Source: Heliomicrobium modesticaldum Ice1 (GTDB lineage Bacteria; Bacillota; Desulfitobacteriia; Heliobacteriales; Heliobacteriaceae). Taken from it: a stretch of DNA of 64,000 nucleotides. Position 1 is the stretch's first letter, and every line of letters begins with the position of its first letter. Shown here one piece after another: positions 1-64,000 of this stretch. A model generated the notes under the pieces. That model had not been told where the DNA came from and did not search any database. It saw nothing but the letters and a program-made list of their open reading frames with translations. Where the stretch lies: assembly GCF_000019165.1 (NCBI RefSeq), contig NC_010337.2, positions 2,194,501 through 2,258,500 of the forward strand, written 5' to 3'. A program made the position numbers and the translations under genes.

Positions 1-87
1 CACCCCAACATGGCGCGGTTGTTGCTGCCGGATGAGTTTGAAGGACATCCCTTGCGGAAAGATTTCAAGCTCCAACCAAGAGCGTAG
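1..87 (+). CDS. nuoC: NADH-quinone oxidoreductase subunit C, C-terminal end (partial)
   Basis: The window opens inside a reading frame that gives 28 residues before a TAG at 85-87. The end reads LLPDEFEGHPLRKDF, the typical C-terminus of NuoC, the 30-kDa subunit of the peripheral connecting arm of complex I. Only the tail is present, so length and domain content cannot be judged. It sits 14 bases upstream of nuoD, as expected for a nuoABCD order, which implies that nuoA and nuoB lie just outside the window. Confidence 0.85.
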   Translation, partial: HPNMARLLLPDEFEGHPLRKDFKLQPRA

Positions 88-101
88 GGTGGTGAGATCC
101 T

Positions 102-1196
102 TTGCAAACACAAACCTATGAACTGAACTTCGGGCCGCAGCACCCATCGACCCACGGCGTGTTGCGGATCGTTCTAGAATTGGACGGCGAGGTCGTCGTC
201 AAAGCGACGCCGGTCATCGGCTATCTCCATCGCGGGATCGAGAAGATCTGCGAGAACCGGACCTATATCCAGACGGTCCCCTTCACCGACCGGATGGACT
301 ACCTGGCCGGCATGGGCAACAACCTGGGCATCTCTCAGGCTGTGGAAAAGCTGATGGGCGTCGAGGTGCCCGAGCGAGCCGAATACATCCGCGTGATCAT
401 GTGCGAATTGTCCCGGATCGCCTCTCACATGATCTGCTGCGGCAGCCTTGTCCAGGACCTCGGCGGCGTGACTGGCTTCGTCTTTTTTATCCGCGACCGG
501 GAACACATTCTGGAGCTGTTCAACCGCGCTTGCGGCGCCCGGATGACCTTCAACTACATCCGCCCTGGCGGCGTCGCCCAGGACCTGCCGGATGGTTGGG
601 TGGCCCAGTGTCGGAAATTCCTCGCCGACTTTAAAGGCATGATGGAGACCTACGATAAGCTGATCGTCGGCAACGAGATTTTTCAGATGCGGCTAAAGGG
701 CGTGGCGCCTCTCAGCGCCGAGCGAGCCATCGCCATGTCGGCTACCGGCGGGGTGCTCAGGGCCAGTGGCGTCGATTATGACGTCCGCAAGGCTGATCCT
801 TATGGGATCTATGACCGTTTCGACTTCAAGGTCCCCCTGGGGACCAAAGGCGACAACTGGGACCGCTTCATGGTGCGGATGGAAGAGATGGAGCAGTCGG
901 CTAGGATCATCGAGCAGGCGCTCGATCAGCTGCCCGAGGGTCCCATCATGGCCAAGATGCCCAAGGCGATCAAGCCGCCTGTCGGCGAGGTCTATCACCG
1001 GATCGAGAACGCCAAAGGCGAGATCGGCTTCTACGTCGTCAGCGACGGTTCTCTAAAGCCCTATCGCTGGCATGCCCGCCGCGCCGCCATGATCAATCTC
1101 CAACTCCTGGACGAGCTCTGCCGCGGCTTTAAAATCGGTGATGTCGTCGCCATCCTGGGCACCCTGGATCCGGTGCTGGGTGAGGTAGACTGTTGA
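102..1196 (+). CDS. nuoD: NADH-quinone oxidoreductase subunit D (49-kDa subunit)
   Basis: 364 residues starting at TTG 102, behind a GGTGGTGAG Shine-Dalgarno-like stretch. The N-terminal GPQHPSTHG motif is the conserved NuoD loop that helps form the quinone site with NuoB, and the protein ends in the family-typical GEVDC. NuoD is part of the connecting (Q) module, passing electrons from the Fe-S chain to quinone at the membrane. Length is slightly short of the E. coli-type fused or long forms but normal for stand-alone NuoD. It is followed directly by nuoH, with no nuoE, nuoF or nuoG between, so this complex lacks the standard NADH-input module at this locus. Confidence 0.96.
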
Positions 1197-1217
1197 TGCA
1201 AGGTGGGAGACGATGAG

Positions 1218-2294
1218 ATGACTGACCAAAACATTTTTATGGCGATCAGCGGCTTCCTGCGGTCCTTTCTCGGCCCCTTGCTGGGTAACGACCTCACCGA
1301 TATCGTCATGTACGGTGCGGGGCTGCTGGGCGTCATCATTTTTATCTTCACCAACGCCGTTGTCTTGGTGCTAATGGAACGGAAGGTGGCCGCCTTCATG
1401 CAGTCCCGTCTCGGCCCCAACCGGGTAGGTCCCTGGGGTCTCTTGCAGACGGTGGCGGACACGCTGAAACTGCTCGTTAAGGAAGACTACAAGCCCCATA
1501 AGGTCGACCCCTGGGTCTGGGCCTTGGGTCCGGTATTGCTGTTCGTCCCGGCCATCGGCGCTTATGCCGTCATCCCTTTCGACGATCAAGCGGTTCCTGT
1601 GGACCTCAACATCGGCATCTTCTACTTTATCGCCATATCGTCCTTGTCGACGCTGCCCTTTCTGATGGCCGGCTGGGGTTCCAACAACAAGTACTCCCTG
1701 ATCGGCGGCATGCGCTCTGTGGCCCAGATGATCAGTTATGAGGTTCCCCTGATCTTTTCGCTCATCGGCGTGATCATGCTGGTCGGCTCTCTTCAGATGT
1801 CCGCCATTGTGGAGGCGCAGCACCGCATCTGGTTCGTCTTCCTGCAACCGGTCGCCTTCCTGATCTATGTGATCGCGGCGACGGCGGAGACCAACCGGAC
1901 ACCCTTTGACCTTGTTGAGTGCGAGGGGGAAATCATCGCCGGTCCCTTCACGGAATACTCGGGCATGCGCTGGGCCATGTTCTTTTTGGCCGAATATGCC
2001 AACCTCGTCGCCGTATCGGCCATCGCCACGACTCTCTTTCTCGGGGGCTGGCAGCCGCTGCCCCTGCCGGGAGCACTGGGCGACCTGATGGCCTTTATTC
2101 CGGGTTGGGCCTGGTTCGCAGGGAAGACCTATTTCATGATCTTCCTCTTCATGTGGTTCCGCTGGACCTTCCCGCGTTTCCGCGTTGACCAACTGATGGC
2201 CTTCGGCTGGAAAGTCTTGATTCCCCTGTCGCTGGCGAACATCCTGGTCACCGGGGTGGGGATCTATCTCTACCGCATGGCGATAGGAGGGTAA
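1218..2294 (+). CDS. nuoH: NADH-quinone oxidoreductase subunit H
   Basis: 358-residue multi-pass membrane protein that joins the peripheral arm to the membrane arm and forms much of the quinone chamber. Recognisable motifs are [19 protein letters not shown] near residue 55 and the acidic loop [17 protein letters not shown], a NuoH hallmark thought to link quinone chemistry to proton pumping. I place the start at ATG 1218, because GGTGGGAG at 1203-1210 is a well-spaced ribosome binding site; an upstream in-frame GTG at 1203 lies inside that site. Eight or so hydrophobic segments are visible. Confidence 0.95.
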
Positions 2295-2297
2295 TGG

Positions 2298-2741
2298 ATG
2301 CAAGGCAAAGGTTTGCTCACCGGGATGTGGGTCACCCTCAAGGAGTTCTTCCGCAAAAAAGTGACCGAAGAGTACCCCGATGTGATGCCTGACTTGGGCG
2401 ATCGTTTCAGGGGCGGCACGCTGAAACTGCAGACGAGCAAGTGCATCGCCTGCGGGATCTGCCAGAATGCCTGTCCTAACGGATCGATCAAGCTGACGAG
2501 TGTCAGGGATGAAAACAACAAACGCAAGTTGAGCACCTATGTGCATGATGCCGGGTTGTGCCTCTTTTGCAACCTCTGTATCGATGCCTGTCCGGTGAAG
2601 TGCATCGATTGGACAGGCGAGTTCGCCTTTTCAGGTTATTCCCGGGAAGACCTGGTCTTCGATTGCATCGAGCTGGCCCGTAGGCGTGGCTATGATGTGC
2701 CCGAGGTCAAGGAACCCCCGGCAGATGGGGAGAAGGGGTGA
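2298..2741 (+). CDS. nuoI: NADH-quinone oxidoreductase subunit I (2x[4Fe-4S] ferredoxin-like)
   Basis: 147 residues with two CxxCxxCxxxCP clusters (CIACGICQNACP and CLFCNLCIDACP), which bind the N6a/N6b [4Fe-4S] centres carrying electrons toward NuoB. An amphipathic N-terminus precedes the clusters, as usual. GGAGG sits 7 bases before ATG 2298. In complexes that lack NuoEFG, NuoI is the outermost Fe-S subunit and a plausible docking point for ferredoxin or another soluble donor; that role is inference here. Confidence 0.95.
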   Translation: MQGKGLLTGMWVTLKEFFRKKVTEEYPDVMPDLGDRFRGGTLKLQTSKCIACGICQNACPNGSIKLTSVRDENNKRKLSTYVHDAGLCLFCNLCIDACPVKCIDWTGEFAFSGYSREDLVFDCIELARRRGYDVPEVKEPPADGEKG

Positions 2742-2748
2742 TGGGCCG

Positions 2749-3261
2749 ATGATGAATGAATGGATTTATGCGGGGGCTTTTTACGGCCTTGCCGCGCTGA
2801 CTCTCCTGTCGGCCGCCGGGGTGGTCTTTCTCAAGGATATCGTCCATTCGGCCCTGTTGCTGGCAGCGTCTTTCATCGGTGTCGCCGGAATTTACGTTCT
2901 CCTGAACGCTGACTTTTTGGCGGCTGTGCAGGTGCTCGTTTATGGCGGCGCCGTGGCCATCTTGATCGCTTTCGGCGTCATGTTGACCCGCCGTCCGCAC
3001 ATGAAAGAAACAAACGCCAACAACCGCTGGGTTGTCTGGGGCGCTTTCACCGCAGCCTTCACCTTTGCCATCTGCGGCTGGGCGATCGCTTTCACTCCCT
3101 TTATGCCCATCGATGCATCGCCGGCGCAGGTGACGGCCATCGACGGGATCGCCACGCAACTACTGGGGGACTTCGTTGTGCCCTTTGAGGCGGCAGCCAT
3201 CCTGCTGACTGTTGCCCTGATCGGCGCCATCATCCTTGCGAAGGGGGCGAAGGAAGCGTGA
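2749..3261 (+). CDS. nuoJ: NADH-quinone oxidoreductase subunit J
   Basis: 170-residue membrane protein with about five hydrophobic segments. The third segment carries the [15 protein letters not shown] stretch typical of NuoJ (ND6). It lies in the proton-translocating membrane arm next to NuoK and NuoH. The start chosen is ATG 2749, eight bases after AAGGGGTG; the reading frame runs further upstream into nuoI but without a better ribosome binding site. It overlaps the nuoK start by 4 bases, suggesting translational coupling. Confidence 0.93.
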
Positions 3262-3593
3262 CCAACCCAATGGCTTTAGTGGCTCCCATCGGACTGACCC
3301 ATTTCCTGCTGCTCGGCACAGCACTCTTCTGCCTCGGCCTCTACTCCGTCTTTATTAAAAGGAACGCCATCGCCTTGTTGATGGGCATCGAACTGATGTT
3401 GAACGCGGTGAACGTCAACCTTATCGCTTTTAACAAGTTCATCGCCCCGGCCAGTTATACAGGGCAGGTCTTTTCCATCTTCGTCATCGTCGTGGCAGCG
3501 GCTGAGGTGGCCGTAGGACTGGCCCTTGTGATCAGCATTTACCGGGATCGCGCCACCACCAGCGTGGATGACCTCGATTGGCTCAAATGGTAG
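3258..3593 (+). CDS. nuoK: NADH-quinone oxidoreductase subunit K
   Basis: 111 residues, three transmembrane helices. The conserved [16 protein letters not shown] segment includes the membrane-buried glutamate needed for proton transfer in NuoK/MrpC-type proteins. It starts at GTG 3258, overlapping the nuoJ stop. An N-terminal extension of about ten residues ([11 protein letters not shown]) precedes the first helix. Confidence 0.95.
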
Positions 3594-3642
3594 GCCGAGT
3601 GCAACAGCGACAACCGGAAAGTAAGGTAGGTGTGGCAAAGGA

Positions 3643-5559
3643 ATGGATTTTGCCCTGTTTAGTCTGAATAATGCCTGGCTGATTCCGCTGCTGCCCTTTG
3701 TGGCCTTTGTGCTGATCGCCTTCCCCTTCAAGAACATGGAGAAAACGGCATCCACGACGGCCATCCTCTTCTGCGGCGCTTCTTTTCTGCTTTCGCTGGG
3801 CGTCGTCGCGGGGATTTTGCAGCATCCGGAATTGATCGAACAACCCTTCATCAAAGAAGTGCGCTGGTTTTCCATGCCTGGTTTGAGCATCACCATGGGC
3901 CAGTATATCGACCCCATTTCGGCCATGATGCTCTTTGTCGTCACCCTCGTGGCGACGATGGTCATGATCTATTCGACCGGCTACATGCATGGCGACCCGG
4001 GCTATACGCGTTTTTTCGCCTATCTGTCCCTCTTCGCCTGCTCCATGCTCGGTCTGGTCATCGCCACCAACCTCCTGCAGATGTTCATCTTCTGGGAATT
4101 GGTCGGCCTCTGTTCCTATCTGCTCATCGGCTATTACTACTTCAAAGATTCGGCGCGGGAAGCGGCCAAAAAGGCTTTTATGACGACTCGGATCGGCGAT
4201 TTTGGCCTGCTCCTGGGGATCATGTTCCTGCAGATCAACTTCGGCACCCTTGAATTTGCCGAACTGGCGGACAAGCTGCCGGCATTTGCCCTAGCCCACC
4301 CGGCGCTGATCACACTCATCGGCATCCTCGTTTTCATCGGTCCCATTGGCAAATCTGGCCAGTTTCCGCTCCACGTCTGGTTGCCCGATGCCATGGAGGG
4401 TCCTTCCCCTGTGTCCGCCCTGATTCACGCTGCTACGATGGTCGTCGCCGGTGTCTACTTGGTGGCTCGCGCATTCACGCTCTTCCAAGTGGCGCCTGAA
4501 GCGCAGCACTTCGTCGCCTATATCGGGGGCTTTACAGCCTTCTTCGCCGCCTCCATCGCCTTGACCCAGCGGGAGATGAAACGAATCTTGGCCTATTCGA
4601 CAGTCTCCCAGTTGGGCTATATGATGATGGCCCTCGGCGTTGGCAGTCTGACGGCCTCCATGTTCCACTTGATGACCCATGCCTTCTTCAAGGCACTCAT
4701 GTTCCTTGCCGCCGGTTCTGCCCTGCACGCCCTGCACGGCACAGCAGACATCTTCGAGATGGGCGGTCTGCGCAAGAAAATGCCTTGGACAGCGGCCTTC
4801 ATGGTCATCGGCACCCTGGCCATCGCCGGCATCCCGCCTTTTGCCGGTTTCTGGTCTAAGGATGAGATCCTGCTGATGACAAAGCTGCACGGCTTTACGG
4901 ATCTCTACATCTTGGCGTCGCTGACCGCCTTTATGACCGCTTTCTACATGTCGCGGATGGTCTTTGTGGCCTTCTTCGGCAAAGAAAATCCCAAAAACCA
5001 TCCCCATGAGTCCCCTTGGAACATGATTCTGCCTATGGCTGTCCTGGCTGTCTTGGCCATTGTGGGCGGTCTTGTCGGAACACCCTGGACGGAGCATGGC
5101 TTCGGCTACTGGGTGCGCTATGGCGAGTACCACCATCCAGAAGTCGACTGGTCAGTCATGGGTGGCTCCGTCGTCTTGGCCGTCGCCGGCATCAGCCTCG
5201 CCTGGGCCATCTATGGTGCTAAACTGATTGACAATGAGAAGTTGGCTCGCCGCGCCGGCATCCTCTACACCTTGTCCTATCGCAAATTTTTCATTGATGA
5301 GATCTATCAAGCCATCAACAAGACCCTTGTGGCAGGCACAGCCCGTTTCCTCTATTGGGTCGATATCCACATCGTCGATGGTTTCATCGATGGCCTTGCT
5401 GACGGCACAGGCTGGGCAGGACGCCGCTTGCGCCGCGTCCAGACTGGACAGTTGCAGCATTACGCTATGATCTTCTTCTTCACCGTTGTTCTGATGGCAG
5501 TCATGATGGGCCTGATGGGGAACCACTCCGCCATGGCCTTGATCGGAGGTGGAAAGTGA
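3643..5559 (+). CDS. nuoL: NADH-quinone oxidoreductase subunit L (antiporter-like)
   Basis: 638-residue protein of the Mrp-antiporter-like family, the distal proton-pumping subunit of complex I, with the long lateral helix at its C-terminal end. The core carries the GPSPVSALIHAATMVVAGVY signature around residue 250, the YSTVSQLGYM segment and the SKDEILL motif. Length is normal for NuoL. The next gene, nuoM, starts 4 bases before its stop. Confidence 0.96.
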   Translation: MDFALFSLNNAWLIPLLPFVAFVLIAFPFKNMEKTASTTAILFCGASFLLSLGVVAGILQHPELIEQPFIKEVRWFSMPGLSITMGQYIDPISAMMLFVVTLVATMVMIYSTGYMHGDPGYTRFFAYLSLFACSMLGLVIATNLLQMFIFWELVGLCSYLLIGYYYFKDSAREAAKKAFMTTRIGDFGLLLGIMFLQINFGTLEFAELADKLPAFALAHPALITLIGILVFIGPIGKSGQFPLHVWLPDAMEGPSPVSALIHAATMVVAGVYLVARAFTLFQVAPEAQHFVAYIGGFTAFFAASIALTQREMKRILAYSTVSQLGYMMMALGVGSLTASMFHLMTHAFFKALMFLAAGSALHALHGTADIFEMGGLRKKMPWTAAFMVIGTLAIAGIPPFAGFWSKDEILLMTKLHGFTDLYILASLTAFMTAFYMSRMVFVAFFGKENPKNHPHESPWNMILPMAVLAVLAIVGGLVGTPWTEHGFGYWVRYGEYHHPEVDWSVMGGSVVLAVAGISLAWAIYGAKLIDNEKLARRAGILYTLSYRKFFIDEIYQAINKTLVAGTARFLYWVDIHIVDGFIDGLADGTGWAGRRLRRVQTGQLQHYAMIFFFTVVLMAVMMGLMGNHSAMALIGGGK

Positions 5560-7076
5560 TGGGCTTCCCTTTGCTGACCATCACGCTGTTGGCGCCGATC
5601 ATCGGAGCCTTGGTGCTGGTGTTCGTTCCGCAGGATGAGCATAAGTCGATCAAGTGGATCGCCGCCTTTTCTATGGCTGTGTCTCTGATCCTCACCTTGT
5701 ACGCCTATTTCGCCTATGACTTTGCCCTCGGGGGTATGCAGTTTACGGAAGATGTGGTCTGGGTGAGGGAACTGGGCGTCACCTACGCGATGGGCGTCGA
5801 CGGCCTCTCGCTGCCCATGCTGTTGCTCACCAACCTGATCGGCTTCAGCGCCATCTTCGCCTCCTGGAACCAAGAAAAACGGCCGAAAGTCTTCTTTGTC
5901 CTCCTGCTTCTGCTTATCGCCGGGGTCATGGGCACCTTCATCAGCCGCGACCTCTTCATCTTCTTCCTCTTCTATGAAGTGGTGGTCATCCCCATCTATA
6001 TCATGGTGATCATCTGGGGCTCCAGCAAGCGGGTCACCAAAGAGTATGCAGGTATGAAGCTGACCATCTACCTGCTCATCGGGTCAGCCTTCCTGCTCGT
6101 CGGCGTCATCGCTATCTACCTGAACGCCTTCCCGGCTGGTGAGCGCACCTTCCTCATGGAAAAACTGGCGACGGCGAATTTCAGCGACTCCTTCCAGATC
6201 TTCGCTTTCTTCTTGCTTGCCGTCGGTTTCGGGTCGTTGCTCTCCATGTTCCCCTTCCACTCCTGGTCGCCCGACGGCTACGCCGGCGCACCGACTGCCG
6301 TCTCCATGATCCACGCCGGTGTCTTGAAGAAGATCGGCGGCTACGGTCTCATCCGTCTTGGTCTTTTGACCTTGCCGGTGGGGGCCAAGTTCTGGGCACC
6401 TGTTATCGCTTTCCTGGCTGTGGCCAACGTGGCCTATGCGGCGATGATCGCCTTGGCTCAGAAGGACCTCAAGTATGTCGTCGGTTACTCCTCAGTGAGC
6501 CACATGGGCTATGTGCTGATCGGCCTGGCGGCGCTGAACGTCATCGGCATCAACGGCGCCGTCGCCAACATGTTCGCTCATGGCATCATGTCGGCCCTCT
6601 TCTTCGCCATGATCGGCCATCTCTACGAAAAAACCCACACCCGTTGGATCCCCGATATGGGCGGTCTGGCCCACCAGATGCCTCGGGTGGCCATCGGCTT
6701 TATGATGGCGGGCATGGCCTCGCTCGGACTGCCGGGTCTGATCTCCTTCATCCCCGAGTTCACCATCTTTGTCGGCTCCTTCTCTGTCTACAAGGTCCTG
6801 GCTATCATCGCCATCTCCGGCATCATCATCACCGCTCTCTATACCTTGCGGATGATCGCCGATGTGCTCTTCGGACCGCGACGCTCCGAATTTGACCACC
6901 TGCAGGACGCGAAGGGCGCCGAACTGGTGCCGTTGCTCGTCCTCGGCTCCGTTCTGGTCCTGGGCGGCATGTTCCCGCACCTGCTGATGGATATGGTCAA
7001 TTCCGGCGTCGAGCCCCTGGTGGCGGCCTTCCTGGCCAAATTGGGCGCCGCCCCCATGATCGGAGGTGGCTTCTGA
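5556..7076 (+). CDS. nuoM: NADH-quinone oxidoreductase subunit M (antiporter-like)
   Basis: 506 residues, about 14 transmembrane segments, homologous to NuoL and NuoN. Conserved features include the FYEVVVIPIYIM segment with its buried glutamate, the FPFHSWSPDGYAGAPTAVS loop and YSSVSHMGYV. Start is ATG 5556, inside the end of nuoL (GGAGGTGGAAAGTG just upstream). It acts as a proton channel in the membrane arm. Confidence 0.96.
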   Translation: MMGFPLLTITLLAPIIGALVLVFVPQDEHKSIKWIAAFSMAVSLILTLYAYFAYDFALGGMQFTEDVVWVRELGVTYAMGVDGLSLPMLLLTNLIGFSAIFASWNQEKRPKVFFVLLLLLIAGVMGTFISRDLFIFFLFYEVVVIPIYIMVIIWGSSKRVTKEYAGMKLTIYLLIGSAFLLVGVIAIYLNAFPAGERTFLMEKLATANFSDSFQIFAFFLLAVGFGSLLSMFPFHSWSPDGYAGAPTAVSMIHAGVLKKIGGYGLIRLGLLTLPVGAKFWAPVIAFLAVANVAYAAMIALAQKDLKYVVGYSSVSHMGYVLIGLAALNVIGINGAVANMFAHGIMSALFFAMIGHLYEKTHTRWIPDMGGLAHQMPRVAIGFMMAGMASLGLPGLISFIPEFTIFVGSFSVYKVLAIIAISGIIITALYTLRMIADVLFGPRRSEFDHLQDAKGAELVPLLVLGSVLVLGGMFPHLLMDMVNSGVEPLVAAFLAKLGAAPMIGGGF

Positions 7077-7077
7077 G

Positions 7078-8496
7078 ATGAATTTTAGTCTGCTCACGAC
7101 AGAAATGCTGACGGCTTTGCTGGGCATCGGGTTGCTGGCCATCGGCTTGCTCAACCGGAAAAAAGATAGTCATCGCGGCGTCGCCTATGCGGCTGTCTTC
7201 GGCCTGTTGGGTATCCTCGTGGTCACCTTCTTCCAGTATGGCATCAACACCAACACCTTCCACCAACTCTGGATCCTGGACGATTACTCCGTTTTCATGA
7301 AGGAGATCTTCCTCGTCGCCGCGATCCTCGTCATCTTGTCGGCCATCGACTATGTAGATGGACTGCCCCGATTTAAGACCGAGTTCTACGCGTTGCTCGT
7401 CTTTGCCACCCTGGGCATGATGGTCATGGCTTCGGCAAACGACCTGGTCACTCTCTATGTCGGCATGGAACTGATGACAATCACTTTCTTCATTCTCGTC
7501 GCATATATCCTTGGCGACGGCCGTTCCTCGGAGGCGGGTGTCAAGTACCTGCTACTCGGCGGCGCTTCTTCGGCAGTGTTGCTCTATGGGTTGAGCCTCC
7601 TCTATGGCTTGACAGGTACCACGGTCATCCCCGACCTGCTGGCGCGGCTCACCTGGAGCCCTGCGCTGGCGATCGCCGTCGTCACCATCATTGCCGGTTT
7701 CGGCTTTAAGATCTCTGCTGTGCCTTTTCACATGTGGTCGCCTGACATCTACGAAGGTGCCCCGACGCCGGTCACCGGCTTCCTGGCGGCAGCCTCCAAA
7801 GCGGCCGGTTTTGCTGTCCTGGTTCGTCTATTTCTGGAAGGTATGCCCCTTCAGGGCGGCGCCGACTGGCTGACGGTCATTGCAGTTTTGGCTGGCGTCA
7901 CCATGGTGATCGGCAACGTTGTCGCCATCCCCCAGACCAATATCAAACGAATGCTGGCCTATTCCTCTGTCGCTCAGGCCGGCTACCTGTTGGTCGGTCT
8001 CATGTCGACAGACGCTCCCGGCGTGAAGGGCATTCTCTTCTACGCTATGCTTTATGTGGTCGCTAACATGGGCGCCTTTGCTGTTGCTACTGCCGTCGGT
8101 CGGGCTATCGGATCTGATGAGATTGCTGATTATGCCGGACTGTCTCAGCGACAGCCTCTTCTGGCATCGGTGATGACCATCAGCCTGCTCTCGCTGGCCG
8201 GTATCCCGCCTCTTGCCGGTTTTGTCGGCAAGCTGTACCTTTTTTCGGCTATCATGGACAAGGGCGTCCTCTGGCCGGCCTTCCTTGGCTTCGTCATGTC
8301 CATGGTCTCCGTCTACTACTATCTGAATGTGTCCCTCTATATGTGGCGCGATGACCCGAAGGACGACCGGCCTATACCTGTTTCTGGCCCCATGAAGCTG
8401 ACGGTCATCTTCTCCATGGTCGTGACTGTCATCCTGGGTATCTACCCGGGTCCGTTGGCAGAAGTGGCGACGGTGGCTGCGAAATCGCTTTTCTAA
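7078..8496 (+). CDS. nuoN: NADH-quinone oxidoreductase subunit N (antiporter-like)
   Basis: 472 residues; third antiporter-like subunit, closest to NuoK/NuoJ. Motifs: FHMWSPDIYEGAPTPVTGF, YSSVAQAGYLLVGL and LAGIPPLAGFVGKLYLF. GGAGGT at 7062-7067 favours ATG 7078 rather than the in-frame GTG at 7066, which overlaps that ribosome binding site. It ends the nuo cluster; 175 bases without a gene follow. Confidence 0.95.
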   Translation: MNFSLLTTEMLTALLGIGLLAIGLLNRKKDSHRGVAYAAVFGLLGILVVTFFQYGINTNTFHQLWILDDYSVFMKEIFLVAAILVILSAIDYVDGLPRFKTEFYALLVFATLGMMVMASANDLVTLYVGMELMTITFFILVAYILGDGRSSEAGVKYLLLGGASSAVLLYGLSLLYGLTGTTVIPDLLARLTWSPALAIAVVTIIAGFGFKISAVPFHMWSPDIYEGAPTPVTGFLAAASKAAGFAVLVRLFLEGMPLQGGADWLTVIAVLAGVTMVIGNVVAIPQTNIKRMLAYSSVAQAGYLLVGLMSTDAPGVKGILFYAMLYVVANMGAFAVATAVGRAIGSDEIADYAGLSQRQPLLASVMTISLLSLAGIPPLAGFVGKLYLFSAIMDKGVLWPAFLGFVMSMVSVYYYLNVSLYMWRDDPKDDRPIPVSGPMKLTVIFSMVVTVILGIYPGPLAEVATVAAKSLF

Positions 8497-8527
8497 GGTA
8501 TTCGATCGCTATCGATGGTAATAAAAC

Positions 8528-8564
8528 AGGGGATGCAAGGTATTTCTATGACGTTGCATCCCCT
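8528..8564. repeat. 11-bp inverted repeat after the nuo cluster
   Basis: AGGGGATGCAA at 8528-8538 pairs perfectly with TTGCATCCCCT at 8554-8564 around a 15-base loop. No T-run follows, so it is not a textbook intrinsic terminator. It may stabilise the 3' end of the nuo transcript or assist Rho-dependent ending. The rest of the gap to 8671 shows nothing clear. Confidence 0.5.
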
Positions 8565-8671
8565 ATCCGCACCAAGCAAGGCCATACCTATCTCCAACTG
8601 CAGCTTCAGCACCGGTGGTGTTCAGCTTTCCGATGATCACTCGTTAACGGAAGGCCAGATGGGGTGAGGAA

Positions 8672-9031
8672 ATGAACCGCGTTCTTCTGGGGCGATGGGG
8701 AGAAGAGAGGGCGCTGCAACACCTGCTGGGGCTGGGTTGGTCCTTGATCTGTCAGAATTATCGGACGCCCCGAGGCGAGATCGACTTGATCCTCCGAGAG
8801 TCGAATTGGATCGTCTTTGTGGAGGTTCGTACCCGGTCGTCGGAGCGTTTCGGGAGAGGCGAGGAGACGGTCGATTATCGCAAGCGCCGCAGACTGATGG
8901 CTACGGCAGGCCATTTTTTGGGCACTTATCAGGGCCCTCCGGGAGATCCCCGGTTTGATCTGATCAGCATTCTTCGCCTGGATAGTGGGGAGGAACAGTT
9001 ACAGCACATCCGAGGGATGTTTACACCGTGA
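8672..9031 (+). CDS. yraN: YraN/UPF0102 family endonuclease-like protein
   Basis: 119 residues, the usual size for the UPF0102 (YraN) family, which has a Holliday-junction-resolvase/restriction-endonuclease-like fold. Visible motifs are GRWGEERALQHL, the NYRTPRGEIDLI block with the acidic residue of the fold, FVEVRTRSS with the E-x-K/R-type core, and the family R(R)RL stretch. The biological role is unproven. It lies next to comM, a pairing common in Firmicutes near rnhB-dprA-topA. Confidence 0.9.
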   Translation: MNRVLLGRWGEERALQHLLGLGWSLICQNYRTPRGEIDLILRESNWIVFVEVRTRSSERFGRGEETVDYRKRRRLMATAGHFLGTYQGPPGDPRFDLISILRLDSGEEQLQHIRGMFTP

Positions 9032-9153
9032 GAGTCGTTACGCTCGATATCTGCATGTCATCGCCCGTCAAAGACGAGTCGATGCTTTTTTCTTTTTAAA
9101 AAATCTTACCACAACCAGCAAAGTAAATAAAAGGAAATAAAAATATTGTGTCG

Positions 9154-9203
9154 AAAACCTCCTATACACACTGCTTTAACAGAAAAAAGCGTTTGGAGGT
9201 TTT
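9154..9203 (+). promoter_or_regulatory. Inverted repeat overlapping the comM ribosome binding site
   Basis: AAAACCTCC (9154-9162) is the exact reverse complement of GGAGGTTTT (9195-9203), which contains the comM Shine-Dalgarno GGAGG. If both arms are in the transcript, a 9-bp stem would hide the ribosome binding site. A TATACA -10-like hexamer at 9164-9169 could instead start transcription downstream of the left arm, so the regulatory meaning is open. Confidence 0.35.
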
Positions 9204-9206
9204 GCT

Positions 9207-10880
9207 TTGCTCGCCCGCGTCCATAGCGTTGTATTAGAAGGACTGAACGCGCAGCCGATTGAAGTGGAGGTCGATGTGGCCAATGGTCTTCCGGCCTTCG
9301 ACCTTGTCGGTTTGCCTGCTACGGCTGTGCGGGAGGCCCGAGAGAGGGTTCGATCAGCCTTACGCAACAGCGGTTTCGAGTTTCCTTTGCGACGGATCAC
9401 TGTCAACCTAGCGCCTGCTGATGTGCGCAAGGATGGTTCGGGACTCGATGTACCTATTGCCATTGGGATTCTGGCGGCGACCGGCCAAATCGATGCAAGT
9501 CGTCTTCGGGACTGGTTTCTCGTGGGGGAATTGGCCCTCGATGGCGCCATTCGACCTGTGAGCGGCGTACTGGCCATGGCATGGGGACTGGCTCGAACCT
9601 GGCAGAGGAGATTGGAAGGTATAGAAGGAGATATATGTAAAGAAAGCCTCCATAAAACAAAGGTGCGCGGCGGCGCTACATTGATGAAGTTGCTTGTGCC
9701 CGAAGCCAATCTTGCCGAGGCTTCTCGGGTCAACGGGATCGAGGCTGTTGGTGCCGCTCTATTAAAAACTGCTGTAGAATGCCTGATAGGCCAATCACCT
9801 ACCTTTTCTCCCGTTGCTTCTCAGAAAAGACAAGTGAGAAAGGCTCTCTATTCACGGGCATCAGCCAACACTGTGGGACTGTTCCCCTCGGGCATACCTG
9901 ACTTGGCCGCTGTACGCGGCCAAACTGTCGCCAAGCGAGCACTGGAGATCGCCGCTGCCGGCGGGCACAATCTGGTCCTCATCGGACCGCCCGGAACGGG
10001 GAAAACGATGTTAGCCCGTTGCCTGCCCGGGATCCTTCCGCCGATGACCGACGAGGAAGCGATGGAAACGACAATGATTTACTCCGTCGCCGGCGCTTTG
10101 CCGGAAGGCGTCGGATGGGTGGACAGCCGGCCTTTTCGGACACCCCACCATTACACGACAATGGCGGCCCTTGTCGGCGGAGGGCGTCCGCCTCGACCCG
10201 GCGAGATCAGCCTGGCCCACAACGGTGTTCTGTTTATGGACGAGTGGCCTGAATTTTCACGGGAGGCACTGGAGGCGATGCGCCAGCCTTTAGAAGACGG
10301 GCAGGTCACTATCGCCCGACAAGGCGGCGCCGTCACCTTCCCTGCCCGTTTCATGTTGCTGACAGCCATGAATCCCTGTCCCTGCGGCCATCTCGGCGAT
10401 CCCGAGAAGGAGTGCCTCTGCTCTCCTGTCTCAGTAGAGCGTTATCGCAACCGGATTTCAGGACCCCTGTGGGACCGGATGGACCTGCAGGTGGCGGTGA
10501 CCCGTCCCACCTATAAGGAACTCGTCGATGCTACGACAGGGCCTCTAGCGGGAGAGGAGAGTTCGGAGACCGTCTTAAACCGGGTGATCGAGGCCCGGAA
10601 GCGGCAGTGGCATCGCAACCGAGCGCTAACACAGCGTCTGCCGCTGTTACAGAATCAACCAGCCGTCTGCAATGCCCACTTGGATGCTGAATCGTTAAAA
10701 AAAGTTGCGGAACTTGACAGCGAAAGCGAGACTTTGTTATCGCAAGCCTACCGGCGTCTTGGACTGAGCGGCCGGGGGTTGCATCGCATCTTGAAGGTTG
10801 CTCGGACTATAGCTGATTTAGACGGCGCTGAGAGAATCGGCCGGATCCACTTGGCGGAGGCGTTGCGTTTTCGGTTGTAA
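9207..10880 (+). CDS. comM: YifB/ComM family Mg-chelatase-like AAA+ ATPase
   Basis: 557 residues from TTG 9207, eight bases or less behind GGAGG. Domains: N-terminal ChlI/Lon-protease-like domain with the family opening LARVHS and the GLPAFDLVGLP motif, then the AAA+ ATPase with Walker A GPPGTGKTM near residue 260, the FMDEWPEF Walker B region and the NPCPCG motif, and a C-terminal helical Mg_chelatase_C domain. ComM is a hexameric branch-migration helicase for natural transformation in Vibrio. The protein is about 50 residues longer than usual; an extra segment near residues 130-160 (about 9595-9690) interrupts the expected join between the N-terminal domain repeats and is more AT-rich than its surroundings. 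Confidence 0.93.
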   Translation: MLARVHSVVLEGLNAQPIEVEVDVANGLPAFDLVGLPATAVREARERVRSALRNSGFEFPLRRITVNLAPADVRKDGSGLDVPIAIGILAATGQIDASRLRDWFLVGELALDGAIRPVSGVLAMAWGLARTWQRRLEGIEGDICKESLHKTKVRGGATLMKLLVPEANLAEASRVNGIEAVGAALLKTAVECLIGQSPTFSPVASQKRQVRKALYSRASANTVGLFPSGIPDLAAVRGQTVAKRALEIAAAGGHNLVLIGPPGTGKTMLARCLPGILPPMTDEEAMETTMIYSVAGALPEGVGWVDSRPFRTPHHYTTMAALVGGGRPPRPGEISLAHNGVLFMDEWPEFSREALEAMRQPLEDGQVTIARQGGAVTFPARFMLLTAMNPCPCGHLGDPEKECLCSPVSVERYRNRISGPLWDRMDLQVAVTRPTYKELVDATTGPLAGEESSETVLNRVIEARKRQWHRNRALTQRLPLLQNQPAVCNAHLDAESLKKVAELDSESETLLSQAYRRLGLSGRGLHRILKVARTIADLDGAERIGRIHLAEALRFRL

Positions 10881-11005
10881 GGGATCGAAGAAAGGAACAG
10901 TTGCTGCCTTACAAATAAAGAACAAATTCAGAACTTTTTGCAGGATTTAACCATTATTTCGTCAAAATACGTCATCGAAGCAAAGAATGGTGGGGTGATT
11001 CGGGA

Positions 11006-11314
11006 GTGGAAGAAAAAAAGCTGGGCAATGCCGCTTCAGGAGCCGTTACATTGCTTGAACTGAGAAATCAGGTATCTAGAGACGCCGAGTTGGCTCCGCT
11101 TTATGCCGATGCATTGCTTACCAAGAAGCAGCAACAGCGCTAGGCCTTGCGGGATGTCGCCGTTGCTGCTGCCAAGTTGGCCATGGATGTTCCCGAAAGC
11201 AAGGGTCAGTTTGTAACGATAAATATGCTCGATCTGCAGCGCTTGTGTGAGTCGCTCTTCGCTCTTAATCAGATTGATGAGGAATTGAACGCTGTCGGTG
11301 AAATGGAAGATTAG
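11006..11314 (+). pseudogene. Small ORF interrupted by one in-frame TAG (unknown function)
   Basis: From GTG 11006, behind GGGGTG at 10992-10997, a frame of 45 codons reaches TAG at 11141-11143 and continues without further stop for 56 codons to TAG at 11312-11314. The upstream half reads like a helical, Leu/Ala/Gln-rich segment ending in KKQQQR; the downstream half (ALRDVAVAAAKLA, then MLDLQRLCESLF) has the same amphipathic character and an acidic end. A rho-independent terminator follows 10 bases later, which supports one transcription unit. The simplest reading is a nonsense mutation, perhaps CAG to TAG after QQQR. Readthrough, or a second protein starting at ATG 11183, is possible. I do not recognise the family. 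Confidence 0.5.
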
Positions 11315-11323
11315 GCGGAATCA

Positions 11324-11358
11324 ACCCCTCTGCCCAAAGCGGTAAGGAGGGGTTTTTT
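11324..11358 (+). terminator. Rho-independent terminator after the small interrupted ORF
   Basis: ACCCCTC (11324-11330) pairs with GAGGGGT (11347-11353), followed by a run of T residues. The loop is 16 bases. It ends transcription of the 11006-11314 unit before the dprA promoter region. Confidence 0.8.
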
Positions 11359-11639
11359 CTTGACGAATTTTCCTACATTCTGTTGGAAAATGTGTCACCA
11401 GGACAAAAAGGAATTCTATCTTCATAGTCGAATAAGTAGGCGATTTCATTGCCTCTTAAAGACCCTACCCTCACCCGATATGTATCGTCGCCACAACAAG
11501 TTGTGAAGATGACCACAATTTTTCGGGCCTTTGCTTGACAGGGATTGGATAACCCGTTACTGTAGATATCGTTCGATGGTACGATTATCCAGACAGGTCA
11601 GGGAAGCAGGGCGCCGGTGATAGAGAGGGGACGAGACCT
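11359..11639 (+). promoter_or_regulatory. dprA upstream region with candidate promoter and operator-like palindrome
   Basis: A non-coding stretch. TTGACA at 11535-11540 is a perfect -35 hexamer; TACTGT at 11558-11563 is a weak -10 at 17-base spacing. Upstream lie an inverted repeat CACAAC-aa-GTTGTG at 11492-11505 and a looser one, ATTTTCC at 11367-11373 with GGAAAAT at 11485-11391 region (arms 11367-11373 and 11385-11391). Either could be an operator, but no regulator is identified. No coding potential is seen. Confidence 0.4.
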
Positions 11640-12776
11640 ATGACCCACCCTCCGGCTTTATCAGAGCGGGATAGTTGGATTGCGCTGTCCGCGCTGCCCG
11701 GTATCGGACCTCGGCGGTTTTATGCCCTCTTAGGGCATTTTGGCACGGCCCGCAACGCTTGGCTGGCCGCAGATGAGCGCTGGGACGGTGTGGCCGGTCT
11801 AAGCCGGCAGGGTTGGGAGCGAACGTTGCAGGCGAGGCGGCGCGCCGATCGGGTGACTGTGCTGTTGCGCCGCCTTACCCAGGGTGATATTGCCGCCGTC
11901 CTCCTTATCGATGAACAATATCCCGCGCTCTTGCGCAGTATTCCCGACCCACCGCCTGTACTGTATGTGCGAGGAAAGCTCACGGCCGAAGATGAATCAG
12001 CCTTCGCCATCGTAGGCACTCGCAAGCCCTCTGCATACGGCGTGAAAGCCTGCGCTGCCATTGCCAGGGACCTGGCGCAACATGGACGAACGGTCGTCAG
12101 CGGCATGGCCCGCGGCATCGACGGGATCGCCCATCAAAGCGCCCTGGAGGCGGGAGGACGAACGATTGCCGTCTTGGCCGGAGGCGTCGACGTCATCTAT
12201 CCGCCGGAACATGGCAAATTGGCCAGCCGTATCGTGGAACAGGGCGCATTGGTGAGCGAATACCCGCCGGGGAAGCGTCCCGAACCGGGTACTTTTCCGG
12301 TGCGCAACCGGATTATTTCAGGGCTCTCGAACGGTGTCATCGTCGTCGAGGCGGGGGAGAAATCAGGTGCGTTGATCACCGCCGATCAGGCTTTGGAGCA
12401 GGGGCGCGATGTCTTTGCTGTGCCGGGGCCGATCACACTGCCACAGAGCATAGGGACGAACCGGTTGATCCAGCAGGGCGCCAAGTTGGTCATCACCGTC
12501 GAAGACATCCTCGATGAGGTCCAACGTCAACTGACCCTGCCCTTATCCGCGCCTGCACACTCTTCCGACGAACAACTTTCGGAGAATCGGCTTTCATCTG
12601 ATCAGTCCGAGGCGGAGCGCCGGATTCTGGAAATCCTTGACTGGGAGCCGAGAAGCGCTGATGAGTTGGCCGCCCGGTTGGGTCTTTCTGGGTCGGAGGT
12701 GGCTGCGGCCTTGACACTGCTGGAATTGAAGGGGCGCGTTCAAATGGAGCGGGGCGGCGGTTTTGTCGCCGTCTAG
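11640..12776 (+). CDS. dprA: DNA-processing protein DprA (Smf)
   Basis: 378 residues. N-terminal helix-hairpin-helix/SAM-like region (SALPGIGPRRFYALL), a central Rossmann-like DNA-binding domain (AIVGTRKPSAYG, VSGMARGIDGIAHQSAL, LAGGVDVIYPPEH, SEYPPG) and a C-terminal winged-helix domain (RILEILDWEPRSADELAARLGL). DprA protects incoming single-stranded DNA and loads RecA during transformation. Together with comM it suggests competence or general recombination functions. The position directly before topA matches B. subtilis smf-topA. Confidence 0.96.
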   Translation: MTHPPALSERDSWIALSALPGIGPRRFYALLGHFGTARNAWLAADERWDGVAGLSRQGWERTLQARRRADRVTVLLRRLTQGDIAAVLLIDEQYPALLRSIPDPPPVLYVRGKLTAEDESAFAIVGTRKPSAYGVKACAAIARDLAQHGRTVVSGMARGIDGIAHQSALEAGGRTIAVLAGGVDVIYPPEHGKLASRIVEQGALVSEYPPGKRPEPGTFPVRNRIISGLSNGVIVVEAGEKSGALITADQALEQGRDVFAVPGPITLPQSIGTNRLIQQGAKLVITVEDILDEVQRQLTLPLSAPAHSSDEQLSENRLSSDQSEAERRILEILDWEPRSADELAARLGLSGSEVAAALTLLELKGRVQMERGGGFVAV

Positions 12777-12792
12777 GTTATAATAGTATAAA
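12763..12792 (+). promoter_or_regulatory. Candidate sigma-A promoter for topA
   Basis: TTGTCG at 12763-12768, an 18-base spacer and TATAAA at 12787-12792. The -35 lies in the last codons of dprA. A second -10-like TATAAT at 12779-12784 has no fitting -35. Confidence 0.4.
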
Positions 12793-12845
12793 TGGATCCC
12801 GTCAGTATGGAATAGGTCATTATTGATAGATAAGAGGTGACCTGG

Positions 12846-15026
12846 TTGTCCAATAAGGTGCTTGTCATCGTCGAATCGCCTGCCAAAGCGAAAACCATCG
12901 GCAAGTTTCTCGGTCGCCGCTACCAGGTGAAGGCCTCCATGGGCCATGTGCGCGATTTGCCCAAAAGCCAATTTGGCGTCGATGTAGACGGGGGCTTTAA
13001 CCCCAAGTACATCACCATCCGGGGCAAAGGAGAACTGTTGAAAGAACTCCGGACAGCCGCTAAAAAGTCGGACCAGATCCTGCTCGGGCCTGACCCTGAT
13101 CGGGAGGGAGAGGCCATTGCCTGGCACCTGGCGCAGGTCCTTGGTGTTGATGAACATACACCCTGCCGCATTGAATTCAATGAGATCACCAAGTCGGCGA
13201 TACAAAAGGCCGTCAAAAAACCGCGGCCCATCGATACGAACCGCGTTGAGGCCCAACAGGCCCGCCGCATCCTCGATCGGCTTGTCGGTTACAACCTCAG
13301 CCCGCTTCTTTGGCGCAAAATCCGCAAAGGCCTCTCCGCCGGGCGAGTGCAGTCGGTGGCGGTGCGGTTGATCAGCGATAGGGAAGAGGAGATCAACGAT
13401 TTCACGCCTGACGAGTACTGGTCCCTGACGGCGGAGTTGAAAGCCGTCAAGGGGAACCTGCAGGCGCGGCTCGTCCGGCAGGATGAGAACAAGTTGGAGA
13501 TCAAGAGCCGCGAAGAGATGGACCGGATCCTGGGGGAACTGGCCGGGCAGGTCTTTGCCGTCAGCGAGGTTAAGCGGAAGGAAAAGCGCCGCAACCCGTC
13601 GCCACCTTTCACCACCAGTTCCTTGCAGCAAGAGGCCTATCGCAAACTCGGTTTTACGGCCCGCAAGACCATGATGATTGCTCAGCAGTTGTATGAAGGT
13701 CTTGACCTGGGCAAAGAGGGCACCGTCGGTCTTGTCACCTATATCCGCACCGATTCGGTGCGCGTTTCCGACGGCGCCGTCGAAGAGGTCCGCCAGCACA
13801 TCCAGACCCGTTTCGGCTCCGATTACCTGCCTGCAGAGCCGCGCGTCTACGAAAACAAGGGCAAAATCCAAAACGCTCACGAGGCGATCCGGCCTACCTC
13901 AGTGACGCGCGAACCGGAGACGTTGAAAGCAGTCGTGACCAACGACCAGTATAAATTATACAAATTGATTTATGAACGTTTTATTTCCAGCCAGATGAGT
14001 TCTGCCATTATGGATACGACGACGATCGAGATCAAGGCGGGAGCCTTCGGTTTCCGCGCTTCCGGCGCGGTGCTCAAGTTCCCCGGCTTCATGAAGGTCT
14101 ATATCGAGGGGCGAGATGACGACAGCAAGGAAGAGGAAGGCCTCCTCCCCGAGGTGAGCGTCGACGAGAAACTGGACCTGCAGAAGCTTGAGCCGAAGCA
14201 GCATTTCACTCAGCCGCCGCCGCGCTACAGCGAAGCGACCCTCGTCCGTGCGCTAGAGGAACGAGGGATTGGGCGTCCCTCCACCTATGCGCCGATCATC
14301 GAGACCATCGTCGCCCGCGGTTATGTGGTTCGTGAGGATAAGCAGTTTTACTTGACCGAACTGGGCGAGGTCGTCGTCGATCTATTGAAGGAACATTTCC
14401 CCGACATTATTGATGTCGAGTTTACGGCTGACATGGAAGCGAAGCTGGACGCCATCGAGGAAGGTGCCGCTGATTGGAGGCGCATCCTCCGTGATTTTTA
14501 TGAACCTTTCCGAGAGACCCTGGAGGAAGCCGAAGAAAAGATCGGCGAGATCGAGATCGCCGATGAGGTGACCGACCAACGGTGCGAAGTCTGCGGCGCC
14601 AACCTGGTCATCAAACAGGGGCGGTTTGGCCGCTTCTTGGCATGCCCCCGTTTTCCCGAATGCCGGTTCACCAAGCCGTTGCTGGAGGAAATCGGTGTGC
14701 CCTGTCCCAAATGTGACGGTCATGTCGTCATCCGGCGAACGAAAAAAGGTCGCAAATTTTTCGGTTGCGCCAACTATCCTGAATGTGATTACGTCTCCTG
14801 GGAGCGGCCGACCAATGTGCCCTGTCCCCTCTGTGACAAACCGCTGGTGCAAAAGGAGTCCAAAAAGTTGGGGACCCGCCGCGTCTGCATCACCGAAGGA
14901 TGCGGCTATGAAGAGGCGGTTTCTGATGGAGAGAAGGGAGCTTCGACTGGATGGCCAGTCGGGGATCCCAGAGCACAAGGGGGACCTGGTGAACGGCGTG
15001 AACTCGCTGAACCTGGTGTGCCGTAA
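12846..15026 (+). CDS. topA: DNA topoisomerase I (type IA)
   Basis: 726 residues starting at TTG 12846, five bases after GAGGTGA; the in-frame GTG at 12837 overlaps that ribosome binding site. The protein opens with the Toprim domain (VIVESPAKAKTIGKFL, then the GPDPDREGEAIAWH metal-binding motif), continues with the cleavage domain containing the active-site tyrosine in TYIRTDS, and ends with three C-terminal zinc-ribbon repeats of CxxC...C type. It relaxes negative supercoils. Length and domain order are normal for Firmicutes TopA. Confidence 0.97.
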   Translation: MSNKVLVIVESPAKAKTIGKFLGRRYQVKASMGHVRDLPKSQFGVDVDGGFNPKYITIRGKGELLKELRTAAKKSDQILLGPDPDREGEAIAWHLAQVLGVDEHTPCRIEFNEITKSAIQKAVKKPRPIDTNRVEAQQARRILDRLVGYNLSPLLWRKIRKGLSAGRVQSVAVRLISDREEEINDFTPDEYWSLTAELKAVKGNLQARLVRQDENKLEIKSREEMDRILGELAGQVFAVSEVKRKEKRRNPSPPFTTSSLQQEAYRKLGFTARKTMMIAQQLYEGLDLGKEGTVGLVTYIRTDSVRVSDGAVEEVRQHIQTRFGSDYLPAEPRVYENKGKIQNAHEAIRPTSVTREPETLKAVVTNDQYKLYKLIYERFISSQMSSAIMDTTTIEIKAGAFGFRASGAVLKFPGFMKVYIEGRDDDSKEEEGLLPEVSVDEKLDLQKLEPKQHFTQPPPRYSEATLVRALEERGIGRPSTYAPIIETIVARGYVVREDKQFYLTELGEVVVDLLKEHFPDIIDVEFTADMEAKLDAIEEGAADWRRILRDFYEPFRETLEEAEEKIGEIEIADEVTDQRCEVCGANLVIKQGRFGRFLACPRFPECRFTKPLLEEIGVPCPKCDGHVVIRRTKKGRKFFGCANYPECDYVSWERPTNVPCPLCDKPLVQKESKKLGTRRVCITEGCGYEEAVSDGEKGASTGWPVGDPRAQGGPGERRELAEPGVP

Positions 15027-15078
15027 CGAACGGAATCATCTATAAGCAGAAAATCGCAGAAGAACAGGTGACGATAGA

Positions 15079-16398
15079 TTGACAGTGACGATCATCGGGG
15101 CGGGGCTTGCCGGTGCGGAAGCGGCTTGGCAGATTGTCCGGCAGGGAGTGCCCGTCCAGCTCTTCGAGATGCGTCCCACCGAGATGACGCCGGCCCACAA
15201 GACAGGCAATTTTGCCGAACTGGTCTGTTCGAACTCCTTGCGCGGGGCCGCCCTGGAGAACGCCGTCGGTCTTTTGAAGGAAGAGATGCGCCGGCTCGGT
15301 TCGCTGATCATGGAAGCCGCCGATGCCCATGCGGTGCCTGCCGGCGGGGCGTTGGCCGTCGATCGGGAAGGCTTTTCCGCCTGTATCACGGAAAAGTTGG
15401 TCAACCATCCCCGGATCACCTTGTGCCGGGAGGAGATCCGGGAAATCCCCGCTGCCCGACCCCTGATCATCGCGTCAGGCCCTTTGACCTCACCGGCCCT
15501 GTCTCGAGCCATCCAGGGTCTCACCGGTGAGGACTATTTCTACTTTTACGACGCCGCCGCGCCCATCGTCTATGCCGAATCGGTCGATCTGTCGGTGGCT
15601 TTCTGGGCCTCCCGCTACGACAAAGGCGACGCCGATTACCTCAATTGTCCCATGGACGAGAGTGAGTATGATCGGTTCTACGAAGCCCTCGTAACGGCTG
15701 AAGCCCATCCCCTGAAAGAGTTTGAAAAAGAGATCTACTTTGAGGGTTGCATGCCTGTCGAAGTGATGGCCAAAAGGGGAAAACAGACCCTCCTTTTCGG
15801 CCCCCTCAAACCGGTCGGGCTGATCGATCCGCGGACAGGCAGGCGCCCTTTTGCCGTCGTCCAGCTGCGCAAAGAGAACCGGCAAGGGTCCATGTATAAT
15901 CTGGTCGGTTTTCAGACCCATCTTAAGTGGCCCGAACAGAAACGGGTCTTTCGCATGATCCCCGGTTTAGAGCAGGCGGAGTTCGTCCGCTATGGCGTCA
16001 TGCACCGCAACACCTTCATCAACAGCCCCACGCTCTTGTTGCCGACGTACCAACTCCGCAAGGATCCGTCTGTATTTTTCGCCGGCCAGATCACCGGGGT
16101 GGAAGGGTATGTCGAATCAGCCGCTGCCGGTCTTGTGGCGGGATTGAATGCCGCCCGCCTCGTCCAGGGACGGAGTCCGCTCCGATTCCCGCCGGAAACG
16201 GCCATCGGCGCGTTGCCGGCTTACATCACCACTGCCGAGGCGAAGCACTTTCAGCCGATGAACGTCACCTACGGACTTTTTCCTCCGTTGGTGGAAAAAG
16301 TGAAAGGCAAAAGGCCTCGCCAGCAGGCCCACGCCCGCCGGGCGCTCGAGTCGTTGGAGCGGTTTATGGCAGAAAACCTTATTGTAAAGGAAATATAA
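15079..16398 (+). CDS. trmFO: tRNA m5U54 methyltransferase, FAD/folate-dependent
   Basis: 439 residues from TTG 15079 (AGGTG at 15066-15070). The N-terminal [11 protein letters not shown] dinucleotide-binding motif holds FAD, and the conserved CSNSLRG and [11 protein letters not shown] stretches identify TrmFO (formerly Gid) rather than GidA/MnmG. The enzyme methylates U54 in the T-loop of tRNA using methylene-tetrahydrofolate. The topA-trmFO-xerC order is shared with B. subtilis (topA-gid-codV). Confidence 0.96.
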
Positions 16399-16435
16399 AA
16401 AGGCTGGCAAAAGCAGTGAAAAGTCAGGTGAGATC

Positions 16436-17458
16436 ATGGGCGAAGAAAAGTGCGGGAAGGTCTCTGAGAAGGTGAATCAGAAGGAGGAGCAGAGTGATGC
16501 AGGGAACGTGAACCCTCCTGTCGCGCAAAACACCCAGGCGCCGACCGCTGAGTGGGACTGTTGGATCGATCGCTACCTGCGCTACCTTGCCGCCGAAGGC
16601 AATCACGCCATCCACACCCGCAGCGCCTATGCCAGCGACCTGGCGCAACTGATCGAGCTGCTGGAACAGACCGACTCCGGTGTGCCTCGTCTCCCTGAAG
16701 TGTCCGCTGATCGCCTGCGCCTGTGCATTACCCGCCTCTATGCCGTCGGGATGGAGCGATCGTCGCTGGCGCGAAAGCTGGCCGCCTGGCGTGGTTTTTT
16801 TCGTTACCTGGTACGGGAGGGCCAACTGACCAGTCACCCCATGAAACGGCTTAAGTCGCCTAAGCTGGGCAGGCCGCTCCCTAAGACGCTGAGCGAATCA
16901 GAGGTTTCATGCCTCCTCTCGGCTGCCGAGAGAAGAGGCGATGAACCGCTGGCATTGCGCAACCTGGCCATGGTGGAACTGTTTTACGCCTCCGGTTTGC
17001 GGGTAGCGGAACTGTGCGGGCTCGATCTGGGCAGCGTCGACGCAGGCCTGGGCTATGTTCGCGTCCTTGGCAAGGGCGGAAAAGAACGGATCGTGCCTGT
17101 GGGAGAACAGGCGCTGGAGGCGATCAGTCGCTACCTGAAGCAGGGACGGCCTGCGTTGGCGCGGCGGCAGCGTGAGGTGTCGCCGGCTCTCTTTTTAAAC
17201 CACCGGGGACGGCGACTCAGTGTGCGCGGCGCCCAGGACATCCTCTCCCGGATCGCCGACGGCGCCGCACTAGAGCGTGGGATCAGCCCCCATACGCTGC
17301 GCCACACCTTTGCCACCCATCTCCTCGACGGTGGCGCCGACCTTCGTTCGGTGCAAGAGATGCTTGGCCATGCCAAACTATCGACTACCCAAATATATAC
17401 CCATGTATCGGCCGAACGGCTGAAAGAGATATACCACAAAACCCATCCGCGGGCATAA
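16436..17458 (+). CDS. xerC: Tyrosine recombinase XerC
   Basis: 340 residues. N-terminal SAM-like core-binding domain followed by the catalytic domain with the conserved residues in ASGLRVAEL (R), [10 protein letters not shown] (K), [10 protein letters not shown] (H, R), [12 protein letters not shown] with H and the nucleophilic tyrosine in IYTHV. It resolves chromosome dimers at dif with XerD or alone. A charged, Gln/Glu-rich N-terminal extension of about 35 residues precedes the usual start; ATG 16436 has a good AGGTGAG site, so the extension looks real. Position equals B. subtilis codV. Confidence 0.93.
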
Positions 17459-17492
17459 GATCAATCGCGAGGTTAGAGAGGAGATGGGCCTG

Positions 17493-18044
17493 ATGAAGAT
17501 GATGGGAACGACGATCGTGGCGGTGAAACGGGGAACCCAAGTGGCTGTTGCCGGTGACGGGCAGATCACCTTCGGCGATCGGACGATCATGAAAGCGACC
17601 GCCAAGAAGGTTCGTCGCCTCTACCAGGGGAAGGTCATCGCCGGCATCGCCGGCTCTGTCGCCGACGCCCTGACGTTACTAGACAAGTTGGAAAATAAAA
17701 TCCAGGAGTTTCGCGGCAACCTGCTTCGCGCTTCCGTCGACCTGGCCAAGGAGTGGCGCACAGACCGATTCCTGCGCCGCCTGGAGGCGATGATTATCGC
17801 CGCTGACGCCGACCACCTGCTGGTCATCTCCGGCAATGGCGAGGTGATCGAACCGGATGACGGCGTCGTGGCCATCGGTTCCGGCGGACCTTACGCCCTG
17901 GCGGCGGCGCGTGCTCTGGCTCGCCATTCCGACCTGGCGCCGGGAGAGATCGCCCGGCAGGCGCTTGTCGTCGCTTCGGAGATCTGCGTCTTTACCAATG
18001 ACCGGATCACCTTGGAAGAGATTGAAGGGACGGGTGAGAGATGA
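17493..18044 (+). CDS. hslV: ATP-dependent protease subunit HslV (ClpQ)
   Basis: 183 residues. The proteolytic threonine is in TTIVAVKRG, reached after removal of a short N-terminal leader. The family motifs [29 protein letters not shown] and AIGSGGPYA are all present. ATG 17493 is chosen because AGGAG at 17479-17483 lies nine bases before it; ATG 17484 would abut the ribosome binding site. HslV forms the two-ring peptidase core of HslUV. It keeps a threonine nucleophile, unlike the N-terminal serine of B. subtilis CodW. The stop overlaps the hslU start by 4 bases. Confidence 0.96.
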
Positions 18045-19435
18045 CCGCCGTCAACCTGACACCGAAACAGATCGTTGAGGAACTGGACCGCCATATCGTC
18101 GGCCAGCAGGCCGCCAAGAAAGCTGTAGCCATCGCGCTGCGCAATCGTTACCGCCGGCAGTTGCTGCCGGAAAACCTGCGCGATGAAGTGACCCCTAAAA
18201 ACATCCTCATGATCGGGCCGACCGGCGTCGGCAAGACGGAGATCGCACGCCGCCTGGCCCGCCTCGTGCAGGCACCCTTCGTCAAAGTGGAAGCGACAAA
18301 ATTTACAGAGGTCGGATATGTTGGTCGCGATGTGGAGTCGATGGTCCGCGACCTGGTAGAGACGGCCATCCGCATGGTCAAAGCGGAACGGATGGAAGAG
18401 GTTAAAACCCGGGCGGACCGTGAAGCGGAAGAACGCCTTGTCGAACTCCTTGTCCCGCAACCGAAGGCCCCTAAAAACATGGCCAATCCCCTCGAAATGC
18501 TGTTCGGTGGCGGACAAACAAACCAGCCGTCTCCCTCTTCCGATGATCCGGGATTGCGGGAAAAACGGGCCATCATCCGCCAAAAGCTCAAACGTCTGGA
18601 ATTGGAAGACGACTGGATTGAGATTGAAGTCGACGATAACGCCATGCCGCTCGGCGATATCTTCGTTGGCTCTGGGCTGGATGAGATGGGCGCCAACATC
18701 CAGAATATGCTGGGCCAGATCCTCCCTCGTGGCAGGAAGAAACGGCGCGTCACCGTCCGTGAAGCTCGCCGAATCCTGGCGATCCAGGAGGCGCAGAAGT
18801 TGATCGACATGGACGCCGTCACCCGTGAGGCCCTTGAGCGGGCCGAACAGTCCGGGATCATCTTCCTCGACGAGATCGACAAGATCGCATCGAGGGAAGG
18901 GGGGCAGGGACCCGATGTCTCCCGCGGCGGTGTGCAGCGCGATATCCTGCCCATCGTCGAAGGCTCCACCGTGATGACCAAATACGGTCCTGTCAAGACG
19001 GACCATGTCCTGTTCATCGCTGCCGGCGCTTTCCATGTGAGCAAGCCCTCCGACCTGATCCCAGAGTTGCAGGGAAGATTTCCCCTGCGCGTCGAGCTGG
19101 AGGCGCTCAGCCGTCAGGACTTTCAGCGCATCCTCACAGAGCCGGAGGGTTCGTTGCTCAAACAGTACGTGGCGCTCCTTTCGACAGAAGCAGTAGAACT
19201 GGTTTTCAAGGAGGAAGCGCTGGAAGCGATCGCCGCCATCGCCTATCGTGTCAATACCCAGACAGAGAACATCGGTGCCCGCCGTTTGCACACCATCTTG
19301 GAGAAAGTCCTGGAGGATGTCTCCTTCGACGCCCCTGATCTTCTCGACAAAAAAGTAGTCATCGATAAGGAATATGTGGAATCCCGTCTGGAAGGAATCT
19401 TGCAGCGTGAAGATTTAAGTAGATATATTTTGTGA
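18041..19435 (+). CDS. hslU: ATP-dependent protease ATPase subunit HslU (ClpY)
   Basis: 464 residues of an AAA+ unfoldase. Walker [10 protein letters not shown] at about 59-67, an inserted I-domain rich in charged residues (about 110-240), Walker [12 protein letters not shown], and the C-terminal tail LSRYIL that docks into HslV. Pore motif GYVGRDVE is visible near residue 91. Translationally coupled to hslV. Confidence 0.97.
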
Positions 19436-19442
19436 AAAGCGT

Positions 19443-19478
19443 TATAATAAACATCTAGATAGAATATTTCCGAATATT
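19443..19478 (+). promoter_or_regulatory. codY promoter -10 element with candidate CodY box
   Basis: TATAAT at 19443-19448 is a perfect -10 hexamer, though no good -35 is visible. Downstream, ATATTTCCGAATATT at 19464-19478 matches the CodY consensus AATTTTCWGAAAATT at 11 of 15 positions and is near-palindromic. A box at this place would overlap or follow the transcription start and could give negative autoregulation. Confidence 0.35.
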
Positions 19479-19520
19479 CGGCGTCATACACATCACATAA
19501 GGGAGGTCTATTGGGGGAAA

Positions 19521-20303
19521 ATGCGCACGCTGCTAGAAAAAACGCGTACAGTGAACCGTTTGATTCAAAAGTCAGCCGGGCATCCCGTCAACTTTGAAGA
19601 AATGGCCAAGATCACCAGCGAACTGATCAATGCCAACTGTTATATCATCGGCCGCCGCGGAAAAATCCTTGGCTTTAATTTCATGCCCCATTTTGCCTGT
19701 GACATCATGGCGGACATTGTCCACCATACGGAACGTTTTCCTGAATGCTACAATCAGGATCTGCTCCGCATCAACGAAACGCAGGCCAACTTCAGTCAGG
19801 TGTCGAACGCCTGTGTCTTCAATTATGGGGAAACGTGCTCTCATGGTCACAAACTCATGACCGTCATACCCATATTGGGCGGTGGTCAGCGTCTCGGCAC
19901 CCTCGTCCTGGCCAAATATAATGAGGAGTTCACCGATGAGGATCTGATTCTCGCCGAATATGCTGCTACCGTTGTCGGGATGGAGATCCTTCGGGCGAAG
20001 GCGGAGCGTATGGAAGAAGAGGCGCGTAAAAAAGCGGCTGTCCAGATCGCCATCGGCACCCTTTCCTACAGCGAACTGGAAGCGGTAGAACACATCTTCT
20101 CCGAACTGGAAGGAAACGAGGGCTTGCTGGTCGCCTCGAAGATCGCCGATCGCGTCGGCATCACCCGTTCCGTCATCGTCAACGCCTTGCGCAAGTTCGA
20201 GAGCGCTGGCGTGATCGAGTCCAAATCTTTGGGGATGAAGGGAACGTACATTCGTATCCTCAATGACAACCTGATGGAGGAGCTGGAAAAACTGCGTCAC
20301 TGA
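19521..20303 (+). CDS. codY: GTP- and branched-chain amino acid-sensing repressor CodY
   Basis: 260 residues. N-terminal GAF domain ([11 protein letters not shown], then the isoleucine-binding region around residues 60-100) and a C-terminal winged helix-turn-helix with the conserved [19 protein letters not shown] recognition motif at about 203-221, followed by [18 protein letters not shown]. CodY represses stationary-phase, nitrogen and often motility genes when GTP and isoleucine, leucine or valine are plentiful. Its place just ahead of the flagellar operon matches B. subtilis, where CodY represses fla/che. Confidence 0.97.
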
Positions 20304-20374
20304 TCGGATGACATTTGGCAAAATGAATCTGGTTGCAGTACCGTATCAGATAAAAAATAACGAACTTAGATAAA

Positions 20375-20420
20375 CGAAAAAAGAAGGCACCTATCGGGTC
20401 AGCCTTCTTTTTTCGTTTTT
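20375..20420. terminator. Bidirectional-type intrinsic terminator after codY
   Basis: A perfect 14-bp stem, left arm 20375-20388 (CGAAAAAAGAAGGC) and right arm 20402-20415, with a 13-base loop and TTTTT after it. The A-rich left foot would also work as a U-tract in the other direction. It separates the hslUV-codY unit from the flagellar operon. Confidence 0.9.
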
Positions 20421-20481
20421 TGCAGTGTTAGGAAAAGAGGATTTGTCAGAGGGACAGCGAAAACAGTGAGGCAGTATTGCG

Positions 20482-20509
20482 TAAAACCCAGGTGAAGGAT
20501 CGCCGGGAT
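20482..20509 (+). promoter_or_regulatory. Candidate sigma-28 (SigD-type) promoter ahead of flgB
   Basis: TAAA at 20482-20485 and GCCGGGAT at 20502-20509 resemble the motility sigma consensus TAAA-N15-GCCGATAA, but with a 16-base spacer and five of eight -10 matches. It is the best promoter-like element in the 160 bases between the codY terminator and flgB. No convincing sigma-A element was seen. Confidence 0.35.
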
Positions 20510-20582
20510 AGGGGCATCGTCCGCAGAGGGCGGTATAGATCTCGCCATGGAAGGCCCGATTTTTTCAAGATGAGGTGAGCGC

Positions 20583-20996
20583 ATGATAGGGTTTCTCGAA
20601 ACGCCGATTCTTCGCAGTTTGGAAAAAGGTCTTGACGCAGCATCAACGCGCCATCAGGTGATCGCCGATAACTTGGCCAACGTAGATACTCCCGGTTACA
20701 AACGAAAAGAGGTCCAATTTGAAGATGAACTGGCGGCGGTCATCGACCGGGAGGCTTCCGGCATGACGGGAAAAAGGAGTGATCCCCGTCACATCCCGCT
20801 GAATGGGGGTATCGGCGACCTGTCAGTCCGAGTGGTCACGCAGGAAAGCGAGAGTTTCCGCAACGACGGCAACAACGTCGATGTGGACCGTGAGATGGCG
20901 CTGCTGGCGAAAAACTCACTTTGGTATAATGGCATGATCAATACGATCTCCCATAAATTATCGGGAATCAAGAATGTGCTTCAGGGGGTGCGGTAA
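20583..20996 (+). CDS. flgB: Flagellar basal-body rod protein FlgB
   Basis: 137 residues, family-typical size. Contains the N-terminal rod motif QVIADNLANVDTPGYKRKEVQFE and the C-terminal helix NGMINTISHKLSGIKNVLQG, which pair in the axial structure. GATGAGGTGAGCGC before ATG 20583 gives the ribosome binding site. First gene of the fla/che operon; it forms the proximal rod in the periplasm/cell wall zone. Confidence 0.95.
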   Translation: MIGFLETPILRSLEKGLDAASTRHQVIADNLANVDTPGYKRKEVQFEDELAAVIDREASGMTGKRSDPRHIPLNGGIGDLSVRVVTQESESFRNDGNNVDVDREMALLAKNSLWYNGMINTISHKLSGIKNVLQGVR

Positions 20997-20999
20997 GCG

Positions 21000-21479
21000 A
21001 TGCGGTTTCTTTCCTCTATTGACACCAGCGCCTCCGGATTGACGGCTCAGCGTTTTCGCATGGACATCATCTCCAACAATCTAGCCAATGTGAATACGAC
21101 GCGGACGGGAAACAGCGATGCTGACGGCGTCTTGCCTTATCGTCGCCAGATTCCGGTTTTCGCCGCTCGTCAAGCCGAAGCGGATACTTTTGCTTCAGCC
21201 CTTTCGGCGGCGGAAAACAGGAGGAACGCAACGGGCGGAGGGGTCCGTGTCGTCGCTGTTGCTGAAGACGAATCTGCTTTTAAGATGATCTATGATCCCC
21301 AGCACCCGGACGCGATCCGCACCGGTCCGCTGACCGGCTATGTCCGCATGCCCAACGTCAACACCGTCACCGAGATGGTGGACATGATCTCGGCGACACG
21401 GGCATATGAAGCCAATGTCACCGCCATAAACGCTGCCAAATCGATGGCGATGAAAGCCCTTGAAATCGGAAAGGGCTAA
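21000..21479 (+). CDS. flgC: Flagellar basal-body rod protein FlgC
   Basis: 159 residues. N-terminal signature TAQRFRMDIISNNLANVNTT and C-terminal VNTVTEMVDMISATRAYEANV are classic for FlgC, a proximal rod subunit exported by the flagellar type III apparatus. It is separated from flgB by three bases and from fliE by 94 bases of AT-rich sequence that contains a -10-like TATAAC near 21547 but no clear -35. Confidence 0.96.
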   Translation: MRFLSSIDTSASGLTAQRFRMDIISNNLANVNTTRTGNSDADGVLPYRRQIPVFAARQAEADTFASALSAAENRRNATGGGVRVVAVAEDESAFKMIYDPQHPDAIRTGPLTGYVRMPNVNTVTEMVDMISATRAYEANVTAINAAKSMAMKALEIGKG

Positions 21480-21573
21480 GCGGAGGCTCTTCATTACTTA
21501 GAATTAGTACTATATACCTACACACTTTATCAAAAATGTCTGCTATTATAACAATGGTTAAGGAGGCGGCCTG

Positions 21574-21897
21574 ATGAACGGACTGCCCATTCGTTTTGAC
21601 CAATTGCTTCCCTATCGCACCACCCTGGAAAAGGTGGAAAAACCTGCTGTCGGGAATAAGGTCTCGGAAGGGATGCCCAAGAGCTTCTCTGCTTTTTTGC
21701 AAGACGCCCTCAATCATGTGAACGATCTGCATAAGCAGGCTGATGCGGCCGCCGCTGAGCTGGCTGCCGGCAAGGCGATTGATCTGCACCAAGTGGTCAT
21801 TGCCTCAGAAAAAGCCGGGATTGCCACGCAACTTACCTTGCAGGTGCGCAACAAGGTGATGGAAGCCTATCAAGAAATCATGAGAATGCAAGTTTAA
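21574..21897 (+). CDS. fliE: Flagellar hook-basal body protein FliE
   Basis: 107 residues, the normal FliE size. The C-terminal half has the diagnostic pattern DLHQVVIASEKAGIATQLT followed by VRNKVMEAYQEIMRMQV. FliE joins the MS ring (FliF) to the rod and is the first protein exported by the flagellar apparatus. AAGGAGG lies upstream of ATG 21574. Confidence 0.96.
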   Translation: MNGLPIRFDQLLPYRTTLEKVEKPAVGNKVSEGMPKSFSAFLQDALNHVNDLHKQADAAAAELAAGKAIDLHQVVIASEKAGIATQLTLQVRNKVMEAYQEIMRMQV

Positions 21898-21936
21898 TAC
21901 AATGCTAATCAGATCACGGTGAAAGGCTGCTGAACA

Positions 21937-23517
21937 ATGGGTGAATTGTTGGAACGGTTGCGCAGCCAATTGAGCGAGCTTGTGGGTCGTCTCTCCCGTC
22001 AGCAGAAACTGATTCTGGGAGGCTCCCTCGTTGCGATAATCGTATCCCTGGCGGCGTTCGTCTACCTGGCCGGCCGTCCTGATTATGTCCCGCTTTTTCA
22101 AAACCTCGATCCTGCTGATGCGGGCGCTATCCAGGCCAAACTCAAAGAACAGAAAGTAGATTTCCAGGTTTCTGAAGATGGGAAAACCATCCTGGTCCCT
22201 TCCAAGGACCAAGCCAGCCTTCGGATTGAATTGGCCAACTCCGGTCTGCCCAAGGGAACCGGTTGGGGCTTTGAGACCTTCAATGAGAGTCGGTTCGGGG
22301 AAACAGAGAAAGAGAAAGAGATCCGCCTGAAAATCGCCACAGAAACAGAACTGTCGAGGACCTTGCAAAACATCCCCGGTGTGGAGAACGCGCGGGTGAT
22401 GATTGTTCCGGCGACAGATTCCCTGTTTAAAGGCAACGCCACCGACGCCACCGCGTCGGTTATGCTGATCTTGAAGCCGTACGCGACCCTTGAGGAGAAA
22501 CAGATCCGCGGCATCATCCATCTCGTATCGCGGAGCGTTAAGCAATTAAAGCCAGAAAATGTCACCGTCGTCGATAATACGGGCAATGTCTTATCGGAAG
22601 GTCTCTTTACGGCCGGCGGATCCGACAAAGTCAATTTGGATGGATTGGCGAAGGCTCAACTGCAGATGAAGAAGGACTTTGAGGCAAGTTTGGAGCAGAA
22701 GGCGCAGGATATGCTGAACCGCGCCCTCGGCGCCGGGAACGCCGTCGTCAAAGTCAGCACGGAATTGGACTTTTCTCAACAGGAAGTCAAGGATGTGAAA
22801 CTCGGCAAACCGGTGCCTCTTTCCACCCGTGAAACGGAAGAAGCGGGACAAGGCTCCACCGGATCTGGAACACCAGGCACGAGCGCCAACATCCCCACTC
22901 AGCAGGCCACGAACAACAACACGAGCAGCTATTCGAAGACGGATTCGATCGTCAACAACGAGATCCCGAAGACGGAGACCCATACCGTCACGCCGCCAGG
23001 CTCATCGCTGAAGCGGCTCAGCGTATCGGTGATGGTGAACCGCACTTTGACGCCAGAAGAAACGCAGCAGTTGGAAAAGGCTGTCGCGCAGGCTGTCGGC
23101 ATTCGCTATCCCATTCAGCCGCCTGCAGCCGGTCAACCTGACCGGGTGGAACAGATCAGCGTCCTTGGCATGGCTTTCGACCGGAGCGCCGTCGATGAAA
23201 TGAACCGGATGGCGGAAGAACAGAAAGCCTTCCAACGCTACCTGATGATCGGCGGCGCCCTTATTGCCCTTGCGCTGCTCGTCATGGCCGGGTTGTATGC
23301 CAGAAGAGCCTATCTTCGTCGCAAGCCTGCGCCAGCGCCGGAACCGCTCCCCTCGCCGGCCTTCGATACGTCCGTGCCCACGCCGCCTGTCCCTGAACTG
23401 AGCCCGGAAGAGATGGAAAAACTTGCCCTCCGGGAGAAGATCGAGGAACTGAGCGAAACCAATCCCGAAGCGGTGGCCCGCCTGTTGAAAACATGGTTAG
23501 TGGACGAGTCGAGGTGA
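21937..23517 (+). CDS. fliF: Flagellar MS-ring protein FliF
   Basis: 526 residues. First transmembrane helix at about 25-47, YscJ/FliF ring-building domains in the periplasmic part (PDYVPLFQNLDPADAG, then the SRTLQNIPGVENARV motif), a low-complexity Ser/Thr/Asn-rich loop at about 300-340, a second transmembrane helix near 430-452 and a cytoplasmic C-terminus ending in EAVARLLKTWL, the FliG-binding segment. It forms the MS ring that houses the export gate. Confidence 0.96.
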   Translation: MGELLERLRSQLSELVGRLSRQQKLILGGSLVAIIVSLAAFVYLAGRPDYVPLFQNLDPADAGAIQAKLKEQKVDFQVSEDGKTILVPSKDQASLRIELANSGLPKGTGWGFETFNESRFGETEKEKEIRLKIATETELSRTLQNIPGVENARVMIVPATDSLFKGNATDATASVMLILKPYATLEEKQIRGIIHLVSRSVKQLKPENVTVVDNTGNVLSEGLFTAGGSDKVNLDGLAKAQLQMKKDFEASLEQKAQDMLNRALGAGNAVVKVSTELDFSQQEVKDVKLGKPVPLSTRETEEAGQGSTGSGTPGTSANIPTQQATNNNTSSYSKTDSIVNNEIPKTETHTVTPPGSSLKRLSVSVMVNRTLTPEETQQLEKAVAQAVGIRYPIQPPAAGQPDRVEQISVLGMAFDRSAVDEMNRMAEEQKAFQRYLMIGGALIALALLVMAGLYARRAYLRRKPAPAPEPLPSPAFDTSVPTPPVPELSPEEMEKLALREKIEELSETNPEAVARLLKTWLVDESR

Positions 23518-23521
23518 TGTT

Positions 23522-24532
23522 GTGTCTGCCAAGTCGACCCTCACCGGCAAACAAAAGGCTGCCATACTGCTGATCTCCCTTGGGCCGGAGAAATCAGCCA
23601 AGGTGTTCAAGCACCTCAAGGAAGAAGAGATCGAGCAGATGACCTTGGAGATCGCCAATATCCGCAAGGTCACTCCCGAACACCGCGATTCTGTCTTCGA
23701 TGAATTTCATCAATTGTTCATGGCCTCGGAATATATCAATTCCGGGGGGATTGACTACGCTAAAGAGATCTTAGAGAAGGCCTTGGGACCCCAAAAGGCC
23801 TTAGAAATCATCAATCGATTGACCCAGTCGCTGCAGGTGCGGCCCTTTGAATTCGTGCGCCGCACCGATCCGGGTCAACTCCTCAACTTCATCCAATCGG
23901 AGCACTCCCAGACGATCGCCTTGATACTGGCCTATCTCAATCCGGAGCAGGCCTCTATCATCCTATCGGCCCTGCCGCCGGAGCGCCAGTCCGACATCGC
24001 CCGGCGGATCGCCCTCATGGACCGCACATCGCCGGAGGTCATCCGTGAGGTGGAGATGGTGCTGGAACGGAAGCTTTCCTCTCTCGTCTCCCAGGAACAT
24101 ACCAGCGCCGGCGGCATCGATACCGTCGTCGAGATGCTTAACCGCGTCGACCGAGGCACTGAAAAATCGATCATGGAAGCCCTGGAGATTCAGGATCCGG
24201 AACTGGCCGAAGAGATCAAGAAACGCATGTTCGTCTTTGAAGACATCGTTATGCTCGACGACCGCTCTATTCAGCAAGTCTTGCGGGAAGTGGACACGAA
24301 AGACCTGGCCTTGGCGCTCAAAGGTTCCAGCGACGAAGTGGTGCAGAAGATCTTTCGGAACGTATCCAAACGGGCCGGCGAGATGCTGCGTGAAGATATG
24401 GAATTCATGGGTCCCGTCCGGCTGCGCGATGTTGAGGAGGCGCAACAGCGCATCGTCAACATCATCCGTAAGCTGGAAGAGGCCGGCGAGATCATCGTAG
24501 CCCGTGGCGGGGGGGACGAGTTGATTGTCTAG
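23522..24532 (+). CDS. fliG: Flagellar motor switch protein FliG
   Basis: 336 residues from GTG 23522. All three armadillo-like domains are evident: N-terminal FliF-binding (GKQKAAILLISLGPEKSA), middle FliM-binding region with the EHSQTIALILAYL motif, and C-terminal torque-generating domain with the charged helix around DTKDLALALKGSSDEV and the closing EEAQQRIVNIIRKLEE. It couples the rotor to the stator and is intact, unlike fliY. Confidence 0.97.
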   Translation: MSAKSTLTGKQKAAILLISLGPEKSAKVFKHLKEEEIEQMTLEIANIRKVTPEHRDSVFDEFHQLFMASEYINSGGIDYAKEILEKALGPQKALEIINRLTQSLQVRPFEFVRRTDPGQLLNFIQSEHSQTIALILAYLNPEQASIILSALPPERQSDIARRIALMDRTSPEVIREVEMVLERKLSSLVSQEHTSAGGIDTVVEMLNRVDRGTEKSIMEALEIQDPELAEEIKKRMFVFEDIVMLDDRSIQQVLREVDTKDLALALKGSSDEVVQKIFRNVSKRAGEMLREDMEFMGPVRLRDVEEAQQRIVNIIRKLEEAGEIIVARGGGDELIV

Positions 24533-25310
24533 GGTCATCAAATCGGCTGCTTTTCGTGCCGAGTCGCCGAAGGTGCTGGAAGTGTTTCTTCCGATTTCCC
24601 CTGCCGGACCGCTGACAGAGGAGCCGCCGACGCCTCCCTTAGAGCCAGAAGAGACGGTCGAGGCCCAGGCCGAAAGGGTCCTCGAAGAGACGCGTCAGGC
24701 TGTTCAGGAATTGATGATCCAAGCGAGAGAACAGGCGAACGCCATCATCGCCGAAGCCCGCCAATCAGCCGCCGCAGTCGTCGCTGCAGCGGAGCAGGAG
24801 GGGGAGGCGATCCGGCGCCGTCATGCCGAAGAAGGGTATCAGTTCGGCGTCGCTCAAGGCCTGGAGGCGGCGCGGCAGGAAGCGGAAGCCATCGTCGCCG
24901 AAGCTTGGCGAGAAGCGGAAGCGGCGCGCCAGGCCAAAGCTGCCTACATCGACAATACAGAATCAGAGATGGTGGAACTGGCCATCACCATCGCGGAAAA
25001 GATCCTTGCCCATGAGATTGCCAACCGGCAGGATGTGGTGGTCCATATCGCCGCCAACGCCCTCAAAAAGGTGCGCGATATGAGCGCCGTGATCCTCAAA
25101 GTCAATCCGCAGGATTATCCGCTCATTCAATCGATCAAGCCGGAACTGATGGCCATGGTCAGAGGGTTGCGGACCTTAGCGGTAGAACAGGATGAGACGG
25201 TGTCGCCAGGCGGTTGTGTCATTGAGACCAACCATGGATATGTTGATGCGCGCATCGATGCCCAATTGGAAGAGGTCCGCAGGGTGATCCGAGAAGTGAT
25301 GCACGGGTAG
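24525..25310 (+). CDS. fliH: Flagellar assembly protein FliH
   Basis: 261 residues starting at TTG 24525, overlapping the end of fliG by eight bases; the opening SRVIKS fits FliH. An Ala/Glu-rich coiled coil (about 45-145) is followed by a C-terminal domain resembling the ATP synthase peripheral stalk and delta subunit (VELAITIAEKILAHEI, then VSPGGCVIETNHGYVDARID). FliH regulates the FliI ATPase and brings it to the export gate. Confidence 0.92.
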   Translation: MSRVIKSAAFRAESPKVLEVFLPISPAGPLTEEPPTPPLEPEETVEAQAERVLEETRQAVQELMIQAREQANAIIAEARQSAAAVVAAAEQEGEAIRRRHAEEGYQFGVAQGLEAARQEAEAIVAEAWREAEAARQAKAAYIDNTESEMVELAITIAEKILAHEIANRQDVVVHIAANALKKVRDMSAVILKVNPQDYPLIQSIKPELMAMVRGLRTLAVEQDETVSPGGCVIETNHGYVDARIDAQLEEVRRVIREVMHG

Positions 25311-25320
25311 GTGGAAGGGC

Positions 25321-26622
25321 ATGCAAAAGTATCTGCAGGCGATACGAACCATGGACCCGGTGCGACTCAACGGAAAGGTGTCACAGGTGATCGGCCTGGT
25401 CATCCAGTCTGACGGTCCCAGCGCCAACCTAGGCGAGGTCTGCCTCGTCTCTACCCAATCGGGAAAACAGCGGGTCCGCTCCGAGGTGGTCGGATTTCGC
25501 GAGGGGAAGACCCTGCTCATGCCCTTGGGAGAGATGGGTGGCATCGGTCCCGGTTCCCAGGTGCTGGCCACGGGAGACGTCTTGACGGTGGCTGTCGGGG
25601 AGGCGTTGCTCGGACGCGTCCTCGACGGACTCGGCAACCCGCTGGATGACGGTGGTCCTATCGCCACGACAGGTGATTATCCCTTGACAGCGTCGCCGCC
25701 CAATCCGTTGAAGCGGAAGCGCATTCAGCAGCCACTGCCCCTGGGCGTCAAAGCTATCGACGGCCTGTTGACCTGTGGCCGCGGCCAGCGGCTTGGCATC
25801 TTTGCCGGATCGGGTGTCGGCAAGAGCACCCTGCTTGGCATGATCGCCCGCAACACGACGGCTGATATCAACGTCATCGGTTTGATCGGTGAGCGGGGTC
25901 GTGAGGTCCGTGAGTTTATCGAAAAAGACCTGGGGCCGGAAGGGCTCGCCCGATCCGTTGTCGTCGTTGCCACGTCAGACCAGCCGGCGCTGGTGCGATT
26001 GAAAGGCGCCTTTGTGGCGACGGCAATCGCCGAGTTTTTTCGGGACCTCGGCAAGGATGTCATGTTGATGATGGATTCGGTCACCCGTTTCGCCATGGCC
26101 CAGCGGGAGGTGGGCCTGGCCGTCGGCGAACCGCCGGCCACGCGGGGCTACACGCCCTCCGTCTTCGCCATGCTGCCCAAGCTGCTGGAACGATCGGGCA
26201 CCTCCGACAAAGGCACCATCACCGGGCTCTATACGGTGCTTGTCGACGGTGACGACATGAACGAACCGATCGCCGACGCCGTCCGGGGCATCCTGGACGG
26301 ACACATCGTCCTATCGAGGGACCTGGCCGCCCAAAACCACTACCCGGCCATCGACATCCTGAGCAGCGTCAGCCGGGTGATGATTGAGCTGGTGTCGAAG
26401 GAGCATCGTGACGCAGCGGCGCAACTGCGGAGCGTCCTCGCTACCTATCGGGAGGCTAAGGATCTCATCGACATCGGCGCATACCAAAAGGGCGCTAACC
26501 CTCAGATCGATTACTCGCTGAAGAAGATCGATGCCTGCCGGGAATTTTTGCGACAGGATATTTTTGAGGCGATCCCCTTTGATGAAACCATCGGCAGGTT
26601 GCGGGATATCTTCGCCGCATGA
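25321..26622 (+). CDS. fliI: Flagellum-specific export ATPase FliI
   Basis: 433 residues. Walker A GSGVGKST at 163-170, Walker B LMMDSVTRFAMAQREVGL, and the type III ATPase stretch EPPATRGYTPSVFAMLPKLL. The N-terminal beta-barrel and C-terminal helical domain (ILSSVSRVMIELVSKEH) are complete. It powers entry of rod, hook and filament subunits into the export channel. The stop overlaps the fliJ start by 4 bases. Confidence 0.97.
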   Translation: MQKYLQAIRTMDPVRLNGKVSQVIGLVIQSDGPSANLGEVCLVSTQSGKQRVRSEVVGFREGKTLLMPLGEMGGIGPGSQVLATGDVLTVAVGEALLGRVLDGLGNPLDDGGPIATTGDYPLTASPPNPLKRKRIQQPLPLGVKAIDGLLTCGRGQRLGIFAGSGVGKSTLLGMIARNTTADINVIGLIGERGREVREFIEKDLGPEGLARSVVVVATSDQPALVRLKGAFVATAIAEFFRDLGKDVMLMMDSVTRFAMAQREVGLAVGEPPATRGYTPSVFAMLPKLLERSGTSDKGTITGLYTVLVDGDDMNEPIADAVRGILDGHIVLSRDLAAQNHYPAIDILSSVSRVMIELVSKEHRDAAAQLRSVLATYREAKDLIDIGAYQKGANPQIDYSLKKIDACREFLRQDIFEAIPFDETIGRLRDIFAA

Positions 26623-27074
26623 AGCCATTTCGGTTTAAATTGCAGACGCCCCTCGACCTGAAACTGCGGCAGGAAGATGTCTTGAGGGGAGAATTACAGC
26701 GCCAACAGGAGATGGTGCGGCAAAAAGAGGCCGAACTGGCTGCCCTGCGGGATTCAATGGCTGCTGCGATGGATAATATCCGCCCCTGTCCTGGGGCGCC
26801 CTTCAATGTGGAGGAACGGTTGCTCTTTAACCAGTACTGGCTTCGCTTGAAGGAGTTAGAGGCGCGCCAGGAGAGGGAACGGCAACAGGAGCAGACCAAA
26901 CTGGCCGAGATCAGGCAGCGCCTGCTGGAGACGATGCGTGACCGCAAGGTGATGGAGCGGCTGAAGGAAAAACATCTCGCCGACTACAAGAGAACCTTGT
27001 TGCGAGAGGAACAGAAACTGCTTGATGAAATGGCCCTCAATCGATTTAGCGGAAACGACGAATACAAGGAATAA
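26619..27074 (+). CDS. fliJ: Flagellar export chaperone/stalk protein FliJ
   Basis: 151 residues, almost wholly helical and charged, with a long coiled coil typical of FliJ. FliJ is the central stalk of the FliI hexamer and stimulates its ATPase. The opening KPFRFKLQTPLDLKLRQEDV matches the family start (F-x-F-x-LQ). Assignment rests on this motif, size, and position between fliI and the MotE-like gene. Confidence 0.87.
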   Translation: MKPFRFKLQTPLDLKLRQEDVLRGELQRQQEMVRQKEAELAALRDSMAAAMDNIRPCPGAPFNVEERLLFNQYWLRLKELEARQERERQQEQTKLAEIRQRLLETMRDRKVMERLKEKHLADYKRTLLREEQKLLDEMALNRFSGNDEYKE

Positions 27075-27086
27075 GGGGGGAAGGAG

Positions 27087-27953
27087 ATGGCTGACACAGA
27101 AGCGGCGCAGGGAGAGAAAAAAGGGATGTCCACGATGACGCTTTTTTTTCTATTGGCCCTCCCGGTCGTATTGCTGGCCGGGCTTGCCGCCGCCCAGATG
27201 ACCGGTCTCGTCGACCTGTCTCCCCACTTGCGCAGCCTTCCGGTCATCGGTTCTTTCTTCCCGCAGAGGGATCCCGCGTCCGAGGGGTTCCAGCAGACAC
27301 TGGAAGAGCACCGCATCGCTCAATTGCAAGCGGAAAAAGAAGCGTTGGACGCTAAACTGGCCGAGATGCAAGCGGCGGCGGCATCTGCACAGTCCACCGC
27401 TTCTCAGGACGACGCCGTGAAACAGCAGAAAGTGGAACTGGAACAGCAACTGGCCGCCCTGAAGGAACAGGCGGAGAAGGATAAACAAGCCCAGGCTGAT
27501 CGGGAGAAATTGGCTGAGCGGCTCTCGGTGATGAAACCAGCCAGCGCCGCCAAGATCATGGAAAATCTCCCTGACGATATGGTCAATCAGTTGCTCAACG
27601 GGATGGATGTCGATAAGGCGGCCAAGATCACCGCCGCCCTTTCCCCGGCGCGGGCTGCCCGTCTCTCCATGGCAACAGGTGACGGCGATGCGGCGGCCCG
27701 GAAAAAGGCCGACTCGGATCTGAAAAAGAGCGAGCTCACCAAGAGCAACTACCAGAACCTAGCCCAAACGATGGCTGCCATGAAAGCCGACGACGCGGCA
27801 ATGTTGATGGAGCAGTTGCCTGACGAAATGACCGCCTCCATATTGCGGGAGATGAACAAGGACGCGGCTGGAAAGGTGCTGTCGGCGTTGACCTACACCA
27901 ATCCAACGCGGGCTGCGCGCCTCGTCAATTTGATGGGGAGGCCGGAAGGGTGA
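27087..27953 (+). CDS. MotE-like / YlxF-like flagellar protein
   Basis: 288 residues. One transmembrane helix near residues 17-37, a coiled coil at about 72-145, then two MgtE-N-like segments, each with a pattern such as MKPASAAKIMENLPDDMV and MKADDAAMLMEQLPDEMT, and closing PTRAARLVNLM. B. subtilis has ylxF at this place. Alphaproteobacterial MotE is a periplasmic chaperone for a motor protein; whether this relative does the same is unknown. The duplicated MgtE-N-like block is longer than in the shortest family members. Confidence 0.78.
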   Translation: MADTEAAQGEKKGMSTMTLFFLLALPVVLLAGLAAAQMTGLVDLSPHLRSLPVIGSFFPQRDPASEGFQQTLEEHRIAQLQAEKEALDAKLAEMQAAAASAQSTASQDDAVKQQKVELEQQLAALKEQAEKDKQAQADREKLAERLSVMKPASAAKIMENLPDDMVNQLLNGMDVDKAAKITAALSPARAARLSMATGDGDAAARKKADSDLKKSELTKSNYQNLAQTMAAMKADDAAMLMEQLPDEMTASILREMNKDAAGKVLSALTYTNPTRAARLVNLMGRPEG

Positions 27954-28034
27954 CTGATCATAAAGCTTCGCTGAAAGGGGGGATGCCTGGGCTGAAAGAC
28001 AGCGACTTACGTTTTTATTTCAGGAGGTGAATCG

Positions 28035-29714
28035 ATGGCAGACCTATCCATCCTAAATGGGTTGGCCCTTCTCCCCGCATCATCCCATTCCGCCGTCGGC
28101 GGAATAGGGGGAGCAAACAGCGCAACCCAAAGGGACAGAGGTTTTTCCGGTTGCCTGCACGACCGTCTCTGCCTTTTCCCGCAATCCCAGGGAAACAGGA
28201 TGGATCAACGAGCAGCCCTCTCCGGTAGCGCCCCGAAAATCCCTGACCGCCAGCAGGAAATGCAACGAGCGCGATGGGCTCAGCGCGACAGCAAAGCTTT
28301 GGAGAGGAGCAACGAACGGCCCCGAATCGGGCGCAACGACCGAGCCGATGAGGCCATCGCCCACAAGGCAGAACCGGTCGCCGACAAAACTGCGCCAACA
28401 AGCAAGAGGGCAACCCAAGCAAAGGACCCTGTGAGGGTCGAGGCCGCATCTGTCGAGCGAGAAAACCAGGACGATGCGGCTGAAGCTGCGACGGCCGTTG
28501 AAGAGACACCAGCAGCGGCGATCCCGCTCATCGCCTTCGTCACTCAGGCAAATCCTCCCGAAGGAGGGGAACCTGTCTCTGACGGCGTTGAACTTTCTGC
28601 TGAGGCGGAGATGCAGGACAAGCCGATGACCTCGTCTATCGCCGCCGATGAGCCGAGACAGCCGGCTGGCAGCAACGCCAAGTCGGACCTTACAGTAGAA
28701 TCGTTACCTAAAGCATTTGCCAGCTTGCTGTCGACGGAAATATTCGAAAAAACCGCACTGCCACAGGGACTATCGAGACAACAAAGTCAACTTGAAGCGC
28801 CGCATCTTCCTGCCGCCGCCGTTACCGAGCCAAAGGCGATGGAAACTCAACCGGTCTCCATCATCACCGTTCCAAAGACGACGGAAATAAAGACTACTTT
28901 CGCCCTCTTTAATGTCCCGCCGAACCAACTGGCCCTCCTTGCAGGCCTGCGCAAGGAACCCGCTGAGAGCGGTCAAGCCATGGCCGTAACAACAGATTCT
29001 CAGCAGACCGGCGAACCTGCCCAGGCAACAGCAAGCCCTGTCACAGCGCCCGCCCAAGGAAAAGGCGAAACCTCGACCGGCTGGATGGCTGGAGGGCAGA
29101 ATCTGAATGCTACCCCCGGCCAGCCGAACGTCAAAGGCGCCCCTGTTATGGAAGAGACAACTTTCCGCTTAAGCGAGGCTCAGGGAGTGAATAGCCGGAC
29201 AGTCACTGCGGCAGAAAACGTTTCCGCCTTGCCCAAACCAGCGATGAGCCGTGAAGCTGCAAGTGTCATGCGCTCCGACCTATTCCGTCAGATCGTGGCC
29301 AACAGCGAACTGCTCAAGAAGGCAGACACAAGCGAACTGCGGATTCAACTGAAACCGGAGTTCCTCGGCAAGCTGAACCTCAACCTTTCCGTCGAGAACG
29401 GCATCGTCTCTGTCCGCTTCGCCGCCGAGAACCTGCAGGTGCGGCAGATGCTCGAGTCTAACCTGAATCAACTGAAACAATCGCTGGAGGAGCAGGGGTT
29501 GCGTTTTGACCGTGTAGAGGTTGATGTCGGTCGACAGGGATCGGATTCCCATCACGGCGCTGGCGATTCTCGTCAATCCTCGTCAGCGCGATGGGAAAGT
29601 CTCGGCGGCGGACGAACCAACGAAGGGACCGCCTTTGAAGACAGCAGTTCCATTGATTTCGTTGCGACACGGGCCTACTACCGAGAGGACACAACCGTAG
29701 AGTTTCTGGCTTGA
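28035..29714 (+). CDS. fliK: Flagellar hook-length control protein FliK
   Basis: 559 residues. The first 400 or so are low-complexity (Ala, Glu, Gln, Thr, Pro) and poorly conserved, as expected for the molecular ruler part. The C-terminal Flg_hook domain (about residues 430-520) carries [20 protein letters not shown] and [20 protein letters not shown], diagnostic for FliK, which switches export specificity from hook to filament. AGGAGGTG precedes ATG 28035. Confidence 0.9.
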
Positions 29715-29737
29715 CGACCACGAAGGGAGATAGGCTG

Positions 29738-30304
29738 ATGGCGGGCACGATCGATAATGTAGGCAGCGTCTATACGGCGCCGGCGGGAACGACGACAAAA
29801 AAGAGCAACAGTCAACTGGGCAAAGATGATTTTCTCAAACTCCTCGTAACGCAGCTTCGTTACCAGGATCCGATGAAACCGATGGAAGACAAGGAGTTCA
29901 TCGCTCAGATGGCGCAGTTCTCTTCCCTGGAGCAGATGAAGAACATCGCCGATGGTTTTGAAAAATTCCAATCATCTCAGCAAAAGGCCATGACGGGTCT
30001 CAACGATGTTCTTGCTAAGTTCATCTCAGTTCAGCAGCAGATGCAGGCCGACAACATGATCGTTTCGGCGGTGAGTTTCGTGGGCAAACAGCTGGAGGCA
30101 ACAGTGCCGATACTGGACGAGAAGGGAAATCCGGTGAAAGACCAGGATGGAGACATCGTCACAGAGAAAATCGCCGGCGAAGTGACCGCTGTGAGCATCA
30201 GCAACGGCATGGCAGCGCTTCAGGTCCGATACGAGGTCAACGGCGAAAAGAGAACAAGAGACGTTCTCTTGAATGAGGTTACGAAGGTAATGCAAGCGAG
30301 TTAA
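29738..30304 (+). CDS. flgD: Flagellar hook assembly scaffold FlgD
   Basis: 188 residues starting at ATG 29738, behind GGGAG. The N-terminal [20 protein letters not shown] motif and [15 protein letters not shown] are unmistakable FlgD; the C-terminal part has the compact Tudor/FnIII-type region (about 105-185). FlgD caps the growing hook and is later discarded. Position between fliK and the small TIGR02530-type gene is as in B. subtilis. Confidence 0.95.
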
Positions 30305-30331
30305 GCAAAACAAGAGAGGGAGGTGGCGGCC

Positions 30332-30715
30332 TTGGATCACCGAATCCTCTATCGGCAGCCGCTGATCCCGGGCGTCGGCAAAGCGAAACCGGGATCAATC
30401 TCTCAGCCGACCGGCCAAATCTCTGGCGATTCCTTTCAGAAGATCCTCGATCAAAAGTCGCTCAAATTTTCTTCCCACGCCTTGCAGCGTTTGGCTCAAC
30501 GGAACATCTCCCTCGGAGAGGCAGAACTGGGCAAGCTGAATGACGCCGTGGATAAGGCGGGACGCAAAGGGTCGAAGGAATCCCTGATCCTGATGAAGGA
30601 TCTGGCGCTGGTCGTATCGGTGAAGAACCGCACCGTCATCACGGCTGTCGATGGAAAGGCCCTGAAGGATAACGTCTTTACCAACATCGACAGCGCTGTC
30701 GTCATTACGGAATAA
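30332..30715 (+). CDS. Flagellar operon protein, TIGR02530-type (function unknown)
   Basis: 127 residues from TTG 30332, eight bases after GGGAGG. The central FSSHALQRLAQRNISL and the closing block ALVVSVKNRTVITAVDG match the short conserved family usually found between flgD and flgE in Firmicutes and spirochaetes. No enzymatic motif is visible. Its fixed place suggests a hook-assembly accessory role; this is inference from context only. Confidence 0.8.
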   Translation: MDHRILYRQPLIPGVGKAKPGSISQPTGQISGDSFQKILDQKSLKFSSHALQRLAQRNISLGEAELGKLNDAVDKAGRKGSKESLILMKDLALVVSVKNRTVITAVDGKALKDNVFTNIDSAVVITE

Positions 30716-30799
30716 GGGCTGGACCTCCAGAAGGAAGCCCAGGCTGCTGAACGATTGAGGCGGCCATCCGTTTCAAACATCAAGGAGGTCGTTTACCCC

Positions 30800-32128
30800 A
30801 TGATGCGATCCCTTTTCTCCGGTGTCACCGCCTTGCGCAACCACCAGACGCGGATGGACACCATCGGCAATAACATTGCCAACGTGAATACGATTGGATT
30901 TAAAAAGAGCCGCGTCACCTTCGCCGACGCCCTCAACCAGACCATCCGAGGCGCCTCATCTCCGCAAGGCGGGCGGGGCGGCACCAACCCCATGCAGGTC
31001 GGTCTCGGCATGAACATCGCTACGATGGAGACGGTCTTCACGCCCGCCAGCGTCCAGGGAACAGGCAAGAATTCTGACCTGGCCATCGAGGGGGATGGAT
31101 TCTTTCTGCTCGATGACGGCGGCGCACGGTACTACACGCGGGCCGGCAACTTCGATCTCGATACGGAGTACAACTTCATCCGCACCGATAATGGCATGAA
31201 GGTGATGGGCTATATAGCCGATGCTACAGGAGAGATCGATGCCAACGGGGATCCTGTGCCGATCAATATTAAGGATAAACTGCAGATGACAGCTTCAGCG
31301 ACGAATAGGGTTGAATTTAATAAAAATCTGTATAGCTTACAGGCCAGTGCTAAGCCAATACAAAAATCGATAGAGATCTATGATTCAAGAGGCGGCAAGC
31401 ACAACCTTGTGCTGACGTTCAAAAATGTCAGCAATGCGACCACACCAAACACATGGCAGGTTTCGGCCCGAATTACTACAGAAGATCCACAGAGCAAAAA
31501 AATAACTACGGCCAATGGTTATATTATTGGGACGATGCTATTCAGCACCAATGGTTTATTTAAGAGCTTTCAAGTTTCTGATAGTGTTGACTTTAAGTTT
31601 CCCGGCCTGGGTGTCGATGATATTGGCGCAATGCCTAATGGTACTTATACGGCTAAATTTGAAATTCCTGATGTAAAAAAAGATACCAAGCTCTACCTCG
31701 ACCTGCACGCCATCACTCAGTTCAATTCAGAGACGACGATCGATAAGCTTAGCCAAAACGGTTACGCCGATGGCGACTTGAAGAGCTATGCCATCGACGC
31801 GGCGGGTGTGTTGACAGGCACCTACTCGAACGGACAGAATCGAAAAATGGCTCAGGTCGCTGTGACCACCTTCTCCAACCCTGCTGGTTTGTTCAAGGCA
31901 GGCTCCAACCTGTACACGCGCACGAACAACTCGGGCGAGCCGAAAACAGGCCAGCCGGCTGTCGGCGGTCGCGGCGCCATCACCCCGGGGGCGCTGGAGA
32001 TGTCTAATGTGGATCTGTCCCAGGAGTTTACCGACATGATCACCACCCAGCGCGGCTTCCAGGCCAACAGCCGGATCATCTCCGTTTCCGACAGCATGCT
32101 GGAAGAACTGGTCAACTTGAAACGATAG
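30800..32128 (+). CDS. flgE: Flagellar hook protein FlgE
   Basis: 442 residues. Start ATG 30800 with AAGGAGG upstream; a frame extension to 30755 lacks a site. N-terminal RSLFSGVTALRNHQTRMD and IGNNIANVNTIGFKKSRV, and the C-terminal SNVDLSQEFTDMITTQRGF with VSDSMLEELVNLKR, are the conserved D0/D1 arms of the hook. The central outer domain (about residues 165-300; 31290-31690) is markedly AT-richer (about 35% GC in sampled lines against about 58% just before it) and poorly conserved, typical of surface-exposed hook domains and possibly acquired by recombination. Confidence 0.95.
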   Translation: MMRSLFSGVTALRNHQTRMDTIGNNIANVNTIGFKKSRVTFADALNQTIRGASSPQGGRGGTNPMQVGLGMNIATMETVFTPASVQGTGKNSDLAIEGDGFFLLDDGGARYYTRAGNFDLDTEYNFIRTDNGMKVMGYIADATGEIDANGDPVPINIKDKLQMTASATNRVEFNKNLYSLQASAKPIQKSIEIYDSRGGKHNLVLTFKNVSNATTPNTWQVSARITTEDPQSKKITTANGYIIGTMLFSTNGLFKSFQVSDSVDFKFPGLGVDDIGAMPNGTYTAKFEIPDVKKDTKLYLDLHAITQFNSETTIDKLSQNGYADGDLKSYAIDAAGVLTGTYSNGQNRKMAQVAVTTFSNPAGLFKAGSNLYTRTNNSGEPKTGQPAVGGRGAITPGALEMSNVDLSQEFTDMITTQRGFQANSRIISVSDSMLEELVNLKR

Positions 32129-32134
32129 TCCATG

Positions 32135-32162
32135 ACGGGCGGGTGTCCCGCCCGTTCTTTTT
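32135..32162 (+). terminator. Intrinsic terminator-like hairpin between flgE and flbD
   Basis: ACGGGCGGG (32135-32143) pairs perfectly with CCCGCCCGT (32147-32155) across a 3-base loop, followed by TCTTTTTC. It has the form of an efficient rho-independent terminator inside the flagellar operon and may make flgE the end of one transcript or attenuate downstream genes. Confidence 0.8.
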
Positions 32163-32185
32163 CATTGACAATGGAGGGCGGGGCG

Positions 32186-32416
32186 ATGATCAAAGTCAGG
32201 CGACTGAATCAAAGCGAACTGGTGATCAACGCGGAATTGATCGAACAGGTGGAAGCGACTCCGGATACGATCATCACCTTAACGACAGGCAAGAAGATCG
32301 TCGTATTGGAAAAGCCCGATGAGGTGGTGGAGAAGGTGATCGCCTACCGTCGCGCCTGTCACAACGCCTGCCTTGACGATAACATCGATGAGGCGCTGAC
32401 AAAAAGAAGGAGCTAG
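32186..32416 (+). CDS. flbD: FlbD family small flagellar protein
   Basis: 76 residues from ATG 32186, after GGAGGGCGGGG. The opening IKVRRLNQSELVINAELIEQ and the TTGKKIVVLEKPDEVVEKV stretch match the Firmicute/spirochaete FlbD (YlzI) family found after flgE. This is not the Caulobacter transcription factor of the same name. Function is not established. Confidence 0.85.
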   Translation: MIKVRRLNQSELVINAELIEQVEATPDTIITLTTGKKIVVLEKPDEVVEKVIAYRRACHNACLDDNIDEALTKRRS

Positions 32417-32505
32417 CAGGAAGAACTCGAATGAATGTATAATTAGGTCAGGCAACGCCTGCATATGTATTTACACCCTAGCCAAGGAAGGAGCGTTTTT
32501 CCGGA

Positions 32506-32991
32506 ATGGCTGAAACCGAAAACGCGCCCCAAAAGAAACCGTTGAACATGAAGTTGATCTTCATCGCCGTTGCCGTGCTGGTGGCGGCGGCCATCATCGC
32601 TGTAGCCGTATTCAAGTTCTTTATCAGCCCGGACGCAGTATCGGACCACACGCCAAAGGCCGCTGCACCAAAGACGGTGGGGGTTCTTTTTGAGGCCGGC
32701 GACTTTACGACCAATCTGGCAGACCCCGGCGGAAAGCGCTTTCTGAAAGCCAAGGTGATCCTTGAACTGAATGAGGAGAAAAAGGATGAGAAAAAGCTGG
32801 CCGAATTGAAGGAACAGCTCCCGGTCATCCGCGACCGGATCCTCTATATCCTCAGCGCCAAAACGGTGGAGGACTTCCAAGTTACTGAGAGCAAGGAAAA
32901 AGTCAAGAAAGACATACTGGTCGCCTTGAACAAACAGTTCGGTGCCGACAAGTTTCGCAACGTCTATTTCCAGGAACTTGTCTATCAATAA
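32506..32991 (+). CDS. fliL: Flagellar basal-body-associated protein FliL
   Basis: 161 residues. Short cytoplasmic N-terminus, one transmembrane helix at about 15-38, then a periplasmic-side SPFH-like domain with FTTNLADPGGKRFLKAKV and a C-terminal NKQFGADKFRNVYFQELVYQ. FliL surrounds the stator and supports torque. The 89-base gap before it contains TATAAT at 32438 without a matching -35 and a small CAGGC-AAC-GCCTG hairpin. Confidence 0.92.
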   Translation: MAETENAPQKKPLNMKLIFIAVAVLVAAAIIAVAVFKFFISPDAVSDHTPKAAAPKTVGVLFEAGDFTTNLADPGGKRFLKAKVILELNEEKKDEKKLAELKEQLPVIRDRILYILSAKTVEDFQVTESKEKVKKDILVALNKQFGADKFRNVYFQELVYQ

Positions 32992-33041
32992 GTCCTGCCT
33001 GAAAGCAAGACGACAGATTTCAGGAGGTGTGAGGGCAGGAC

Positions 33042-34037
33042 ATGAGCGATATTCTGTCCCAGGCAGAGATTGACGCGCTCCTGGCCGCCCTCGCTAGCGG
33101 TCAGGTAACCCCCGAGGATGTCAAAGATGATTTGACCAGCAAGATCCGCGTTTACGACTTTAAGCGACCGAATAAATTCTCTAAGGACCAGATCCACACC
33201 TTACAGGTCATCTATGAAAACTACTGCCGCAGTTTGACGACCTACCTGGCCGCCAACCTGCGCACACTCGTCCAGATATCGGTGCAATCCCTGGACCAGT
33301 TGACCTACGAAGAATTCATCCGTTCCATTCCTAACCCGACCATCGTCAACATCTTCACCATGTCGCCGTTAAATGGCAACGGGATCATGGAGATCCACCC
33401 GAATATCGCCTTTGCTGTCATTGACCGCCTGTTTGGGGGAACAGGCAACCCGCCGGATAAGATTCGCGGTTTGACAGAAATCGAACAATCTGTTTTTCAG
33501 CGGACGACGCGGCGCATGCTGGACAGTTTTACCGAGGCGTGGGACAACATCGCCCAGGTGAAAGCCCGCCTGGAGATGATCGAGACAAACCCGCAGTTTA
33601 TTCAGATCGTCGCGCCCACCGAGATGGTCGTCGTCATCACCCTGGCCTGCAAAATCGGCGACGTCGAGGGCATGATCAATATCTGCCTGCCTTATATATT
33701 ACTGGAACCGATCATCAGCAAGTTGAGCGCCCATTTTTGGTTTTCCAACGCGGCGAAAGAGCGTACGACAGAACAATTAGAGGCACTGCGCAATCGCCTG
33801 GAACGGGCGCTGGTTCCCATCACCGTGCTGTTGGGACGCACCACCCTCAGCGTCTCTGAACTCCTGGACCTGCAACTGGGCGACGTGATTCAGTTGGACA
33901 ATCGTGCCGATTCCGAACTGGAAGTGCTCATCGGTCAGCGGGTCAAGTATCTGGCGCGTCCGGGCCTCTCCGGGTCCAAGCTGGGTATTCAGATCACAGC
34001 GACCTACGAAAAAGGAGTTGAGACAGATGATGAGTAG
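33042..34037 (+). CDS. fliM: Flagellar motor switch protein FliM
   Basis: 331 residues. The N-terminal DILSQAEIDALLAAL is the CheY-P-binding peptide; the middle CheC-like domain lacks the phosphatase motif, as usual; the C-terminal SpoA/FliN-like domain (VLLGRTTLSVSELLDLQLGDV) is complete. FliM relays CheY-P binding to FliG. Its stop overlaps the fliY start, indicating coupling; the partner subunit FliY is disrupted. Confidence 0.97.
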   Translation: MSDILSQAEIDALLAALASGQVTPEDVKDDLTSKIRVYDFKRPNKFSKDQIHTLQVIYENYCRSLTTYLAANLRTLVQISVQSLDQLTYEEFIRSIPNPTIVNIFTMSPLNGNGIMEIHPNIAFAVIDRLFGGTGNPPDKIRGLTEIEQSVFQRTTRRMLDSFTEAWDNIAQVKARLEMIETNPQFIQIVAPTEMVVVITLACKIGDVEGMINICLPYILLEPIISKLSAHFWFSNAAKERTTEQLEALRNRLERALVPITVLLGRTTLSVSELLDLQLGDVIQLDNRADSELEVLIGQRVKYLARPGLSGSKLGIQITATYEKGVETDDE

Positions 34038-34233
34038 CGGCGTCCTTTCCCAGGAGGAAATTGATGCCCTGTTGAGAGGCGTCGACATCGCCAGTGAACC
34101 CACAACGCTGCAGGATACAGCGAAACCGGAGGCTGACTTCAGCGATCTGGAAAAGGATGTAATCGGCGAAATCGCCAATATCTCCATGGGAACGGCGGCG
34201 ACAACCCTTTCTACCTTATTGGAGTCTGTCTAA
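34027..34233 (+). pseudogene. fliY: fliY, N-terminal fragment (cut by an insertion sequence)
   Basis: 65 native codons (34027-34221), then three codons and a TAA supplied by the insertion sequence. It begins with LSQEEIDALLRGV, the CheY-binding type peptide shared with FliM, and continues into the first CheC-type domain with the D-x3-E-x2-N half of phosphatase site 1 (DVIGEIAN). The break falls 14 residues after that asparagine, before the proline that completes the motif. The fragment lacks the FliN domain and cannot replace intact FliY. Confidence 0.93.
34217..34221. repeat. Left copy of the 5-bp target duplication (TATTG)
   Basis: TATTG directly precedes the left terminal inverted repeat and is repeated at 36135-36139 right after the other end. 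In FliY this is part of the codons for the second LL of TLSTLL. Confidence 0.85.
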
Positions 34234-34360
34234 AAACCCCCTCAAGAGAGGGCAAAAAGCAAGACGTTTTTATATGGAAATTGGTGGAATTTAAAGGGAA
34301 TTTGACTCTTCGCGTCGAAGGATATAGGTACAAAGACTGTTTATAGCGAGGCGATGTACC

Positions 34361-35983
34361 TTGTTTCGATTCGATGTGGACCCCCAAGTTAGCTTTTACG
34401 ACTTTGCAGCCCTCTGGGACCAACTTGTGCCTGCCGATTCCGTCTTTCGCCTGTTTCGTGAATTGGCGCCCCTATTAATACAACCGGAGGATTTTACAGG
34501 TCTCTATTGCCTTGACAACGGACGTCCCAGTCATGCGGCCCGGCAGATGACGATGGCCTGCATGTTACAGGAAATGCTGGGCGAAACAGACCGGGGGATG
34601 GAAGCACAGACACGTGTGAACATCGAGGTCAAGTTTGCGTTAGGAATGGCCCTCGATGAACCGGGCATTGATCACGCCAATTTTGGCGTCCACCGGCAAC
34701 GGCTCATCCAAAAGGAACTTGATAAGGTCTATCTCGATCGCTTTATCCGGTTGATGTACTACCTGGGCGTTTTGACAGGGAAAGAACCTTGGATAACGGA
34801 CACGACCCATGTCATAGCTCCCATCAGTGCCCCCACGACCATCGAACTGATCCGCCAAGCCATGCGCCTGTTGGTGCGTCTTTTGGCGAAGCAATACAGT
34901 GTTCCATGGCATGCAATCCCCCATGCCCCTCGGGCGGTACGTTACCTGGAAACAGTGACGGAAGTGAAAGAGCATAACCTGGACGATAAGGCCAAAATGG
35001 AACGGCTTGTTGAAGTGGTCAGCGAGGCTGACGAACTGCTGGCCTACGTGGAGTCATCGGAGGCTTCGTGGAAGAAGAAGCCCGATGTCATTCATTACGC
35101 CCTTTTGCTTTGCCGTATCCTCCGTGAACGAATCATTCGGAAAGATGATGGAACTCTTGAGATAGCCCCCGGCGGTTCTGTCAAAGATATGATAGTTTCG
35201 GCTGTAGACAGCGAAGCCCGTTTCGGTTGTAAGGGCAAGACGAAATGGCGCGGGTATAAGATGGCCATCGTCGAAGTCGGAAATTCCGGATTTATCGCCG
35301 CCGCCGAGGCCATGAAAGCCAACGACTATGACGGCTCCAGTCTGGTGCCGTTAGCGGATCAGCTTCCCACCGATTGTGTAGAAAACCCGACGATCATTGG
35401 AGATACCCACTATGGTGCGGGCGATGACCGTGTCACCCTCAAGGAAAAAGGCATTGACGTAGTGGCGCCACTTTCACCAAAGACAAAATGTGATATCCTC
35501 GCGGGCGAGGGATTTCAAGTTTCCGAAGACCAAACACAACTGATCTGCCCGAGAGGAAAAGTCATCACCACCTATTCGGAAGTGGCAGATGGGAAGAACT
35601 TCGTGCTTCGCGCCAAGGACCATGATTGCAAGCACTGCCCTCGTTACACGACCTGTTTTAAAGAAAAGAAACATCGGCGCACGATTTTTATTCACAACGC
35701 CTATGGTGTCATGCTCGAGGCGGCAAAGCACTCCCAAACGAAAATCTATAAGGAACAGATGCGTCTTCGCAGCCGCATCGAAGCCAAGCAAAATGAACTG
35801 GTCAACCGTTACGGACTGCGCCGGGTTCGCCGTATCGGAAAACGAAATCTGGCTTATGCCGCCCGGCTCAGCGCGTTAGCGGCGAACTTTCAAAAACTCA
35901 ACCGTCTACGAAATGATAAGAATGCAACCATGGTGTTGGAGGTGAGCGCCTTACGCGGTGTTGCTTTCAAAAAAGCCGCATAA
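34361..35983 (+). CDS. IS1182-family DDE transposase
   Basis: 540 residues from TTG 34361. N-terminal DUF772-type domain (MTMACMLQEMLGETDRGMEAQ), then a DDE catalytic core: first aspartate in WITDTTHV, second in IIGDTHYG, and the glutamate probably in RSRIEAKQNELVNRYGLRR. A cysteine-rich CKHCPRYTTCF segment precedes the last part, as in other IS1182 transposases. No frameshift or stop, so it looks able to function. It is in the same orientation as fliY. Confidence 0.92.
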   Translation: MFRFDVDPQVSFYDFAALWDQLVPADSVFRLFRELAPLLIQPEDFTGLYCLDNGRPSHAARQMTMACMLQEMLGETDRGMEAQTRVNIEVKFALGMALDEPGIDHANFGVHRQRLIQKELDKVYLDRFIRLMYYLGVLTGKEPWITDTTHVIAPISAPTTIELIRQAMRLLVRLLAKQYSVPWHAIPHAPRAVRYLETVTEVKEHNLDDKAKMERLVEVVSEADELLAYVESSEASWKKKPDVIHYALLLCRILRERIIRKDDGTLEIAPGGSVKDMIVSAVDSEARFGCKGKTKWRGYKMAIVEVGNSGFIAAAEAMKANDYDGSSLVPLADQLPTDCVENPTIIGDTHYGAGDDRVTLKEKGIDVVAPLSPKTKCDILAGEGFQVSEDQTQLICPRGKVITTYSEVADGKNFVLRAKDHDCKHCPRYTTCFKEKKHRRTIFIHNAYGVMLEAAKHSQTKIYKEQMRLRSRIEAKQNELVNRYGLRRVRRIGKRNLAYAARLSALAANFQKLNRLRNDKNATMVLEVSALRGVAFKKAA

Positions 35984-36001
35984 GGTGCAAGGGGGAGATC
36001 T

Positions 36002-36032
36002 GCCCTTTTTGAGGAAAATCCTCAAAAAGGGC
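36002..36032. repeat. 14-bp hairpin near the right end of the insertion sequence
   Basis: GCCCTTTTTGAGGA (36002-36015) pairs perfectly with 36019-36032 around AAA. It follows the transposase stop by about 20 bases. No T-run follows; it may protect the transposase mRNA, block incoming transcription or take part in transposition. Confidence 0.75.
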
Positions 36033-36134
36033 TGGTGAGACCGATAAAAAGACTCTAGTTTTTTGCTGTTTGTATTAAAAAATCATGCTTTTGCAAGGGC
36101 TGGCTAGGAATTTGCTTATTTTCTAGACGGCCTC

Positions 36135-36139
36135 TATTG
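36135..36139. repeat. Right copy of the 5-bp target duplication (TATTG)
   Basis: Matches 34217-34221. Joining 34221 to 36140 restores ACC TTA TTG GGG AAA AAA, an open FliY frame. Confidence 0.85.
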
Positions 36140-37264
36140 GGGAAAAAAGTTGACATTACGACGCCCCGCGTCTACGTGACGACTAAAGCGGCGCTGCAAA
36201 AAGACTATCCCTCTCCCTTTGTCGTCGTCGATGTGACTTATACTGCCGGATTGGAAGGCAACAATGTGCTGATCATCCGCGAATCTGATGTGGCGATCAT
36301 CGTCGATCTGATGATGGGTGGAGACGGCATGTCACCGCCAGCGGAATTGAACGAGATCCACTTCAGTGCCATTTCAGAGGCGATGAACCAGATGATGGGT
36401 TCGGCAGCCACCTCCATGGCCACCATGTTGCAGAAAAAGATCGATATCTCACCACCGATGTTAAACACCATTGACTTTGCCAGTGAAAAGCTACCCCGTC
36501 CAGATGTGGATCCGGTGATCAAAGTATCCTTCCGGATGGTCATCGAAGGACTTGTCGACAGCGAGTTGATGCAGATCTACCCCATTCCCTTCGCGAAACA
36601 ACTCGTCTCCGGGTTGATGGGGGATATGTCGTCCGCCTCCGCAAGCCCGCAGGCGCCGCCGCCTAGCGCTCCTTCGTCGACTCCGCCGCCGCCTGGCGCT
36701 CCTTCTCCGGCTGCGCCGCCATCGTCGGCTACCTATCCCCCGCCGGCTTCCCACCCTCCAATGGAACCGCCGATGGCGGCTGCTCCCTTGCCAGGTTATG
36801 GAAGCCCGCCGCCGGGATACGGCAGCCAACCGCCGGGGTATCCCCCTCCAGGGTACGGTTACCTGCCGCCGGGGTACTACGGAGCGCCTCCCGGGGCATA
36901 TCCCTCGCAGCCACCTGCCGCTACCTATTCGCCGCAAGCGCCGCCCGTGCCGGTGCAGCCGGTCCAGTTTGCGCCCTTGCAGCCACAGCGCAGCGGAAAA
37001 GACACAACCAACCTTGGGCTGATCATGGATGTCCCCTTGCAGGTTACCGTCGAACTGGGGAAATCGAGAAAAACCATCCGGGATATCCTCGATCTTGGCC
37101 CCGGCTCGGTCATCGAACTTGACAAACTTGCCGGCGAGCCCGTCGATATATTGGTCAACGGCAAGCTGATCGCCAAGGGAGAGGTTGTCGTCATCGATGA
37201 GAACTTCGGTGTGCGGATCACTGATATCGTCAGTCCCATCGAAAGGATAGGCAATTTACAATAA
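36137..37264 (+). pseudogene. fliY: fliY, C-terminal fragment
   Basis: 375 residues from a TTG created at the junction; no Shine-Dalgarno is visible in the insertion-sequence end, so translation is doubtful. It contains the proline ending phosphatase site 1 (DITTP), an intact second CheC-type site (SAISEAMN then DISPP, 22 residues between N and P), a Pro/Gly/Tyr-rich linker at about residues 175-280, and a C-terminal FliN/SpoA domain ([20 protein letters not shown]). Joined to the N-terminal piece it would give a 439-residue FliY, longer than the usual 330-380 because of the linker. FliY is the Firmicute FliN equivalent and a CheY-P phosphatase at the motor. Confidence 0.93.
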
Positions 37265-37281
37265 ACGGAGGATGATGGAGA

Positions 37282-37644
37282 ATGGGAAACCGGATTCTGA
37301 TTGTAGATGATGCGGCTTTCATGCGCATGATGATCAAGGATATCCTGACTAAGAACGGATATCAGGTTGTCGCTGAAGCGGAAAACGGCGCTGTGGCTGT
37401 AGAAAAATGGAAGGAATTTCGCCCTGATTTGACCACCATGGATATCACCATGCCAGAAATGGACGGTATTAACGCTGTTCGCGCCATCCGCCAGGTCGAT
37501 CCGAATGCCCGCGTCATCATGTGCAGCGCCATGGGTCAACAGGCGATGGTCATCGATGCTATTCAAGCCGGCGCCAAAGACTTTATCGTCAAGCCCTTCC
37601 AGCCGGACCGAGTCCTGGAGGCTGTCCGCAAGGCCTTAGCCTAA
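37282..37644 (+). CDS. cheY: Chemotaxis response regulator CheY
   Basis: 120-residue single receiver domain. Acidic pocket D9-D10 (LIVDDAAFMR), phospho-acceptor D54 in TTMDITMPEMDG, threonine/serine switch in CSAMG and the lysine in IVKPF. CheY-P binds FliM and FliY to set rotation direction. AACGGAGGATG lies upstream of ATG 37282. Confidence 0.96.
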   Translation: MGNRILIVDDAAFMRMMIKDILTKNGYQVVAEAENGAVAVEKWKEFRPDLTTMDITMPEMDGINAVRAIRQVDPNARVIMCSAMGQQAMVIDAIQAGAKDFIVKPFQPDRVLEAVRKALA

Positions 37645-37689
37645 AGGTTGCTCAATCAGGCTCTCCTGAACAACAAGTGGGAGATGAGG

Positions 37690-38328
37690 ATGAACTACAG
37701 TCGGCGTATTGGCCGCCGGATCATCGGCGGCCTGGTGTTTTTTGGGATCCTTTCGTTCCTGCTGTCTCTTCCCGTGGTTTTAACGGCGGCGGATGCGGCG
37801 CCGGGAAGCATCCTAGACCAGACCTATACGCAACGGATCGAAACTGAACAAAAACGGGGTCCTGTGTCGACAGGAGACCTGCTTATTCGATTGTTCGGCA
37901 CGCTGTTCCTGGTAGGGATCACCGGCTGGGTTGTCGTAAAGTTCTGGAAAAAGAAACAGCAGACGGCCGGACAGGGAAATTGGATGGCCGTGTTAGACCA
38001 GGTTAGCCTGGCGCCGAACAAAAACCTCGTAGTCACCGATATTGCGGGAAAGATCTTCGTCATCGGCGTTACCGACCATTCCGTTCAACCGATCATGGAA
38101 ATCACCGATGCCCAGGTCATTGAGGCGCTGCGACAGGTTCAAAAAGAGGAGCGCCAAGCTCCGACGGCATGGGGGATCGATCTTCTCAGTGGTCTGCTGG
38201 GCAAGAGCAATCGCCAATCTGATCCAGTTCCGTCCTTCCATGCGGAAATGACGAAACAGATTCAACGACTCCATGCGCTACGGGAGAGAAGAAGAGAACC
38301 CGATAGGGAAGGGGAGGACAAGCTGTGA
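37690..38328 (+). CDS. fliO: Flagellar biosynthesis protein FliO (FliZ of Bacillus)
   Basis: 212 residues. A signal-like hydrophobic segment at about 10-35, a second transmembrane helix near 75-95, then the conserved FliO cytoplasmic domain (WMAVLDQVSLAPNKNLVVTDI and the FVIGVTDHSV stretch). FliO is a scaffold for assembling the FliP ring. Start ATG 37690 is preferred (GGGAG six bases before); in-frame ATG 37684 abuts the site. It overlaps fliP by 4 bases. Confidence 0.88.
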   Translation: MNYSRRIGRRIIGGLVFFGILSFLLSLPVVLTAADAAPGSILDQTYTQRIETEQKRGPVSTGDLLIRLFGTLFLVGITGWVVVKFWKKKQQTAGQGNWMAVLDQVSLAPNKNLVVTDIAGKIFVIGVTDHSVQPIMEITDAQVIEALRQVQKEERQAPTAWGIDLLSGLLGKSNRQSDPVPSFHAEMTKQIQRLHALRERRREPDREGEDKL

Positions 38329-39089
38329 AGTCCTCCTATGGCCGAGGCTTCATTTTATTGGTTTTATTATTGGCAATCTTTTACTGGGTGACGCCTGCGC
38401 TGGCTGCGCCTTTGCAGATACCGACAGTCAGCTTCGGTGTCGAATCGACGGAAAATCCGACAGAGGTTTCGACAAGCCTGCAGATCCTCTTCCTATTGAC
38501 CATTCTGTCGCTGGCGCCGTCGATCCTGATCATGATGACCTGTTTCACCCGTATCATCGTCGTCCTCCACTTTACCCGAACAGCCCTTGCCTTGCAGACG
38601 ATGCCGCCGAACCAGGTGCTGATCGGTTTGACCTTATTCTTAACTTTTTTTATCATGGCGCCCACCTGGTCAGCCATCAATGATCAAGCCTTACAGCCTT
38701 ACCTAGCCGGCACTCTCTCGCAGGAGCAGGCGCTGGAAAAGGCGTCCACTCCCTTGCGGGAGTTTATGTTGAAGCAGACCCGGGAAAAAGATCTGGCCTT
38801 GTTCGTCAATATGTCAGACATGGAACAGCCGCAAACGTACCGGGACATCCCTATCAAGGTTGTGATTCCGGCATTCATTCTGAGTGAATTGAAGACAGCC
38901 TTTCAGATCGGGGCCGTCATCTACCTGCCCTTTATTGTCATTGATATGATTGTCGGATCTGTGCTTATGTCGATGGGGATGATGATGTTGCCGCCGATGA
39001 TGATCTCCCTGCCCTTTAAGGTGCTCGTTTTTGTGCTTGTGGATGGATGGTACCTCATCGTCCGCTCCTTGATCCTCAGCTACCAATGA
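38325..39089 (+). CDS. fliP: Flagellar export gate protein FliP
   Basis: 254 residues from GTG 38325. Cleavable signal peptide (cut near ALA-AP), then four transmembrane helices with the signatures MMTCFTRIIVVLHFTRTAL and the C-terminal GMMMLPPMMISLPFKVLVFVL. FliP forms the pentameric core of the export gate with FliQ and FliR. Confidence 0.96.
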   Translation: MKSSYGRGFILLVLLLAIFYWVTPALAAPLQIPTVSFGVESTENPTEVSTSLQILFLLTILSLAPSILIMMTCFTRIIVVLHFTRTALALQTMPPNQVLIGLTLFLTFFIMAPTWSAINDQALQPYLAGTLSQEQALEKASTPLREFMLKQTREKDLALFVNMSDMEQPQTYRDIPIKVVIPAFILSELKTAFQIGAVIYLPFIVIDMIVGSVLMSMGMMMLPPMMISLPFKVLVFVLVDGWYLIVRSLILSYQ

Positions 39090-39110
39090 CGTTCGAAGAG
39101 GAGGATGGCT

Positions 39111-39386
39111 GTGACACCGGAACTGGTGATCCAATTGGGGCGCGACGCCTTGGCCGCCGTTTTGCTGATCTCTGCGCCGCTCCTGGGCGCCAGCTTGCTT
39201 GTCGGTCTGGTGATCAGCGTTTTTCAGGCGACCACTCAGATTCAGGAAGCGACGCTCACTTTTGTACCGAAGATCATCGCCGTCCTCGTCGTCATTCTCC
39301 TCTTTGGCCCTTGGATGTTGGAGGCGATGATGAAATATGTCGATCAGATGCTGGGCTCTTTGAACACCTACACCTTCATTCGATAA
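39111..39386 (+). CDS. fliQ: Flagellar export gate protein FliQ
   Basis: 91 residues, two transmembrane helices. Signature SVFQATTQIQEATLTFVPKI. GTG 39111 is placed six bases after GAGGAGG; the in-frame ATG 39105 directly abuts that site, so the GTG start is favoured. Gate subunit of the type III export apparatus. Confidence 0.95.
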   Translation: MTPELVIQLGRDALAAVLLISAPLLGASLLVGLVISVFQATTQIQEATLTFVPKIIAVLVVILLFGPWMLEAMMKYVDQMLGSLNTYTFIR

Positions 39387-39407
39387 TTACGGGAGAGGAA
39401 ATCAACA

Positions 39408-40208
39408 TTGGAAGCGGTCATCAACATCATGCTCAATCATTTGGATGTGCTGCTCCTGATGATGATCCGGGTGGCCGGCATCTTGGTCTTGGCGCCGGTC
39501 TTCAACTTTCCCGGTTTCAATAACCTGGCGAAGATCGGACTCTCCTTCATGATCGCCTTGATCCTCTTTCTGTCCATGCCGGACGGCGCCTTGCCGGTTC
39601 CCCCGCAGGAGTTGTTCGGCTATGTCATCGTCGTGGCGCAAGAGCTTTTGTTGGGCCTTGCCATCGGTTTTATCCTGCAGCTCCTATTTGCCGCCATTTT
39701 GACAGCGGGCCACCTGATCGATATTCAACTCGGCTTTGGGATCGTCAATATCATCGATCCTCTCTGGGGCGCCCAGGTTCCCATGACCGGTGTGTTTTTG
39801 CAGATCCTCGCTTTATTGATTTTCGTCATTTTTGACGGTCATCTCCTATTGATCCAGGTGCTCGCTGACAGCTTCCGCATCCTGCCGGCGGCGGGCAGTC
39901 CCTTCAGCCTCGCCTTAGCAGGAAGCATCTCCGACTTTATCGTCCGTCTCGTCTCCGGGGTGTTGTTGATCGGCGTTCAGTTGGCCATGCCGATCATCGG
40001 CATCATCCTGATCAACGACATCGCCCTGGGTCTTGTCTCACGGACGGTACCGCAAATGAACCTTTTCGTCATCGGCATTCCCTTGAAAATCATCGTGGGC
40101 GTCGCCTTCTTATGGATTACGCTCCCCTTTTATATCGATGGATTAAACCGTCTGTTTACTCTGAGTTTTACCCAAGTGTCCGATTTCCTGCGGATTCTCA
40201 GCCCATAA
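39408..40208 (+). CDS. fliR: Flagellar export gate protein FliR
   Basis: 266 residues from TTG 39408 (GAGAGGA upstream). About six hydrophobic segments; motifs RVAGILVLAPVFNFPGFNN, QLGFGIVNIIDPLWGAQVP and MNLFVIGIPLKI. FliR closes the FliP5-Q4-R1 export gate. Confidence 0.95.
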   Translation: MEAVINIMLNHLDVLLLMMIRVAGILVLAPVFNFPGFNNLAKIGLSFMIALILFLSMPDGALPVPPQELFGYVIVVAQELLLGLAIGFILQLLFAAILTAGHLIDIQLGFGIVNIIDPLWGAQVPMTGVFLQILALLIFVIFDGHLLLIQVLADSFRILPAAGSPFSLALAGSISDFIVRLVSGVLLIGVQLAMPIIGIILINDIALGLVSRTVPQMNLFVIGIPLKIIVGVAFLWITLPFYIDGLNRLFTLSFTQVSDFLRILSP

Positions 40209-40251
40209 AATCGCTATAAAAAAGGGCTTCAAAAAAAGAGGGATGAAGCCG

Positions 40252-41331
40252 ATGTTGAAGTGGGACTTGCAGTGGTTTGCCGGTGAAAAAACAGAAAAAC
40301 CGACTGCAAAACGTCGCTCAGAAGCCCGCAAGAAGGGCCAGGTGGCCAAAAGTCAGGAGGTCAACACAGCCCTCATCCTGCTTTTCGGCTTTTTGGCCTT
40401 GCGCAGTCTCGGCGTCCAGACGATGGACGGCATGGAGCGCATGATGGTCTACCTCTTGGGGACGGTGACCTTGGAGGAAGTGACGCCGGTCTCGGTAATC
40501 ACGACGGGCACAACCATCGCGATACGGACCATGCTGATGATTGCGCCTTTTATGCTGGCCGCAATGGCGGCTGGCCTGTTGGCCAGTTACCTGCAGGTAG
40601 GTTTTTTGTTTTCTTCAGAAGGCTTGAAAATGAACTGGGGAAAACTGAACGTCATTGCCGGTCTGAAGAATATTTTTTCTAGCCGTTCGCTTGTCGAATT
40701 GGTCAAATCGCTTCTTAAGGTGTCTGTCATCAGCTATGTGGCCTATTCTGCGGTGGTCAAGCACCTGCATCTCTTTCCCAAGCTTCTCGGCATGGATGTT
40801 CAAACAGCGGTAGCAGCCATTTCCGAAGTCGCCTACGATGTCGGTTTTCGGGTCGCTGTGCTGCTGCTCCTTGTCGCTGCCCTGGACTACGGGTATCAAT
40901 GGTATAAGCATGAAGAATCACTGAAAATGTCGAAACAAGAAGTGAAGGATGAGTTTAAGCAGGCAGAAGGGGATCCCCAGATCAAGAGCAAGATCAAACA
41001 GCGCATGCGCGAAATGGCCATGCGCCGGATGATGCAGGAACTTCCCAAGGCCGACGTAGTGATCACGAACCCGACACACTTCGCCGTGGCGCTAAAATAT
41101 GAAAGCGGAAGCATGACTGCTCCTGTCGTCATCGCCAAAGGACAGGATTATGTGGCCTTGAAGATCCGAGCGGTGGCGCAAGACCACGGGATACCTTTGG
41201 TGGAGGATAAACCGCTGGCCCGGACCTTGTACCGTGCCGTGGAGATCGGTCAAGAAATCCCTGCCGAACTGTTTCAAGCGGTCGCTGAGGTTTTTGCCTT
41301 CGTTTATCGTCTGAAGAAAAAACGAGCCTGA
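40252..41331 (+). CDS. flhB: Flagellar export specificity protein FlhB
   Basis: 359 residues. Opens with DLQWFAGEKTEKPTAKRR, common in Firmicute FlhB; four transmembrane helices; then the cytoplasmic domain with the autocleavage site NPTH (VVITNPTHFAVALKY). Cleavage between N and P underlies the hook-to-filament switch. ATG 40252 is nine bases after GAGGG; ATG 40243 would overlap the site. Confidence 0.96.
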   Translation: MLKWDLQWFAGEKTEKPTAKRRSEARKKGQVAKSQEVNTALILLFGFLALRSLGVQTMDGMERMMVYLLGTVTLEEVTPVSVITTGTTIAIRTMLMIAPFMLAAMAAGLLASYLQVGFLFSSEGLKMNWGKLNVIAGLKNIFSSRSLVELVKSLLKVSVISYVAYSAVVKHLHLFPKLLGMDVQTAVAAISEVAYDVGFRVAVLLLLVAALDYGYQWYKHEESLKMSKQEVKDEFKQAEGDPQIKSKIKQRMREMAMRRMMQELPKADVVITNPTHFAVALKYESGSMTAPVVIAKGQDYVALKIRAVAQDHGIPLVEDKPLARTLYRAVEIGQEIPAELFQAVAEVFAFVYRLKKKRA

Positions 41332-41377
41332 TTTTCGTTAAGGGAGAATCGGAAGGGACCGGAAAGGATGTGAGTCC

Positions 41378-43438
41378 ATGGCTGCGCCGCAGACCAAGAA
41401 CGGCGCCATCAGTTATACCGATCTCGCTGTGGCCGTCGCCATCCTGGCCACCGTGATCATGATGATCATCCCCTTGAATCCCGTCTTTTTGGATATGTTG
41501 CTCATTTTCAACATCACCATCGCCATGTTGGTCCTGCTGGCTACGATGTTTGTGGAAGGCGCCCTGGAGATCTCCGTCTTTCCTACGCTGCTTCTGATCA
41601 CGACACTCTTTCGGCTGGCCTTGAACGTGTCGTCGACGCGTCTCGTGTTGCTGGAAGGCTATGCGGGACAGGTGATCGAACGGTTTGGCAGCTTTGTTCT
41701 TGGCGGCAGCCCTATCGTCGGTTTCATCGTCTTCGTCATTCTTGTCATCATTCAATTTATCGTCATCACTAAGGGCGCAGAACGGGTGGCCGAGGTGGCG
41801 GCTCGCTTCACCCTTGACGCGATGCCCGGCAAACAGATGGCTATTGACGCCGACCTGAACCAGGGCATGATCAACGAAGCGGAAGCCAAAAAACGCCGGC
41901 GCGATATCCAGCGCGAAGCCGATTTTTACGGCGCCATGGACGGCGCGACGAAGTTCGTCAAGGGTGACGCCATTGCCGGCATCGTCATCTTGATTGTCAA
42001 CATCCTGGGCGGCTTTTTTATCGGGGTGCTGCAAAAGAACCTCTCCGTCAGCCAAGCGGCCATGAAATATACGATTCTGACTGTCGGCGATGGCTTGGTG
42101 ACACAGATCCCAGCGCTCCTCATCTCAACAGCCACCGGTATCATCGTCACCCGGGCTGCCTCTGATTCGAACCTGGGACAGGATCTAACTGGGCAACTGT
42201 TTGGTCGTCCCCGCATCCTCTACATCGGGGCAGGGGTGCTCGCGTTGCTGGGGGTGATCGGCCTCCCGCCTTTTCCGCTCTTTACTATGAGCGCCTTTCT
42301 TGCCTTTCTCGGTTATCAGATGACCCGTGTCAAAGCAGCTACGGCTGTCGCCGAAATTGAGAAAGCCCAGGAGCAGGAGATCGAGGAGATCAAAAAACCG
42401 GAGAACGTCATCTCTCTGCTCAATGTGGATCCTCTTGAACTGGAGATGGGTTATGCCCTGATCCCCCTTGTCGATACCCAGCAGGGGGGAGATCTGCTTG
42501 ACCGCGTCATCATGATCCGGCGTCAGTGCGCCCTGGAATTGGGACTTGTCGTCCCCCCCATCCGCCTGCGAGATAATATGCAGCTGAAGCCCAACGCCTA
42601 TTCCATCAAGATCAAAGGTGTTGAAGTGGCTGGCGGCGAACTGGTGCCCGACCATTATCTGGCCATGGCGCCCGGTTTCGATGACGGTTCCATACCGGGA
42701 ATCGACACCAAAGAACCGGCATTTGGACTTCCCGCCAAGTGGATCACCGCACAGATGCGCGATCAGGCTGAATTGGCCGGCTTCACCGTCGTCGATCCGC
42801 CGAGCGTCATCGCCACCCATCTGACGGAAGTGATCAAGACCCACGCCCACGAAATCCTTGGCCGCCAGGATGTGCAGACCCTGGTCGACCATGTCAAGCA
42901 GACCCACCCGGCCGTCGTATCCGAACTGATCCCCGATCTCCTCAGCCTCGGCGACGTGCAGAAGATCCTGGCCGGATTGCTCAAGGAACGCGTTCCCATC
43001 CGCGACCTGGTCACCATCATGGAAACGCTGGCCGACCATGCCCGCATCACTAAGGACCCCGATGTCTTGATCGAGTATGCCCGCCAGGCTTTGGCCCGTC
43101 AAATCGTCAAACCCTATCTGGTTCCGGGCACGAACGAATTGGCGGTCATTTCTCTGGACCCTTCGCTGGAGAACCGGATCAGGGAAGCGATCCAGCAAAC
43201 GGAGCAGGGCACCTACCTGGCCATCGATCCGATGGAGGCGCAGCAGATACTCTCCGCCCTTTCTTCGGAGGTAGAGCGAGTATCCCAAATGGGCTATCAA
43301 CCGGTGGTCCTCTGTGCACCTATTGTTCGCCTTTACTTCAAACGCATGACCGAGCGGGTTGTACCTCATCTGGTTGTTCTGTCTTACAATGAGATCGGCA
43401 CCCAACTGCAAGTACAGACGATTGGGATGGTGAAGTAA
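41378..43438 (+). CDS. flhA: Flagellar export protein FlhA
   Basis: 686 residues. Eight transmembrane segments in the first 320 residues including the FHIPEP-family FRLALNVSSTRLVLLEGY and the conserved loop AARFTLDAMPGKQMAIDADLN, then a four-subdomain cytoplasmic part that receives chaperone-substrate complexes. It is the proton-driven part of the export engine. Full length, no anomaly. Confidence 0.97.
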   Translation: MAAPQTKNGAISYTDLAVAVAILATVIMMIIPLNPVFLDMLLIFNITIAMLVLLATMFVEGALEISVFPTLLLITTLFRLALNVSSTRLVLLEGYAGQVIERFGSFVLGGSPIVGFIVFVILVIIQFIVITKGAERVAEVAARFTLDAMPGKQMAIDADLNQGMINEAEAKKRRRDIQREADFYGAMDGATKFVKGDAIAGIVILIVNILGGFFIGVLQKNLSVSQAAMKYTILTVGDGLVTQIPALLISTATGIIVTRAASDSNLGQDLTGQLFGRPRILYIGAGVLALLGVIGLPPFPLFTMSAFLAFLGYQMTRVKAATAVAEIEKAQEQEIEEIKKPENVISLLNVDPLELEMGYALIPLVDTQQGGDLLDRVIMIRRQCALELGLVVPPIRLRDNMQLKPNAYSIKIKGVEVAGGELVPDHYLAMAPGFDDGSIPGIDTKEPAFGLPAKWITAQMRDQAELAGFTVVDPPSVIATHLTEVIKTHAHEILGRQDVQTLVDHVKQTHPAVVSELIPDLLSLGDVQKILAGLLKERVPIRDLVTIMETLADHARITKDPDVLIEYARQALARQIVKPYLVPGTNELAVISLDPSLENRIREAIQQTEQGTYLAIDPMEAQQILSALSSEVERVSQMGYQPVVLCAPIVRLYFKRMTERVVPHLVVLSYNEIGTQLQVQTIGMVK

Positions 43439-43441
43439 GTC

Positions 43442-44746
43442 TTGCGGGTCAAACGATTCGTCGCGCCGACGGTGCAGGAAGCCATGAACAAAATGAAACA
43501 GGAAATGGGCAAAGATGCCGTTATCCTCCACACCCGGAAGATCAAAGAGGGTGGCATCTTGGGGTTCTTCGCCCGAGAGATGGTGGAAATCACCGGTGCG
43601 GTGGAAGACAGCGCCGTCATCGCCCGGGAGGCTGCTTCACGTGAATCTGTCGGTCCTGCCCGAGCCAACGAGCCCCAGGGACTGCTTCGACCTGGCGAAC
43701 TGCCCGGAAAGGGCGAGCCTTTGAGGCGCCTACCGCTCGCTAACCCTGCCGGCGCCTCTCGCTCCGGCGGTACCCTTCGCCCCGACGACGTGATCGCCGG
43801 CGCGGGGTTGGCGACCGGAGGGGAGATCGTAAAAAAAAGTGAATCGGAAGGAAAAAGCAGCCAGGGCGTCATAGACACAGAGCTCAAACAGATAAAAATG
43901 TTGATGGGCGAGATCCTCGGACGACTGCACGAAGGGGAGGCAACCCTTCCCGTCGAACTGTATATGGCCTTCAAACGTCTGCGAGAAAATGAGGTCGACG
44001 AGGCCTTGGCTCGTCAGATCATACGGCAGATCTTCGAAGGCAACGACGGACAAAATGGCTGGAATCCCGAGCGAGTGCGCCGGCTCGTGTTGGCTCAGTT
44101 GGCGTCTATTCTAGGACAACCTCGGCCGATTTTTTTACCGGACTCTGGCAAAAGCCAGGAAGTCGTCATGATGGTCGGTCCTACCGGCGTAGGGAAGACA
44201 ACGACCATCGCCAAACTGGCAGCGACCTTTTCCATCGTCAACCGGCGCAAAGTGGGATTGATCACAGCCGATACCTACCGGATTGCCGCAGTAGAACAGT
44301 TAAAGACCTTCGGTGACATCATCGGCGTTCCCGTTGATGTCGTTTTCACGCCCCAGGCGCTGCGTTCCGCTATCGAACGTCACCGGGATAAGGAACTGCT
44401 CTTGGTGGATACGGCAGGGCGGAGCCACAAGAACGACAGCCAGTTGGAAGAATTGGCTGCCTATGTGGAACAGAGTCAACCGAGCCACTCCATCCTGGTG
44501 TTGTCGGCTACGACAAAATTCAAGGATTTGCTCCAGATCACCGAGGGCTTCTCTCGGATGAATATCGACCGCTACCTTTTTACGAAGCTTGATGAGACGA
44601 ATCATTATGGTTCTATCCTGAACTTGATTCATAGAACAGGCAAATCGCTTTCTTATATCACCACCGGGCAGAACGTGCCCGATGATATGGAGGTCGCCGA
44701 CCCGAATAAACTGTCCAATCTGATCTATGGAGAGACGAACCAATGA
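43442..44746 (+). CDS. flhF: Flagellar biosynthesis regulator FlhF (SRP-type GTPase)
   Basis: 434 residues from TTG 43442. N-terminal conserved start (VKRFVAPTVQEAMNKMKQEMG), a low-complexity B region (about 60-145, rich in Pro, Gly, Arg), and an SRP-GTPase NG domain: P-loop [10 protein letters not shown] near 245, the DTAGRSHKN G3 motif and TKLDETNHYG G4 region. FlhF sets the place of flagellum assembly and works with FlhG; the overlap with flhG agrees. Confidence 0.95.
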   Translation: MRVKRFVAPTVQEAMNKMKQEMGKDAVILHTRKIKEGGILGFFAREMVEITGAVEDSAVIAREAASRESVGPARANEPQGLLRPGELPGKGEPLRRLPLANPAGASRSGGTLRPDDVIAGAGLATGGEIVKKSESEGKSSQGVIDTELKQIKMLMGEILGRLHEGEATLPVELYMAFKRLRENEVDEALARQIIRQIFEGNDGQNGWNPERVRRLVLAQLASILGQPRPIFLPDSGKSQEVVMMVGPTGVGKTTTIAKLAATFSIVNRRKVGLITADTYRIAAVEQLKTFGDIIGVPVDVVFTPQALRSAIERHRDKELLLVDTAGRSHKNDSQLEELAAYVEQSQPSHSILVLSATTKFKDLLQITEGFSRMNIDRYLFTKLDETNHYGSILNLIHRTGKSLSYITTGQNVPDDMEVADPNKLSNLIYGETNQ

Positions 44747-45630
44747 AAGATCAAGCCGAAAAGCTGCGGATCATGATGAACAACATGCGGCAGACGACGG
44801 AACGGACAATTCGAGGCGACTCACCAGCGACGAGGATGATCTGCGTATCCAGCGGAAAGGGGGGTGTCGGCAAGACCAACCTGACGCTGAATCTCGGTCT
44901 GGCCATGATCGATTACGGGATGCGGGTCATGATCCTTGACGCCGACATGGGTATGGCCAACATCGACGTGATCTTAGGGAAGGTACCTCCTTATAACCTG
45001 TACCATGTGATCCGCGGGGCGAAGACACTCGATGAGGTGGTCTTTACTGGACCAAAAGGGATCCAGACCATCTCCGGCGGTTCAGGCGTTGCCGAACTGG
45101 CCGATTTAAGCGCCAAGGAATTGGATGATTTTATTTCCCGATTGTCTGTGATGGAGAGTACTGCCGACATTTTTCTGATCGATACGGGCGCTGGCATTTC
45201 CCGGAACGTTCTCTCCTATATACTCGCATCTGATGAACTGCTGGTCGTCACCACCCCGGAACCTACGGCCATCACCGACGCCTACGGCTTGATCAAGTCA
45301 GTCGATGCCTTGCAACGAGGTAAGCCGATCTCCGTGGTCATCAACCGTGTCGACGATGAAAAAGAAGGCGACATGGTGGCAAAAAAATTATCCAAGGCTG
45401 TTTCCCAGTTTTTGCAGCGAGACATCTTGATCGTCGGCACGATTCCCGATGATCCATCGGTACCGAAAGCGGTCAAGTCCCAGATGCCCTTCTATTTGCA
45501 AAATGCCTACTCCCCGGCATCTTTGGCCCTTTCGCGGTTGGCGGCAACCCTCTGCAGCCTGCCGGTAAGACCCGAAACAGGAGGGGGAATCACCCGATTG
45601 TTTCAACAGATGAAAAGCTTTTTTCGGTAA
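44743..45630 (+). CDS. flhG: Flagellum number regulator FlhG (YlxH), MinD-like ATPase
   Basis: 295 residues. N-terminal stretch with the FlhF-activating Q/R-containing helix (AEKLRIMMNNMRQ), deviant Walker A SSGKGGVGKTN near residue 34, MinD-type DADMGMANIDV and DTGAGISRNVL motifs, and a C-terminal amphipathic tail likely to bind membrane. FlhG limits flagellar number and stimulates FlhF GTPase. Overlaps flhF by 4 bases. Confidence 0.95.
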   Translation: MKDQAEKLRIMMNNMRQTTERTIRGDSPATRMICVSSGKGGVGKTNLTLNLGLAMIDYGMRVMILDADMGMANIDVILGKVPPYNLYHVIRGAKTLDEVVFTGPKGIQTISGGSGVAELADLSAKELDDFISRLSVMESTADIFLIDTGAGISRNVLSYILASDELLVVTTPEPTAITDAYGLIKSVDALQRGKPISVVINRVDDEKEGDMVAKKLSKAVSQFLQRDILIVGTIPDDPSVPKAVKSQMPFYLQNAYSPASLALSRLAATLCSLPVRPETGGGITRLFQQMKSFFR

Positions 45631-45707
45631 AGCAGGTCAGGCAGGAAAAAAACTAGCCTGCGTGGAAGAAAAACAAAGAGACGGCAGAAAAGTCCGGGAG
45701 TGATCGT

Positions 45708-46850
45708 ATGCCGCAGATCAAAGTGTTGGTTGTCGACGATTCCGCATTTATGCGCAAAGTGATATCGGATATGATTGCTGCCGAACCGGGTATGGTCGTC
45801 GTGGGAACTGCGCGCAACGGGCAGGATGCCTTAGAAAAGATCGGCCAATTGTCTCCTGATGTGCTTACCCTGGATGTGGAAATGCCTGTCATGGATGGCC
45901 TAACCACCTTGGAACGCATCATGGCCTCCCGACCGATGCCGGTCGTCATGCTGTCCAGTTTGACCCAGCAGGGCGCTGACGCCACTATGCAGGCGTTACA
46001 AAAAGGGGCTGTCGATTTTGTCCCGAAACCATCGGGCGCCATCTCCCTCGATATCCACAAGGTCCGCCAGGAATTGATCAGCAAATTAAAAGTAGCAGCC
46101 ATCGCTAAAGTTCGAAGTCGGGCAGTTGATTTCCGAACGCTGAAGCCACCGCTTTCTCCACCGTCGGCAGCGACAATCCCATCGGTTCTACCCGCGCCGG
46201 TTCAGGTTTCAGCGCCGGTCGCTCGGGCCAAAACGCCTCCGGCGATAGGCTCACAGCGGCTGAATAAACTGGTGTTGATCGGCACGTCTACAGGCGGTCC
46301 AAAGGCGCTCTATGAGGTCATTCCCAAACTCCCTGCCGATCTCGGCGCGGCTGTCCTTATCGTACAGCACATGCCTCCCGGCTTCACCCGCTCGCTGGCG
46401 GAGCGTCTCGATGCCGCATCGGTCCTGAAGGTGAAAGAGGCTCAAGACGGCGAAGAGATTCAACCGGGTGTCGTCTATATCGCGCCGGGCGACTATCATT
46501 TCAAGGTGACCATGGCGGAACAGCCAGGCGCTGGACGGACACTCCGGGTGAAATTGACTCAGGAACCGCCCGTAGGCGGACATAGACCGGCTGTGGATGT
46601 GATGATGCTCTCCGTTGCCCAGCAATTCTGGTCTCATATGGTGGGAGTAATTTTGACCGGGATGGGTGGAGATGGGACGGAAGGAATGAAGATGATCAAG
46701 AGTCGTCAGGGACGTACGATTGCGGAGGATGCCTCGACTTGTGTGGTTTTCGGGATGCCGAAAGTGGCCATCGAATCAGGCTGTGTTGACAAGGTAGTCC
46801 CCCTAACCGGCGTCGCCGATGAGATAGTAAAATCATTGCAGGACAGATAG
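45708..46850 (+). CDS. cheB: Chemotaxis protein-glutamate methylesterase CheB
   Basis: 380 residues. Receiver domain with D10-D11 and phospho-acceptor D56 (LTLDVEMPVMDG), Pro/Ala-rich linker at about 145-180, and a C-terminal methylesterase with serine in IGTSTGGPKAL, histidine in QHMPPGFT and aspartate in GMGGDGTEGM. It removes methyl groups from (and deamidates) chemoreceptors for adaptation. No cheR is present in the window. Confidence 0.97.
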   Translation: MPQIKVLVVDDSAFMRKVISDMIAAEPGMVVVGTARNGQDALEKIGQLSPDVLTLDVEMPVMDGLTTLERIMASRPMPVVMLSSLTQQGADATMQALQKGAVDFVPKPSGAISLDIHKVRQELISKLKVAAIAKVRSRAVDFRTLKPPLSPPSAATIPSVLPAPVQVSAPVARAKTPPAIGSQRLNKLVLIGTSTGGPKALYEVIPKLPADLGAAVLIVQHMPPGFTRSLAERLDAASVLKVKEAQDGEEIQPGVVYIAPGDYHFKVTMAEQPGAGRTLRVKLTQEPPVGGHRPAVDVMMLSVAQQFWSHMVGVILTGMGGDGTEGMKMIKSRQGRTIAEDASTCVVFGMPKVAIESGCVDKVVPLTGVADEIVKSLQDR

Positions 46851-46880
46851 TTTGGCAACTATGGAGGTGTGAAGATCGAG

Positions 46881-48989
46881 ATGGATATGTCACAATACAT
46901 GGACATGTTTATGGAGGAGTCTCGAGAGCATCTGCAGGCGCTCAACCAAAAAATACTGGAGTTGGAAGACAACCCGCAGGAGTTGGCGATCCTTGACGAG
47001 ATCTTTCGTTCCGCCCATACCTTAAAGGGTATGTCGGCGACAATGGGCTTTGAACGCATCGCCGAACTCACCCATGAGATGGAGAATGTCCTGTCTGTGC
47101 TTAGAGGATCCCAGGTGAACGTGAACACCGCCATCGTCGATCTGCTTTTTCGCTGCCTCGACGCCTTGGAGAGCATGGTGGAAGCGATCAGCAGCGGTGA
47201 GGCAGGGAATAGGGACATCTCAGAACTGGTTGTCCAACTGCGCAAAGCAGGTCAAGGTCAACTGGCCGATGTGGACGCCGCGACCAACGTGAGGAAAGCG
47301 GGGGCGGTTGGCGTGAGTGAACCGAAACAAACGGAAGAGGTGACCCTTCCGGTCCTGGGCGGACCGGAAGTCCTCAACGCTTTCGAAATCAACCAGTACG
47401 ATCTTACATTGCTCCATGAAGCACAGCGGAAACATTTCAGTGCATACCATATTCAAGTGGAGTTGGCGCCTGGGTGTGTGATGAAATCTGCCCGGGCATA
47501 CATGGTTTTTCGCAACCTGGAGGAAATCGGCGAGATTATCAAGTCGGTGCCTTCGGCTCAGGAGTTGGAGGATGAAAAATTCGACACCTCCTTTCAAGTG
47601 GTCATCGTCACTCGCCAGGATGAGGTGAGCGTCCGCAAGACCCTTGATTCTATCGCTGAAGTGCGTGTCAAGGCGATCACGCCGCTCAACATCGGCGATG
47701 TGCGCATCCAGGAAGGACAGGAAACCGACGTGGCTGCCCATTCCGAGACAGAACAGGACGCTGTAATGGCGCGTGATCCCTCCGCCTCCGAGAAAGCGCG
47801 TCCGACCGCCGGTCCCGGGGCCCAGGAGGTGCGCAAGACGAAGGGCAGCCAGACGGTCCGTGTGGATATCGAACGCCTGGATAATCTGATGAACCTCGTC
47901 GGTGAACTGGTCATCAACAAAACGCGCCTGGAACAGATCTCCACGACGAGCAACCTCACCGAATTGAATGAGACCATCGAGCATATCGACCGGATCACCA
48001 CAGACCTGCAAAACGTGGTCATGAAAGTCCGCATGGTGCCCATCGAACAGGTCTTCAACCGCTTTCCCCGCATGGTGCGTGACTTGGCGAAAGAGCTGGG
48101 GAAAGAGATCAACCTCATCGTCGAGGGCAAAGAGACAGAATTGGACCGCACCGTCATCGACGAAATCGGCGATCCCTTAGTCCATTTGATCCGCAACGCT
48201 ATCGACCACGGCGTGGAAATGCCTGATGTTCGTCGGCAAAAGGGAAAACCTGTCGAAGCGGTCGTCCGCCTGGTGGCCAAACACGAAGGGAACAACGTCA
48301 TCATCGAGGTAGAAGACGACGGCAGGGGCATGGATCCGCAGGTGCTGCGGACCAAAGCGATTCAAAAAGGGCTGCTCACCGTCAAAGAGGCGGAACAGTT
48401 GGATGATCAAGGCGCTCTTAACCTGATCTTCCTGGCAGGCTTCTCAACAGCGGAAAAGGTGTCTGACGTGTCCGGCCGCGGCGTCGGTCTTGACGCGGTA
48501 CGGACCAAGATCGAATCGCTCAGCGGTTCCGTGGAGATCGAAACGAGACTGAATGCGGGAACAAAATTCAAAATCCGACTGCCGCTGACCTTGGCCATCA
48601 TCCAAGCCCTGCTGGTCAATGTGGGCGACGAGATCTACGCCATTCCCCTTGGCACCATCGACGAAACGACGAGCATCATCCCCGGGCAGATCAAAAACGT
48701 GCAGAGCCAGGAGGTTGTCCTGCTGCGCGGGAATGTGCTTCCCCTGATCCGTCTGGACAAAGTCCTCGAAGTGCCCAAAGCAGCTGAGGCACCGGAAGAG
48801 CTCTATGTGGTCGTCGTCCGCAAGGGGGAAAAGAAAGCCGGCCTGATCGTCGACTCCTTGATCGGACAACAGGAGATCGTCATCAAATCGCCCGGCAAGC
48901 TGTTGCAAGGCATCAGCGGCATTGCCGGGGCGGCGATCCTGGGCAACGGCCACGTTTCTCTGATTCTCGACGTCGGCACACTGTTTTAG
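46881..48989 (+). CDS. cheA: Chemotaxis histidine kinase CheA
   Basis: 702 residues. P1 domain with phosphorylated H46 in [10 protein letters not shown]2 CheY/CheB-binding domain (about 170-265), P3 dimerisation helices, P4 ATPase (N box [18 protein letters not shown] and [13 protein letters not shown]) and P5 regulatory domain binding CheW. ATG 46881 is preferred over the in-frame GTG 46869, which lies one base after GGAGG. It phosphorylates CheY and CheB on receptor signals. Confidence 0.96.
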
Positions 48990-49001
48990 GAGGTGAGGGC
49001 C

Positions 49002-49460
49002 GTGGAAAAAAAGGATCTTCCCGATGAGCGTCAACTGGTTGCATTCACCCTGGCTGGTGAAGAATATGCCGTCGACATCCATTACGTGCAAGAGATCGAC
49101 CGATTACTGAACATCACCCGGGTGCCCAAAGCCCCCTTTTACGTGGAAGGCGTCATCAACCTGCGCGGGAATGTCGTTCCTGTGATCGACCTGCGGAAAC
49201 GGTTCGCACTGCCTCCGCGGGAGACGACCGATCGAACGCGGATCATCATCGTCAAAGTCAAAGAAATCACCGTGGGCATCATCGTCGACGGTGTGTCGGA
49301 AGTGACGCGCATCCCTTCCACTGCTGTCGAACCGCCGCCCGGTCTATGCGGAAGCGTCGACCTTGATTTCATCCATGGTGTCGGCAAACTGGGTGAGCGG
49401 CTGTTGATTCTCGTCAATCTGGAAAAAGTCATCGATCTCGCCGCTGCGGAAGAGGGGTAA
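49002..49460 (+). CDS. cheW: Chemotaxis coupling protein CheW
   Basis: 152 residues, a single CheW (SH3-like double barrel) domain: LVAFTLAGEEYAVDI, then VEGVINLRGNVVPVIDLRKRF and VGIIVDGVSEVTRI. GTG 49002 follows AGGAGGTGAG; another GTG lies inside that site. It links receptors to CheA. Confidence 0.96.
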   Translation: MEKKDLPDERQLVAFTLAGEEYAVDIHYVQEIDRLLNITRVPKAPFYVEGVINLRGNVVPVIDLRKRFALPPRETTDRTRIIIVKVKEITVGIIVDGVSEVTRIPSTAVEPPPGLCGSVDLDFIHGVGKLGERLLILVNLEKVIDLAAAEEG

Positions 49461-49486
49461 ATCGCGGCAGGAATCGAAACATCGCT

Positions 49487-49523
49487 TGCCGCCCCATGAA
49501 CGTCGGTTCATGCCCGTTCATGG
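49487..49523 (+). promoter_or_regulatory. Hairpin in the cheW-cheD gap
   Basis: GCCGCC(CC)ATGAACG (49488-49502) pairs with CGTTCATGGCGGC (49515-49527) with a 2-base bulge. The left arm can also pair with a nearer GTTCATG at 49506-49512, so two exclusive folds are possible. No T-run follows. This is the place where B. subtilis carries cheC. Confidence 0.45.
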
Positions 49524-49553
49524 CGGCTTCAGGTGTGAAGGGATGATGGAGGC

Positions 49554-50033
49554 ATGCTGATCAAGGTGGGCATGGCCGACCTGAAGGCAGCGAAGGCGCC
49601 AGACAACTTAATGACTTCAGGTCTTGGATCCTGCATTGGAATATGTTTGTATGATGCCGTTGCCAAAGTCGGAGGACTGGCCCATATCATGCTGCCTGCA
49701 TCCACCCAGGCTCGTAGTTCCGAAAACAAGGCCAAATTTGCCGATACGGCGATCCCCGTCCTTTTGGAAGAGATGATCAAACTAGGCGCCATAAAAAGTC
49801 GCCTGGTCGCGAAAATTGCCGGAGGCGCGCAAATGTTTTCCTTCCCCGGCGCCTCAGATGTGATGCGTATCGGCGAACGCAACGCCGAGGCTGTCGTTCT
49901 GCGGCTGAAGCAGGAAAACATTCCGCTCTTGGCTCGGGAGACGGGGGGCAATTTCGGACGCACCATTGAACTGGATACGATGACAGGCAAATTGCATATT
50001 CGCACCATCGACCGTGGCGAAAAGGCGGTTTAG
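49554..50033 (+). CDS. cheD: Chemoreceptor glutamine deamidase CheD
   Basis: 159 residues. Catalytic cysteine in SGLGSCIGICLYD, histidine in LAHIMLP and the GGAQMF and ARETGGNFGRTI motifs are present. CheD deamidates receptor glutamines and, in Firmicutes, is controlled by the CheC phosphatase. No cheC precedes it here. ATG 49554 lies one base after GGAGG, an unusually short spacing; no better in-frame start is seen. Confidence 0.94.
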   Translation: MLIKVGMADLKAAKAPDNLMTSGLGSCIGICLYDAVAKVGGLAHIMLPASTQARSSENKAKFADTAIPVLLEEMIKLGAIKSRLVAKIAGGAQMFSFPGASDVMRIGERNAEAVVLRLKQENIPLLARETGGNFGRTIELDTMTGKLHIRTIDRGEKAV

Positions 50034-50045
50034 GGAGGAAGGACA

Positions 50046-50417
50046 TTGGGGGGGGCAAAAATTTGGATACCTGTCGCCTTTGCCACATTCATCTGGCTGC
50101 TTACTGCCGGCATCGCCCTCAGCGCCTCCGTTTCCTGGATGGCTCTTCTGACTCGCAGTTTTAGCGCCGCCTTTGTTGTCGGTGCCTTGACTTTTCTTAT
50201 CGTCTATTACCTGGATAGCATCCTCAAGGATCATGCAGAAGAGAAGAATCCTTCCGGGTCAGGGGCTGAGGCGCCTAAGGGAAACTTGGTTGATGTCCAG
50301 GTTGCTTCGATGAACCCCTTTGTGCCTGGACAGATTGAAGCGGATCTGGACCGACTCTTGGCCGATGATCCCTCACGGGCTGCGGAAATCGTGCGGAAGA
50401 TGCAGTTGGATGACTGA
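50046..50417 (+). CDS. Hypothetical membrane protein between cheD and sigD
   Basis: 123 residues from TTG 50046. Two hydrophobic segments (about 5-27 and 38-57) followed by a soluble tail with a conserved-looking motif NPFVPGQIEADLDRLLADDP and a final AEIVRKMQLDD helix. Located inside the chemotaxis/sigma cluster on the same strand. I do not recognise the family; the tail may interact with motility or sigma factor partners, but that is context only. Confidence 0.7.
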   Translation: MGGAKIWIPVAFATFIWLLTAGIALSASVSWMALLTRSFSAAFVVGALTFLIVYYLDSILKDHAEEKNPSGSGAEAPKGNLVDVQVASMNPFVPGQIEADLDRLLADDPSRAAEIVRKMQLDD

Positions 50418-50456
50418 CCGGATCCTATTCCAACATTCATTTCAGGACCGGGGTAG

Positions 50457-51257
50457 GTGGAGACGATAATTATACCGGCGAAAGACACTGCGAGAACAGG
50501 TCCCCTTTGGGCGTCTTATAAAGACCATAAGGATCCGGCCGCTCGCGAGGAACTGATCCTGATTTATGCCCCTCTGGTGAAGTTTGTCGCCGGCCGGTTA
50601 GCGATCAGCCTCCCACCTAATGTGGAACGGGAAGACCTGATTAGTTACGGTGTGTTTGGTCTCATGGATGCGATAGAGAAGTTTGATTTGGCTCGGGGCT
50701 TGAAGTTTGAAACCTATGCGATTGCGCGCATCCGCGGCTCCATGCTGGACGGTCTGCGGGCGATGGATTGGGTACCTGTGTCGGTGCGACAAAAAACGCG
50801 GGAGTTGGAAAAAACCTATGCCACGTTGTCTCAACGGCTGGGACGGGAGGCCACCGATGAAGAGGTTGCCCAAGCGCTGGGGCTGACCTTGAATGAGTTT
50901 GCCAAATTGTTGCAGGATGTCCAAGCGACGACCATCATGTCCCTGGACGAATACTGGCTCACCGATTCGGACAAGGGAGATCCCGTTCGCCTGATCGATT
51001 CGCTGGCTGACGAGCAGGTGGAAGAACCGACAGCTGCCTTGGAATTTGAAGAGACTCGTCTACTGCTGGCTCAGGCCATCGACAAGCTTCCAGAGAAAGA
51101 ACGCACGGTGATCGCCCTCTATTATTATGAGGGTCTAACATTGAAAGAGATCGGCGCTGTCATCGGCGTGTCGGAGTCGCGGATCTCCCAGTTGCACACG
51201 AAAGCCATCTTGCGATTGCGAGGTCAGTTGGCGAGGCAAAAGAAGAAGATATTTTGA
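50457..51257 (+). CDS. sigD: Motility RNA polymerase sigma factor (SigD/FliA, sigma-28)
   Basis: 266 residues from GTG 50457. Region 2 (LVKFVAGRLAISLPPNVEREDLIS, FETYAIARIRGSMLDGLRAMDW), region 3 and region 4 (LPEKERTVIALYYYEGLTLKEIGAVIG) match the FliA/WhiG class. It transcribes late flagellar and chemotaxis genes once anti-sigma FlgM is exported. Position after cheD equals B. subtilis sigD. The ribosome binding site is weak (GGACCGGGG). Confidence 0.95.
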   Translation: METIIIPAKDTARTGPLWASYKDHKDPAAREELILIYAPLVKFVAGRLAISLPPNVEREDLISYGVFGLMDAIEKFDLARGLKFETYAIARIRGSMLDGLRAMDWVPVSVRQKTRELEKTYATLSQRLGREATDEEVAQALGLTLNEFAKLLQDVQATTIMSLDEYWLTDSDKGDPVRLIDSLADEQVEEPTAALEFEETRLLLAQAIDKLPEKERTVIALYYYEGLTLKEIGAVIGVSESRISQLHTKAILRLRGQLARQKKKIF

Positions 51258-51293
51258 ACGGGTTGACGAATCGGGTTTCCCGGAGGTGAGGGT

Positions 51294-52940
51294 GTGAGCG
51301 GTTCTAACGTGGATGTTGTTTCGGACAATTCGTCGGTTTCCGAAGACCGTCATGGCTGTTTCCAGATCGAGTACCGTTCGGAGGGCGTTGTACTCTCTGT
51401 CTATCCGCCTGTCGGCAAGGGAAGAGCGGTAACGGTAGAGGAGGTCTTACAGGAGGTAAAGGAACGGGAGATCCGCAACGCCGATGGGAAAGTCATCCGC
51501 GCTGCGGTCTATCGCATGGAACAAAACGTTGTCATCGCCGAACCTCAGCAAGAGATCATCCGTGACGGTCAGGTCAAGGTCGATATCGACCGTGATGGCA
51601 TGCGGGCCTATCTGATCGTCTACCCTCCCCGCGGGGGAAGGGCTGTCACCCTTGAAGCAGCGAAAAAGGCTTTGGAGCAGGCTGGTGTCATCTATGGCAT
51701 TGACGAAGAAAAAGTCAACCATGCACTGACGCAGATCCAAACAGGTCAACGTGTCGCCGTAGCCTTTGGGAAGCCTCCAGAGGATGGGAAAAATGCCAAG
51801 ATTGATTATAAAGTGAATACAGATAGTCGGATTCGGCCTGTCGAATTGGAGGATGGACGGGTCGATTTTTACAATTTAAATTTAATCCGCAACGTTCAAC
51901 CCGGCGAAATCCTCGCCATCCGCACCCCGCCGACAGAAGGCATTGCGGGTTTGACGGTGTTGGGCAAGGAAATTCGGCCGCGAGCCGGCAAAGACATGCG
52001 CATCCCGGCTGGGAAAAACACGCAGCTCAGCGAAGATGGATGCATCTTGATGGCAGGGACGGCGGGTCATGTCTATTTTAACGGAGAGAAGATCCAGGTT
52101 GATCCTGTCTTTGAACTCAAAGGCGATGTGGACTTTTCCTCGGGCAACCTGAACTTTCTCGGTTCTATCGTCATTCACGGGTCTGTCACCTACGGTTTTC
52201 AGGTCAACTGTGAAGGTAACCTGGAAGTGAGGGGCTCCATCGACGGCGGCTCTGTCACCGTTGGCGGAAGCCTCACCGTCCGTCAAGGGATTCAGGGTCA
52301 ACAAAAATCGATCATCACCGTCAAAGGCGATGTGCTCACACGGTTCATTGAAAACGCCACTGTCAAAGCGGGAGGGGACATCGTCGTCGGCGAAGGGATC
52401 ATGCACTCCTCCGTCGATGCAGGAAGAAGCATCACTGTCGGCGGCAGGAAGGGACTTATCGTCGGCGGCCGTTGCCGCGCCGGAGAAGAGATCCACGCGA
52501 AAAACGTCGGTTCGCTTCACGCCACCGCGACGGAGATCGAAGTAGGCATCCGCCCTGAAAAACGGGCCGCTTATAATGAACTGGCCAAAAAACTAAACGA
52601 CGCCTGCGTCAACCTGGATAAAACGGAAAAAGCCGTCAACGTATTGAAAGAGTGGGAAAAACGACAGGGACAACTTCCTGTGGAAAAGCGCATGCTGCTC
52701 TGGAAGCTGACACAGGCTTATTCGCAACTGTACAAAGACGTAGAAGCCTTGTCATCAAAAAAAGCGGCCCTTGACGCGGAGTTTGAACAGGTCGCCAAAG
52801 GCCGCATCCGCGTAGCGGCCCGACTCTACCCGGGCGTCAATATCCGCATCGGTCAGTACACTACGCGCATCCGCGAGCCCATCGATTTTACGACCGTTTA
52901 TATTGAGCAGGGGGAATTTCGCTTCACACCCTACGGCTAG
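51294..52940 (+). CDS. FapA/DUF342 domain protein
   Basis: 548 residues from GTG 51294 (GGAGGTGAGG upstream). Acidic/charged N-terminal domain, then a right-handed beta-helix region at about 200-420 with short repeated strands (for example GNLEVRGSIDGGSVTVGGSLTV trimmed repeats), and a C-terminal coiled coil (about 425-500). This is the DUF342 family; a Vibrio member (FapA) controls cell-pole protein localisation and flagellar assembly. The function in Firmicutes is not established, but its place next to sigD suggests a motility role. Confidence 0.8.
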   Translation: MSGSNVDVVSDNSSVSEDRHGCFQIEYRSEGVVLSVYPPVGKGRAVTVEEVLQEVKEREIRNADGKVIRAAVYRMEQNVVIAEPQQEIIRDGQVKVDIDRDGMRAYLIVYPPRGGRAVTLEAAKKALEQAGVIYGIDEEKVNHALTQIQTGQRVAVAFGKPPEDGKNAKIDYKVNTDSRIRPVELEDGRVDFYNLNLIRNVQPGEILAIRTPPTEGIAGLTVLGKEIRPRAGKDMRIPAGKNTQLSEDGCILMAGTAGHVYFNGEKIQVDPVFELKGDVDFSSGNLNFLGSIVIHGSVTYGFQVNCEGNLEVRGSIDGGSVTVGGSLTVRQGIQGQQKSIITVKGDVLTRFIENATVKAGGDIVVGEGIMHSSVDAGRSITVGGRKGLIVGGRCRAGEEIHAKNVGSLHATATEIEVGIRPEKRAAYNELAKKLNDACVNLDKTEKAVNVLKEWEKRQGQLPVEKRMLLWKLTQAYSQLYKDVEALSSKKAALDAEFEQVAKGRIRVAARLYPGVNIRIGQYTTRIREPIDFTTVYIEQGEFRFTPYG

Positions 52941-52980
52941 ATCTTTGCGCCTATTCATGGTACGATGGGGGTGATCGTCG

Positions 52981-53304
52981 GTGACCATTCGTCCCGTCGA
53001 CATGCAGGTGATCGTGCCCAAGGTGACAGAGGTGGGCAGGCTGCAACAGCTGCAACAGCAGGCTCAGGAATTGCAACAGCAGTTCGTGGCGCAACAGACA
53101 CAGACGCAAGCCGAACAGCGTCAGAAAACGGTGCAGCAGTCGCCCCAGTCGGAAGAATCACGCATCAGGGACCGGCAACGTTCGAAAGAGCGGCAGCAGC
53201 CAAAAGGGGAACAGAAGGGAAAGCAGGAACGCGACGACAGTCGTGATGACGGTTTGCCTGCAGGAGATCCGCTTCGGGGCAGGATGCTGGACATCACCAT
53301 TTAA
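52981..53304 (+). CDS. Small Gln-rich hypothetical protein
   Basis: 107 residues from GTG 52981, eight bases after GGGGGTG. The opening TIRPVDMQVIVPKVTEV looks conserved and structured; the rest is a Gln-rich coiled coil (about 19-55) turning into a strongly charged Arg/Lys/Asp/Glu tail, ending RGRMLDITI. Likely rod-shaped or partly disordered. Family unknown; part of the sigD-to-rpsB accessory set. Confidence 0.65.
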   Translation: MTIRPVDMQVIVPKVTEVGRLQQLQQQAQELQQQFVAQQTQTQAEQRQKTVQQSPQSEESRIRDRQRSKERQQPKGEQKGKQERDDSRDDGLPAGDPLRGRMLDITI

Positions 53305-53328
53305 CAAGAAAACGGGGGATGATCGGCT

Positions 53329-54075
53329 GTGGATTCCGGCACGCTGTTGACTGGGATTGGTTGCCTTTTGATGGGTGCCGGTCTGACATCGTCATTCCTG
53401 CAGCGGCAAAATCAGCGGGATAAGATAGAGCAGGAGACCCTGCGCAGACAATTGGCTGAAGCCCGTCTGGTGAAAAGAGATATGGAGACGCTTCTGGCTA
53501 CGGCCATGGAGACAGGCGATGAAGTGGTAGATCAACTGAAAATAAAGGTGGAAGAGGCTCGCCGGTTGCTCGAAAGATTGGAGACATTGTCGACCTTGGC
53601 GGATGGGAGAGCCGAAACGGATAGGTCGCTTCTGCAGACAGAAGCCCCCTCACCGGGGACAGAGACCACCTCAATGGAGACTAAAAATCGGTTTCTGCCG
53701 ACAGAAGTGCGGTCTTTACGGGATAACAGGGGGTGTGACGCCTCTCAACAAAAGGAATCTCCTACCCGACGGGAGGTTGTCCTGCCGGAAGCATCGGTCG
53801 CCGAGAAAGTCAAGCCCCTTCGACCGGTCTACATCCGGGAATACCTGCAGCATCAAGGCGCCCGCGCCGCTACGTCAAGCAGCCTCATAAGCGGGGCGGA
53901 AACACTGCTGAAATCGCTGGCAGAGGGTGAGCCGCGACAGTGGAGCAAAAGCCAGCGTTATGACTTGATCCCTCAATTGCGACAGATCGGTCTACATGAT
54001 GGAGAAATCGCCCAACTGCTTCATCTCGGCAAGGGGGAAGTGCAGTTGGTAAGTGAACTTCGTAGGAGGGCATGA
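53329..54075 (+). CDS. SwrB/YlxL-like membrane protein with C-terminal HTH-like motif
   Basis: 248 residues from GTG 53329. One N-terminal transmembrane helix (about 3-22), a coiled coil to about residue 95, a disordered Ser/Thr/Pro/Glu linker, and a C-terminal helix-turn-helix-like segment IPQLRQIGLHDGEIAQLLHL followed by GKGEVQLV, resembling DUF6115. The topology and place just after the sigma factor recall B. subtilis SwrB, which promotes assembly of the flagellar export gate. Sequence similarity beyond topology cannot be judged here. Confidence 0.6.
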   Translation: MDSGTLLTGIGCLLMGAGLTSSFLQRQNQRDKIEQETLRRQLAEARLVKRDMETLLATAMETGDEVVDQLKIKVEEARRLLERLETLSTLADGRAETDRSLLQTEAPSPGTETTSMETKNRFLPTEVRSLRDNRGCDASQQKESPTRREVVLPEASVAEKVKPLRPVYIREYLQHQGARAATSSSLISGAETLLKSLAEGEPRQWSKSQRYDLIPQLRQIGLHDGEIAQLLHLGKGEVQLVSELRRRA

Positions 54076-54079
54076 GAGG

Positions 54080-54589
54080 GTGAACCGCGGTCATACCCCC
54101 GAAGATAAGAGAACCTTTCCCGGTCGTCTGCCTTTTTGGTCGAGAGACGGGAGGGTTCTTTTTGCTTTGGGCTTGCTCCTTTTCGGCTTTGGTCTCGTCT
54201 TGCAAACGTTGACAGGGACGGACAAGCCGGAACAGATGCCCCTCTCGGTCATAGCGCCGCAGGGGTCGGACTCGGCTTCTCAGAAAGAGTGTTCGCCGCA
54301 GGCCCAAAGGCAAAAGGATGCACCGGTTGTCTCCAATGACGCGCTTTCGCCTCCTTCTACAGGATCGCCAAGCGAACCGTCCAACGTGACCATTACAGTT
54401 ACTTCCGGCGACACCTCAGAGACGGTAGCCAGAAAGCTGAAAGCCAGCGGCGTCATCGCTGATGCGGAACGGTTTAATCGCTACCTGGTGGAAAAGGGCT
54501 ACGCCACACGGATCCAAGACGGAGCCATCGCCATGCCGATTGGCTTGACCGAAGATGAAATCGCCAAACGCCTGGTCGGGATGCGATAA
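54080..54589 (+). CDS. Membrane protein with MltG/YceG-like C-terminal domain
   Basis: 169 residues from GTG 54080. One hydrophobic helix at about 30-48, a disordered Ser/Pro/Gln region, and a C-terminal segment (ITVTSGDTSETVARKLKASG then DAERFNRYLVEKG) resembling the LysM-like subdomain of endolytic murein transglycosylase MltG, but without the catalytic part. It could anchor to the wall near the flagellar base. The call is tentative. Confidence 0.55.
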   Translation: MNRGHTPEDKRTFPGRLPFWSRDGRVLFALGLLLFGFGLVLQTLTGTDKPEQMPLSVIAPQGSDSASQKECSPQAQRQKDAPVVSNDALSPPSTGSPSEPSNVTITVTSGDTSETVARKLKASGVIADAERFNRYLVEKGYATRIQDGAIAMPIGLTEDEIAKRLVGMR

Positions 54590-54605
54590 ATCTCGACTTT
54601 CGCTC

Positions 54606-54635
54606 TTGTCTTCTCCTATGCATCTATGGTATCAT
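54606..54635 (+). promoter_or_regulatory. Candidate sigma-A promoter for rpsB
   Basis: TTGTCT at 54606-54611, an 18-base spacer and TATCAT at 54630-54635, ahead of a 110-base leader. It is a plausible vegetative promoter separating ribosomal from flagellar transcription. Confidence 0.5.
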
Positions 54636-54643
54636 TCTTAGCG

Positions 54644-54721
54644 GTGTGTTAATTCCACACGGTTGGTGACCTTTTCTCAGGTGCCCCGACGGCGGGGTGG
54701 GGGAGGGGAATGAAGCAACCG
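54644..54721 (+). promoter_or_regulatory. Possible structured 5' leader of rpsB
   Basis: GTGTG/CACAC hairpin at 54644-54660, then CGGTTG (54660-54665) complementary to CAACCG (54716-54721), which would enclose a CCCCG-ACGG-CGGGG hairpin (54684-54697). Such a fold could be an S2-binding autoregulatory leader; no known family is asserted. Confidence 0.35.
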
Positions 54722-54750
54722 GAGGCAAAACCTGGAAGGAGGTGGATGTT

Positions 54751-55449
54751 GTGGCGGTTATTTCGATGAAACAGTTGCTGGAAGCCGGTGTTCACTTCGG
54801 ACACCAGACTCGGCGCTGGAACCCTAAAATGGCGCCCTACATCTTCACGGAGCGAAACGGTATCTATATCATCGACCTGCAGAAGACGGTTCGCAAAGTC
54901 GATGAGGCGTACAATTTCATCCGCGAAGTGGCGACCCAAGGGAAAAAAATCCTGTTTGTCGGCACCAAGAAGCAGGCGCAGGATTCCGTCAAGGAAGAAG
55001 CCGAGCGTTGTGGCATGTACTATGTGAACCAGCGCTGGCTGGGCGGTATGCTCACCAACTTCCAGACGATTCAAAAGCGCATCTCCCGTCTGCGCGAACT
55101 TGAAAAAATGGAAGCTGACGGCACCTTTGAAGTCCTGCCGAAGAAAGAAGTCTCCAAGCTCCTCCATGAAAAAGAGAAGCTCGAGCGCTTTCTCGGTGGC
55201 ATCAAAGACATGAAAGAGTTGCCCGGTGCCATTTTTGTGATCGACCCGCGGAAAGAGCGCATTGCCGTTGCCGAAGCGCGTCGCCTCGGAATCCCCCTGG
55301 TCGGCATCGTCGACACAAACTGTGACCCCGACGAGATCGACTATGTGATTCCTGGCAACGATGACGCCATTCGCGCTGTCAAACTTTTGACGGCCAAGAT
55401 GGCCGACGCCGTGCTGGAAGGCAACCAAGGACAATCGGACGCCCAGTAG
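54751..55449 (+). CDS. rpsB: 30S ribosomal protein S2
   Basis: 232 residues from GTG 54751, eight bases after AAGGAGG; upstream in-frame codons to 54697 lack a site. Motifs: [34 protein letters not shown] and the conserved [22 protein letters not shown]2 joins the small subunit late and is needed for S1 binding and mRNA docking. Followed by tsf, as in most bacteria. Confidence 0.97.
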
Positions 55450-55455
55450 TCAGAA

Positions 55456-55492
55456 GGGGTGACCGGGGGAAACCCCGCAGTCACCCTTTTTT
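55456..55492 (+). terminator. Intrinsic terminator/attenuator between rpsB and tsf
   Basis: GGGTGAC (55457-55463) with GTCACCC (55480-55486), an inner CGGGG/CCCCG stem, and six T residues. Common position for rpsB-tsf attenuation. Confidence 0.85.
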
Positions 55493-55582
55493 GATGCCGA
55501 TCCCCTTACATAGGCTTCTAAAGGCTCTAACGAAGGGTTATACTACCCGAATGAGGTCATACGAATAGGAGGAGTATCGAAC

Positions 55583-56230
<648 letters not shown>

Positions 56231-56248
56231 GCGCGAAAACAGCAATAC

Positions 56249-56280
56249 AAAAAAAGGGGACACGTGGTGTTCTCTTTTTT
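56249..56280 (+). terminator. Intrinsic terminator after tsf
   Basis: Stem GGGGACAC/GTGTTCTC (with two G-U pairs), extended by A-run/T-run pairing and ending in TTTTTT; triloop GTG. Confidence 0.8.
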
Positions 56281-56336
56281 GTAAATGCGGTTTTTTTCAG
56301 GGAAGAGGATTTTCTTTTCGTTTGTAGAAGGGATAA

Positions 56337-57083
<747 letters not shown>

Positions 57084-57084
57084 C

Positions 57085-57642
57085 ATGATCAACGAGATCA
57101 AAAAAGAGACGGAAGATAAAATGAAAAAGACGGTTGAGGCGCTGCGCAAGGAATATCAGCATATCCGTGCTGGTCGGGCCAACCCTGCCTTGCTCGAAAA
57201 GGTGACTGTCGAGTACTACGGCGCACCGACGCCGGTGAACCAGTTGGCCAACATCTCGGCCCCGGAGGCGCGATTGTTGGTGATCCAGCCCTGGGATAAA
57301 TCGGTCCTGCCGGCCCTCGAAAAGGCGATCCTCAAATCGGATCTTGGGTTGACGCCGACCAGCGATGGCGCCGTGATTCGCCTGGTCATCCCCCAATTGA
57401 CCCAGGAGCGGCGCAGCGAACTGGTGAAAACGGTGAAGAAGCGGGCCGAGGAACACCGGGTCATCCTGCGCAACCTGCGGCGCGACGCGAACGAGGATGT
57501 GAAAGACCTGCAGAAGGAACACATCATCTCCGAAGATGAAGGGAAGCGTGCCCAGGAGGAAATCCAGAAGCTGACTGACAAGTACATCAGAGAAGTGGAT
57601 CAGGTGGCGGAGCGCAAAGAAGCGGAGATCATGGAAGTCTGA
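57085..57642 (+). CDS. frr: Ribosome recycling factor
   Basis: 185 residues from ATG 57085 (GGGAGGAAGT upstream). Three-helix bundle domain plus beta/alpha domain; signatures [28 protein letters not shown] and a C-terminal coiled helix. With EF-G it splits post-termination ribosomes. It is a close neighbour of pyrH and overlaps the next small gene by one base. Confidence 0.97.
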
Positions 57643-57884
57643 TGACTGCCATTTGGGACCTAGAACAGTTGGAACAGGACTTGATCGGTGTGACGGTGGA
57701 AAGGGCGATGCGAACGCTGGCGGAGAGAGGCCTGGACGCCGATTTTCAGCCTACCGGCCCAGAACCTGCTCCGGACGACGTGGACACTTCGGTAAAGCGG
57801 GTCATCCAAGTCCGTCCGGTACCATCCCGGCTGATCGTTATCTATGGGCGCTTTCGCCGCTATCCACACCATGGAGTCGACTAG
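57642..57884 (+). CDS. Small hypothetical protein overlapping frr
   Basis: 80 residues. ATG 57642 overlaps the frr stop (TGATG), suggesting coupled translation. N-terminal helix (DLEQLEQDLIGVTVERAMRTL), acidic Pro-rich middle and a beta-like end VKRVIQVRPVPSRLIVIYGRF. I do not recognise it. The coupled start and codon use like its neighbours favour a real gene. Confidence 0.6.
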   Translation: MTAIWDLEQLEQDLIGVTVERAMRTLAERGLDADFQPTGPEPAPDDVDTSVKRVIQVRPVPSRLIVIYGRFRRYPHHGVD

Positions 57885-57908
57885 ACCCCCTCGGGGCCCC
57901 GAGGGGGT
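57885..57908. terminator. 24-bp perfect palindrome after the small ORF
   Basis: From ACCCCCTCGGGG at 57885-57896 to its exact complement ending at 57908, without a spacer. It directly follows the TAG stop. A T-run (GCTTTTTTT) lies only about 17 bases further, so it may be a terminator-like hairpin or a protein site. Confidence 0.6.
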
Positions 57909-57963
57909 TCGTCACTCCCGGCTTTTTTTATCAAGATAGGGAACATATACGGGAGGGGTCTTT

Positions 57964-58746
57964 TTGCCACCATCGTTTTGGCCCTTTGGCCGATCAAAGG
58001 ATGCCGAGCCGGAGCAGGCGCTGATTCAAAAAATTGACCCTCATCGTATACCCCGGCATGTGGCCATCATCATGGACGGCAATGGTCGGTGGGCGAAACG
58101 CAGGGGATTGCCGCGCGTCGCCGGGCACCGGGCGGGTGTGCAGTCTCTGCGCCGCGTCTTGGAGACCTGTGAGGAATTCAATATTCGCTATCTTACCGTC
58201 TATGCCTTTTCCACGGAGAACTGGAAACGCCCTGCTGACGAGGTGAACGCGCTCTTTGACCTGCTTGTCGAGTACCTGCAACGGGAACTGGGCACCCTCC
58301 ATGACAAAGGGGTGCAGATACGGGCTATCGGCAAAGTTTCCGAATTGCCCGAAAATCCCAGGAAAGAATTAGAACGCGCTGTTCGCCATACGGCCAACAA
58401 TGACAAATTGATTCTTAACGTGGCCCTGAACTACGGCGGACGGATCGAGATAGTCGAAGCAGTCAAGGCTATCGCCCGCCAGGCCCGCGATGGACAGATC
58501 GATCCTGAGCGCATCGATGAGGCGCTCTTGAACCGGCATCTCTATACGGCCGATGTGCCCGATCCCGACTTGCTGATCCGGCCGTCAGGCGAATTGCGGC
58601 TCTCCAATTTTCTGCTCTGGCAGTCGGCCTATACGGAGATCTGGGTCACACCCACCCTCTGGCCTGATTTCGGGCGGAAAGAGATGGTCCAGGCGCTCGT
58701 CGATTATCAGGGACGGGACCGGCGCTTTGGTGGAGTCAAAGTCTAG
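57964..58746 (+). CDS. uppS: Undecaprenyl diphosphate synthase (isoprenyl transferase)
   Basis: 260 residues from TTG 57964 behind GGGAGGGG. Active-site block HVAIIMDGNGRWAKRRGLPR with catalytic D38, the TVYAFSTENWKRP segment and the C-terminal RPSGELRLSNFLLWQSAYTE. It makes the C55 lipid carrier for peptidoglycan from farnesyl-PP, whose precursors come from dxr and ispG downstream. Confidence 0.97.
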   Translation: MPPSFWPFGRSKDAEPEQALIQKIDPHRIPRHVAIIMDGNGRWAKRRGLPRVAGHRAGVQSLRRVLETCEEFNIRYLTVYAFSTENWKRPADEVNALFDLLVEYLQRELGTLHDKGVQIRAIGKVSELPENPRKELERAVRHTANNDKLILNVALNYGGRIEIVEAVKAIARQARDGQIDPERIDEALLNRHLYTADVPDPDLLIRPSGELRLSNFLLWQSAYTEIWVTPTLWPDFGRKEMVQALVDYQGRDRRFGGVKV

Positions 58747-58760
58747 GAGGAGCTTCCTGC

Positions 58761-59558
58761 ATGCTCTGGAAACGCGTCGTCAGCGCCCTCATCGGCGTAC
58801 CGCTCCTGGTCGCTGTCATTTGGGCCGGCGGGTGGGCCATGACAGCCGCTGTGATGGTGCTTGCCGTCGGCGGCTATCATGAATACCTCCAGATGGTCCG
58901 GCGGATAGAGGCGGAGCCTCCCGCTTGGTTGGGTTATACCCTCTCTGTGGCGCTCGTCTTGGCTGCCCATTTCGGCGGCGCGCCGCTCCCAGCGATCGTC
59001 GCCGCTGCCGGGATCGCCTTTCTGCTCCAACTTGTGCTGGCTTTTCCGAAGGCTAGGCCAGCCGACGGGGCCTTGGCCTCCATCGGCGCCTTTGTCATCG
59101 CTTGGCTCCTGGGCCACCTGATCCTGTTGCGCAGTCTGCCCGGCGGCGTCGAGGCGGTGTTGATCGCCTTTTTTCTGACCTGGGCCACCGATACGGGCGC
59201 CTACTTCGCCGGCCGATCCCTCGGGAAGCGTCCCTTGGCGGCTCCTATCAGCCCGAAGAAGACCCTGGAGGGTTCCTTGGGCGGCCTGCTTGCAGCGGCG
59301 CTCGTCGGTGTCGTCGTCGGTCCACGATGGTTTCCGGCTGTCTCATGGGCGATCTGGCTACCCTTTTCCCTGATCGTCTCCGCTCTGGGGCAACTGGGCG
59401 ACCTGGCTGAATCGGCCTTGAAACGGATCGCCGGGGTGAAGGACTCGGGGAATCTGATCCCGGGACACGGCGGCGTCCTTGACCGCTTCGACAGCGTCCT
59501 CTGGACGGCGCCGGCAACCTATTACTTTTTGCGATTCATTGAGGAGTATCTGCGATGA
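58761..59558 (+). CDS. cdsA: Phosphatidate cytidylyltransferase
   Basis: 265 residues, about seven membrane helices. C-terminal CDP-diglyceride synthetase signature from ISPKKTLEGSLGG to KDSGNLIPGHGGVLDRFDS. It makes CDP-diacylglycerol from phosphatidate and CTP for phospholipid synthesis. The stop overlaps the next start by 4 bases. Confidence 0.96.
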   Translation: MLWKRVVSALIGVPLLVAVIWAGGWAMTAAVMVLAVGGYHEYLQMVRRIEAEPPAWLGYTLSVALVLAAHFGGAPLPAIVAAAGIAFLLQLVLAFPKARPADGALASIGAFVIAWLLGHLILLRSLPGGVEAVLIAFFLTWATDTGAYFAGRSLGKRPLAAPISPKKTLEGSLGGLLAAALVGVVVGPRWFPAVSWAIWLPFSLIVSALGQLGDLAESALKRIAGVKDSGNLIPGHGGVLDRFDSVLWTAPATYYFLRFIEEYLR

Positions 59559-60658
59559 ACGACTGGCAGCACTGGTTGGGCCATTTCCTGCGCCTGGCCG
59601 TTATTGCCCTCTTTATCGGGCTCGCCTATTTCGTCATCCAATACGCACTCCCCCTGACGGTGGAGGTTTTCAGCCGTCTGGGCGTCTACCTGTTGCCTTT
59701 CCTGCTGGGGGCCATGATCGCTCTGCTGATTGAACCAGTCGTTGAGTTTTTAACGAAAAAGACAGGCCTTTCGCGGGGATTGACGACCTTTGTGACGCTG
59801 TTGCTCTTTCTCGGTCTCGTCAGCGTCAGCCTGGTCGTCATCATCAGCCGCCTCGTCGTCGAGATGGTCACCATCGCATCGAGCCTGCCTTCGCCTCAGT
59901 TTCTGACGAACGCCTTCACGGAGTGGACCAAGGCGGTGGCGCCTTATTACGAACTGATTCATTCGTCGCCGGAGATATACACGACGGTGGAGCGGATAGC
60001 CGGCGAAGGTGTCGTGGCCGTAAAAAATATGGCTGTTTCCGGGTCCAACTATCTCTTAGACATGATCACGTCGCTGCCGTCTTTTTTCACGATCCTAGCT
60101 TTTAGCTTGGTGGCCAGCTACTTCTTCAGCCGCGACAAAGGGGCTATTCTCCAGTTGGTCTACAAGGTCGTGCCTGACGATCGGGCCGTTCAGGTCCGCC
60201 AAGTCATCGTGGAACTTGGCGAGGCCTTTGTCGGTTTTGTCCGCGCCCAGGTCATTTTGGTATCCATCACCGGTTTGTTGACGATCATCGGACTTTATCT
60301 CCTGGACAATGAATATGCCTTCACCATCGGGATCCTCACGGGGATCATGGACCTGCTGCCGATCCTGGGGCCTGGTCTCGTTTTCCTGCCTTGGATCATC
60401 TGGGAACTGCTCTCCGGTCAGTTTCCGGCAGCAGCCAATCTGAGCATCCTTTACGGTATCCTGGTGCTCAATCGCCAGTTTATTGAACCGAAGGTGGTGG
60501 CCGACTCCATCGGCTTGCATCCGCTGGTCACCTTGACCGCCCTCTATGTGGGCTTAAAGGCTTTCGGTGTGATCGGGGTCATCATCGGTCCGACCATTGT
60601 GCTGCTGCTCCTATCGATGCATCGGGCAGGGGTTTTTAAGAATTTCCGAACGAGGTGA
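59555..60658 (+). CDS. AI-2E/YtvI-type membrane protein
   Basis: 367 residues with six to eight transmembrane segments, including the family block YLLPFLLGAMIALLIEPVVE and the C-terminal GILTGIMDLLPILGPGLVFLP. It belongs to the AI-2E transporter superfamily; within Firmicutes the pattern is closest to YtvI-like proteins, some sporulation-linked. Its substrate is unknown. In B. subtilis cdsA is followed directly by dxr, so this is an insertion into an otherwise conserved order. It shares start-stop overlap with cdsA. Confidence 0.85.
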   Translation: MNDWQHWLGHFLRLAVIALFIGLAYFVIQYALPLTVEVFSRLGVYLLPFLLGAMIALLIEPVVEFLTKKTGLSRGLTTFVTLLLFLGLVSVSLVVIISRLVVEMVTIASSLPSPQFLTNAFTEWTKAVAPYYELIHSSPEIYTTVERIAGEGVVAVKNMAVSGSNYLLDMITSLPSFFTILAFSLVASYFFSRDKGAILQLVYKVVPDDRAVQVRQVIVELGEAFVGFVRAQVILVSITGLLTIIGLYLLDNEYAFTIGILTGIMDLLPILGPGLVFLPWIIWELLSGQFPAAANLSILYGILVLNRQFIEPKVVADSIGLHPLVTLTALYVGLKAFGVIGVIIGPTIVLLLLSMHRAGVFKNFRTR

Positions 60659-60663
60659 AGGGC

Positions 60664-61839
60664 TTGATCAAAAGGATTGCCATCTTGGGGTCGACAGGCT
60701 CCATCGGTCGACAAACGCTGGAGGTCGTCGATCGGAGTGAAGGTCGCTTGACTGTGCAGGCCCTGGCCGCCGGCAGCAACTGGAAAGAATTGCTTGCTCA
60801 GATCGAGATCTATCGGCCGCGCCTGGCGGCAATGATGGAAACAGAGGCGGCGGAACGGCTCGCCGAGGCGCTTTGGGAACGGGGGTTGCCCATCCCTGTC
60901 GTGACTGGTGAGGCGGGTCTGGCTGAAGCGGCTTGCCTGCCTGAGGTGGATACGGTCGTCACCGCCGTCAGCGGTGCCATCGGCTTGGGGCCGACGATGG
61001 CGGCCATCGAGGCAGGAAAAGAGATCGCCCTGGCCAATAAGGAGACCCTCGTCGCCGCCGGTCCGCTCGTCATGGCAGCGGCGCGCCGCCGCGAGGTGAC
61101 CATCCTGCCTGTCGACAGTGAGCACTCGGCCATCTTCCAGTGCCTGCAAGGCCAGGACCGCCGCTTGGCGCGCCTGATCCTGACGGCCTCGGGTGGACCC
61201 TTCCGGGACAAGAGCCTGGAAGCGTTGCATCAGGTCACGCCGGAAGACGCCCTCCGTCATCCTAACTGGCGCATGGGACCTAAGATCACCATCGACTCGG
61301 CCTCGCTGATGAACAAGGGACTGGAGGTGATCGAGGCGCGCTGGCTCTTTGACATCGATTTTGACGACATCGAGGTGCTCATCCATCCCCAGAGCATCGT
61401 CCACTCCATGGTCGAGTTTGCCGACGGCTCCATTCTCAGTCAGATGGGCTTGCCTGACATGCGACTGCCCATCCAATACGCCCTCACGTACCCGGAGCGA
61501 TGGCAGACCGGCTGGCCCCGCCTCGACATAACGAAGACGGCGGCGCTGACCTTCCGGCGGCCCGATCTGGAGCGGTTTCCGTCCTTGGAACTGGCGATCA
61601 CGGCCGGGCGGACAGGCGGATCCTTGCCTGCCGTCATGAACGCTGCCAACGAGGTGGCTGTCCACGCCTTTTTGGACCATCGGATCGGTTTTATGGATAT
61701 CCCTCGCATCGTCCGGGAGGCGATGGAGGCCCATGAATGGCAGAAAGAGCCGGACCTGCCGGCGATCCGCCAAGCCGACGCGTGGGCTCGGCGCTTTGCG
61801 ACGGAACGGGTAGGAGAGGGAAGGGAGGTTTCCGCTTGA
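60664..61839 (+). CDS. dxr: 1-deoxy-D-xylulose 5-phosphate reductoisomerase
   Basis: 391 residues. TTG 60664 follows GAGGTGAAGG; in-frame GTG 60655 overlaps the site. NADPH-binding ILGSTGSIGRQTL, catalytic VDSEHSAIFQCL (metal-binding D and E) and SGGPFRD, then PKITIDSASLMNKGLE. First committed step of the MEP isoprenoid pathway; works with ispG in this block. Confidence 0.97.
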   Translation: MIKRIAILGSTGSIGRQTLEVVDRSEGRLTVQALAAGSNWKELLAQIEIYRPRLAAMMETEAAERLAEALWERGLPIPVVTGEAGLAEAACLPEVDTVVTAVSGAIGLGPTMAAIEAGKEIALANKETLVAAGPLVMAAARRREVTILPVDSEHSAIFQCLQGQDRRLARLILTASGGPFRDKSLEALHQVTPEDALRHPNWRMGPKITIDSASLMNKGLEVIEARWLFDIDFDDIEVLIHPQSIVHSMVEFADGSILSQMGLPDMRLPIQYALTYPERWQTGWPRLDITKTAALTFRRPDLERFPSLELAITAGRTGGSLPAVMNAANEVAVHAFLDHRIGFMDIPRIVREAMEAHEWQKEPDLPAIRQADAWARRFATERVGEGREVSA

Positions 61840-62891
61840 TCACATTCCTGGCCTCGGTCTTCGTGTTCGGGTTGATGATTTTCTTCCATGAATTTGGACA
61901 TTTCGCCGTCGCCAAGGCGGTTGGCGTCCGGGTTCTGGAATTCAGCATCGGCATGGGTCCGCGGTTGTTCGGCTTGCGCCGGGGACCCACCCTCTACGCG
62001 TTGCGCCTCCTCCCCGTCGGCGGTTTTGTGCGCATGGCCGGTATGGAGCCTGGCGAAGACGGCCAGTTTCCGGCGGCAACGTCCGATCCGGGCAACTTCA
62101 ACAACAAGACAGTGTTGCAACGGGCGGCGGTGATCTTCGCCGGTTCTTTTATGAACTTCATCCTGGCGTTTTTGCTGTTCATCTACATCTACACCATCAT
62201 CGGCGTGCCGACCTACTCCAACGTCATCGGCGACGTCCTGGAGGGCAAACCGGCCCATAGAGCCGGCATCCGACCGGGTGATCGCATCGTTGCAGTCGAC
62301 GGTAAAGCGACCGCCAACTGGGCAGAACTGATCCAGGAGATCCACCCCAGGGGCGGTCAGGAACTGACCCTCACGGTGGAGCGCCAGGGCGCGGTCCGCC
62401 ATGTTAAAGTCGTTCCGTCTGTCGATCCCGAGCGCAACGTCGGGCAGATCGGGATCACCGTCGATGACCAGTCGGTCTATCACGAGAAAAAGGGACTCTT
62501 CACATCGCTGAAGCTCGGTATCGTTAACACCGTCGCCATCACCACCATGATTTTGCAGTCGATCTTTCAGATGCTCACCGGTGCCGCGCCGGCTGAGGTG
62601 GGCGGGCCTGTCATGATCGTCAGCGAGATCGGCAAGGCGGCGCAGGTGGGACTGATGCCCCTCTTGATGCTGGCGGCGGTGCTCTCGATCAACCTGGGCT
62701 TGCTCAATCTCTTTCCTATCCCTGCCTTGGACGGCAGTCGGCTCGTCTTCCTGGGTCTCGAGGCCCTGCGCGGTCGGCCCATCGACCCGGCCAAGGAGAG
62801 CATGATCCATATGATCGGCTTTGCCCTCCTGATCGGGTTGATGCTGCTTATCGCTTATAAAGACGTGCTGAAACTGTTAGGGGGGGGATAA
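61836..62891 (+). CDS. rseP: Site-2 intramembrane metalloprotease RseP/RasP
   Basis: 351 residues. TTG 61836 with GGGAGG seven bases before; the frame is open further upstream without a site. First helix carries the zinc motif HEFGH; a single PDZ domain at about 115-200 (KPAHRAGIRPGDRIVAVDG); last helix contains LFPIPALDG. It cleaves membrane-bound anti-sigma factors and signal peptides. Overlaps dxr by 4 bases. Confidence 0.96.
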   Translation: MITFLASVFVFGLMIFFHEFGHFAVAKAVGVRVLEFSIGMGPRLFGLRRGPTLYALRLLPVGGFVRMAGMEPGEDGQFPAATSDPGNFNNKTVLQRAAVIFAGSFMNFILAFLLFIYIYTIIGVPTYSNVIGDVLEGKPAHRAGIRPGDRIVAVDGKATANWAELIQEIHPRGGQELTLTVERQGAVRHVKVVPSVDPERNVGQIGITVDDQSVYHEKKGLFTSLKLGIVNTVAITTMILQSIFQMLTGAAPAEVGGPVMIVSEIGKAAQVGLMPLLMLAAVLSINLGLLNLFPIPALDGSRLVFLGLEALRGRPIDPAKESMIHMIGFALLIGLMLLIAYKDVLKLLGGG

Positions 62892-62896
62892 GCCCG

Positions 62897-63967
62897 ATGG
62901 AAATTGCACTGCCTCGTCGAAAGACCCGCCGTATCTATGTTGGGACTGTTCCTATCGGCGACGGGGCGCCTGTGTCGGTCCAGTCCATGTGCAACACGGA
63001 CACCCGCGACGCAGCCGCTACACTCGATCAGATCAGCCGTCTCGTTGCCGCCGGTTGCGAGATCATCCGGGTGGCCGTCCCTGACGCCCAGGCTGTTGAG
63101 GCGCTCCCCGCCATTGTCCAGGGATCTCCCGTCCCGGTCATCGCTGACATTCACTTCGACCATCGCTTGGCCATCGGCGCTCTCAAGGCCGGTGTGCAAG
63201 GCCTGCGACTCAACCCCGGCAATATCGGCGGCGCCGTTCCTGTGCGGGAGGTGCTGGCCGCCGCACGGGAACGGCAGGTTCCCATTCGCATCGGCGTCAA
63301 CGCCGGTTCTTTGGAAAAAAGGCTCTTGGAGAAGTACGGCGGCGTCACCCCGGAGGCCTTGGTGGAAAGCGCCCTTGGCCACATCGGTCTGCTCGAAGAC
63401 GAGAACTATCCCTGGATGAAGATCTCCCTTAAAGCCTCCTCGGTGCCACTCATGTTGGCGGCCTATCAGTCGTTGGCTGAAAAAGTCGACTACCCGCTGC
63501 ACATCGGCGTCACCGAAGCAGGGACGGTCCGCTCCGGCATCATCAAGTCAGCCGCCGGCATCGGTGCTCTCCTCGCTCAGGGGATCGGTGATACCTTGCG
63601 CGTCTCCCTGACGGGCGATCCCTTGCCGGAAGTTCGCACAGGTTGGGCGATCCTCAAGTCGTTGGGCCTGCGGAAACGCGGTCCCGAGCTGATCTCCTGT
63701 CCGACCTGTGGCCGTTGCCAGGTCAACCTGACTGCCGTCGCCGAGGCGGTCGAGATGGCGCTGGAGAAAGAGACGAGGCCGATCAAGGTGGCTGTCATGG
63801 GGTGTGTCGTCAACGGCCCTGGCGAAGCGCGCGAGGCCGATGTGGGCATCGCCGGCGGCAACGACTGCGGTCTCATCTTTCGCAAAGGCGAGATCGTCCG
63901 TAAAGTCTCCCAGGCCGAAATGGTGGGGGCTCTGCTGGCGGAGATTGAGAAGTTGCCGGCCCAGTAG
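62897..63967 (+). CDS. ispG: 4-hydroxy-3-methylbut-2-enyl-diphosphate synthase (flavodoxin)
   Basis: 356 residues. TIM-barrel part with VSVQSMCNTDTRD and LRLNPGNIGG, then the iron-sulfur part with cysteines in SCPTCGRC and GCVVNGPGEA. It converts MEcPP to HMBPP, the penultimate step of the MEP pathway, using a [4Fe-4S] centre. Complete; stop at 63965-63967. The last 33 bases of the window hold no feature. Confidence 0.97.
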   Translation: MEIALPRRKTRRIYVGTVPIGDGAPVSVQSMCNTDTRDAAATLDQISRLVAAGCEIIRVAVPDAQAVEALPAIVQGSPVPVIADIHFDHRLAIGALKAGVQGLRLNPGNIGGAVPVREVLAAARERQVPIRIGVNAGSLEKRLLEKYGGVTPEALVESALGHIGLLEDENYPWMKISLKASSVPLMLAAYQSLAEKVDYPLHIGVTEAGTVRSGIIKSAAGIGALLAQGIGDTLRVSLTGDPLPEVRTGWAILKSLGLRKRGPELISCPTCGRCQVNLTAVAEAVEMALEKETRPIKVAVMGCVVNGPGEAREADVGIAGGNDCGLIFRKGEIVRKVSQAEMVGALLAEIEKLPAQ

Positions 63968-64000
63968 CGCCCCGCCGTGTCATTCACAATGGATCGCGAT

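Follow-up and report, generated by a model that had tools for sequence, protein, structure and literature searches.

A small gene interrupted by a single in-frame stop codon raises the question of whether the stop has inactivated the gene, is decoded as an amino acid, or separates two short proteins. A frame of this kind is located in Heliomicrobium modesticaldum Ice1, within the stretch of 64,000 nucleotides analyzed in this study (hereafter referred to as the window), the host contig being a single one of 3,075,407 bases. An earlier note on this DNA had described 102 codons with one internal TAG at position 11141, and had considered a fresh nonsense mutation, programmed readthrough or amber recoding, and two short proteins as explanations. 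Translation of positions 11006–11314 confirmed the description: the frame extends from GTG 11006 to the final TAG at 11312 and comprises 102 codons plus the terminal TAG, with the TAG at codon 46 as its sole internal stop (Table 1).

Table 1. Features of the interrupted gene, given as positions in the window.
Feature	Position	Strand	Remarks
Promoter-like element GCAGGATTT-N12-GTCAAAATA	10940–10969	+	Resembles the sigma-H consensus
Purine-rich ribosome binding site GGTGGGGTGA	10989–10998	+	Read directly, before GTG
Truncated reading frame, 45 aa	11006–11143	+	Starts with GTG (the nearest relative has ATG), ends at the premature TAG
Premature TAG, codon 46	11141–11143	+	Gln codon (CAG, CAG, CAA, CAG) in four intact relatives
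Remaining 56 codons of the once-intact gene, with the terminal TAG	11144–11314	+	Conservation persists in comparison with relatives
Intrinsic terminator with T6 tail	11323–11358	+	Fold and shuffles

Distribution of the Gene and the Glutamine Codon at Position 46

Taken alone, the frame is weak proof of a gene, since base composition gives a probability of about 0.10 that 101 codons in a row contain no more than one stop. It is because homologues exist that the frame represents a real gene. Among the 61 genomes searched, convincing matches were obtained in the genome itself and in four relatives, the latter with E-values between 5.7e-48 and 9.8e-21 and all of them free of stops, so that the TAG at codon 46 was present in the own copy only. 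The reading of the frame as a mere product of chance, which length and composition alone would allow and which the earlier note had linked to the lack of homologues for either half, thus has practically no probability: it is already refuted by these homologues, and it is likewise contradicted by the conservation of the glutamine and its surrounding motif and by a dN/dS ratio well under 1 after the stop.

The intact relatives are two genomes of the same genus (G001 and G002, 82 and 70 percent identical, respectively), Heliobacterium chlorum DSM 3682 (G004, 53 percent), and Heliobacterium mobile DSM 6151 (G008, 52 percent). The same five genomes were recovered when 82 genomes of the class were searched with a profile; the gene was not found in G003, G005, G006, and G007, which also belong to the family. 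The wide contig scan, which covers 84,980 genomes by its description and may omit near relatives, returned only H. chlorum and H. mobile. As far as the searched genomes reach, the gene therefore appears to be restricted to Heliomicrobium and Heliobacterium, which are soil bacteria that harvest light. Four weak matches in the 61-genome search (E-values between 0.04 and 0.62), as well as a further one in G001 from the profile search (E 0.0019, inside a 661-codon frame), were treated as chance.

The codon at the place of the TAG specifies glutamine in all four intact homologues, three of them featuring CAG, as the earlier note had anticipated for the case of a mutation. This glutamine is embedded in QRQALRDVA, a motif that the four proteins share without variation. 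A fresh nonsense mutation, the first of the explanations originally offered, is accordingly the one best supported. In the literature, no publication on the gene was found by a search on the species and heliobacterial nonsense mutation.

Expression Signals and Transcription Unit

Upstream of the ribosome binding site, a promoter-like element was identified, resembling the sigma-H consensus RNAGGAWWW / RNNGAATWW as quoted in the part of PMC8510167 consulted. Each of the five genomes has a counterpart of the element, located 57–65 bases ahead of the point where the scanned upstream stretch ends, while the sequence around it has diverged. Four of these genomes have the −35 half in full, and G002 lacks one position of it; the −10 half is incomplete throughout, featuring 5 or 6 of the specified positions. 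The loose consensus is common by chance, with 17 sites in the window scoring at least 13/15 on both strands. The strict form of the element, derived from this gene, was detected at three sites genome-wide, compared to none for a reversed-pattern control. The two other strict-form sites (L097 1501–1528 and L098 1501–1528) are each located just ahead of an open reading frame, the products of which we take to be a glyceraldehyde-3-phosphate dehydrogenase and a beta-propeller-like protein. From its sequence, the element is presumably used by sigma-H, and this hints at a transition-state or sporulation-related expression of the gene.

The ribosome binding site and the terminator claimed in the earlier note were both recovered. 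Within the former, GGTGGGGTG is conserved in the two nearest relatives. The G+C-rich terminator stem after the final stop reached −21.1 kcal/mol (z −3.07), with one of 200 shuffles being as good, and is common to the three genomes examined (the own genome and its two nearest relatives). Consensus promoter and terminator scans of the region 10800–11700 returned no sites, the terminator apparently having been missed because its stem has a bulge, and an Rfam search of the same region gave no match. Since the promoter-like element and the terminator are conserved, the gene is considered to represent its own transcription unit. In the strain studied here, promoter element, ribosome binding site, and terminator are all undamaged.

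Genomic Neighbourhood

The gene is flanked by comM (9207–10880) and dprA (11640–12776). It is linked to both genes in G001; in G002, the linkage is to dprA and to part of a comM gene. In Heliobacterium, five neighbouring proteins were tested and none was located close to the gene, so that the neighbourhood is uninformative regarding function.

The comM-like gene of G002 (L004, approximately 1987–2385, minus strand) matches only ComM residues 329–467 at 53 percent identity, no long open reading frame is listed for this stretch, and it may represent a remnant. In H. chlorum (L018 5255–7659), the gene is not close to comM and dprA; it resides between a divergent open reading frame, presumably nitroreductase-like, and one of 420 amino acids, which is followed by a frame that we assume to encode an SNF2-type helicase-like protein.

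Decoding of the TAG Codon

Programmed readthrough or amber recoding at codon 46 would yield the full 102-residue protein, and both the otherwise open frame and the conservation running past the stop are in line with it. The TAG, however, is not conserved at this place in the homologues, all four of which have a plain Gln codon. The pylS search suggested in the earlier note was negative: the model for the N-terminal part of PylS (TIGR03912) had no match in the genome, and the C-terminal model (TIGR02367) had only three matches below the cut-off, the best with 28.1 bits against 178.15; of 14 control genomes, 13 were also matched by this model, one of them above the cut-off. The release factor RF1 is intact (562.7 bits; cut-off 423.25).

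The tRNA model search detected 94 tRNAs, and ARAGORN named 94 on those loci; none of the 94 has a CUA anticodon, ten of the 104 tRNA genes given for this genome in the part of PMC7143216 consulted lying outside this set. A pattern combining the CUA anticodon with the T loop occurred at 28 sites, compared to 33 for the control pattern, and none of the 28 was called a CUA tRNA by ARAGORN. TAG is furthermore the normal terminator of the gene itself and of 13 of the 51 long open reading frames in the window, so that general TAG suppression would extend many genes. Considering these results, decoding of the TAG as an amino acid is highly improbable, and the suspected recoding site most probably reflects a nonsense mutation of the ordinary kind.

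Selection Downstream of the Stop

Compared to G001, the part of the gene after the stop showed a dN of 0.038 and a dS of 0.27, and the part before the stop a dN of 0.13 and a dS of 0.28. In this pair comparison, the downstream part is, as judged from the substitution rates, under purifying selection. With G002 as outgroup, two amino-acid-changing and five silent differences after the stop were assigned to the own branch, and two and three, respectively, to the branch of G001, these counts omitting three silent differences that could not be assigned. The own branch is thus much like its sister branch, and there is no sign of decay after the stop. Neutrality over the whole own branch had a probability of P 0.007, and over half of the branch of P ~0.04, values that assume background ratios of 0.14 or 0.2.

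A very recent change would be expected to leave selection after the stop unrelaxed, and the conservation would weakly bound the age of the stop. The continued conservation of the downstream part leaves three readings: a recent stop, a sequencing error, or a gene whose remainder is still translated. Regarding the last of these, an undecayed downstream part is also what continued translation would give. It is very improbable that this strain still produces the full-length protein, or the second half of it, in small and perhaps regulated amounts through UAG readthrough or re-initiation at UUG 11147; if true, this would explain why the sequence after the stop is conserved.

The main rival of a nonsense mutation, absent from the options of the earlier note, is an error of base calling or assembly in the chromosome as published, with the gene being intact in the living strain. 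One substitution would suffice for such an error, the gene is intact in all relatives, conservation after the stop is undiminished, and the control signals are all intact. Our literature search on the species found no publication on resequencing. We consider an error of this kind rather unlikely; if it did occur, the reference genome needs correcting at 11141–11143.

Predicted Fold and Consequences of the Truncation

The structure model of the intact H. chlorum homologue consists of helices at residues 2–11, 16–49, and 63–85, with a mean pLDDT of 85.8 for a three-row alignment. The glutamine at the place of the stop corresponds to residue 35 of this protein, in the long helix 16–49. Because the stop lies within this helix, the 45-residue product would probably be inactive. 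On the basis of the model, inactivity is the most likely state of the truncated product, and folding of it is unlikely.

The same model bears on the possibility of two short proteins, the second being re-initiated at TTG 11147 or ATG 11183. TTG 11147 begins three bases past the stop, near enough for termination-reinitiation, and the downstream part is conserved; however, neither start is preceded by a convincing Shine-Dalgarno sequence, TTG 11147 is simply codon 48 of the full-length gene, which specifies a conserved Leu, and the split would cut one predicted helix. This option of the earlier note is therefore extremely unlikely.

Searches for the identity of the protein were carried out with the frame of the window and with its homologues. 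No Pfam family was matched by the frame of the window with X at the stop. For the four intact homologues, the best Pfam match was DeaD_dimer (E 0.0087, in two of the four members), and the best E-values in the NCBIfam and PDB sequence searches were 0.12 and 0.83, respectively, all of which were treated as chance. Foldseek returned no matches at E ≤0.001 for the model of the intact homologue. The rows obtained with VIA-align represented a mixture of unrelated helical proteins with Z ≤9.8, within the range common for helical models, and were rejected as relatives.

Proposed History of the Gene and Comparison with Known Systems

Taken together, the locus is best read as a small gene, found among the searched genomes only in Heliomicrobium and Heliobacterium, that has undergone a fresh nonsense mutation; this reading is a probable one. 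The ancestral state would have been an intact single-gene unit composed of the promoter-like element, the ribosome binding site, a gene of approximately 100 codons, and the terminator, with a small protein, predicted to be all-helical, as its product. One nonsense change at the conserved Gln codon would then have shortened this product to 45 residues in H. modesticaldum Ice1, breaking the long central helix and removing the last one, which would most likely leave it inactive. The change appears to be real in the strain and recent, and the function appears to be lost. The locus points to an uncharacterised small gene of the heliobacteria, equipped with a conserved promoter-like element of its own and probably missing in the model strain for heliobacterial genetics.

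Among known proteins, the best Foldseek rows corresponded to the MazG-like NTP pyrophosphohydrolase DR2231, which the model resembles in its all-helical arrangement (E 0.19, TM 0.50). The match of the gene's homologue to DR2231 is, however, not significant, and the protein is not assigned to any family. With pyrrolysine or otherwise amber-recoded genes, the locus shares an in-frame TAG beyond which the coding sequence goes on, but it differs from them in that no PylS and no CUA tRNA were found in the genome, and the relatives carry glutamine instead of TAG. Eight putative pseudogenes are listed for this genome in Table 1 of PMC7143216, the part of that publication consulted. The likeness is to pseudogenes arisen by nonsense substitution, with which the gene shares a single premature stop, intact relatives, and intact flanking signals.
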